Origin: a virus
DNA: 29,008 nucleotides
Direction: 5' to 3' (one strand)
Virus record (IMG/VR): IMGVR_UViG_3300036772_000559
Span: 1-29,008 of that record
In this document: in pieces, positions 1-29,008 of the stretch
How positions within the stretch are numbered: position 1 is the first letter of the stretch
Layout: every line of letters starts with the position of its first letter
Position numbers and translations under genes: made by a program
Notes under the pieces: generated by a model
The model's database searches: none
What the model was told of the DNA's origin: nothing
What the model saw: the letters and a program-made list of their open reading frames with translations, nothing else

Positions 1-519
1 TTACAGCAGGGCGTCCATTTCCAGCAGGATTTGCTCGCACCACTGTTGCAGGCGCTCTTCGGTGAGATCAAACTGATTTACATCGTCGAGTGCCAGTCCG
101 ACGAAATGTTTGCCATCGGCACTTAGCGGTTTCGGGCTGGTAAATTCAAAGCCTTCAGTCGGCCAGAAACCGATAAAGCGAACTCCCAGCGGCACCAGCT
201 GATGGTAAAGCATCCCAAGCGCGTCGAGGAACCATTCGCCGTAGCCGAGCTGGTCGCCCATACCGTACATGGCAACAATTTTGCCGCGTAATTTAAGCGT
301 AGGAAGTTGATTCCAGACGGCTTCCCAGTCTTCCTGAATTTCGCCGAAATCCCATGTCGGGATGCCGAGGATCAGGATGCTGTAGTCTTCCATCACATCA
401 GGATCAACATCTTTAATGTTGTGCAAATCAACCAGTTCTTCGCCCAAAATGTCGCGAATTTTTTCCGCAGCCATTTCGGTGTAACAGGTGCTGGAACCGT
501 AAAAAAGTCCGATTTTCAT
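1..519 (-). CDS. fldB: Flavodoxin 2 (FldB)
   Basis: This is a 172-residue short-chain flavodoxin, a soluble FMN electron carrier of the cytoplasm. The FMN phosphate loop is the GSSTCYT segment at residues 8-14. The two isoalloxazine loops are PTWDFGE at about 54-60 and [11 protein letters not shown] at 86-96. The length and near-identity around these loops match enterobacterial FldB. The start codon is supported by an AAGG ribosome binding site about six bases upstream. In E. coli fldB is adjacent and divergent to xerD; here int lies 64 bases upstream on the same strand, so the prophage occupies the 5' flank of the gene. The native promoter is probably displaced to the far prophage end, and int transcripts could read into fldB. 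It is the only clearly chromosomal gene in the window. Confidence 0.96.
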
Positions 520-532
520 ATTAACCTTTCTA

Positions 533-604
533 AATCAACCTTTTGCAATCATTTCAATAAGTTGAAAGATGGGTAAAGGGTAGTTAAGGGGTGTTAGGGG
601 TATT
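533..604. other. Probable attL region (host/prophage junction)
   Basis: The junction must lie between the fldB ribosome binding site (about 525-530) and the 3' end of int, because int is a phage gene and fldB a host gene. The stretch contains a perfect 6-bp inverted repeat TTTCAA-TAAG-TTGAAA at 552-567, a plausible core-type integrase site, followed by short G-rich repeats. The exact core cannot be set without the attR copy, which is outside the window. Confidence 0.55.
570..604. repeat. Tandem AGGGGTRTT-like repeats, candidate integrase arm sites
   Basis: Four imperfect copies follow one another: TGGGTAAAG at 570, AGGGTAGTT at 577, AGGGGTGTT at 587 and AGGGGTATT at 596. The spacing is 7, 10 and 9 bp. 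The last two copies also encode the Asn-Thr-Pro repeat that ends the integrase. Tyrosine integrases of lambdoid and P2-like phages bind short repeated arm sites flanking the core, so that role is inferred from position and repetition only. Confidence 0.4.
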
Positions 605-1636
605 TTCTGCCGCCTTTTTGCCGCCACTTTGGATCTTTGCTAACGGGTTAAAGCTGATGGCTGTATCAAGATGCTCAGGTGCAAAGTGGGCGTAGCGCAT
701 GGTCATACTAATGTCTTGGTGGCCTAGTATTTTTTGAAGTACAAGGATGTTGCCGCCGTTCATCATAAAGTGCGCAGCAAATGTATGCCGCAGTACATGA
801 GTTAATTGCCCTTTCGGGAGTGAAATAGTTGAGTGGCTCAAAAGTGTCAAGAAAGGATAATAGCAATCAGCAAAAAGTCTCTCGCTTTTTATGGCAGTGA
901 GTTCCTTGTAAAAATCTTCCGAAATTGGAACCGTTCTATTTTTTTTACCCTTGGTATTTATAAAGGTGATTTTATTAGGGCTTAGCTGGCTTTTGGATAG
1001 AAATTGAGACTCGCTCCAGCGTGCCCCCGTTGAAAGACAAACCCTAACGACTCGATTCAAATCAATGTTATTCCTAGTTATTTCCAAAATTTCATTAACT
1101 TGGTCGTCATCAAGCCAGGACATTTCTCTATCGCCCACACTAAACTTTCTAAGGTTTTTTAAGGGGTTTGGAATTTTCCATTCTTCAAGCCTTATCAATT
1201 CCTCAAACATAGCGTTCAGGTAGGAGTGATCAAGGTTGACCGTCACAGGACTGGATCCCTTATCGAATCGATTATCTAATTTGATTTCACCTGTTAACCG
1301 TTTATTTCGATAATGTGCAAAATCTTTGGCTGTAAAGGCTGCGGCTAAGGGATTACCTAAGGCAATAGACATGAGTTCTAATTTCTTATGAATCATTTTA
1401 CCAGCCACCAATGATTGGCCGTGCAAGTCATACCAGAGCTGTGCAAGTTCTTTTAACCGCCTTGTATCGGGTTTGTCCCCTAACCAAGGTTTTGAACCGG
1501 CCTCGCTCATTACATGCTGCTCATATGCTAACGCTTCCCCTTTGGTGACAAACGTTTTTCGAATTCTGCGTTTGTCCCGCCCTGCTGGGTAGCATTCACA
1601 TAGCCATTTTCCAGTGGGAAGCTTTCTTACTGACAC
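584..1636 (-). CDS. int: Prophage integrase, tyrosine recombinase
   Basis: The 350-residue protein catalyses site-specific integration and excision. The N-terminal 50 residues (KLPTGKWLCECYPAGR and on) form the arm-binding type domain of HP1/P2 integrases. A SAM-like core-binding domain spans about 55-165 and the catalytic domain about 170-325. The catalytic set is visible: Arg206 in STGARWSES, Lys229 in NTKGKKNRT, His280 and Arg283 in THVLRHTF, His306 in LGHQ, and the nucleophile Tyr315 in TMRYAHF. The Asn-Thr-Pro-rich tail overlaps DNA repeats that may be its own arm sites. It lies at the left prophage end pointing to the host junction, downstream of the repressor gene with an 18-base gap, so the two probably share the lysogenic transcript. 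Base composition is more AT-rich than the late genes. Confidence 0.95.
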   Translation of the reverse strand: MSVRKLPTGKWLCECYPAGRDKRRIRKTFVTKGEALAYEQHVMSEAGSKPWLGDKPDTRRLKELAQLWYDLHGQSLVAGKMIHKKLELMSIALGNPLAAAFTAKDFAHYRNKRLTGEIKLDNRFDKGSSPVTVNLDHSYLNAMFEELIRLEEWKIPNPLKNLRKFSVGDREMSWLDDDQVNEILEITRNNIDLNRVVRVCLSTGARWSESQFLSKSQLSPNKITFINTKGKKNRTVPISEDFYKELTAIKSERLFADCYYPFLTLLSHSTISLPKGQLTHVLRHTFAAHFMMNGGNILVLQKILGHQDISMTMRYAHFAPEHLDTAISFNPLAKIQSGGKKAAENTPNTP

Positions 1637-1654
1637 TCTCTTACCTCGAAATAA

Positions 1655-2218
1655 TCAAACCTGTTGAAATACCGTATCTACTTTAGCGAGCAATTTCAGA
1701 TCAAGAATTCCACAATCAAAAGTAATTTCATCATTACTAACTCGAATCTTCTGTCCCGGTAGCCGCTGAATTTTCCTTACGCTAGAGCTTCCATCAATAT
1801 CGACTAGCCAAACCCCATCAGCCAAATCTTCATTAGCAAAATCCACGATGTAGGATTTAGGCCCCTCAACCAAAACACCTGGTTTTTTTAGCGATACATT
1901 CAGCATGACTTTATCGAACATGACATATCCAGCCGGATGTGTAGTCCCTTCTGAAAGTTTCATTTTGGGTACTTTTAAGGTGTCAATAACCTCGTTATCG
2001 AACATTCTTCCTTCGCCACTGGTCAGCCATTTTAAATCTGCACCGGTTTTAAGTGCGCATTGGATCACCCAGTCAGCTGGAAATATATCCCGCATGAATC
2101 TCGATGCCATCGTGCTTTTGGAAACGCCCAGTTCATTGCACAAGGCCTGCCGCGTTGTAAAACCAAATGCATCCATCATGCGATAAATGGCAGCTTGACC
2201 ACCTTTCTCAAAATCCAT
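1655..2218 (-). CDS. cI: CI-type lysogeny repressor (186-like)
   Basis: The 187-residue protein has an N-terminal helix-turn-helix at about residues 20-41 (FTTRQALCNELGVSKSTMASRF), of the Bac_CI_repr type seen in phage 186 and relatives, followed by the ADWVIQCALKTGADLKWLTSGEG signature at about 48-70. The C-terminal part (about 95-187) would be the oligomerisation domain. I see no clear Ser/Lys self-cleavage dyad with an Ala-Gly cleavage site, which fits the 186 type, where an antirepressor rather than RecA-driven cleavage induces the prophage. It is transcribed leftward from the switch region, ahead of int. Its likely targets are the GAACCC-type repeats at 2221-2299. The start is supported by a GGGG box in front of the ATG and by the family N-terminus. 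Confidence 0.88.
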   Translation of the reverse strand: MDFEKGGQAAIYRMMDAFGFTTRQALCNELGVSKSTMASRFMRDIFPADWVIQCALKTGADLKWLTSGEGRMFDNEVIDTLKVPKMKLSEGTTHPAGYVMFDKVMLNVSLKKPGVLVEGPKSYIVDFANEDLADGVWLVDIDGSSSVRKIQRLPGQKIRVSNDEITFDCGILDLKLLAKVDTVFQQV

Positions 2219-2220
2219 AG

Positions 2221-2299
2221 GAACCCCATATCGTACTTTGTTGTTGACATGAACCCTATTGAGGACTTAAATTTCGCATGTCGGTACGAAATTGGGTTC
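2221..2299. repeat. Operator repeats in the genetic switch (imperfect 16-bp inverted repeat plus a third half-site)
   Basis: The left arm at 2221-2236 (GAACCCCATATCGTAC) and the right arm at 2284-2299 (GTACGAAATTGGGTTC) are inverted copies matching at 14 of 16 positions. A further GAACCCTAT at 2251-2259 sits between the -35 and -10 of the rightward promoter. Repeated half-sites of this sort between divergent cI and cox are expected for CI binding; which protein binds which site is inferred. Confidence 0.7.
2244..2272 (+). promoter_or_regulatory. Early rightward promoter (pR-like)
   Basis: A consensus -35 TTGACA at 2244-2249 is followed after 17 bp by TTAAAT at 2267-2272 (four of six matches to the -10 consensus). 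The candidate operator GAACCCTAT lies inside the spacer, so bound CI would block polymerase. Transcription would run through cox, cII and the early operon. The opposing promoter for cI could not be placed with confidence. Confidence 0.7.
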
Positions 2300-2357
2300 T
2301 ATAGTCTTTAATAGCGCTCATTAGTGTTCAATAGCTTAAACCTCGGGATACTGCCTT

Positions 2358-2588
2358 ATGAACAGCAATATTACAATCTCTCTCGCAACCCCTCATGTAA
2401 CAAAAGAACGCTATTCCGAACTTACCGGGATTGATGAGGCAACCATTAAGGCAATGCTTAAGGATGGTCGCTTATCTGCCTATCGTCACCGCTTGAGACG
2501 TGATGGCGGGCGTGAATTAATTCTTATCAATCTGGCTGCTTTAACGGTTGATGCAATTTCCAGTCACGAACTTAAGTTCTCAAACTGA
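2358..2588 (+). CDS. cox: Cox/Apl-like excisionase and regulator
   Basis: The 76-residue protein has the size and layout of P2-type Cox or 186 Apl. A short N-terminal winged-helix segment (VTKERYSELTGIDEATIKAMLKDGRLSAY, about 14-42) contains the recognition helix, followed by a basic stretch (RHRLRRDGGRE) and a beta-rich end (LILINLAAL). Such proteins bend DNA at att to favour excision and repress the lysogenic promoter. It is the first gene of the rightward operon, right after the switch region, which is the expected place. The ribosome binding site is weak (CGGGA about 10 bases upstream). The call rests on fold pattern and position more than on close sequence identity. Confidence 0.78.
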   Translation: MNSNITISLATPHVTKERYSELTGIDEATIKAMLKDGRLSAYRHRLRRDGGRELILINLAALTVDAISSHELKFSN

Positions 2589-2614
2589 TTATGAATACTT
2601 TCAATGGGGTTCAT

Positions 2615-3124
2615 ATGTTTGATTATCAGACCTCTATACATCCGCATTTGGATACTGCTTGTCGCCGCTTCTCTCAGACTCACAATCTGGCTGAACTTGC
2701 CGCTGATATGGGGGTTTCTGCACAGGTATTACGCAACAAGCTGAATCCAGACCAGCCGCACCGTTTAACGGTAAACGAGCTGATCTTACTGACAGATATC
2801 ACTGATGATTCGGCGGTTCTGGACGGTTTGCTGGCACAGCTGAAATGTTTACCTGCTGTGCCGGTGAATGAAGCGAAGCCAAATAATTTACCGATGCACG
2901 CTTTGAGTGCTACGGCCGCAATTGGCGTTATTGCCGGTGAAGCCATTTCCCCTGCGCCTATGACGCAATCACGTAGAAACGCCATTTTAGACCGAGCCAA
3001 TCAGGCGATCCGCGATCTGTCCTTGCTCGTTGTGTCTGTTGAGTCGCGTTTTCACACCACGCCAGTGCTGGCATCTGCAATGGACGTTTTGAGTTCATGC
3101 GGTGTTATGCCTGGTTTGAACTGA
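2615..3124 (+). CDS. cII: CII-like regulator (phage 186 CII / CP76 family)
   Basis: Read from the ATG at 2615, the protein is 169 residues, the same length as 186 CII. It begins MFDYQTSIHPHLDTACRRF, as in that family. A helix-turn-helix is predicted at about 22-42 (NLAELAADMGVSAQVLRNKLNP), and the family motif HRLTVNELILLTDITDDS follows. 186 CII activates the establishment promoter for the repressor. An upstream ATG at 2591 would add eight residues but lacks a ribosome binding site, whereas the chosen start has GGGG five bases before it. It lies 26 bases after cox and 9 bases before the next gene, as one early operon. Confidence 0.9.
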   Translation: MFDYQTSIHPHLDTACRRFSQTHNLAELAADMGVSAQVLRNKLNPDQPHRLTVNELILLTDITDDSAVLDGLLAQLKCLPAVPVNEAKPNNLPMHALSATAAIGVIAGEAISPAPMTQSRRNAILDRANQAIRDLSLLVVSVESRFHTTPVLASAMDVLSSCGVMPGLN

Positions 3125-3133
3125 GGCTATTCG

Positions 3134-3337
3134 ATGAAAGTTTTAGCACAACTATTAAAGCAGCAATCGCCAACTGCCCAGCTTCCGAGCTATGGCCACG
3201 GGTGGCTTGAGTTGCCAAACGGTCAGCGTTGGCAACCGGCAGCCAGCAAAGTGGCGTTTCTAAGTGGTCAGCGTCACCCGATGGTGAAGATTAAGCGTCG
3301 CCCTTGGTGGTTCCGCCTGATGGGATTAAGGGGGTAA
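3134..3337 (+). CDS. fil: Fil-like small early protein (DUF2724 type)
   Basis: The 67-residue basic protein carries the pattern GHGWLELPNGQRWQP (about 22-36) followed by SKVAFLSGQRHP, which I recognise as the DUF2724 / 186 Fil family found just after cII in P2-like phages. 186 Fil halts host cell division when expressed. The C-terminus (MVKIKRRPWWFRLMGLRG) is unusually basic and aromatic. A GAGG box precedes the start. The family call is from memory of the motif and position; the filamentation effect in this phage is inferred. Confidence 0.65.
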   Translation: MKVLAQLLKQQSPTAQLPSYGHGWLELPNGQRWQPAASKVAFLSGQRHPMVKIKRRPWWFRLMGLRG

Positions 3338-3339
3338 GC

Positions 3340-3666
3340 GTGGAACAGCAATTACCGAAATGGATTAGTGAAGCCAGAAAGATGATTTCAGGCACTGAAA
3401 ACCGGGTGAAACATTATTGGGAAAATCTTCCAGAGGATGAACGCCGCGATCTCTGTTTCTTATCCCAGCTGAAAAGCCGCCATGTGAAATGCGCCTGGGA
3501 CGATTTGACCGAGGCGGAAAAAATCGCGCTGTGGCAGGGCGTTTTGAAGGTCAGAAAAATGCAGCAACAAACCCGTTCGCTGACGCCGGAAGATTTTAAA
3601 GGCGTGGTTGTTTGTAGTGTTAGCCGTCGAGTTGACGAACAAAAAATTTCAAATCCGATGCACTGA
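3340..3666 (+). CDS. Small early protein of unknown function
   Basis: I do not recognise this 108-residue protein. It starts best at a GTG at 3340, two bases after the previous stop, with a strong AAGGGGG box five bases upstream. An in-frame ATG at 3304 would overlap the upstream gene and has no comparable box. The product is charged and mostly helical by eye (SEARKMISGTENRVKHYWENL; LTEAEKIALWQGVLKVRKM), with two Trp-rich spots and no membrane segment. Tight spacing inside the cII-to-initiator operon points to a role early in infection. Confidence 0.75.
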   Translation: MEQQLPKWISEARKMISGTENRVKHYWENLPEDERRDLCFLSQLKSRHVKCAWDDLTEAEKIALWQGVLKVRKMQQQTRSLTPEDFKGVVVCSVSRRVDEQKISNPMH

Positions 3667-3673
3667 GGGAAGT

Positions 3674-4105
3674 ATGAAAATTATCACCGTAGACGAAATT
3701 GGTTTGATCGAATCATTCGCAGCTTTTGGCGTTAAGTTCAATTACAGCCGTTTATTCCTGAGTAAATGCCACGTATCAAAAGGCCGTGTTGCACTGACGC
3801 CTTTCATGTTCAATGACACAGTTCACCTTGATAACCCGCACCAATGGTTTGCGGCCAATGCTGCGTTTTGGGTGCGTGCATATCGTGAGTCTGAAACGTT
3901 GGTTGAACAAGTCGAAACAATGGCCAGCATTCGCGCTCTGTATTTTTTAGCCGGTTCTTTGGGGCAAGGTCATGCTCATGTGCTGATCAGCACCTGGTTT
4001 GATATGACCAAGGAATTGCACGGCATGGGGGCGCTTAACCAGTCACCGCTTGCGCCGCTTCCTAAAAAATACGAAACAACGATTTCCCCGCTCAGTTTTC
4101 ATTAA
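3674..4105 (+). CDS. Early protein of unknown function
   Basis: The 143-residue protein is read from the ATG at 3674, which has GAGGGA five bases ahead. The frame is open further upstream, but that part overlaps the previous gene. I do not recognise a family. It looks soluble, with aromatic segments (HQWFAANAAFWVRAYRE) and a Gly/His-containing stretch (LAGSLGQGHAHVLISTWF). No catalytic motif is evident. It sits in the early operon, in the region where P2-like phages vary most between cII and the replication gene. After it comes a 72-base gap with only weak GC-rich complementarity. Confidence 0.75.
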   Translation: MKIITVDEIGLIESFAAFGVKFNYSRLFLSKCHVSKGRVALTPFMFNDTVHLDNPHQWFAANAAFWVRAYRESETLVEQVETMASIRALYFLAGSLGQGHAHVLISTWFDMTKELHGMGALNQSPLAPLPKKYETTISPLSFH

Positions 4106-4177
4106 TTAATCCCCTGAACGCCCACGGCTTCCATTAGGTTGCCGGGGTTTCTTGCTGCCTAAATTTGGAGTTATGCC

Positions 4178-4441
4178 ATGCAGATGAAACGTAATGATCG
4201 CAACCAACTTCCCGCCCTTTGGTGCGGATGGGATGCCGCAAAAGCTGGCTGTGAGCAAACCGCCATCTTAATTAAAGGCGCACGCGCTGAGGCAATGGCA
4301 GATGCTGCTGTGAAGTATTCCGGCCACTTAGATCGCCTTGCTGCACATATCACCCTCAGCGGTTTGAGTGCCGCCGAGATAGTTGAGCTTTTGTGCCAAG
4401 AGTCTGACCAACTTGCACGCATTGGGAGCGGTGAAATATGA
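4178..4441 (+). CDS. Small early protein of unknown function (possibly DUF2732-like)
   Basis: The 87-residue protein has an N-terminal part with a short LPALWCGWD aromatic motif and a helical C-terminal half (HLDRLAAHITLSGLSAAEIVELLCQESDQLA). The size, position and the LDRLAAHI segment recall DUF2732 proteins of P2-like phages, but I am not sure. The start at 4178 has GGAG seven bases upstream. The stop overlaps the methylase start by four bases (ATGA), which suggests coupled translation with dam. Confidence 0.75.
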   Translation: MQMKRNDRNQLPALWCGWDAAKAGCEQTAILIKGARAEAMADAAVKYSGHLDRLAAHITLSGLSAAEIVELLCQESDQLARIGSGEI

Positions 4442-5241
4442 AAACTGTCTTGAAATGGGCGGGATCCAAGGTTCGCATTATTGAGGTATTGAAGCGTCAC
4501 CTGCCTGCTGGCCAGCGTCTTGTTGAACCGTTTGCAGGTTCTTGCGCAGTGATGATGAATACTGACTACCCGGCTTACTTTATTGCTGACGCAAACCGCG
4601 ATCTGATCGATATGTACGAGCTGATAGCAGAGCAACCGGCCGCTTTTATCCAGGCGGCTGAGGCGTTATTTGAAACGGGGAATACTGAGGAGGAATATTA
4701 CCGTTTACGCTTTGCATTTAATTCCAAGCCAGCTGGTGATAAAGACCGCGCCCCGCTTTTTCTCTACCTCAACCGTCACTGTTTTAACGGGTTGTGCCGG
4801 TACAACAAAAAGGGCGAATTCAACGTACCTTTCGGCAAATACAAAAAACCGTACTTTCCAAGAAACGAAATTCTGGCATTCGCTGAAAAAGCCAAGCTGG
4901 CCACGTTCCTTTGTGGGAACTACAGCGAAGCATTGAAAGCTGCGCAATCTGGTGACGTGGTTTATTGCGATCCACCATACCTCACAGAAACAGCTAATTT
5001 CACCGCTTATCACTCTGACGGATTCGGGCATGAAGAACATGGCAGGTTAGCCAGAAGCGCACGCCGTTTGGCTGGCCGTGGCGTGCCGGTGGTCATTTCT
5101 AACAGTGATACAGATATGGTGCGTTATCTCTATAAAGATTTTGCCATCAATAAAATCACCGCGCCGCGCAGTATCGGAGCGGCGGCCGGCAGCATCAAAT
5201 CTGCCCAGGAGGTGATTGCAACCGTGGCGTGGGATTGCTAA
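4438..5241 (+). CDS. dam: Dam-type DNA adenine-N6 methyltransferase (D12 class)
   Basis: The 267-residue enzyme transfers a methyl group from S-adenosylmethionine to adenine, probably in GATC. Family marks in order are KWAGSKVR at 6-13, the SAM-binding motif PFAGSCAV at 31-38, NRHCFNGLCRYN at 112-123, GEFNVPFG at 126-133 and the catalytic DPPY at 178-181. Motif I reads FAGSCA, where E. coli Dam has FVGAGS, so one glycine is replaced by cysteine. Length and order match phage Dam enzymes such as those of HP1-like phages. It is translationally coupled to the small gene before it, and the initiator gene starts directly after its stop. It may protect phage DNA from GATC-specific nucleases or tune replication and late gene timing. 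Confidence 0.93.
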   Translation: MKTVLKWAGSKVRIIEVLKRHLPAGQRLVEPFAGSCAVMMNTDYPAYFIADANRDLIDMYELIAEQPAAFIQAAEALFETGNTEEEYYRLRFAFNSKPAGDKDRAPLFLYLNRHCFNGLCRYNKKGEFNVPFGKYKKPYFPRNEILAFAEKAKLATFLCGNYSEALKAAQSGDVVYCDPPYLTETANFTAYHSDGFGHEEHGRLARSARRLAGRGVPVVISNSDTDMVRYLYKDFAINKITAPRSIGAAAGSIKSAQEVIATVAWDC

Positions 5242-7395
5242 ATGGCATCTTTCGTTAACGGGCAGCATCATGAAACCCGCCAGTGGCAGCAAGAGCAATT
5301 TGCCCCTGGCGCACCTGATGAAATCAGCCTGACCGAGCGGCAGTTATGGCACCTGAATAAAGCCGATCACGACTGGCGTGCTGAGTATCTGGGCGAAATG
5401 CCGGATTTCTTGGCGCGCTATTTTGGCGATCGTTACAGCAAGTTATTGGAGAGTGGCCATAACGGCCGCCGCCGTGCCAATACGTTTTTACGCACTACGG
5501 TGGGTAAGAGCGTATTGCCACGTCTGCGCAATGTCTGCGAACAGTACACAACTAAACATCAGGCTGCGGGGGTTATTCCTTTCCCGTTCCTGGCTGACCT
5601 TGAAAAACTTCCTACCTTTGGCCGTGATGAACTGCGTAATCTCGCGCACCGCGTAGCTGATTTTATGTCTGAGTCATTCACCGATTTTATTGATCTGGCT
5701 TTTGACGGCGCAGCTGCTGATCAGAAAGAAATGACGCGCCGCACTTTTGCCACCTTTGAGCATCTGGGAAAGTTGGCCAAAATGGCTGGGATCACGCCGC
5801 CATACTGGCAGCAATTTCTTTCAGGTCGCACTTTCACAACCCGCACCGCGGAATCCGGTCTATTGCGCATGGTTGCACCGGAGTGGTGGCGTACAAAGTT
5901 AAAACGCCGCCGTGATCTGCAGCGTGAACATATGGCCATCGCCGTTGGCCAGGTTCAAAAAGCGGCATCGGCTTACGTTAGCCGTTCCACGCAAGGGGAA
6001 TGGGTGGAACAAAAGAAACGTAACCGCGAATTCTTTAAAGCCCGTGATATGCAAAACCTTGAAACCGGCGAACGTAAATCATTGGCTGAGTTAGTGGACG
6101 GGAGCAACGCCAACCCGGCAAAGCGCCGCTGTGAATTGATGGTGAGAATGCGCGGGTTTGAAGACTTGGCCACTGAAATGGGAATGGCCGGAGAGTTTTA
6201 CACGATCACCGCGCCGTCAAAATATCACGCTGTTCACAGTAAAGGCGGGTTCGTGTCTCAGTGGAACGCGGCCAGCCCGCAGCAAACACAAAAATACCTT
6301 TGCGGAGTGTGGGCAAAAGCCCGCGCTGCGTTTTCCCGCGCCGGGATCCATGTCTTTGGTTTTCGCGTAGTCGAACCACATCACGACGGGACGCCGCACT
6401 GGCATATGCTGCTGTTTATGCGGCCGTCAGACGTGGCCGAGGTACGGGATATTCTCTGTTACTACTCCCGGCTTGAAGACTCCGAAGAACTGCAATCCGA
6501 ATACGCGCTTAAGGCGCGTTTTCACGTTGAGCCTATCGATCCGGAGAAGGGGAGTGCAACCGGCTACATTGCTAAATACATTTCCAAAAATATCGACGGT
6601 TACGCCCTGGACGGGGAAGCCGACGACGAAACCGGCGAAAATTTGAAAGATATGGCCAGGGCGGTATCTGCCTGGGCAAGCCGCTGGCGGATCCGTCAGT
6701 TTCAGCAAATCGGCGGTGCGCCGGTGACGGTCTGGCGTGAGCTGCGCCGTATGTGTGATATCACCCTGGAAAATAAATCTATGGATGCCGTGCTGGCTGC
6801 TGCGGATGTGGGGTGCTGGGCATCCTATACCCAAGCACAGGGCGGGGCGTTGGTGGCGCGTCGTGATCTGGTTGTGCGCCTGATGTATGAAATCACTGAA
6901 TGCGGCAACGAATACGGGGAAGCTGTTCAGCGTATTCAGGGGGTTTATTCGCCGTTATCGGGTCAGGAATCAGAGGTATTAACGCGCCTGGTTAAGTGGG
7001 CGATTGTTCCGAAGTTGGCCGACAGCGCAGCGGAGGCTGCTTTTACTGGCGGCATCGCCGCCCCTTGGAGTTCTGTCAATAACTGTACTCAAAGTACGAT
7101 CACCGAGTTGAAAAAGGGCATCGGTATTCAGTCCCAGGATGCTGGCCAGATGGCCAAAGCGCTGGCCAGGGGCAATATTGTGCCGCTGGATCGGGAAACA
7201 GAAATGAAATTAGAGGGCAACCGGCTGGTAGTGAGGCGCAAAAAGCAATATTGCAGGGAGTGCGGGGAAGTCATCACGCCTCAAAGCGAGTCATTTGATT
7301 CCCCAGGCATGTGCTGGGTGTGTGCCGATGGCCTTGTTTTGCAGGTGGATCAGAGTGATGCCGTTAACCGGGCATTTGAGGCGTTGGGGATTTAA
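5242..7395 (+). CDS. A: Replication initiator, P2 gpA-type HUH endonuclease
   Basis: The 717-residue protein nicks the origin and attaches to the 5' end to start rolling-circle replication. The metal-binding HUH motif is His386-Trp-His388 in DGTPHWHMLLF. The tyrosine motif is GYIAKYISKN, with Tyr442 and Tyr446 four residues apart, as in the two-tyrosine enzymes of the P2 A and phiX174 A class. The N-terminal 300 residues are the family-typical helical region. An added C-terminal CxxC...CxxC knuckle (Cys671, 674, 691, 694) may bind zinc. In P2 the origin lies within the A gene, so the nick site is probably inside this frame; I could not locate it. The start codon follows the dam stop directly. 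Confidence 0.93.
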   Translation: MASFVNGQHHETRQWQQEQFAPGAPDEISLTERQLWHLNKADHDWRAEYLGEMPDFLARYFGDRYSKLLESGHNGRRRANTFLRTTVGKSVLPRLRNVCEQYTTKHQAAGVIPFPFLADLEKLPTFGRDELRNLAHRVADFMSESFTDFIDLAFDGAAADQKEMTRRTFATFEHLGKLAKMAGITPPYWQQFLSGRTFTTRTAESGLLRMVAPEWWRTKLKRRRDLQREHMAIAVGQVQKAASAYVSRSTQGEWVEQKKRNREFFKARDMQNLETGERKSLAELVDGSNANPAKRRCELMVRMRGFEDLATEMGMAGEFYTITAPSKYHAVHSKGGFVSQWNAASPQQTQKYLCGVWAKARAAFSRAGIHVFGFRVVEPHHDGTPHWHMLLFMRPSDVAEVRDILCYYSRLEDSEELQSEYALKARFHVEPIDPEKGSATGYIAKYISKNIDGYALDGEADDETGENLKDMARAVSAWASRWRIRQFQQIGGAPVTVWRELRRMCDITLENKSMDAVLAAADVGCWASYTQAQGGALVARRDLVVRLMYEITECGNEYGEAVQRIQGVYSPLSGQESEVLTRLVKWAIVPKLADSAAEAAFTGGIAAPWSSVNNCTQSTITELKKGIGIQSQDAGQMAKALARGNIVPLDRETEMKLEGNRLVVRRKKQYCRECGEVITPQSESFDSPGMCWVCADGLVLQVDQSDAVNRAFEALGI

Positions 7396-7428
7396 TGCAA
7401 GCTGAAAACTCGCAAAAGCACGCGCAGT

Positions 7429-7459
7429 TTGCTTTTATTCTGTAACATTTTGCGATACT
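7429..7459 (+). promoter_or_regulatory. Promoter of the SOS-controlled small gene
   Basis: TTGCTT at 7429-7434 and the extended -10 TGC-GATACT at 7451-7459 are separated by 19 bp, long but workable with the TGn extension. The LexA box overlaps the -10 and the start point. This is the only promoter-like signal in the 101-base gap between the initiator gene and the small gene. Confidence 0.55.
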
Positions 7460-7475
7460 GTACATTCATACAGTA
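7456..7475 (+). promoter_or_regulatory. LexA operator (SOS box)
   Basis: TACTGTACATTCATACAGTA matches the enterobacterial LexA consensus TACTG-(TA)5-CAGTA at all ten outer positions and is near-alternating inside. It lies 22 bases before the start codon of the 68-residue gene and overlaps the -10, the usual arrangement for LexA repression. Confidence 0.9.
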
Positions 7476-7496
7476 AATGATTAAGGAGATTGGGGG

Positions 7497-7703
7497 ATGC
7501 AGGATTTATTTTTTGAGGAAATCGCAGTGCAGCGGATGGCTTTGTTTTCGCGGTTGGTCGCTGTTGGGGACTGTGATCAGGAAGAAAAATCGTTAGCACT
7601 GGGTTGGTTAGCTGAGTTGAATGCTGAGTTGTTGAAAAATCTGCGGCAGGCAGAAAAGAAAAACCCCCAAAACGGGGGCAGTAATTCAGGCTTGTTGCAG
7701 TAG
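7497..7703 (+). CDS. SOS-controlled small protein, candidate antirepressor
   Basis: The 68-residue protein is preceded by a strong AAGGAG box eight bases from the ATG and by a near-perfect LexA operator, so it should be made on DNA damage. The sequence is one or two amphipathic helices (LFFEEIAVQRMALFSRLVAV; LALGWLAELNAELLKNL) with a polar Asn/Gln/Gly-rich end and no membrane segment or signal. It does not look like DinI or like the longer Tum protein of 186. In 186-type phages a LexA-controlled product inactivates CI, and this gene is the best candidate for that job here; that is inference. The last 18 bases overlap the convergent ogr-like gene, and its 3' part contains the terminator of the opposite strand. 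Confidence 0.8.
   Translation: MQDLFFEEIAVQRMALFSRLVAVGDCDQEEKSLALGWLAELNAELLKNLRQAEKKNPQNGGSNSGLLQ
7652..7678 (-). terminator. Intrinsic terminator of the leftward late operon
   Basis: On the minus strand the sequence reads CCCCC-GTTTT-GGGGG (7678 to 7664), followed at once by TTTTTCTTTTC. It lies just after the ogr-like stop codon and ends the terminase-portal-activator transcript. It sits wholly within the coding part of the plus-strand 68-residue gene and lacks a U-tract in that direction. Confidence 0.85.
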
Positions 7704-8000
7704 CGAAAGCATCATTTGGCGGCCATCGGCAGTTAGTGCATTGGCGACGCTTTTTACCATTTCTTCCTGAGAAATCGCGCTTGGGCTAATGGTGCTGGCA
7801 AATGACAAATGCATTTTAAACGTATGGCCGCATTCAATATTTGTGCAACTGCAATACAGGTCTGAAAGTTCCCTATGCTTGCGTACCGTTTTCTTAATCA
7901 CGGCGTTTGAATTACATGCGGTACAAATCACTTTCGACACGCGCATATTGTAGGCTCCAGGGAATTGATTACCCCGTGATTTTAGCCTTTTGCGGCTCAT
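7686..8000 (-). CDS. ogr: Ogr/Delta-like zinc-finger late transcription activator
   Basis: The protein belongs to the Ogr/Delta family, which binds upstream of phage late promoters and contacts RNA polymerase. The zinc-binding cysteines are in VICTACN and, about 25 residues later, DLYCSCTNIECGHTF. The C-terminal tail (SFASTISPSAISQEEMVKSVANAL) is the family extension seen in HP1-like members. Two starts are possible. At 8000 the gene overlaps the portal stop by four bases with a strong GAGGG box (104 residues). At 7946 (MRVSKVICTAC) it has GGAG eight bases upstream and fits family N-termini better (86 residues). As the last gene of a late operon it probably drives its own further expression. 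The likely DNA target is the inverted repeat at 10856-10881. Confidence 0.88.
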   Translation of the reverse strand: MSRKRLKSRGNQFPGAYNMRVSKVICTACNSNAVIKKTVRKHRELSDLYCSCTNIECGHTFKMHLSFASTISPSAISQEEMVKSVANALTADGRQMMLSLLQQA

Positions 8001-9028
8001 TTTTCACCCTCTGATGTTGTGTCAAAGGCGAAGTTTAGCCGCAGATGAACCGGAATTTCCGGGTCACTGTTGACTGCGTTCATGATCATGCGCTGCAACG
8101 GGATCACTTCATCCTTTCGATACGTTGTACGGGACTTTTCCGGATCAGGTAAACCCGCTGTATTTTGCGGAATAATACCCGCCAGGCCAGCCGGGAATCG
8201 GTGGGCGTTCAGCACATCCTGTGCGCTGATGTTCTTCACGTTGTTGAATTCGTCGTTCGCCCCGATATCCCCCACCGGAATAAACTGGATCGCTTTTTCG
8301 CCACCCTGGGGAATATTCACAAAAATGGTGGAGAAGTTCCCGATCCCTTTGCTGCTTTCCAGACGCTGCGCAATTTCTTCCTCTACTTCATCGGTCATAT
8401 TCGCGTCATTGGTGTAGATGATTCCGCCTGTATGCGCCCCGTTGTGGTAGTAGCGACGGCGGAAAATGGTTGCCTCACTGTTGAGCAAAGCCGAGTGAAT
8501 GCCGCTGATGTAATCCGGCAGGCCATAAATCTGTTGCTGCGGATCGTACTGTTTCAGGAAAATCACATCATCCGGGCTGTATACCAGCGGTTCACCGTCC
8601 TGCAGAACCACAAATTCGCCTGTTTTACGCACGCGCAAATACAGAGATGGCAGCGGCAACAAATCCACCACGTCACGCCATCCGTTACGCACTTTCAAAA
8701 TGGCCAGGTCACCACAGGACAAATAATCAAACACGCCACCGCGCAGCTGCTCATGCGTCAGTCCACCGCCCTGGTAATCTGATGCCACCATATTGTGGCG
8801 GGCATAAATTACGCCGCCGTGCTGGCTGTTGAGGTTCGTCAGTTGAACCAGTGCCAGGCGGTCAATCGGCAGGGTGTAGTGATCGAATTCATTGTCATAC
8901 CAGATATCCCGGTAATTCGTGCCGGTGGTCAGGATGGGTTCCGGGCGCCCCATGCTGATGATGCTCATTTTTTTGCTGCTGTCTGTCTGGGCTTTCTTTG
9001 CCTGGCGTGCTGGTTTGCGTTTGCTCAT
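7997..9028 (-). CDS. Q: Portal protein (P2 gpQ type)
   Basis: Read from the ATG at 9028, which overlaps the terminase stop by four bases, the protein is 343 residues, against 344 for P2 gpQ. An upstream ATG at 9052 would add eight residues but has no ribosome binding site. Family segments include ILTTGTNYRDIWYDNEFDHY near the N-terminus, GDLAILKVRNGWRDVVDLLPL, YGLPDYISGIHSALLN, RRRYYHNGAHTGGI and the C-terminal HRFPAGLAGIIPQNTAG. Twelve copies would form the ring at the capsid vertex through which DNA is packaged. It lies between the large terminase and the late activator in the leftward operon. Confidence 0.95.
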   Translation of the reverse strand: MSKRKPARQAKKAQTDSSKKMSIISMGRPEPILTTGTNYRDIWYDNEFDHYTLPIDRLALVQLTNLNSQHGGVIYARHNMVASDYQGGGLTHEQLRGGVFDYLSCGDLAILKVRNGWRDVVDLLPLPSLYLRVRKTGEFVVLQDGEPLVYSPDDVIFLKQYDPQQQIYGLPDYISGIHSALLNSEATIFRRRYYHNGAHTGGIIYTNDANMTDEVEEEIAQRLESSKGIGNFSTIFVNIPQGGEKAIQFIPVGDIGANDEFNNVKNISAQDVLNAHRFPAGLAGIIPQNTAGLPDPEKSRTTYRKDEVIPLQRMIMNAVNSDPEIPVHLRLNFAFDTTSEGEK

Positions 9029-10812
9029 GCTGCTTTCTTCCCTAAGTTCCATTTAGATTTACGCTTATGCTCAAAGTTGATCGGCTCGTTAATGATGGCG
9101 TGCGCGATTGCCCAAAAGGCATCGGCGTGTCCGGTTTCAACCGTGCGATCTGCTTTGAACGTCATCGCGTTGCCGCTGGCCGTGCTGGTGTGTCGAATGG
9201 ACAGGAAAGACGCGGCAATTTCCCGATTGTCTTTGTTCCATTCCAGGCGTTTTGCGCCGATAACGTCGATCATCTTTAATACCAGGCGCGTTTTGGTTTC
9301 CATGCCGTAGTGAATGGCCACCGCCTCACGCAAGGCAAAATGTTCTATCAGTTCAAAAACGCCCCGGCCAATGCCGGTCACGTCCACGCCGATGTAAGTC
9401 ATGTTGTACTTCCCAAACAGCTTTTTGATCTGCGCTGCCTGGTACGCAAAGTTCATCCCCTTCCAGTGGAAAAGGCAGAGCACGCGGAATTTTTCCACCG
9501 CATAAAGCGGCGGGGCAACGATGGCAAACGTGGATGTGTCGCCAGAACGCGCCGGGTCAAAGCCCCCCCATACCTCACGGTTACCGAACGGCCGTTCCGC
9601 ATTTGGGTCATGGTCTTGCCAGTCGGCCACGTCCACGCCGCAAATTTCCAGGTCACTGAATTTGAAAACGCTGTCTTTACTGTCCACGAACACGCACATA
9701 TACAGCATGTTGAACGTGTCACGGTTGTAGCGGTTGCGCAGCTTCTCAATGCTGGCCAGGTTAAACCCGCCCTTGATCGCGTCCTCCATCGTGATGATGT
9801 ATCGCCACTGGCCATCCGGGCAGAGGCGGCCGCCGTTGCGCATTTCATCAAAGGTCGGAAAAGTGACTTTCTCGCGCTTCTTATCGCCGCGCTTCCATTC
9901 TTCCCCCGTCCAGAAGGGGTAAGCCTGGTGCGTTTTGGCGCTGGGCGTCGAAAAATAGGTGGTTCGCCAGTGGTCATGCGTGGCCATTGCGCTGGCCACC
10001 TCGTTAAGCTTGGCGAAGTTCGGCACCCAAAAGTATTCGTCGCAGTACAAATGGCCACTGTATGACTGCGCGGTGTTTTTATTGGTGGACAGAAAGCGCA
10101 GCTCTGCGCCGTTGCTTAGTCTGATCGGGTTGCCGGTCAGCGTGATGCCGAAATACTGCTCTGCGATGTTGACGATGTAAGAGCGGAATACCTCCGCCTG
10201 TGCTTTGGAAGCGGAAAGGAAAATTTGCGGGTCGCCGGTCATGACCGCATTTTCGAATGCCTCAATAGCAAAGTACCAGGTTGCACCAATCTGGCGGCTT
10301 TTCAGTATGTTCCTGATCTGTTGTGCCAGGTTGTTGCGCAGGTGCTTCTGATAGCCGAATAAATGTTCCTCTGCGAAAGCGTCAAAATCTTCCTGTGATA
10401 ACCCGGAGATATCGTTTTTCTTATATTTGCGCTTCTTCACCGGCTCTGCGCCGTCACTGTTCCCGCCCTGGCTGTCAAATCCTCCCTGGTTGCCAGATTT
10501 GGCGGCGGCCATTTTTTCCTTATGCTTATTTGTCTGCGCACGCAGTTTCACCGCGTGAGCAATCAGCACATCTATCTCTTTTAATTCCAGCTCTGTTTTC
10601 TTATCCCGGCCAACTAATAATTGGTAACGGCGTTCTATGGCTTCCTCTGTTGATTCATGGCTGAGTAAATCAGCCCATTTCCCTTTTTGCGCCCAGTAGT
10701 AAATGATCCGCGAATTCGGCAGATTTAAATCCTGAGCAATTTCCTTTGGCGTGGCACGGCGCAAATATAAAGCGCGGGCAACGTCTTTTAGTTCGTCTGT
10801 GTATTTAGCCAT
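9025..10812 (-). CDS. P: Terminase large subunit, ATPase and nuclease (P2 gpP type)
   Basis: The 595-residue packaging motor compares with 590 for P2 gpP. An N-terminal helix-turn-helix (ATPKEIAQDLNLPNSRIIYYWAQ, about 20-42) is followed by a charged linker to about 130. The ATPase domain shows a Walker A-like KSRQIGAT at 171-178, Walker B LYCDEYFW with Asp258-Glu259, and TTYFSTPS at 284-291 as coupling motif. The nuclease domain has Asp419 (GGFDPARSG), Asp477 (YIGVDVTG) and Asp564 (GHADAFWA). No ribosome binding site precedes the ATG; instead a CATAAT hexamer ends six bases before it, so the late transcript may start at or next to the start codon. Confidence 0.95.
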   Translation of the reverse strand: MAKYTDELKDVARALYLRRATPKEIAQDLNLPNSRIIYYWAQKGKWADLLSHESTEEAIERRYQLLVGRDKKTELELKEIDVLIAHAVKLRAQTNKHKEKMAAAKSGNQGGFDSQGGNSDGAEPVKKRKYKKNDISGLSQEDFDAFAEEHLFGYQKHLRNNLAQQIRNILKSRQIGATWYFAIEAFENAVMTGDPQIFLSASKAQAEVFRSYIVNIAEQYFGITLTGNPIRLSNGAELRFLSTNKNTAQSYSGHLYCDEYFWVPNFAKLNEVASAMATHDHWRTTYFSTPSAKTHQAYPFWTGEEWKRGDKKREKVTFPTFDEMRNGGRLCPDGQWRYIITMEDAIKGGFNLASIEKLRNRYNRDTFNMLYMCVFVDSKDSVFKFSDLEICGVDVADWQDHDPNAERPFGNREVWGGFDPARSGDTSTFAIVAPPLYAVEKFRVLCLFHWKGMNFAYQAAQIKKLFGKYNMTYIGVDVTGIGRGVFELIEHFALREAVAIHYGMETKTRLVLKMIDVIGAKRLEWNKDNREIAASFLSIRHTSTASGNAMTFKADRTVETGHADAFWAIAHAIINEPINFEHKRKSKWNLGKKAA

Positions 10813-10824
10813 GCAATCATTATG
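10813..10824 (-). promoter_or_regulatory. Leftward late promoter (-10 element) of the terminase operon
   Basis: On the minus strand CATAAT (10824 to 10819) matches five of six -10 bases. Its centre is 47.0 bp from the centre of the shared inverted repeat, the same distance as on the other side. No good -35 is present, as expected of an activator-dependent P2-type late promoter. The expected start point is at about 10812-10810, that is, on the start codon. Confidence 0.6.
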
Positions 10825-10855
10825 CGTGGCATGGGGTGATATTTCTTTCTAGTGC

Positions 10856-10881
10856 ATTCGGATAACGGGTTATATCCGAAT
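10856..10881. promoter_or_regulatory. Shared activator site: perfect inverted repeat between the divergent late operons
   Basis: ATTCGGATA at 10856-10864 and TATCCGAAT at 10873-10881 are exact inverted copies around an 8-base spacer. Its inner part reads GGA-N12-TCC, the same 18-bp geometry as the TGT-N12-ACA sites bound by P2 Ogr. The centre (10868.5) would lie near -55 of both predicted start points, the known position of Ogr sites. Binding by the zinc-finger protein encoded at 7686-8000 is inferred. Confidence 0.72.
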
Positions 10882-10912
10882 CTCACTTGCTGCGAATTTA
10901 TTATAAATTAGC

Positions 10913-10918
10913 GATACT
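10913..10918 (+). promoter_or_regulatory. Rightward late promoter (-10 element) of the capsid and tail operon
   Basis: GATACT is centred 47.0 bp right of the inverted-repeat centre, giving a predicted start near 10925 and a leader of about 28 bases before the scaffold ATG. A TATAAA at 10902-10907 is an alternative but does not fit the symmetry. No strong -35 is present. Confidence 0.55.
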
Positions 10919-10952
10919 GCAATTCACGGAAACAATGGAGATGAATTCCGGC

Positions 10953-11792
10953 ATGGCAGATTCACATTTAATGACGAATTGGCTTTGTATCGCTACCGAA
11001 GGGGAAACAGTAGATAAGCGTGAATTGACAAGGAAGATGTTAATTGATGCAGCTGAAACTTACGATCCTGAAAATATTTACACCGCATTACTTTGGCCAG
11101 AGCATGAGCGCTGCTTTGGTAATGCGGGTGAAGTGTTAGAGGCGGATTGGGCGGAGGATGATACGGGGCGGGTCAAGCTGTTCGCGCGTTTGTGTCCTTC
11201 TACCGATCTGATTCGTGCTAATCGGGACGGGCAGCTTTTATTTACGTCAGTGGAATTAACGCCTGATGGTAATTATCGCAGTACTGGCCGTTATTACCTC
11301 GAAGGGCTAGGCGTTACAAATGAACCCGCAAGCGTAGGCACTACGCGAATGCGATTTAATAAACGGAAAAATAAATACTTTATTGGTAATAGCGTTCCGT
11401 TGGTAATTAACGAGTTTAAGGAAATTAACATGGCAGGGAAGGATAAGAGTAAATCCAAATGGCGCAGCATTTTCAGTATTGAAGATGAAACTACAGTGGC
11501 GGACGAAGTGCCGCAGGACGGCGATAAATTACAAGCGCTGGCCGAAGTTGTTGCTTCTTTGGAAACACGCATTGCTGCGCTGGAAACCAAAACGGAAGCA
11601 ACGGATACAACCGTTGAAGATATTCAAAGCGATGTTGAAACCGTTAAAGACGTGGTGGATACGGAAGAATTCGCCCGCCTGCGCGAAGAATTGCCGAATA
11701 TCGTTAGCAAATTTAGCAAGCTGGATAAAAAGGTAACGACTTTGCCGGGTAAGAATCCGAAGGGTTCACGTAAACCGTTCCAGTTCTTGTAA
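10953..11792 (+). CDS. O: Capsid scaffold and maturation protease (P2 gpO type)
   Basis: The 279-residue protein resembles P2 gpO (284), which guides capsid assembly and cleaves head proteins with a serine-protease domain. The presumed triad is Asp21 (GETVDKREL), His51 (WPEHER) and Ser99 (LFTSVEL), aligning with D19, H48 and S107 of gpO. The middle has YYLEGLGVTNEPASVGT, a family mark. From about 195 to 255 it is a charged coiled-coil region (LASLETRIAALE-like repeats), the scaffold part. The start at 10953 has GGAG 12 bases upstream; in-frame ATGs at 10935 and 10941 are alternatives. It is the first gene of the rightward late operon. Confidence 0.92.
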   Translation: MADSHLMTNWLCIATEGETVDKRELTRKMLIDAAETYDPENIYTALLWPEHERCFGNAGEVLEADWAEDDTGRVKLFARLCPSTDLIRANRDGQLLFTSVELTPDGNYRSTGRYYLEGLGVTNEPASVGTTRMRFNKRKNKYFIGNSVPLVINEFKEINMAGKDKSKSKWRSIFSIEDETTVADEVPQDGDKLQALAEVVASLETRIAALETKTEATDTTVEDIQSDVETVKDVVDTEEFARLREELPNIVSKFSKLDKKVTTLPGKNPKGSRKPFQFL

Positions 11793-11858
11793 GCATTTAT
11801 CAGGCTTTCGCCAGGGAAAAACATTAACCGCTGAGTAGCGATTAAGGATGAATAAATA

Positions 11859-12893
11859 ATGATTTTAAATGCAAAAGCGCGTGGCTTTTTAAAGCAGTTC
11901 GGCGCGGGACTTGCGGCTGCTAACGGTCTGGACGGTGGCGAGGAAAGCAATTATTTCTCACTGTCCGATCCGAAGGAAACGCAGCTGCGTGATGCGCTGC
12001 TGGAAAGTTCGGATTTCCTGAACTGGATTACCGTGGCTGATGTTGACCAGCTTTCTGGCCAGGTTGTCAGCGTGGGTGCATCCGGTCTGCATACCGGCCG
12101 TATTGCTGATGGGCGTTTTCGTCGCAACGTTGGCGTTTCAGGTAACGAGTACAAGCTGGTTGAAACGGATTCATGTGCTGCGCTGCGTTGGGATCTGCTT
12201 TCCATCTGGGCAAATGCCGGTTCTGAGGAAGAATTTTTCCAGCGTGTCACCGCGTTTACCACACAGACCTTTGCCCTGGATATGTTGCGTATCGGCTTTA
12301 ACGGTAAGTCTGTGGCGACATCTACCAATTACGAAGAAAACCCGAACGGCGAAGATGTGAATATTGGTTGGCATGAAATTGTTCGCAAAATTCGCGAAAA
12401 ACAAATCATGACCGATGCGGTCACGCTGGATCAGAACGGTGATTACAAGTCACTGGATGCGATGGCGTCAGACCTTATCAACGCCAAAATTCCGCAGGAA
12501 TACCGCAACGATCCACGCCTGGTTGTGCTGGTGGGTGCTGACCTGGTGGCGGCTGAACAGTATCGCCTGTATCAGGCGGCTGACCGTCCAAGCGAAAAAA
12601 TCGCCGCGCAGATGTTGCAGGACTCCATTGCCGGACGTCAGGCGATTATCCCGCCGTTTATGCCGGGCAAACGCATGGTGGTGACCACGCTCGCTAACCT
12701 GCACATCTATACGCAGCGTAACACCCGCCAGCGTAAAGCGGAGTTTGTTGAAGACCGTAAGCAGTACGAAAACAAGTACCTGCGCAATGAAGGTTACGCG
12801 GTGGAATACCCGGAACTGTATGCGGCGATCGATGAATCCGCCGTGACCATCGGCACCGTTGCCGAGCCATCCGAACCCGTAGGCGGAGAGTAA
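11859..12893 (+). CDS. N: Major capsid protein (P2 gpN type)
   Basis: The 344-residue shell protein compares with 357 for P2 gpN. Family segments are LSDPKETQLRDALLESSDFLNWI near the N-terminus, the hydrophilic loop with SGLHTGR, the conserved NPNGEDVNIGWH stretch, and VVTTLANLHIYTQRNTRQRKAEFVEDR. The N-terminal 30 residues are the part gpO would remove. An AAGG box sits 11 bases before the start. The 66-base gap after the scaffold gene contains no hairpin I can support. Confidence 0.95.
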   Translation: MILNAKARGFLKQFGAGLAAANGLDGGEESNYFSLSDPKETQLRDALLESSDFLNWITVADVDQLSGQVVSVGASGLHTGRIADGRFRRNVGVSGNEYKLVETDSCAALRWDLLSIWANAGSEEEFFQRVTAFTTQTFALDMLRIGFNGKSVATSTNYEENPNGEDVNIGWHEIVRKIREKQIMTDAVTLDQNGDYKSLDAMASDLINAKIPQEYRNDPRLVVLVGADLVAAEQYRLYQAADRPSEKIAAQMLQDSIAGRQAIIPPFMPGKRMVVTTLANLHIYTQRNTRQRKAEFVEDRKQYENKYLRNEGYAVEYPELYAAIDESAVTIGTVAEPSEPVGGE

Positions 12894-12895
12894 AC

Positions 12896-13591
12896 ATGAG
12901 CCTGTCACCCGCGCAGCGACACAATGCCCGCATAGCGGCGCAAACGAAGTTAAAGCAACGCCAGGCACTGGAAGGGGCAGGCAGCTTGCACGTTCTGAGT
13001 GCGGCGCTGGCCAACGATGTGGATATGTTGCACGGGCTGACATTGGCGCAAAAGGTGGCGTTAAAGCGAGATGAATTATTACCAAAATGGATGCCCACCG
13101 TTGAAAAGTACCTTGATGGCGGCGAGATCTACCGCAATCCGATCCTGGCATGGTGTGTGATTTGGCTTTTTGACGTAGGCGACATGGACGCCGCGCTTAA
13201 TTTGGCGGATATCGCCATTGAGCAGGGACAGGAAACCCCGCCAGAGTTGAAAAGCAATTTCCCCACCTTTGTGGCGGATACCGTCCTGAAATGGGCGGAA
13301 GTACAGGCCAGGGATGGCCAACCTATTGAGCCTTATTTTTCCCGCACGTTTACCGATGTGGCGGAAAAGTGGGAGCTGTATGAAGTGATCCAGGCCAAGT
13401 GGTTCAAGTTCGCTGGTATGCGTCAGCTGTTTGACGAGGAAAGCGTACCACGTGCCACGGCCACCGAGGATGTGGGGCTGTTGCGGAGCGTGGACGCTCT
13501 GCTGGCCACGGCCGAAAAGCTGCATTCACAGTGTGGCGTGGGAACGATGCGCAAACAAATTGCCGCACGTATCAGATCACTGAGTAAGTAA
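12896..13591 (+). CDS. M: Terminase small subunit (P2 gpM type)
   Basis: The 231-residue protein corresponds to P2 gpM (247), the packaging subunit that recognises cos and is described as the terminase endonuclease subunit. Family marks are SPAQRHNARIAAQTKL at the start, LPKWMPTVEKYLDGGEIYRNPILAWCVIWLFDVGDM in the middle and the C-terminal QLFDEESVPRATATEDVGLLRSVDALL. A GGAGAG box precedes the ATG, two bases after the capsid stop. It is separated from the large subunit, which is in the divergent operon, as in P2. Confidence 0.93.
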   Translation: MSLSPAQRHNARIAAQTKLKQRQALEGAGSLHVLSAALANDVDMLHGLTLAQKVALKRDELLPKWMPTVEKYLDGGEIYRNPILAWCVIWLFDVGDMDAALNLADIAIEQGQETPPELKSNFPTFVADTVLKWAEVQARDGQPIEPYFSRTFTDVAEKWELYEVIQAKWFKFAGMRQLFDEESVPRATATEDVGLLRSVDALLATAEKLHSQCGVGTMRKQIAARIRSLSK

Positions 13592-13603
13592 AGACTACCG
13601 CAA

Positions 13604-13668
13604 GCCGGAACGGGCGCGGGGAAGGTAATACCCTTGGGTTATGTACCGTGGATCCCGGTCTGCCCGTT
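13604..13668 (+). other. GC-rich structured intergenic element between small terminase and head-completion genes
   Basis: In the 96-base gap (13592-13687), AACGGGC at 13609-13615 pairs with GCCCGTT at 13662-13668. It encloses a hairpin GGTAATACC-CTTG-GGTTATGTACC at 13624-13647 that pairs with two single-base bulges. It is the longest gap in the late operon after the capsid gene. There is no U-tract, so it is not an intrinsic terminator. Its role is unknown; an RNA control element or a DNA packaging site are possibilities. Confidence 0.45.
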
Positions 13669-13687
13669 TCTTACGGAGAATTTTTTA

Positions 13688-14140
13688 ATGTTTAGCGGAA
13701 CGCCGATTGATTACCAGGATGAACCGTTAACGAATGACGGATTTTGGCCAGATTTGAATCTGGCGGATTTCCAGGAACAGCGCAGCATCCCCGCCGATGT
13801 AGACGCCGGGACAGTAGCCGAGGCGTTACTGACGGCGGCCGGGGAAGTGAATGACCTGTTGCAGACCGTCAAGGATGGGTATTTGGCCAAGGGATTTGGC
13901 CAGGCCAGCGCGGTGCCGGGTATCGGTCGCCCTGGCGAAAACCTGCTTTGTGCTCGTTATAAAAAAGCAGTGTTTGCCCGCGCAAAGGCCGATTTGATCC
14001 CTGAGTTCGCAAGCCAGGGGCGCAGGGAGTCGCACCCAGGACAGGAAAGCGCGGAAACCCGCGCCGGGTTACTGGCTGAGGGTTCGATCATCATCCGGGC
14101 AATCAAAGGATTGCGCCGCGTGACGGTAAGGAAAATATGA
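13688..14140 (+). CDS. L: Head completion/stabilisation protein (P2 gpL type)
   Basis: The 150-residue protein starts MFSGTPIDYQDEPLTNDGFW, close to the start of the gpL family, and contains LNLADFQEQRSIPADV and YKKAVFARAKADLIPE. P2 gpL (169 residues) adds to the head after packaging and forms the connector for the tail. The ATG at 13688 has a GGAG box nine bases upstream; a longer reading from 13634 runs through the structured gap and lacks a site. It overlaps the next gene by four bases. Confidence 0.92.
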   Translation: MFSGTPIDYQDEPLTNDGFWPDLNLADFQEQRSIPADVDAGTVAEALLTAAGEVNDLLQTVKDGYLAKGFGQASAVPGIGRPGENLLCARYKKAVFARAKADLIPEFASQGRRESHPGQESAETRAGLLAEGSIIIRAIKGLRRVTVRKI

Positions 14141-14643
14141 GCCAGTTAGATGCGCTGAGTGCGTTCGTCACCAAAAGTATGCCCGCGAGGACGTTCAAGG
14201 GGGCAGGTTTTTCCAGCTATATGGATGAGCTGAGTTTTATCCCTGCGCAGCGAGATTTAGGGCTGGAACAGTACCGCCTGGCGGTGATCCGCTATAACGC
14301 GGTTTTAGCCTGGGACAGATTCCCGTACCGGCTGTATGACCCGCGCAACCTGGCGGCGCTGCTGCTGGTGTGGCTGATGGAGTCAGACCGGGAACTGTTT
14401 GAAGAATTCGGCATAGACAACGAGTTACCTGATTTTGATATCGATCTGGTGGATGAGGAAACCGCCGTGGTGGTTGTCACGTTACCGATGGTGGAGGCGT
14501 TAAACCTGGTCAAGGACGACAACGGCAATATTCCCCTGGATGGGGAGCAATGGCGGCTTGCTGATCCCACAGTTTGGTTTGCCAGTGAAGCCGTGGTGTA
14601 CGGCGTTGATGAACAGGGCGCACCGCTGGGCAGTGAAAAATGA
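14137..14643 (+). CDS. R: Tail completion protein (P2 gpR type)
   Basis: The 168-residue protein occupies the position of P2 gpR (155 residues) between the head-completion and gpS-like genes. It is acidic, with the segment QYRLAVIRYNAVLAWDRFPYRLYDPRNLAALLLVWLM typical of the GpR family, then an FDIDLVDEETAVVVVTLP strand region. It probably caps the tail at the head end. Four-base overlaps join it to the genes on both sides. Confidence 0.85.
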   Translation: MSQLDALSAFVTKSMPARTFKGAGFSSYMDELSFIPAQRDLGLEQYRLAVIRYNAVLAWDRFPYRLYDPRNLAALLLVWLMESDRELFEEFGIDNELPDFDIDLVDEETAVVVVTLPMVEALNLVKDDNGNIPLDGEQWRLADPTVWFASEAVVYGVDEQGAPLGSEK

Positions 14644-15329
14644 TTATCCGGGGTGAGTTAGATCGGGCGCAGCTCAAGGCAGTGCGCAAACAGCTGGACA
14701 GCCTGGAATTGCCACCGGCCAAGCGTAAACGGCTGATGTGGCGGCTGGGGAAATACGGATTGATCCCGGCTGCTAAACGTAACGTTAGAAATCAGCAAAG
14801 CCCGGATGGCCAGAAATGGCAGGGACGCCAGACAAAGCGCAAAGGCAAGATGCTGCGCAATATGCCAAAGCTGCTGCATATCCGGGAAATGCCGGAAATC
14901 GACGGGGTACGTATTTACCTGAGCGGCGGCGGTTATCGCAACGGCAAAAAGACCGTAGCGGCGGGAACGGTGGGTTACGCCCAGCAAAACGGCATGAATG
15001 TGACGGTCAGCCGTCGCCAGGTTGAACGCAAAGGCAGGGCGGAAAATTTGCCCGCCAGTCAGCGGCAGGCCAAACGCCTGCGGGCGCTGGGGTACAAAGT
15101 GAAAAAGGGTAAGCGCTGGCGAAAGCCGCCGTTTAAAGAAATTCAGGAAGGTATGACGATGGCCAAAGCCGGGCTGTTGATCCGGACATTATCAGGTAAA
15201 GCGGCGAAAGCCTCCTGGTCAGTCGATGTTCCATCCCGTCCTTTCCTGGGCATCACGGAAGACGATTTTAATAAAGCGTTAGCGCGGCAACTCCAGGGCA
15301 TCGGGTATGGCGCAGACGCAGGACACTAA
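14640..15329 (+). CDS. S: Tail completion/virion morphogenesis protein (P2 gpS type)
   Basis: The 229-residue, strongly basic protein has the gpS arrangement: an N-terminal LPPAKRKRLMWRLGKYGLIPAAKRN segment, then QSPDGQKWQGRQTKRKGKML, and a C-terminal RPFLGITEDDF typical of this family. At 229 residues it is about 80 longer than P2 gpS (150), the extra part lying in the middle with a basic QRQAKRLRALGYKVKKGKRWRK-like stretch. It probably sets the proximal end of the tail tube. It overlaps the gene before by four bases and is followed after nine bases by the sheath gene. Confidence 0.85.
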   Translation: MIIRGELDRAQLKAVRKQLDSLELPPAKRKRLMWRLGKYGLIPAAKRNVRNQQSPDGQKWQGRQTKRKGKMLRNMPKLLHIREMPEIDGVRIYLSGGGYRNGKKTVAAGTVGYAQQNGMNVTVSRRQVERKGRAENLPASQRQAKRLRALGYKVKKGKRWRKPPFKEIQEGMTMAKAGLLIRTLSGKAAKASWSVDVPSRPFLGITEDDFNKALARQLQGIGYGADAGH

Positions 15330-15338
15330 GGGGAAGTT

Positions 15339-16466
15339 ATGGCGTGGCCAACGGTCGATGTAAATCAGGTCAATCAGCTACAGGGTGAAACAAACGAGAT
15401 TGAGCGCGTGTTGCTCTATGTCGGTACGGGGACAATCAACGCCGGTAAGACGCTGGCGGTGAATACCCAAAGTGATTTTGATGCGCTGCTGGGCGCACAA
15501 GACAGCGTTTTAAAAAGCAACGTGAACGCGGCCATGCTTAACGCCGGATCCAACTGGAGCGGTTACGTGCATGTGCTGGCAGAGGATGCCGGGGAAAATG
15601 CCTGGGTGGATGCGGTGCTGGCCGCACAATCCCTTTGCTCTGTTGAGGGTGTGGTGCTGCTGGACGATATCGCCACGAAAACGCCCATCAACAAAGCGGC
15701 GGAGCTGCGTGCCAAATTACTGGCCAGTTATTCCCGCTGGAACTGGTTCATCCTTTCCGTGCAGGCACCGCAGGCCGAGGAAGATTGGGCGGAATATTTG
15801 GTACGTATGGTGGCCTTACAGGATCAGATTTCTGCCCCGTCCGTGCAGCTTGTGCCGCGTTTGTTTGGCAATGAGCCTGGCGTGCTGGCTGGCCGTCTGT
15901 GCAGCCATGCGGTGACTATTGCTGACAGTCCGGCGCGGGTAAAAACCGGGGCGCTGGTGTCGTTAGGCAGTGATGAAATGCCGGTAGATGGCACCGGCGC
16001 GGCGCTGGAACTTGCAACCTTGCAAGCGTTGCAGGCGCAGCGTTTTAGCGTGCCGATGTGGTACGCAGATTATGACGGGTATTACTGGGCGGATGGGCTG
16101 ACGCTGGATGCGGAGGGCGGTGATTACCAGGCCATTGAGTACCTGCGTATTGCCGATAAAGCCGCACGTCGCGTGCGTTTGCAGGCGATTGCGAAGATTG
16201 GGGATCGTTCATTAAACAGCACGCCGTCCAGCATCGCCGCCAACCAGGCATATTTTGCCAAGGTGCTGCGTGAAATGTCGATTTCAAGCCAGATTAACGG
16301 CATCACCTTCCCCGGCGAAGTCAAACCGCCGCAGGATGATGATGTGACGATCACTTGGCTTTCAGCCACCAAAGTGGCGGTGTATATCGTGATCCGTCCA
16401 TATGAATGCCCGAAAGGCATCACGGTGAGCTTGTTGCTGGACACCAGCCTGACAGGGAGTAATTAA
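15339..16466 (+). CDS. Tail sheath protein (DUF2586 type)
   Basis: The 375-residue protein corresponds in size and position to the contractile sheath of HP1-type phages (DUF2586), distinct in sequence from P2 FI. It begins MAWPTVDVNQVNQLQGETNEIER, and the last third has YADYDGYYWADGLTLDAEGGDYQAIEYLRI followed by a C-terminal beta segment (VAVYIVIRPYECPKGITVSLLLDTSL), typical of sheath proteins that donate strands between subunits. A GGGAAG box precedes the ATG. The tube gene follows after two bases. Confidence 0.9.
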   Translation: MAWPTVDVNQVNQLQGETNEIERVLLYVGTGTINAGKTLAVNTQSDFDALLGAQDSVLKSNVNAAMLNAGSNWSGYVHVLAEDAGENAWVDAVLAAQSLCSVEGVVLLDDIATKTPINKAAELRAKLLASYSRWNWFILSVQAPQAEEDWAEYLVRMVALQDQISAPSVQLVPRLFGNEPGVLAGRLCSHAVTIADSPARVKTGALVSLGSDEMPVDGTGAALELATLQALQAQRFSVPMWYADYDGYYWADGLTLDAEGGDYQAIEYLRIADKAARRVRLQAIAKIGDRSLNSTPSSIAANQAYFAKVLREMSISSQINGITFPGEVKPPQDDDVTITWLSATKVAVYIVIRPYECPKGITVSLLLDTSLTGSN

Positions 16467-16468
16467 CG

Positions 16469-16921
16469 ATGAAACGTATTTCAGGCCAGTCCACCGATGT
16501 GCGTATTGACGGTGACCTGGTTCACATTGAAAAGGTCAGTTTAGATATCACTGACAACACGGCGGCCGCGCAGACCCAGGGTGTACCTGATGGTCACGTG
16601 TCAGGGGATGTGGCGGCCGAGGGGGAAATTGAAATCACCTCCAAAGTGCTTACGCAGCTGACCGCCATTGCACGCCGTGCTGGTTCGTGGCGTGGGATTG
16701 ACCCGGTGGATCTGATGTTCTATGCCAAGGCCGGTAATGAAGAACTGAAGATTGAAGCCTTTGGCTGCAAGCTGGTGTTGAGCAACGTGCTCGATAATGA
16801 TCCGAAGGGGGGCAGCACGCTGAGCCATAAAATTAAGTACATGGTCACTAGCCCGCAGTTTGTGCGCATTAACGGCGTGCCGTATCTGGAAGATGAAGAT
16901 ACCCGCAACCTGATCGGATAA
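16469..16921 (+). CDS. Tail tube protein (DUF2597 type)
   Basis: The 150-residue protein directly follows the sheath gene, as the tube gene does in contractile-tailed phages, and matches the DUF2597 type of HP1-like phages. Marks are MKRISGQSTDVRIDGDLVHIEK at the start, an alternating beta pattern through the middle, and HKIKYMVTSPQFVRINGVPYLEDEDT near the end. It would form the inner channel for DNA. There are no membrane or signal segments. Confidence 0.9.
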   Translation: MKRISGQSTDVRIDGDLVHIEKVSLDITDNTAAAQTQGVPDGHVSGDVAAEGEIEITSKVLTQLTAIARRAGSWRGIDPVDLMFYAKAGNEELKIEAFGCKLVLSNVLDNDPKGGSTLSHKIKYMVTSPQFVRINGVPYLEDEDTRNLIG

Positions 16922-16934
16922 GGACATTGCACGG

Positions 16935-17231
16935 ATGCAAGAGCACGAAAAAAGTTTGTTAAGCCTGATCCTGTTGGGCGCACTTATCGCCCTGGGGCAG
17001 ATGTTAGTGAGCAGTGAGCCAATGACCGGAAAGCTGTTTTTTGGTCGCATTATCCTGGGTTCCGCCACCTCAATGGTGGCAGCGGCGGCGCTGATTTGGA
17101 TCCCGGATATTTCCCCGCTGGCCATTGCGGGATTGGGTGCGGCGCTGGGGATTGCTGGCCACCAGGCCGTTGAAATCTGGCTACGCAAAAAGGGAAGTCG
17201 TTATTTACCAGGGAAAGGAAAACTGAAATGA
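16935..17231 (+). CDS. Holin
   Basis: The 98-residue membrane protein has three hydrophobic segments at about 8-24, 39-56 and 62-82, a short polar N-terminus and a basic C-terminal tail (WLRKKGSRYLPGKGKLK), the layout of class I holins of the lambda-S/HP1 type. It would form holes in the inner membrane at the time of lysis. It is the first gene of the lysis cassette and overlaps the endolysin gene by four bases. The next gene lacks an export signal and so depends on it. Confidence 0.88.
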   Translation: MQEHEKSLLSLILLGALIALGQMLVSSEPMTGKLFFGRIILGSATSMVAAAALIWIPDISPLAIAGLGAALGIAGHQAVEIWLRKKGSRYLPGKGKLK

Positions 17232-17569
17232 CACTAAGCGAAAAACAACAGCTGTTCACGCAGCTGATTGCCCAGCTGATTGAGTGGGCAGGCAATCACG
17301 GTTACCGGCTGACCTTTGGTGAAGCCTACCGCACGCCGGAACAGGCCAAACTCAATGCTAAAAGTGGCGCGGGAATTGCTAATTCGTTGCACACGCAGCG
17401 TCTGGCCGTGGATTTTAATCTGTTTATCAATGGCCAATACCAGACTCGCACCGAGGCATATTTGCCGTTGGGTGAATATTGGGAATCCCTGGGCGGCGTG
17501 TGGGGCGGGCGATTCAAAACCCGCCCGGACGGCAATCACTTTAGCCTGGAACACAACGGGGTGAAATGA
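17228..17569 (+). CDS. Endolysin, M15-family zinc peptidase
   Basis: The 113-residue enzyme cuts peptide cross-links in peptidoglycan. The VanY/M15 motif is SLHTQRLAVDFNLF with zinc ligands His55 and Asp62. The second motif is PDGNHFSLEH with Asp101 as likely catalytic acid and His104 as third ligand. FGEAYRTPEQA at 30-40 is the usual preceding motif. There is no signal peptide or N-terminal anchor, so export needs the holin. An AAGGA box precedes the start. It replaces the lysozyme-type endolysin that P2 and HP1 use. Confidence 0.9.
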   Translation: MTLSEKQQLFTQLIAQLIEWAGNHGYRLTFGEAYRTPEQAKLNAKSGAGIANSLHTQRLAVDFNLFINGQYQTRTEAYLPLGEYWESLGGVWGGRFKTRPDGNHFSLEHNGVK

Positions 17570-17940
17570 TGGGCAAGCCGCTGGTGATTGCCGTCCTGGC
17601 GTTGTTAGCTGCGTTCGCAGCGGGCTGGAAGGTAAATGCCTGGTACAGCGATAGCGTGGAATTGATGATCAGTAATGCCGCACACGCGGCGGGGGAAGCC
17701 TCCCGCGTGGCCGGTGAGAAGGTGGCCAGTGAATCCGGCCGCAAGCTGGAAAATACATTGGAGGCACTGCGAAATGCGCAACCTGTGGAAATCCGCACGG
17801 AAATACTTAAACCGGTTTTTACTAACGAGTGTTTGTCTCCTGAGCTTGTCAGCATGTACAACGCCGCTGCCGACAAAGCCGAACGTGCCTTATCAGGAAA
17901 ATCTGTTAACCAAATGCCCGGTAAAACTCCCCCGCATTAA
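17566..17940 (+). CDS. Rz-like inner-membrane spanin
   Basis: The 124-residue protein has an N-terminal membrane segment (PLVIAVLALLAAFAAGWKVNAWY, about 5-27) and a helical periplasmic part (about 40-75) ending in a Pro-rich tail, the usual i-spanin layout. Together with the outer-membrane partner encoded in the overlapping frame it would fuse inner and outer membrane in the last step of lysis. It starts inside the endolysin stop (ATGATG), so either of two adjacent ATGs can serve. Confidence 0.85.
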   Translation: MMGKPLVIAVLALLAAFAAGWKVNAWYSDSVELMISNAAHAAGEASRVAGEKVASESGRKLENTLEALRNAQPVEIRTEILKPVFTNECLSPELVSMYNAAADKAERALSGKSVNQMPGKTPPH

Positions 17941-18064
17941 TGGGATAACGGGCAAAGACATTACCGAACCTTTATTAATACTGACGCCGCAATATTCAGA
18001 CTGTGCGGCACGTCATAATCAATTAGTCGATGAAATAAACCAACGGAAGGAAATAAAACAATGA
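17774..18064 (+). CDS. Rz1-like outer-membrane spanin lipoprotein
   Basis: In the +1 frame relative to Rz, a 96-residue protein starts at an ATG with GGAGG nine bases upstream. It has a basic N-terminus, a hydrophobic segment and a lipobox LSAC with the modified Cys28, followed by a Pro-rich part (TTPLPTKPNVP), all typical of Rz1. About 57% of it overlaps the Rz gene and the rest runs 124 bases beyond the Rz stop, so this is an overlapping rather than a fully embedded pair. An upstream ATG at 17675 would destroy the signal peptide. The stop overlaps the tail chaperone start (ATGA). Confidence 0.9.
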   Translation: MRNLWKSARKYLNRFLLTSVCLLSLSACTTPLPTKPNVPYQENLLTKCPVKLPRINGITGKDITEPLLILTPQYSDCAARHNQLVDEINQRKEIKQ

Positions 18065-18318
18065 GCAAAATTACTATGGCTGTAAACGGCACCGCACTGA
18101 CCTTCGAACCTAACGCCACCGCCTACAATAAATTCATTAACGAAATGTCGATGGATAATAAAGTGGCACCGGCAAATAACTACCTGCGCCGTATTGTTCA
18201 CGTTGAATGCAAAGAAGCGCTGGATACCATTTTGGATATCCCCGGTTCTGCCCTGCAAATTTGCAGTTTCGTAAATGACCAGTTCGCGCCGAAATTAGAG
18301 ATTGAACTAAAAAACTAA
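18061..18318 (+). CDS. Tail assembly chaperone, short form (gpG/gpE-like)
   Basis: This 85-residue protein lies between the lysis cassette and the tape measure gene, where most long-tailed phages encode chaperones that coat the tape measure during tail assembly. Its sequence (MAVNGTALTFEPNATAYNKFINEM, then a helical middle) fits small HP1-like tail chaperones. The last codons CTA AAA AAC TAA contain a slippery heptamer, so a share of ribosomes should continue into the next frame. The short form ends at TAA 18316-18318. It contains no membrane segment. Confidence 0.85.
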   Translation: MSKITMAVNGTALTFEPNATAYNKFINEMSMDNKVAPANNYLRRIVHVECKEALDTILDIPGSALQICSFVNDQFAPKLEIELKN

Positions 18319-18506
18319 CGGCGCGGGTACGCGCAATTGAAAATAATGGGCTGGAACAATATCTGATTTTGCGCCGCCATTATTTACCGCATGAAAATGA
18401 CGATCCCGAAAACTTAGCCCGCGCCGTGTGGCTGGATAACAGGCATTGGGAGAATCAACGCATAGCTGTAGCAAATGGCATTGCCCTGGCATTTAAAGGC
18501 GAATAA
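18061..18506 (+). CDS. Tail assembly chaperone, -1 frameshift fusion (gpGT/E+E'-like)
   Basis: If ribosomes slip back one base on A AAA AAC at 18309-18315, translation continues at CTA 18315 for 63 further codons to TAA 18504-18506. The fusion is about 148 residues. The extension (LTARVRAIENNGLEQYLIL, RRHYLPHENDDPENLARAVW, LDNRHWENQRIAVANG and on) has no good start codon of its own and fills the whole gap up to the tape measure ATG, with which its stop overlaps (TAATG). This is the arrangement of lambda G/GT and P2 E/E'. The two-product ratio usually matters for tail assembly. Confidence 0.82.
18309..18334 (+). promoter_or_regulatory. Programmed -1 ribosomal frameshift signal
   Basis: The heptamer A AAA AAC (18309-18315) is in the correct phase for two-tRNA slippage. 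After a 5-base spacer that includes the zero-frame stop comes a hairpin GCGCG-GGTA-CGCGC (18321-18334) with five GC pairs. Heptamer, spacer and stem all fit the known -1 signal layout. Confidence 0.85.
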
Positions 18507-20821
18507 TGGCTGATTTAGATTTCACACTCAGTTTAATTGACAACATGACGCGCCCCCTTCGCCAGGTGCAATCCTCTGTAAGCGGGTTCGCCCAGGAAAG
18601 TACGGCCGCCTTTGGTCGGGTGGCCATCGGTGCGGCGGCGTTGTGGGGCGTGGGGGCATCCATTAAGGCCGCATTGGATCCGGCCATTCAGATGTTTGAC
18701 GCCATGCAGGAAGCCAGCGCACGCGGCATTAATGATGATGCGCTGGCTAAGGTCACGGACGACGCCCTGAGATTCAGCGTGCGCTACGGGGAATCGGCGG
18801 TGGAGTTCGTTAAATCCTCTGCGGATATCAACGCGGCCGTGGCCGGGCTAACGAATGCCGAATTGCCCCGCATTACCGTGGTGGCCAATACCGCCGCCAA
18901 GGCGTTGAAAAGCACGGCCGGGGAAGCGTCGGAATTCATGGGGCAGATGTTTACCCAGTTCAGCGGCTACGCGGCCGAGGTGGGCAAAGTGCAGTTCGCG
19001 GAAGAACTGGCGGGCAAAATGGCCTACATGAAAAACCAGTTCGGCACGGACATGGCCACCATTAAAGACCTGATGGAAGGGGCGCGGGGTGTCGGTTCCA
19101 ACTATGGCGTAGGGATGGATGAACAGCTGGCCGTCCTGGGTGAGTTGCAGCGTTCATTAGGCACGGAAGCGAGCGGTTCTTATGAGGGATTCCTGAGCGG
19201 TGCCGCAGCCGGTGCGCAAAAGTTGGGGCTGAGTTTCCAGGATGCCCAGGGAAAAATGCTGTCCATGCCTGCCATGCTGGAAAAACTCCAGGGCAAATAC
19301 GGTAAGAGTATCGAGGGCAATCTCAAGGCACAGGGCGAATTAGATGCCGCCTTTGGTGACAGCGCGGCCGTGATTAAACAGCTTTACGGCAACGTTGATA
19401 TGCTGAAACGCAATATCACCGAGCTGGGCAGCAATGACGGCATGAAACGAGCCACGGAAATGGCCGAGAAAATGACCCGTCCCTGGGACAGGCTGACGGC
19501 GATCTGGTTCGCCATGCGTGCCGCCATCGGTTCCACGCTGTTGCCGGTGCTGTATCCGCTGGTGAATAAAATCGCGGACGGGGGCGAAAAACTGACGCGC
19601 TGGATGCGGCTGTTCCCCAACATTGCCCGCGTGATCGGTTATGCCACCGTGGCGTTACTGAGCTTTGCGGCCGTGGGGGCTATCGCCAATATTGTGATGG
19701 GCGTTCACGGGTTTGTGATGATGGGTGTTACGCGCCTGCTGGCACCGATGGCCAGGCTGTTAGGGCTTAACCGCCTGGCGATGGCAGCCAGTGATGCCGT
19801 GACGCAGTTATTCAGTGCCGGGTTGCGTGGCCTGCGTGCCACGTTGCTGGCCGCCAGTATTGCCGCCCGCATGGGTTCTGCCTCCTTCCTGCTGATGATT
19901 GCGCCGGTGGTGGCCATTGCGGCCGCTATTGCGGCGGTGGTCATTGCGGTGATCAAGTTCTGGCAGCCTATCAAAGCTTTTGTGAGCGGGTTTATCAGCG
20001 GGTTCGGCCAGGCGGCCGATGCGCTGACTCCTTTCAAAGGGCTGTTTTCCGGTATTGCCTGGGCAATTGGCTGGGTGTGGGACGGCGTAAAAACGTTGGT
20101 GGGCTGGTTCGGTGACCTGCTGACCCCGATCCAAATGACGGAAGGGCAACTGACTAACGTCACCAGCGCGGGCGAAACGTTCGGGCGGATTGTGGCGGCG
20201 GCTATCGGCATTATCCTGACGCCGTTTGAGCTGGTGTATCGGTCAATCACCACGATGATTGAAATGTTCGGGATCGTGCGTGCCGGTTGGGTTGATGTCG
20301 TCAAATCCTTTGATATCAATTCGCCCGTTCAGTCCTTTGAAAAGATTGCGCGGGTGATTGGGGACGTATTCGGCAAGCTGTGGGATGCACTGAAAACCTC
20401 GTTTACCGGGACGTACAACTGGATTGTTGAGAAGTTAAATAACATTCCCGGTGTCAATATCGAGCTGAAAGAAGTGCCTGTGTCGGTTACGCCAAAAGGT
20501 ATGCCACCGGCCAGCGCGATGCCTAACGCGGCGGCTTTAGCCGCAACGCCTGCGGGTGTGCCGCCAGGGTTTAGCGGGGTAGCGGGGCAAATCCCTGTTG
20601 CAGGCAATAAAATCACTGTACCGCAGCCGCCGCAGCCCATCGACAGCGAGATTCTGACGGGCGGAGTAGTTAAAGGTGTGGATCGTGGTGGTTTGAAAAA
20701 GGAAATCAATTCCAACGCGAAAACCTCAATTGATAACAGTAAACAAATCGGCCACGTCACTTTTAATATGAAAAATGGAATGACACCGGCCGAGCTAATG
20801 GAATGGCAGGAATTAAATTAA
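18506..20821 (+). CDS. Tail tape measure protein
   Basis: The 771-residue protein is near the size of P2 gpT (815) and sets tail length. The N-terminal half is helical and Ala/Gly-rich, with the phage tape-measure pattern (ASEFMGQMFTQFSGYAAEVGKVQF, KNQFGTDMATIKDLMEGARGVGSNYGVGMDEQLAVLGEL). Hydrophobic segments at about 376-400 and 458-484 are common in tape measures and may help DNA enter the inner membrane. The C-terminal 130 residues are Pro/Val-rich. It starts inside the stop of the frameshift extension (TAATG) and ends in the same way on the next gene. Confidence 0.93.
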   Translation: MADLDFTLSLIDNMTRPLRQVQSSVSGFAQESTAAFGRVAIGAAALWGVGASIKAALDPAIQMFDAMQEASARGINDDALAKVTDDALRFSVRYGESAVEFVKSSADINAAVAGLTNAELPRITVVANTAAKALKSTAGEASEFMGQMFTQFSGYAAEVGKVQFAEELAGKMAYMKNQFGTDMATIKDLMEGARGVGSNYGVGMDEQLAVLGELQRSLGTEASGSYEGFLSGAAAGAQKLGLSFQDAQGKMLSMPAMLEKLQGKYGKSIEGNLKAQGELDAAFGDSAAVIKQLYGNVDMLKRNITELGSNDGMKRATEMAEKMTRPWDRLTAIWFAMRAAIGSTLLPVLYPLVNKIADGGEKLTRWMRLFPNIARVIGYATVALLSFAAVGAIANIVMGVHGFVMMGVTRLLAPMARLLGLNRLAMAASDAVTQLFSAGLRGLRATLLAASIAARMGSASFLLMIAPVVAIAAAIAAVVIAVIKFWQPIKAFVSGFISGFGQAADALTPFKGLFSGIAWAIGWVWDGVKTLVGWFGDLLTPIQMTEGQLTNVTSAGETFGRIVAAAIGIILTPFELVYRSITTMIEMFGIVRAGWVDVVKSFDINSPVQSFEKIARVIGDVFGKLWDALKTSFTGTYNWIVEKLNNIPGVNIELKEVPVSVTPKGMPPASAMPNAAALAATPAGVPPGFSGVAGQIPVAGNKITVPQPPQPIDSEILTGGVVKGVDRGGLKKEINSNAKTSIDNSKQIGHVTFNMKNGMTPAELMEWQELN

Positions 20822-21153
20822 TGACGGATTTACTGTATGTCGATCTCCTTATTACCGGGCGTGACTTTACGCTGAATACGGGTAATGAACCGGGCTTGTG
20901 TAATAACCGCATTAGCATTGCACAGGATATTGTCCACGCGATTATTGAAAGCGGGTTAACCACGCTATTAGTGGCCGAGCGCAGCCCGACATTACGCGCC
21001 GATGTGATCACCCAAATGGTTTTATTAATTGAAAGTGATGAACGCATTATTCCGGGTACGGTGAATATCGCAGAGGAATCCGCAAAACGCCTGTGGGCAA
21101 CGGCGGAAACCTATGATTTCGGCAAGATTTCCACCGGGGTGAATTATGAGTGA
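20821..21153 (+). CDS. Baseplate wedge-type protein (DUF2590)
   Basis: The 110-residue protein begins MTDLLYVDLLITGRDFTLNTGNEPGLCNNR, a pattern I recognise as DUF2590 of HP1-like phages, with SIAQDIVHAIIESGLTTLLVAERSPTLRADVITQM following. By position (after the tape measure, before the J-like gene) and by its SIAQDI helix it probably plays the role of P2 gpW / T4 gp25 in the baseplate wedge; that role is inferred. The ATG overlaps the tape-measure stop, with AGGA about ten bases before. Confidence 0.82.
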   Translation: MTDLLYVDLLITGRDFTLNTGNEPGLCNNRISIAQDIVHAIIESGLTTLLVAERSPTLRADVITQMVLLIESDERIIPGTVNIAEESAKRLWATAETYDFGKISTGVNYE

Positions 21154-22330
21154 AAAACCTACCATTGATTTTGAGGCGGTACTCAAAGAAAGCGGGATGC
21201 CGGTCACTCAAGAAGAAATCAGCCAACAATTTACGGCGATAGTAAAAGCGGAGGGGATGATTACGAATACCTCCCGCATGTCGCCGTTCTGGCGGCTTAT
21301 CACCGCCATTGTCACCACGCCGGTGCTGTGGATCAAAGACGTTCTGGTCAATACGGTGCTGGCCAATATGTACCTGGCGACGGCCAGCGGTTCGATGCTC
21401 CGGATGTTGGCCTGGGGGGTAAACCTCACGGCCAAACCGGCCAGCGCGGCGCAGGGTGTGATCCGGTTTTACAAAGAAACCGCCAGTCAGCCGGTGACCG
21501 TCCCGGCCGGAACCGTTATCCAGACGGAGCGGATTAACGGGGTAACGTATGCGGTGGTGGTGGATACGGATACGACGCTGGCGGCGGGCGTGGCCAGTGC
21601 GTTGATCCCGGTCACGGCGATGGCATCCGGGAACGCCTACAACCTGGCACCGGGTTACTACCGTATTTTACCGGTGGCTGTGGCCGGTATCAGTAAAGCC
21701 GTAAACGAGGATGATTGGCTGTTAACGCCCGGTGCGGATGAAGAATCCGACGACGATTTACGGGACAGGTGCCGCAACCAGTTCAATCTGGTGGGCAACT
21801 ATCACACCGATGCGGTTTACCGCAGCATGATTGCGGGCGTGGTGGGGTTAAGCGTTGATCGCATTTTCTTTGTGCATGACGCCCCGCGCGGTGCCGGAAC
21901 GGCAAACGCCTATTTGCTGTTAGACAGTGGTGAAACGTCCCAGCCGTTTATTGATGCGGTGAATGAGTACATCAATACGCAGGGGCATCACGGCCACGGC
22001 GATGATTTGCAGTGTATGGCCATGCCGGAAACGCAGCACAATTTAACGGTCACGCTGTTTGTGACTAACCCGGACAACATGACGGCCGAGGAAAAAGCCG
22101 CGCTAATTTCCGGTGTCAGCAACCTGATCCGCAGTGCTTTCCGGCAAAACGCAGAATACGACGTGAAACGCACCTGGCCATATTCGCGTTTCTCCTTTTC
22201 GAATCTGGCCAGGGAGCTGCACAAGCAGTTTGATGTGATCGAATCCCTGGTGTTTTCCTTAGGCGATATCGTCAGTGAACTGAGCGTGCCACGTCTGGCC
22301 ACGCTGAAAGTGGAGGTGAAAGGTGTCTGA
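21146..22330 (+). CDS. J: Baseplate J-like protein
   Basis: The 394-residue protein is a baseplate wedge component of the P2 J / Mu gp47 / T4 gp6 class. It has the family core: ATASGSMLRMLAWGVNLTAKPASAAQG, then a beta domain with VTVPAGTVIQTERINGVTYAV, and the marker LLTPGADEESDDDLRDRCRNQFN near residue 205. It is about 90 residues longer than P2 J (302), mostly at the N-terminus. It overlaps the gene before by eight bases and the gene after by eight bases. Confidence 0.92.
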   Translation: MSEKPTIDFEAVLKESGMPVTQEEISQQFTAIVKAEGMITNTSRMSPFWRLITAIVTTPVLWIKDVLVNTVLANMYLATASGSMLRMLAWGVNLTAKPASAAQGVIRFYKETASQPVTVPAGTVIQTERINGVTYAVVVDTDTTLAAGVASALIPVTAMASGNAYNLAPGYYRILPVAVAGISKAVNEDDWLLTPGADEESDDDLRDRCRNQFNLVGNYHTDAVYRSMIAGVVGLSVDRIFFVHDAPRGAGTANAYLLLDSGETSQPFIDAVNEYINTQGHHGHGDDLQCMAMPETQHNLTVTLFVTNPDNMTAEEKAALISGVSNLIRSAFRQNAEYDVKRTWPYSRFSFSNLARELHKQFDVIESLVFSLGDIVSELSVPRLATLKVEVKGV

Positions 22331-22910
22331 TTTCGCCACAAAAATGAAAAGCCTGAAATTGCCGTCATGGATGAATCAGGGCGAACCGGCCAGGATGCTG
22401 AAAGCGGCCGTGAAGTTCTGGACGGGGATTGTGGAGTGGGTGACCTGGCCATTACAGCAGTTCGATCCGCTGACCTGTGCCGAACCGCTGTTAAACCTTC
22501 TGGCCTATGACCGTGACATTACGCGGTTTAACGGTGAACCGCTGTCACTGTTTCGCAAGCGCGTGGCATTCGCGTTTATCAATGCACAGGACGCGGGTTC
22601 AGTTTCCGGTTTTATTGCCATCTTTGAGCGCCTGGGGATTGGCTATGTTGAATTGCTGGAACGCCAGGCGGGCATTGATTGGGATGTGATCATTGTCCGG
22701 GTGACCGATAGCCAGATTTCAGATAACGCAGATTTATTGTTGCAGATTATCCGTCAGTACGGCCGCACCTGCCGCCGTTATCAGTTTGAAGTGATCACCA
22801 CGTCCGGGATGCGCATTCGTGCCGGATGGAACCAGGGCGAATACGTTTGTTATCCCGCCAGCCTGGGTGTGGTTGAAACAGGAACCGCCACGTTTGGCGC
22901 AAAGTTATAA
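22323..22910 (+). CDS. I: Tail protein I-like baseplate protein
   Basis: The 195-residue protein starts at a GTG (VSDFATKMKSL) with a GGAG box eleven bases upstream, overlapping the J-like stop by eight bases. PLLNLLAYDRDITRFNGEPLSLFRKRVAFAFINAQDAGSVSGF at about 55-100 is the tail_P2_I signature. P2 gpI links the wedge to the tail fibre, and here too the fibre gene follows directly. The last part (about 160-195) is beta-rich. Confidence 0.9.
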   Translation: MSDFATKMKSLKLPSWMNQGEPARMLKAAVKFWTGIVEWVTWPLQQFDPLTCAEPLLNLLAYDRDITRFNGEPLSLFRKRVAFAFINAQDAGSVSGFIAIFERLGIGYVELLERQAGIDWDVIIVRVTDSQISDNADLLLQIIRQYGRTCRRYQFEVITTSGMRIRAGWNQGEYVCYPASLGVVETGTATFGAKL

Positions 22911-22919
22911 GGAAATAAC

Positions 22920-25676
22920 ATGTCACAAACCGTGATTACGACTGCGTTTGAGCAGTGGAAAGCCGCGCAGGCCGCCAACGGCCAGGCGATTGTCCTGGAT
23001 GAATTTGTTTTTGCCAACGTGCCAAATCTGGACGTTAACAAACCGATTGATCGCGCCGAGGGCGTGCCACCTGCCGCGCAAATCGTCTACCGCCAGGCGG
23101 TTGAAAAAACCGGTCTGGTCAATCAAAACGCCGTGGTGTATTCGGTGACGCTGGGTGCGGACGTGGGCGATTTCTCGTTTAACTGGATCGGGCTTATCAA
23201 TAAAGCCACCGGCAAATTGGCAATGGTGGTACATGCGCCGTTACAGAGCAAAGTGAAGAACGCCAGCGGTCAGCAGGGCAACGTGTTAACCCGTTCTTTC
23301 CTGATGGAGTACAACGGGGCGGAAACGCAGACGTTGATCAGTACGCCGGCCGAAACCTGGCAGATTGATTTCACGGCACGCCTGTCGGGTATGGATGAAT
23401 CTTTGCGCCTGGCCAATCTGGATATTTACGGCGCGGGTGCGTTTTTCGATAACGGCTTTCTGGTATCCAAAACCGGCACGCAATACTTTGTAACGGCGGG
23501 TGTGGGTTACGTGGGTGGACTGCGTGCCAGCCTGGCGGCTAAAACTAATATCACTGTGACCACTAAGCCAATGAAGGTGTGGGCGGATGTGAGCTATCAC
23601 GGCACGCTGACCAGCGAATACAAAACCGATATCAAGTTTACCCTGGCCACCACGCTGAAAGACTACGTTCAAAGCGGGATTGCGCATTACGTGTTTGCCC
23701 TGGCCAGTATCGACGCCAACGGCGTGATCACGGATTTGCGCCCGCAGGGAAGTAGCTTATATCTGCGGCGGGATAAGAACCTGGCAGATATTGCCGATCC
23801 GGCTGCGGGGCTGAATACGCTCAATGGCGTACCAAAAACGCGCACGGTGAATAAAAAGGCGCTGACCGCAGACGTCAACCTGACGGCGGCAGACGTGGGC
23901 GCAATCAGTAATGTGATGCCTAACGTGGATAACACCACGGTGACCAAGCTTTATGATCCGTCCATTGTCAGCTTGTCCGGTGGAGTAACGCTGGCCGGTT
24001 ATTTTGACGATCACCCGCTAGGCGCAACATTCCAGGCGGCGGATACCCTGGTGACTTTTCGCCGGTGGTACAACGCCGGTGCGGCGCTTACGCAGTACTT
24101 GCATTGCCGGACAGGCGCTATTTACGTGCGCACCGGCAATGTCAGTACGGCGGAGGCAAGCGGCTGGCTGTGGTTGCAGGCAGGGGCTACCTCATTGCCT
24201 TTTGGGTGGCGAAAGCTGTTTGATTCGGCTAATCCTCCTACGGCTTTAGAAGCGGGTTCTATCAGTGTGCCTACATCGGTGCTGACAACTACTGATATTG
24301 ATACATTGGGTTTTTCTCCAGGCCAGCCAGGCGCCGCCATTTATTCACAGCCCCGGAATGCTAATGCCACGACTGCGTTGCACTATCCGCAAAGCATAGC
24401 GGGGACGTTGTACGTCACACCAAGCGCTTACGGCTGCCAGCAAATGTATGTCACTTTCACTGGCAATATTTGGAATCGCGGACTGTCAGCAGATTGGAAT
24501 GGGAAAGATGGACCGTGGAAAGATTGGGTGCCGACGTATAGCGCAAACAATAAACCGACAGCGGCAGATGTGGGTGCATGGTCGGCAGCGCAAAGCGCCG
24601 CCAGTGAAAAAGCATTGTCTGACGAGATTGCGACGGCGTTTAAGATTCGCGCAAATTTAACCGCAGCGGATTCGCCCAACGCTCTGCATGGTACTGCCAT
24701 GTTTGGGCATTACGGCGTACCAGGTGTGGCGGCTGCCACAACGGATAAAGGTTACCCGATGAATAATTTTGTCGGTGTGATTTTCGTTACCTGGGGCCCG
24801 AATGCGACGCAGCAAATTGCATTCAATAATACCGGTCGGCAATTCACCCGTTCCGCAACGGGTGCATGGAATGGTACAGATGGTCCGTGGTCTGCCTGGA
24901 ATGAAATTTACTGCCAGGCTAACAAACCTACTCCGGCAGACGTTGGCGCATTACCCGCTGCCGGAACCGCAGTAGCGGCCACAAAATTGGCCACTGCCCG
25001 CAAAATTGCCGGTGTGGCTTTTGACGGAACAAAAGATATTGGACTGAATGCCGACAATGTTGGCGCTTTTCCACGCGTCGGAGGTGATGTAAATGGCCGT
25101 GTGACGGCTAACTATTTACGCGCTATCAGTTCTGCCAATCCTGGCGAAGGGCAGGGGACTTATCTTGGATGGAATGAAAGTGGCGGCCAGGGCGAATCCA
25201 ACTTTATTAATAACAAGGGCGGTGGTGTGGGGGGATTTTCTTTCCGCATCGTTAATCAGGCAAACAACGCTCAAACGGGATACTTCAGAATTTCCGGCAC
25301 CGGTGACCTGAGCGCACAGGGGAATATTTATTCTGACGGGGGCGCGATTTATGAGATGGGGCAGCGCGTTTATAGCCCTAACAATCGTCAGCCGGTTAAT
25401 ACCAATACCGCCAACCTTGGCGGGGGCTGGTGGCGATGCGGTGATACCGGAATGATTAAGCAGTGGGGATACGTGAATAAGGGAAGCCGTGGATGGTCAA
25501 CCGTGAATTTCCCGATCCCCTTCCCAAACGCTTGCGCAAACGTCCAAGTGACCGTCATCAATGGCGGTGCCGGGACGTTCGTAGATAACTTTGGAACGGC
25601 GCAAATTATCAATAACATCGGTTTCACCTGCGGTCAGGATAGTAACGGCAGTTATTGGGAAGCCACAGGATGGTAA
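22920..25676 (+). CDS. H: Tail fibre, receptor-binding
   Basis: The 918-residue fibre is preceded by an AAGGAA box. Its N-terminal 160 residues (MSQTVITTAFEQWKAAQAANG; AQIVYRQAVEKTGLVNQNAVVYSV; GDFSFNWIGL) form the baseplate-binding DUF3751-type domain of P2 H-like fibres. Short shaft repeats with the motif ADVGA occur near residues 322, 544, 670 and, as ADNVGA, 711. Two knob-like modules, each ending in WNGxDGPW and then NKPTxADVGA, lie at about 425-548 and 580-674 and look like a tandem duplication. The end (GMIKQWGYVNKGSRGW, then a beta-rich part finishing SYWEATGW) is the tip domain common to P2-like and R-pyocin fibres and would decide host range. Confidence 0.93.
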   Translation: MSQTVITTAFEQWKAAQAANGQAIVLDEFVFANVPNLDVNKPIDRAEGVPPAAQIVYRQAVEKTGLVNQNAVVYSVTLGADVGDFSFNWIGLINKATGKLAMVVHAPLQSKVKNASGQQGNVLTRSFLMEYNGAETQTLISTPAETWQIDFTARLSGMDESLRLANLDIYGAGAFFDNGFLVSKTGTQYFVTAGVGYVGGLRASLAAKTNITVTTKPMKVWADVSYHGTLTSEYKTDIKFTLATTLKDYVQSGIAHYVFALASIDANGVITDLRPQGSSLYLRRDKNLADIADPAAGLNTLNGVPKTRTVNKKALTADVNLTAADVGAISNVMPNVDNTTVTKLYDPSIVSLSGGVTLAGYFDDHPLGATFQAADTLVTFRRWYNAGAALTQYLHCRTGAIYVRTGNVSTAEASGWLWLQAGATSLPFGWRKLFDSANPPTALEAGSISVPTSVLTTTDIDTLGFSPGQPGAAIYSQPRNANATTALHYPQSIAGTLYVTPSAYGCQQMYVTFTGNIWNRGLSADWNGKDGPWKDWVPTYSANNKPTAADVGAWSAAQSAASEKALSDEIATAFKIRANLTAADSPNALHGTAMFGHYGVPGVAAATTDKGYPMNNFVGVIFVTWGPNATQQIAFNNTGRQFTRSATGAWNGTDGPWSAWNEIYCQANKPTPADVGALPAAGTAVAATKLATARKIAGVAFDGTKDIGLNADNVGAFPRVGGDVNGRVTANYLRAISSANPGEGQGTYLGWNESGGQGESNFINNKGGGVGGFSFRIVNQANNAQTGYFRISGTGDLSAQGNIYSDGGAIYEMGQRVYSPNNRQPVNTNTANLGGGWWRCGDTGMIKQWGYVNKGSRGWSTVNFPIPFPNACANVQVTVINGGAGTFVDNFGTAQIINNIGFTCGQDSNGSYWEATGW

Positions 25677-25688
25677 GGGAATATCAAA

Positions 25689-26123
25689 ATGAATTTTTTA
25701 TACAGTGCAGCAACTAACGCGTTTTACCCGGAACCATTGAAAGCGGTTTATCAGGAGGCAGGGACGTGGCCAGAGGATGCAAAAGCCGTTACGGCGGCAA
25801 CATATCAAAAGTATGCGGTTGATCCGATCCCTGACGGTAAAACCAGAATGCCAAATAAGGCGGGGATGCCCTATTGGGCAAATGTTCCTCAAGCGACGGC
25901 CGAGGAATTGCAGGAAATGGCTTTACGGGAAAAACAAAAGCGGATGCAGGTTGCTGTGAATAGTCTTGCTGTTTTGCAGGATGCCGCTGACCTGGGCATT
26001 GCCACCGAGGCGGAAGCGGCCAGTTTGAAGGCCTGGAAGACATACCGGGTTTTACTGAATCGGATTGATACAACGGCCGCACCGGATATCACCTGGCCAG
26101 AGGTTCCAGAAAATGTGGCGTAA
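25689..26123 (+). CDS. Tail fibre assembly chaperone (Tfa/gpG family)
   Basis: The 144-residue protein follows the fibre gene by 12 bases and has the Tfa pattern: an N-terminal YSAATNAFYPEPLKAVYQEAGTWPEDAKAVT, PDGKTRMPNKAGMPYWANVP in the middle, and a helical AEELQEMALREKQKRM to AWKTYRVLLNRID end with the WPEVPEN finish. It helps the fibre trimerise and its C-terminus is usually matched to the fibre tip. An AAGGGA box precedes the start, and the next gene overlaps its last 11 bases. Confidence 0.92.
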   Translation: MNFLYSAATNAFYPEPLKAVYQEAGTWPEDAKAVTAATYQKYAVDPIPDGKTRMPNKAGMPYWANVPQATAEELQEMALREKQKRMQVAVNSLAVLQDAADLGIATEAEAASLKAWKTYRVLLNRIDTTAAPDITWPEVPENVA

Positions 26124-26835
26124 GGCGACCTTGAGCATCCCGGCAGATATGAGCGCATTAACTTGTTCGGTGCTGCCGGTTCATCCGTGGGTTTACGGCG
26201 TTGGCCAGGCTGCGGGTGATAGTAGCTATTTAAGCCCGGTTAATGCCACGGAATACCTGGCCAAAAAACTGGAAAGTATCAGTGATGAAACCAGCATTGT
26301 GGTGCATATGCTCAACGCCCCGACACACGCGGAATTTATGGGGTTATTGTCTGATTATTCCAGCGTGCTGCCGCTGCCGGTGATTGCCCAGGTAAAGCGC
26401 CGGGCAGAGGAAGCGGCACAGCTGGCCATCACTAAGATGCAAATCCCTGCAAAATTGTCTGGCGGTTTGCCTGCGGCGCTGCCGCTTTCTACGGCCACCA
26501 ACCGCCTGGCGGTGAATGCCCAGCGCATTGCGGCCGCTAAGGTAGAAGCCGCAACCGGTGCCAGTGCTGCCGGATTATTGTCAGCGCTAAAAGACTTTTC
26601 CGCAGCGCGGGGATCTGCCCTGGCCGCGGCCGCCGATGCGTTATCCGCACTGAAAGGGAAAACGTCCCCGGCGTGGGTGTTTACGGCCAAAGGGAACGGC
26701 GCGTATCTGGCCGGAGAACTGCGCAAAAATATCCCTAATCAGGATTCGGTATATACCCTGGCCACGTTATTTGGCGGGGCGGATTTATCCACGTTGGAGG
26801 CGATGATCCATGACGATAACCACACTGGCACTTAA
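26113..26835 (+). CDS. Baseplate-associated protein of unknown function
   Basis: The 240-residue protein starts best at ATG 26113 (MWRKATLSIPADM), with GAGG nine bases upstream and an 11-base overlap with the fibre chaperone gene. I do not recognise a named family. The N-terminal 90 residues are mixed (VHPWVYGVGQAAGDSSYLSPVNATEYLAKKLESI). The middle (about 150-200) is a long Ala-rich helix (RIAAAKVEAATGASAAGLLSALKDF; ALAAAADALSALKGK). It precedes two baseplate genes and is probably an accessory of the hub or tail tip, in the place where HP1-like phages carry unassigned late genes. Confidence 0.8.
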   Translation: MWRKATLSIPADMSALTCSVLPVHPWVYGVGQAAGDSSYLSPVNATEYLAKKLESISDETSIVVHMLNAPTHAEFMGLLSDYSSVLPLPVIAQVKRRAEEAAQLAITKMQIPAKLSGGLPAALPLSTATNRLAVNAQRIAAAKVEAATGASAAGLLSALKDFSAARGSALAAAADALSALKGKTSPAWVFTAKGNGAYLAGELRKNIPNQDSVYTLATLFGGADLSTLEAMIHDDNHTGT

Positions 26836-27349
26836 TGGCGAAGCCATCCCGCTGATGAATCTGAAAGTCACGCCAACCATGCAGTTTGCGGAAAAAGACC
26901 AGTCCGGGCAGTCATCGAGCACGGCCAATGCAGAGCAGGGGATTAAGGCCAAAGAATTGCGCGTGTCCGGGACGGTATCCTTTCGGGACGCGGCGACGTT
27001 AAAGCGGCTGTTTGAGCTGGCAGAGGCAAAATCTGCCAGCGGTTCATTGCAGGTTTACCGGGTGGCCAATCTGACCGCCCAGGCGATCAACTTTCGTGAA
27101 GGGACGTTCACCGGGGCGATTGATGCGCCGCAGCAGGATAACAAAATGGCTTGGCTGGTTACTTTTACCTTGCGTGAAAAAATCAGCGTGGCAGAGAAGA
27201 AAGAAGCCCGCGCAGGCAACAAAACAGCAGCGACAAAACAGGGGGCGGGCGGTGCCAATGGAAGTGGCAGCGCGGCGGCCGAGAGTGACGAAAAACTGAC
27301 GTGGTTTGAGCGCAAAGTGCTGAAACCGGTCAATGATGCATTGGGGTAA
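26810..27349 (+). CDS. Putative baseplate complex protein
   Basis: The 179-residue protein begins MTITTLALNGEAIPLMNLKVT and contains the motif KDQSGQSSSTANAEQGIKAKELRVSGTVSF, a pattern I associate with proteins annotated as baseplate complex proteins in HP1-like phages. The C-terminal 45 residues are a Gly/Ala/Lys-rich linker followed by LTWFERKVLKPVNDALG. The start has GGAGG nine bases upstream and overlaps the previous gene by 26 bases. It sits directly before the hub-spike gene and may link the tube to the hub; that role is inferred. Confidence 0.78.
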   Translation: MTITTLALNGEAIPLMNLKVTPTMQFAEKDQSGQSSSTANAEQGIKAKELRVSGTVSFRDAATLKRLFELAEAKSASGSLQVYRVANLTAQAINFREGTFTGAIDAPQQDNKMAWLVTFTLREKISVAEKKEARAGNKTAATKQGAGGANGSGSAAAESDEKLTWFERKVLKPVNDALG

Positions 27350-27352
27350 GGG

Positions 27353-29008
27353 ATGAAGCCCATTAAGCGGTTGTATTTGTCGAGTGTGGCCACGCACCTG
27401 GTGGACGCCAATCTGGCATTAGAGTTAAGCGCCTGCGGCCGGGGATTTATCACCGCGCAGACGGATGAAGATTACACCGGCAAACTGGTGCGCCTGGACG
27501 TGGGGTATCACGATCTGGTGTTGCGCTGGTTCACCGGTTTTGTGGAGCGTTCGCAGCCTGCGGAAAACGGCTATCAGCGCCTTTTTGTGCGTGAGCTGGT
27601 CGGTGTGTTTGAGCGCCTTTGGCCGTGCTCTTTTCAGCATCCTACGCTGCGGCAGATCACCCGCTGGTTGACCGAGGAAAGCGGGCTGGAATTTTCCCTG
27701 GCAAAAGATGCCGCGTATAACGATACGCCGATCCCCCATTTCACCCATTCAGGCACCGGCTATCAGCTGTTAGCCAACCTGGGCAAGGCATTCAGCATTA
27801 CCGATTACGTGTGGTATCAGTTACCGGATGGCGGGGTGTTTGTCGGTGCGGCCGCTGATGCGCTGTTTGCCGGTAAACCGGTAGATATTCCCGCCGAATT
27901 TAACCAAAGCGTTGCCGCAGGCAATGCCATGACCGTGCCGTTGATCCAGTCTTTACGCCCTGGCGTAGAGGTGAACGGTCAGCGTTTAACCAAGGTCAGA
28001 TTGCATAACGATGATATGGAAATCACCTGGACGCCACGCAACAAAGCCACCGGCCAGGCATTGCAGAAAACTCCGTTTCAACGGCAGGTTGAAAGCAGTT
28101 ATCCAGAGCTGGCCAGCGGCTTGCACCTCCCGCAGTTCGCCAGGGTGGAAGCGCCCAGCGAAGATGTGAGCAACGGGAACATTGCCGATCCGTTCCGGCC
28201 ACGTTATGCCGTGGACTTGCAGCTGTTAGACGCAGACGGCAATCCGGCAAAAGACACGCCGCTTTATCCGGCCGTGCCGCTGCCGCTGCCAATGGCGGGC
28301 GGTGAGTCCGGGATGTTCCAATTTCCACCGCCTGGCACGCTGGTAGAAGTCGGGTTTAATGGCGGCCGTGCGGATAAGCCGTTTGTGCGCCAAACCCTTG
28401 CCCAGGGCAACAGCCTCCCCGCCGTGACACCGGGCGAACAGCTGCAACAGCAGCGTGATGGTGTATCGCAGCGCGTCACCGTGGCGGGCGACTGGGAACG
28501 CCAGACCGATCAGGTTATTCGTGAAACCTCAATGAGCCGGGTTGTCACGGCCGATGATGAAACCCGCACGCTGGTGGCCAGGGAAACCACGGTACAGGCC
28601 ACGGACAAAACCACGGTACTGGGCAAAGCCACCTTGCTGGCCGGGGCAATACAGCAGATTGCCCAGGGGGATTACAGCCTGGCCACGCAGGCCAATTATG
28701 TGGCCAACATCCAGGGCAATGCCGAAACCAACGTGATCGGCCAGTTGATTGAAAAGGTGGGTAAGCTGCGCAGTAGCGTGGCGACCACACGCCAGGAAGT
28801 GATTGCGCCGGTGGTGTGGATTGGTAGCCAGTCTATTAACGTCTGCCAACTGATGCTTGATACCCTGGACGTGGTGAAGCAGTTGGCGGAGCTAACCGCT
28901 GCGCATTCACATAACAACACCGGCACGCCGTTAAATGCGCTGGCCATTGTAGCCACCGGCACCAAAGCCACTACGCTAAAAGAGAAGTACAATCCGGTAA
29001 TCGGATAG
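27353..29008 (+). CDS. Baseplate hub and spike fusion (gp27/gpD-like plus gpV/gp5 OB domain)
   Basis: The 551-residue protein ends on the last base of the window (TAG) and is complete. The N-terminal half (about 1-270) resembles phage late-control gpD / gp27 hub proteins (LSACGRGFITAQTDEDYTGKLVRLDVGYHD; HPTLRQITRWLTEESGLEF; GTGYQLLANLGKAFSITDYVWYQLPDGGVFVG). An OB-fold of the gpV/gp5 type follows at about 280-360 (FRPRYAVDLQLLDADGN; YPAVPLPLPM; FPPPGTLVEVGFNGGRADKPFVRQTL). The rest is a repetitive beta-helix-like needle with many Thr/Val/Gln repeats (about 370-490) and a helical end. P2 has hub (D) and spike (V) as separate genes. The start has GGGGTAAGGG directly before ATG. Confidence 0.87.
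   Translation: MKPIKRLYLSSVATHLVDANLALELSACGRGFITAQTDEDYTGKLVRLDVGYHDLVLRWFTGFVERSQPAENGYQRLFVRELVGVFERLWPCSFQHPTLRQITRWLTEESGLEFSLAKDAAYNDTPIPHFTHSGTGYQLLANLGKAFSITDYVWYQLPDGGVFVGAAADALFAGKPVDIPAEFNQSVAAGNAMTVPLIQSLRPGVEVNGQRLTKVRLHNDDMEITWTPRNKATGQALQKTPFQRQVESSYPELASGLHLPQFARVEAPSEDVSNGNIADPFRPRYAVDLQLLDADGNPAKDTPLYPAVPLPLPMAGGESGMFQFPPPGTLVEVGFNGGRADKPFVRQTLAQGNSLPAVTPGEQLQQQRDGVSQRVTVAGDWERQTDQVIRETSMSRVVTADDETRTLVARETTVQATDKTTVLGKATLLAGAIQQIAQGDYSLATQANYVANIQGNAETNVIGQLIEKVGKLRSSVATTRQEVIAPVVWIGSQSINVCQLMLDTLDVVKQLAELTAAHSHNNTGTPLNALAIVATGTKATTLKEKYNPVIG

Follow-up and report, generated by a model that had tools for sequence, protein, structure and literature searches.

The stretch of DNA analyzed here in its whole length of 29,008 bases, referred to as the window, holds a P2/186-like prophage adjoining the host gene fldB (1-519, minus strand). 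The integrase gene (584-1636, minus strand) lies beside fldB and is followed by genes for a 186-type CI repressor (1655-2218, minus strand), a Cox-like excisionase and repressor (2358-2588, plus strand; phrog_575, E 5.9e-19), a CII-like activator (2591-3124, plus strand; PF06892, E 1.1e-44) and a Fil-like protein (3134-3337, plus strand; PF10893, E 2.2e-19), a Dam-like gene (4438-5241) so labeled from synteny with relatives, replication gene A encoding gpA (5242-7395, plus strand; PF05840, E 7.2e-105), a gene of 68 codons (7497-7703, plus strand), and genes for an Ogr/Delta-like zinc-finger regulator (7686-8000, minus strand; PF04606, E 3.2e-12), the portal protein (Q; 7997-9052, minus strand; PF04860, E 3.5e-13) and a gpP-like terminase large subunit (9025-10812, minus strand). 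The 68-codon gene, whose product is called ORF68 below, is therefore placed after gene A on the packaging-gene side, and it is convergent with the ogr-like gene, with which it shares an 18-nt overlap. No P2-type cos motif was found above chance in the window.

The original prediction described a LexA box with a perfect outer consensus and a strong ribosome binding site in front of this gene, and both are borne out. The sequence TACTGTACATTCATACAGTA at 7456-7475 (no strand assigned) is the only one in the window that fits CTGT-N8-ACAG with zero mismatches, and TAAGGAG (7482-7488, plus strand) stands 8 nt before the ATG. The box ends 21 nt 5' of the gene, is conserved upstream of relatives and agrees at 17 of 20 positions with the canonical LexA operator. 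Sites with at most one mismatch number 11 in the window, which is not unusual (shuffles average 6.9, and 10 of 100 reach 11); a matrix built without the window, on 46 distinct perfect boxes taken from its relatives' loci, scores the box at 27.5 and the best other site in the window at 3.6. A consensus promoter scan found no promoter at this place. According to the 186 record the LexA site at p95 covers the -10 element, and TACTGT at the start of the box is common to the window and to 186 p95; on the strength of the 186 arrangement, the promoter of the 68-codon gene is presumed to lie under the box, with TACTGT as its -10. LexA probably binds at 7456-7475. The intergenic stretch between gpA and the box (7396-7455, plus strand) appears strongly conserved by eye across 15 window-type viral loci, and the fold of 7396-7450 is no better than that of shuffled sequences (z -0.57).

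The CI repressor of the prophage, which is the proposed target of ORF68, matches PF07022 and PF16452; the S24 peptidase expected of a lambda-type, cleavable CI gave no match at E<=1, and the nearest solved structure is that of 186 CI (2fjr, E 7.7e-30). This agrees with the earlier description of a 186-type CI lacking an obvious self-cleavage site. An antirepressor made during the SOS response, as argued earlier, is likely.

ORF68 has no match at E<=1 in Pfam or NCBIfam, and it falls into a PHROGs family of "unknown function" (phrog_698, E 1e-16). The original prediction proposed a profile search of the 68-residue protein against Tum and DinI; the search assigns it to the N-terminus of 186 Tum and not to DinI. 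A profile of 14 window-type proteins matches residues 1-56 of 186 Tum with 29.4 bits (E 3.8e-8 at Z=1000), the best of 1000 shuffles of that segment (986 scored) reaching 8.8 bits, and it matches Fels-2 TumA with 51.3 bits. PSP3 TumA yields 5.8 bits with the same profile, below the best shuffle; the window protein matches a Fels-2-type TumA profile that includes PSP3 with 45.5 bits, and it is by way of this Fels-2-type profile that the window protein is connected to PSP3 TumA. PHROGs provide an independent sequence-level link of ORF68 to Tum and TumA: the N-terminus of 186 Tum matches phrog_698 (2.4e-5), phrog_8554 and phrog_1993, the last being the family of PSP3 TumA. The homology covers the N-terminal 45-50 residues or so of Tum. 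TumB and the C-terminus of Tum do not match the ORF68 family, which accordingly contains no DinI-like half of the kind found in the fused protein. The DinI halves score at most 4.1 bits with the window-type profile, so the protein is, as had been claimed, not DinI-like and a relationship to DinI is rejected; the only DinI-family match of ORF68 is to phrog_189 (E 0.068) in columns 7-49, where the N-terminus of 186 Tum also aligns. A tblastn search with ORF68 against 50,697 phage records at E<=1 retrieved 65 records, all below 60% identity, 10 of which cover at least 80% of ORF68; ESSI-2, ESSI2_ev, SEN8, Fels-2, RE2010, SopEPhi and Klebsiella phages are among those matched.

The original prediction had read the gene as a distinct class of induction switch, pointing to a product much shorter than 186 Tum and to a position unlike that of tum, which is found at the genome end. 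The difference in length is real (68 against 146 aa) but is not a sign of a new class, because ORF68 is shorter for want of the DinI half. The positional argument fails. In the 186 record (30624), gene A ends at 28828, the LexA site occupies 29044-29063 and tum 29082-29522. Since tum is thus located between A and the right end and the packaging genes presumably start at the left end of this linear record, tum occupies the slot between A and the packaging genes on the circular or prophage map, which is the slot of the 68-codon gene as well. A LexA-controlled antirepressor of a novel class, with no kinship to Tum, would fit a short protein without a Pfam or NCBIfam match and without a DinI domain, but it is largely refuted by the profile match; given that ORF68 is homologous to TumA and the N-terminus of Tum and that its gene sits in the identical genomic slot, we reject it as very improbable. 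Kinship with the antirepressors of Gifsy or N15 was likewise rejected, there being no match to the TumA profile in six-frame searches of Gifsy-2 1-25000 and N15 20000-46000, in which GftA and AntC were not singled out; the best E value in the Gifsy-2 part was 1.3.

The coding sequence shows selection at the protein level. Its core, codons 2-52, is under purifying selection, with a pooled dN/dS of 0.21 and a pS of 0.405 among 14 window-type sequences. Codons 53-68 are depleted of synonymous change (pS 0.083); the overlap with the ogr-like gene and a terminator-like stem-loop of the leftward portal-ogr operon (7663-7679, minus strand, read from 7679 to 7663) are both located there, and the presence of this stem inside the coding sequence may account for the conservation of the C-terminal tail, which is probably disordered. 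An AlphaFold2 model based on 26 sequences predicts two helices (residues 5-23 and 28-55) forming a hairpin encoded by codons 5-55 (7509-7661, plus strand), with the nearly invariant Cys26 in the turn; pLDDT is at least 90 in 40 of 68 residues, residues 59-68 fall below 50, and pTM is 0.60. No solved structure related to ORF68 was found by sequence or fold, and a fold search with the hairpin returned nothing at E<=0.001, the top matches being generic helical proteins. A transcript starting at the LexA box and acting mainly as an antisense RNA to the ogr-like late activator would account for the convergent overlap and for the DNA-level constraint on the last 16 codons, but hardly for protein-level selection in codons 2-52 or for the retention of the protein in relatives with other downstream neighbors, and we give this explanation almost no weight. 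ORF68 is probably produced as a protein during the SOS response of the lysogen.

Related loci were collected by scanning viral contigs with proteins of the window, Fels-2, ev015 and 186 (15, at least 80, at least 80 and at least 80 loci, respectively), to which one Rahnella genome locus, nine named-phage loci and the window were added; 265 of the 266 loci were scored, one (L232) being dropped since no start codon was assigned. Among the 265 loci listed, 80 encode a fused Tum, 85 a split pair and 100 a stand-alone TumA (74, 81 and 93 among loci listed with at least 1.5 kb downstream), figures that describe this collection and are not prevalences. Over the length of their sequence, neither the window nor any of the other 99 stand-alone loci listed, one of which (L061) ends 66 bases after the gene, shows a DinI-like ORF (E<=1e-4). 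The surroundings are shared widely: gpA lies upstream in 244 of the 247 loci listed with at least 2.5 kb upstream, and a 186-type CI upstream on the opposite strand in 203 of the 204 listed with at least 6.5 kb of flank (the exception is L070). A LexA box with at most one mismatch occurs within 130 nt upstream for 120 of the 123 distinct TumA/Tum proteins listed, many of them close relatives, and a perfect one for 114, as against 203 and 14 of 5932 control stretches, respectively. For the remaining three proteins the box is perfect but is followed at once by a group II intron, with the gene beyond it.

This intron has features of its own. It is 1.9 kb long (Rfam RF02005, 186.6 bits; RVT_1 protein) and starts exactly one base after the LexA boxes (L027:6050-7957, L248 from 6073 and L127 from 6075; further copies in L267-L320). 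A sample of 58 insertions in 54 viral contigs contains 33 distinct 5' flanks, 31 of which carry CTGT-N8-ACAG at one and the same offset (without mismatch in 27, with a single one in four); tandem intron copies and one unrelated flank (L312) account for the rest. A same-strand ORF of at least 40 codons begins within 120 nt of the intron 3' end in all 17 rows that include this end (three of them tandem copies), a count made without a control, and by eye these ORFs include UmuD-like, DinI-like and Tum proteins, which suggests that the intron may bring its own expression under SOS regulation. The intron is present in 219 of 5426 E. coli genomes, with plasmids making up 230 of 275 places, and the exact 19-base intron 5' end occurs in none of 394 species genomes. 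The literature matches listed include no report of intron placement behind LexA boxes.

A protein search of 394 genomes of the order with profile A1 gave 16 matches in 14 genomes, namely the known Rahnella locus and 15 new ones, three of the matches closely resembling fused 186 Tum. In every one of the 16, a perfect LexA box starts 33-80 nt upstream of the start codon; gpA is present in 15 of the short loci and about 1 kb upstream in the refetched region of the sixteenth, and a 186-type CI in 13 of 15 refetched regions, the two misses (L342 and L348) being only about 5 kb long. A DinI-like partner is found in six of the 16 short loci and is missing from the other ten. In one of the loci examined (L325, minus strand, about 1632-1438), a Tum-like gene ends after 64 codons and no DinI-like ORF occurs in the locus; the DinI half has apparently been lost there in nature. 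Another prophage that carries TumA has three tandem PF16452 CI-like matches (L345:2636-4518). Taken with the 100 stand-alone cases among the 265 loci listed, the ten DinI-less genome matches make the DinI part of Tum look like an optional add-on. TumA is not universal among phages with a 186-type CI. Searching the 394 genomes with PF16452 yielded 51 matches in 37 genomes, 16 with A1-model TumA matches; a further 31 CI regions were examined, some of them short contigs (G324, G378, G109 and G360 were left out). In the 14 of these that contain gpA, a broader TumA model matches two, one with a perfect LexA box (L387) and one a TumA-like gene with no perfect LexA box in the locus (L390), and finds no TumA in the other 12. 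In nine of the 12, gpA is followed within 2.7 kb by a perfect LexA box. Among these more distant phages with a 186-type CI, L397, L398 and L400 carry right behind the box, in the tum slot, a small ORF unmatched by the TumA model, and L407 has a 49-codon ORF after a perfect box; these are possibly other antirepressors or remote TumA relatives, and PHROGs returned nothing convincing for two of them.

How closely TumA is matched to its repressor was assessed with 224 of the 265 loci, those with sufficiently complete CI, CII and gpA, which were reduced to 149 by dereplication. TumA distances correlate with those of CI (rho 0.71), gpA (0.73) and CII (0.50), and within each architecture they track gpA and CII better than CI, giving no sign of tight co-evolution between TumA and CI; co-evolution as evidence of contact was therefore rejected. 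The partial correlation of TumA is 0.47 with the CI N-domain and 0.04 with the C-domain, where the missing correlation may reflect saturation because this domain is so divergent. TumA proteins that differ at 5% of positions or fewer occur in 1145 pairs of dereplicated loci; in these pairs the median identity is 69% for the CI N-domains and 36% for the C-domains. The window and L003 provide an example: TumA is identical over the compared stretch and gpA is 87% identical, and the two CI domains are 46% and 39% identical. The CI N-terminal domain has a near-invariant stretch around C54, E57-G59, W64, G68 and G70. Near-identical TumA proteins facing very different repressors may mean either that a constant feature of CI is recognized or that the pairing is loose, and with modest confidence we favor the former. 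It is possible, if on balance doubtful, that DinI-less TumA is a broad-spectrum antirepressor that grips a conserved feature of the CI N-domain and leaves the C-domain free to diversify. Were this so, prophages differing in immunity could induce each other, and the pattern of one TumA with many CI proteins turns prophage cross-induction into a testable question.

The same pattern would also fit a Tum-family gene under LexA control that had ceased to act on CI and taken another role at the time of SOS, so that the prophage would not be SOS-inducible through it; the absence of a specific TumA-CI tie in the distances within architectures and the loss of the DinI half point in the same direction. 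Such a change of role is nevertheless unlikely, given the selection on codons 2-52 described above and the joint retention of LexA box, tumA and a 186-type CI in almost every locus that allowed a test. We propose instead, with a probability of roughly 85%, that the gene is a stand-alone tumA, encoding the antirepressor domain of the 186 Tum family without a DinI-like partner and disarming an uncleaved CI during SOS. Since ORF68 matches the front half of Tum, the gene is most likely the ordinary induction switch in a shortened form and not a new kind. In the lysogen, LexA on the box over the -10 would keep tumA off. Upon DNA damage LexA would be cleaved and tumA transcribed; the helical-hairpin protein would then bind the 186-type CI, which would release the early lytic promoter uncut, and the early operon with cox and A would turn on. 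When LexA returns, production of TumA would stop and CI could take over again. Binding of TumA to CI, inhibition of CI DNA binding and loss of repression are putative here; in the 186 record, Tum is annotated as a protein that "inhibits CI DNA binding". This proposal gives a likely function to the "unknown function" families phrog_698, phrog_8554 and phrog_1993, and a minimal antirepressor of about 50 residues would be a convenient object for structure determination with CI.

Among known systems, 186 Tum (146 aa) resembles ORF68 in its homologous N-terminal residues, a LexA site over the promoter, a location after A and a 186-type CI, and differs in its C-terminal DinI-like half, the alignment of residues 72-142 to DinI being its only PDB match. 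PMC3121763 states that Tum binds its repressor, and PMC7708051 describes the LexA-controlled p95-tum unit as inducing through CI inhibition. PMC3121763 also reports that tum is split in Fels-2 and PSP3 and cites a personal communication that the upstream half in PSP3 encodes antirepressor activity. The PSP3 annotation calls tumA "similar to 5' end 186 tum; UV induction of prophage" and tumB "similar to dinI and 3' end of 186 tum". TumA of PSP3 and the 62-aa homologues in Fels-2, RE2010, SopEPhi, SEN8 and E. coli HS (60-62 residues across PSP3 and the Fels-2-like phages) are like the window gene in size, slot and LexA box, but in these a DinI-like gene lies directly downstream, where the window has a convergent ogr-like gene; in Fels-2, SEN8, RE2010, SopEPhi and Klebsiella ST15-OXA48phi14.1 the homologue sits between gpA and the DinI-like gene. 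In a P2-like prophage of E. coli HS, a LexA box precedes the gene for a 62-aa TumA, and a DinI-like gene comes next. For DuoHS, a P2-like prophage of E. coli HS, PMC12055606 reports that deletion of tum abolished mitomycin-induced lysis and that a non-cleavable LexA also stopped it; given the split arrangement, the 62-aa gene is likely the tum referred to there. Stand-alone TumA is the subject of none of the literature matches listed.

GfoA and GftA of the Gifsy prophages are, according to PMC3121763, small and LexA-controlled and have an uncleaved repressor as their target; that repressor is a different one, and the TumA profile has no match in the first 25 kb of Gifsy-2. A literature search found no report that ESSI-2, a phage without DinI, is inducible by mitomycin; PMC6969025 says that ESSI-2 was described with clear plaques. 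The ESSI-2 homologue (NC_047854, 20601-20795) has no annotation in the public record. Cronobacter phage ESSI-2 and Escherichia phage ESSI2_ev015 share with the window the order A, tumA, convergent gene and portal, the convergent gene being annotated as "transcriptional regulator" in the former and "putative phage gene" in the latter; like the window, they have no DinI-like gene annotated nearby, and their tumA homologues, unannotated or labeled "hypothetical", encode proteins 46-51% identical to ORF68.

Follow-up and report, generated by a model that had tools for sequence, protein, structure and literature searches.

Gene order and the chaperone-tape measure junction

The window analysed here is the whole of a 29,008-nucleotide stretch of viral DNA (IMG/VR record IMGVR_UViG_3300036772_000559, positions 1 to 29,008). 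The features considered below were assigned as follows.

15339-16466, + strand: tail sheath, HP1-type (phrog_907 tail sheath, 3.8e-156; PF10758)
16469-16921, + strand: probable tail tube, HP1 Orf24 family (PF10772, 2.4e-61; phrog_1182 tail protein)
18061-18318, + strand: tail assembly chaperone TAC_10, short form, 85 aa, 0 frame (PF10963, 3e-32; phrog_1214; AlphaFold2 pLDDT 93)
18309-18315, + strand: slippery heptamer A AAA AAC in X XXY YYZ phase; the last two 0-frame sense codons are AAA AAC
18316-18318, + strand: 0-frame stop TAA, with no base between heptamer and stop
18321-18334, + strand: hairpin GCGCG-GGTA-CGCGC, candidate frameshift stimulator (sequence, RNAfold)
18315-18506, + strand: -1 frame extension, 63 codons and stop TAA (18504-18506), open from CTA at 18315-18317 (PF21830; phrog_7050)
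18369-18506, + strand: TTG ORF of 45 codons inside the extension (mechanical ORF), counterpart of a separately annotated DUF6890 protein
18506-20821, + strand: tail tape measure protein (PF10145, 1.1e-19; phrog_28, 7.7e-90)

The chaperone gene (18061-18318) precedes the tape measure gene, which starts at 18506, and is itself preceded by genes for the sheath, the HP1 Orf24-like tail protein, a holin and an endolysin, as genes are arranged in HP1-group Peduoviridae. The TAA of the extension (18504-18506) overlaps the ATG of the tape measure gene at 18506 (TAATG). The chaperone gene in turn begins with an ATG that shares bases with the TGA (ATGA) of an Rz1-like ORF upstream, for which a weak match to P2 Rz1 was found, and the genes thus look translationally coupled. 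The Rz1-like ORF (window positions 17675-18064) contains a lipobox-like CLLSLSAC stretch and runs beyond the Rz gene. At the left contig end, a flavodoxin-like ORF adjoins the integrase gene (window positions 1-519 and 584-1636) and probably belongs to host DNA flanking the prophage. This ORF, together with the nearest genome relatives (Rahnella and Ewingella), suggests that the window represents an Enterobacterales prophage, which may be defective.

Positions 18290-18340 read CGAAATTAGAGATTGAA CTA AAA AAC TAA CG GCGCG GGTA CGCGC AATTG. The heptamer, which the initial annotation had placed in the right phase just before the stop, was confirmed to the base, and the same was true of the 5-base spacer (TAACG, 18316-18320), of the five-pair all-GC hairpin behind it (arms 18321-18325 and 18330-18334, loop GGTA 18326-18329; spacer and hairpin together, 18316-18334) and of the open 63-codon extension ending in the overlap with the tape measure gene. 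With RNAfold, the hairpin was present in both the MFE and the centroid structures of a 92-nt stretch, which was not unusually stable overall (z, -1.1). Fusion of the short form with the extension gives a predicted protein of 148 aa. The expectation that a standard gene caller would leave 18319-18505 empty was only partly true; the TTG ORF lies within this region, and PGAP lists the DUF6890 counterpart in E. coli prophages as a separate protein ('DUF6890 family protein'). The heptamer AAAAAAC alone is not rare (7 occurrences in the window vs 9.6 expected), so the strength of the finding lies in the conservation of the junction, which exceeds chance.

Protein families and conservation of the -1 frame

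The short protein matched Phage_TAC_10 (PF10963) with 111.1 bits (curated cut-off, 25.7), and the extension matched DUF6890 (PF21830), a Pfam family without assigned function, with 97.9 bits (cut-off, 23.6; E, 2.7e-28). DUF6890 was found in only 2 of 369 genomes drawn from one class. The AlphaFold2 model of the short form (pLDDT 93) had as its best PDB match 3fgx (TM, 0.74; prob, 1.00; E, 0.008), which has been described as a phage tail assembly chaperone (PMC9603447) and which was also the top match for the short-form sequence profile, though a weak one (E, 0.14); several viral fold matches of the short form carry the name tail assembly chaperone as well. The extension was modelled as two helices, for which no convincing fold match and no solved relative were found. 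The protein families, the fold match of the short form and the position of the gene all agree with a two-form tail chaperone, the reading that had been put forward for this locus at the outset and that the homologues described below also support. On these comparisons, we regard the junction as very probably a site of programmed -1 ribosomal frameshifting in an HP1-like prophage of the Peduoviridae, from which such a chaperone would be made.

Relatives were drawn from named phages, genomes and viral contigs. In the first comparison, each of the 115 loci had the extension in the -1 frame (including HP1, HP2, K139, F108, phiO18P, ESSI-2 and PV94). A larger census comprised 513 loci, corresponding to 357 unique junctions (Pseudoalteromonas phage ACA1 lies outside this census), and an in-phase A6N heptamer was found at the same place, with the -1 extension kept, in 352 of the 357 (AAAAAAC in 209, AAAAAAA in 76 and AAAAAAG in 67). 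The heptamer and the open -1 frame, proposed earlier as the features by which homologues should be judged, are thus conserved across HP1-like phages. Nearly all extensions span 60-64 codons. The five junctions without the canonical heptamer (L349, AAAAATC; L013, AAAGAAA; L121; L261, one A missing; L510, insertion) retain the extension, and some of them may be decayed. In L121, which is the third DUF6890 copy of the Providencia genome that also carries L014, another sequence stands in place of the canonical heptamer (AATAAAGGAATAA), as is the case in L013 (Citrobacter; GTAAAGAAATAA); both loci have the chaperone, the -1 extension and the 0-frame stop at the same place, and either they are decayed or another slip motif is used. 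In two HP1-like prophage contigs (L231 and L232), the extension is 97% identical to the HP1 type and is broken by an indel, with 44 codons remaining.

Synonymous codon choice at the junction was examined in 76 representatives (less than 85% identity; not fully independent of one another). The codon before AAA, which gives the first base of the heptamer, was GTA in 69 of the 76 (background, 11-19% of the Val codons nearby). The first -1 codon was CTA in 30 of 38 representatives with AAAAAAC (5% of Leu codons; CTG in the other eight) and ATA in 17 of 17 with AAAAAAA (11% of Ile codons), CTA and ATA being the codons that put a stop in the 0 frame. These two tests support selection acting on the nucleotides at the junction. 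Within the extension, differences fell on positions 1, 2 and 3 of the -1-frame codons at 25, 17 and 59%, a pattern of substitution from which the extension is read as evolving as a coding sequence in the -1 frame. Four-base Shine-Dalgarno-like motifs, considered as stimulators upstream of the heptamer, were not enriched, and no Rfam family was matched at its gathering score.

The two-form chaperone is favoured because independent starts, transcriptional slippage and decay fit these data worse. According to the first of these, the extension is a small independent DUF6890 gene with an internal start, next to which the heptamer is incidental; a separate CDS is given at this place in PGAP annotation and in several phage records, and the window has the TTG ORF at 18369. 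However, the called starts differ in place between records, 20 of the 76 representatives have no ATG, GTG or TTG within the first 35 codons of the extension, the conservation of the extension protein reaches back to the heptamer, and the heptamer and the frame are conserved together. The extension thus has no conserved start of its own, as had been noted for the window, and we consider an independent gene unlikely; the TTG ORF at 18369-18506 is probably not one. Slippage of RNA polymerase on the A run, which would place one extra A in some transcripts, would suit an A-rich site and the seven-A runs of the AAAAAAA group. Efficient transcriptional slippage generally needs longer runs, and every canonical junction has exactly six (AAAAAAC and AAAAAAG) or seven (AAAAAAA) A residues, never more, while the strict codon phase and the 3' structures fit ribosomal slippage; this explanation is less likely still. 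Finally, a frameshift mutation in a decaying prophage, in which the extension originally continued the reading frame of the chaperone gene, has next to no probability: the window is a prophage-like contig and some relatives have broken extensions (L231 and L232) or a lost A (L261), but as a general account decay is refuted by the presence of the same -1 junction in isolated phages (HP1, HP2, K139, F108, phiO18P and SI7) and across deep branches of the tree, and the third-position substitution bias and the lack of any in-frame fusion among the relatives also stand against it.

The abutting stop and the downstream structures

Beyond what the initial annotation had described, the stop directly after the heptamer was found to be part of the conserved signal. 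All 285 junctions of the census that have AAAAAAC or AAAAAAA show the stop directly against the heptamer, and none of the 67 with AAAAAAG does; in these 67 it lies 21 nt downstream (66 junctions) or 36 nt downstream (one junction). Among the representatives with an abutting stop, at least 14 changes from one stop codon to another fall on the tree, and this turnover of the letters indicates that a stop as such is kept next to the heptamer. Stop adjacency itself changes once on the tree, and adjacency and the heptamer letter change together only this once, so the association between them carries no statistical weight there. The abutting stop was TAG in 66 of the 76 AAAAAAA junctions (L371, L363 and other Vibrio-type loci), a strong bias to the RF1-only stop.

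For the structure analysis, the 40 nt after the heptamer were folded against codon-resampled controls. The mean folding z was approximately -1.6 for AAAAAAC, -3.3 for AAAAAAA and +0.4 for AAAAAAG, and the excess of structure peaked directly 3' of the heptamer, with no comparable excess in the other tested windows of the two ORFs. The particular 5-bp GC hairpin of the window is confined to its close relatives, in which all pairs were invariant in 15 distinct sequences, and it therefore gives no information on covariation. The ESSI2-like enteric phages have an 8-bp stem (97.5% paired), in which the pair 15/31 is GC in 28 sequences, AT in 25 and mispaired in 2 (n = 55), and the Vibrio and Pseudoalteromonas types carry other stems at the same place. 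The stem is not always needed, since the AAAAAAC members L103, L014 and L146 lack one.

In E. coli, A_AAA_AAC is a weak heptamer, and slippage occurs far more readily on A_AAA_AAG than on A_AAA_AAC or A_AAA_AAA (PMC5009743, PMC4066793). The order of structure and stop across AAAAAAC, AAAAAAA and AAAAAAG fits this published slipperiness: the weak heptamers have an abutting stop, usually with a hairpin, whereas the strong AAAAAAG has neither. The relatives offer a natural series within one gene family: AAAAAAG has neither abutting stop nor hairpin, AAAAAAC has the stop and often a hairpin, and AAAAAAA combines the stop with a strong hairpin. Along this series, the strength of the heptamer is traded against stop adjacency and stimulatory structure; because AAAAAAG forms a single clade, this trade-off rests on one contrast. 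A strict rule tying weak heptamers to an abutting stop is contradicted by phage ACA1. Its gp36/gp36a (OR438928) belong to the same HP1-type TAC family (PF10963), and its site differs from that of the window: the heptamer is A AAA AAA, the stop lies 21 nt further on, and a strong hairpin is lacking.

The abutting stop may compete with slippage and thereby determine the ratio of the two forms, it may cause a pause, or it may do no more than end the short form. When the HIV slippery sequence was tested in bacteria, frameshifting was reduced by a stop placed after the heptamer and disappeared with additional RF2 (PMC4373837), from which the abutting stop may limit slippage, not help it. The slip site set against a stop in nearly all relatives may help to set the ratio of the two forms.

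Proposed two-form chaperone and comparison with known systems

These comparisons give good support for a two-form chaperone like those of lambda (G/GT) and P2 (E/E'), and we infer the slippage, its rate and the binding roles of the two forms as follows. Most ribosomes would read CTA AAA AAC and terminate at the abutting TAA, which would yield the 85-aa chaperone. A minority would slip back by one base on A AAA AAC, with the Lys and Asn tRNAs re-pairing on AAA AAA. The downstream hairpin, and perhaps also a pause at the stop codon, would assist this step. These ribosomes would then read on in the -1 frame (CTA ACG GCG ...) and yield the 148-aa fusion, of which the C-terminal 63 residues are the DUF6890 part. 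By analogy with lambda G/GT, the tape measure protein encoded by the next gene would receive a coat of many short copies and a few long ones, and by analogy with lambda G/GT and P2 E/E' the C-terminal part of the long form would recruit tube subunits; its likely partner is the probable tail tube protein of the HP1 Orf24 family.

Phage P2 also belongs to the Peduoviridae, and its E / E+E' gene resembles the present one in lying between the tube and tape measure genes, in the -1 frameshift near the end of the short chaperone gene, in the overlap of the extension with the tape measure gene and in the size of the long form (142 aa, compared with the predicted 148 aa). E+E' is annotated and, according to the papers that cite the original work, experimentally supported (Christie et al. 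2002, as cited in PMC3931495 and PMC3091744). At the P2 site the heptamer is T TTT TTG and the stop lies 18 nt beyond it, whereas A AAA AAC here abuts the stop and is followed by a hairpin; no hairpin was reported for the P2 site (PMC3091744). The contrast with the P2 heptamer had been drawn beforehand and is right, since TTTTTTG was present in the P2 control. The chaperone protein families of P2 also differ from those found here, and the split between the tail modules of the two phage groups, P2 and HP1, is ancient (PMC10612066). Phage lambda likewise has a short chaperone and a -1 extended form (G/GT) before the tape measure gene, with G GGA AAG and the stop 15 nt downstream in place of A AAA AAC against the stop. 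IS1 has AAAAAAC, as here, but with the stop 15 nt downstream.

This kind of two-form chaperone is already known, and within the HP1-type family it is already annotated in ACA1, the record of which gives a projected programmed frameshift 'analogous to that in phage P2'; the frames were not joined in the other family records that we examined. A literature search found no paper on DUF6890. To our knowledge, it is new that DUF6890 is identified as a frameshift tail; the census is also new, as is the design in which the stop abuts the heptamer and the hairpins are exchangeable. These results give DUF6890 a likely role, that of the part added to the HP1-type tail chaperone by the -1 frameshift, and the gene model is corrected for a large group of prophages.

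A site layout with AAAAAAC directly before a stop was also found in virus families and hosts other than those of the HP1 group, namely Caulobacter phage phiCbK gp93/94 (annotated -1 frameshift, A AAA AAC followed by the stop TAA; L530, 1278-1287) and halovirus HCTV-2 40/41 (annotated -1 frameshift, A AAA AAC followed by the stop TGA; L533, 24643-24652). AAAAAAC has been reported for the tail chaperones of phiCbK (PMC3556154) and HCTV-2 (PMC5009743), and GGGAAAC/GGGAAAG sites have been reported for two other haloviruses. The layout of a heptamer directly followed by a stop codon is also shared with eukaryotic viruses (PMC4373837), in which the functions of the genes are unrelated.
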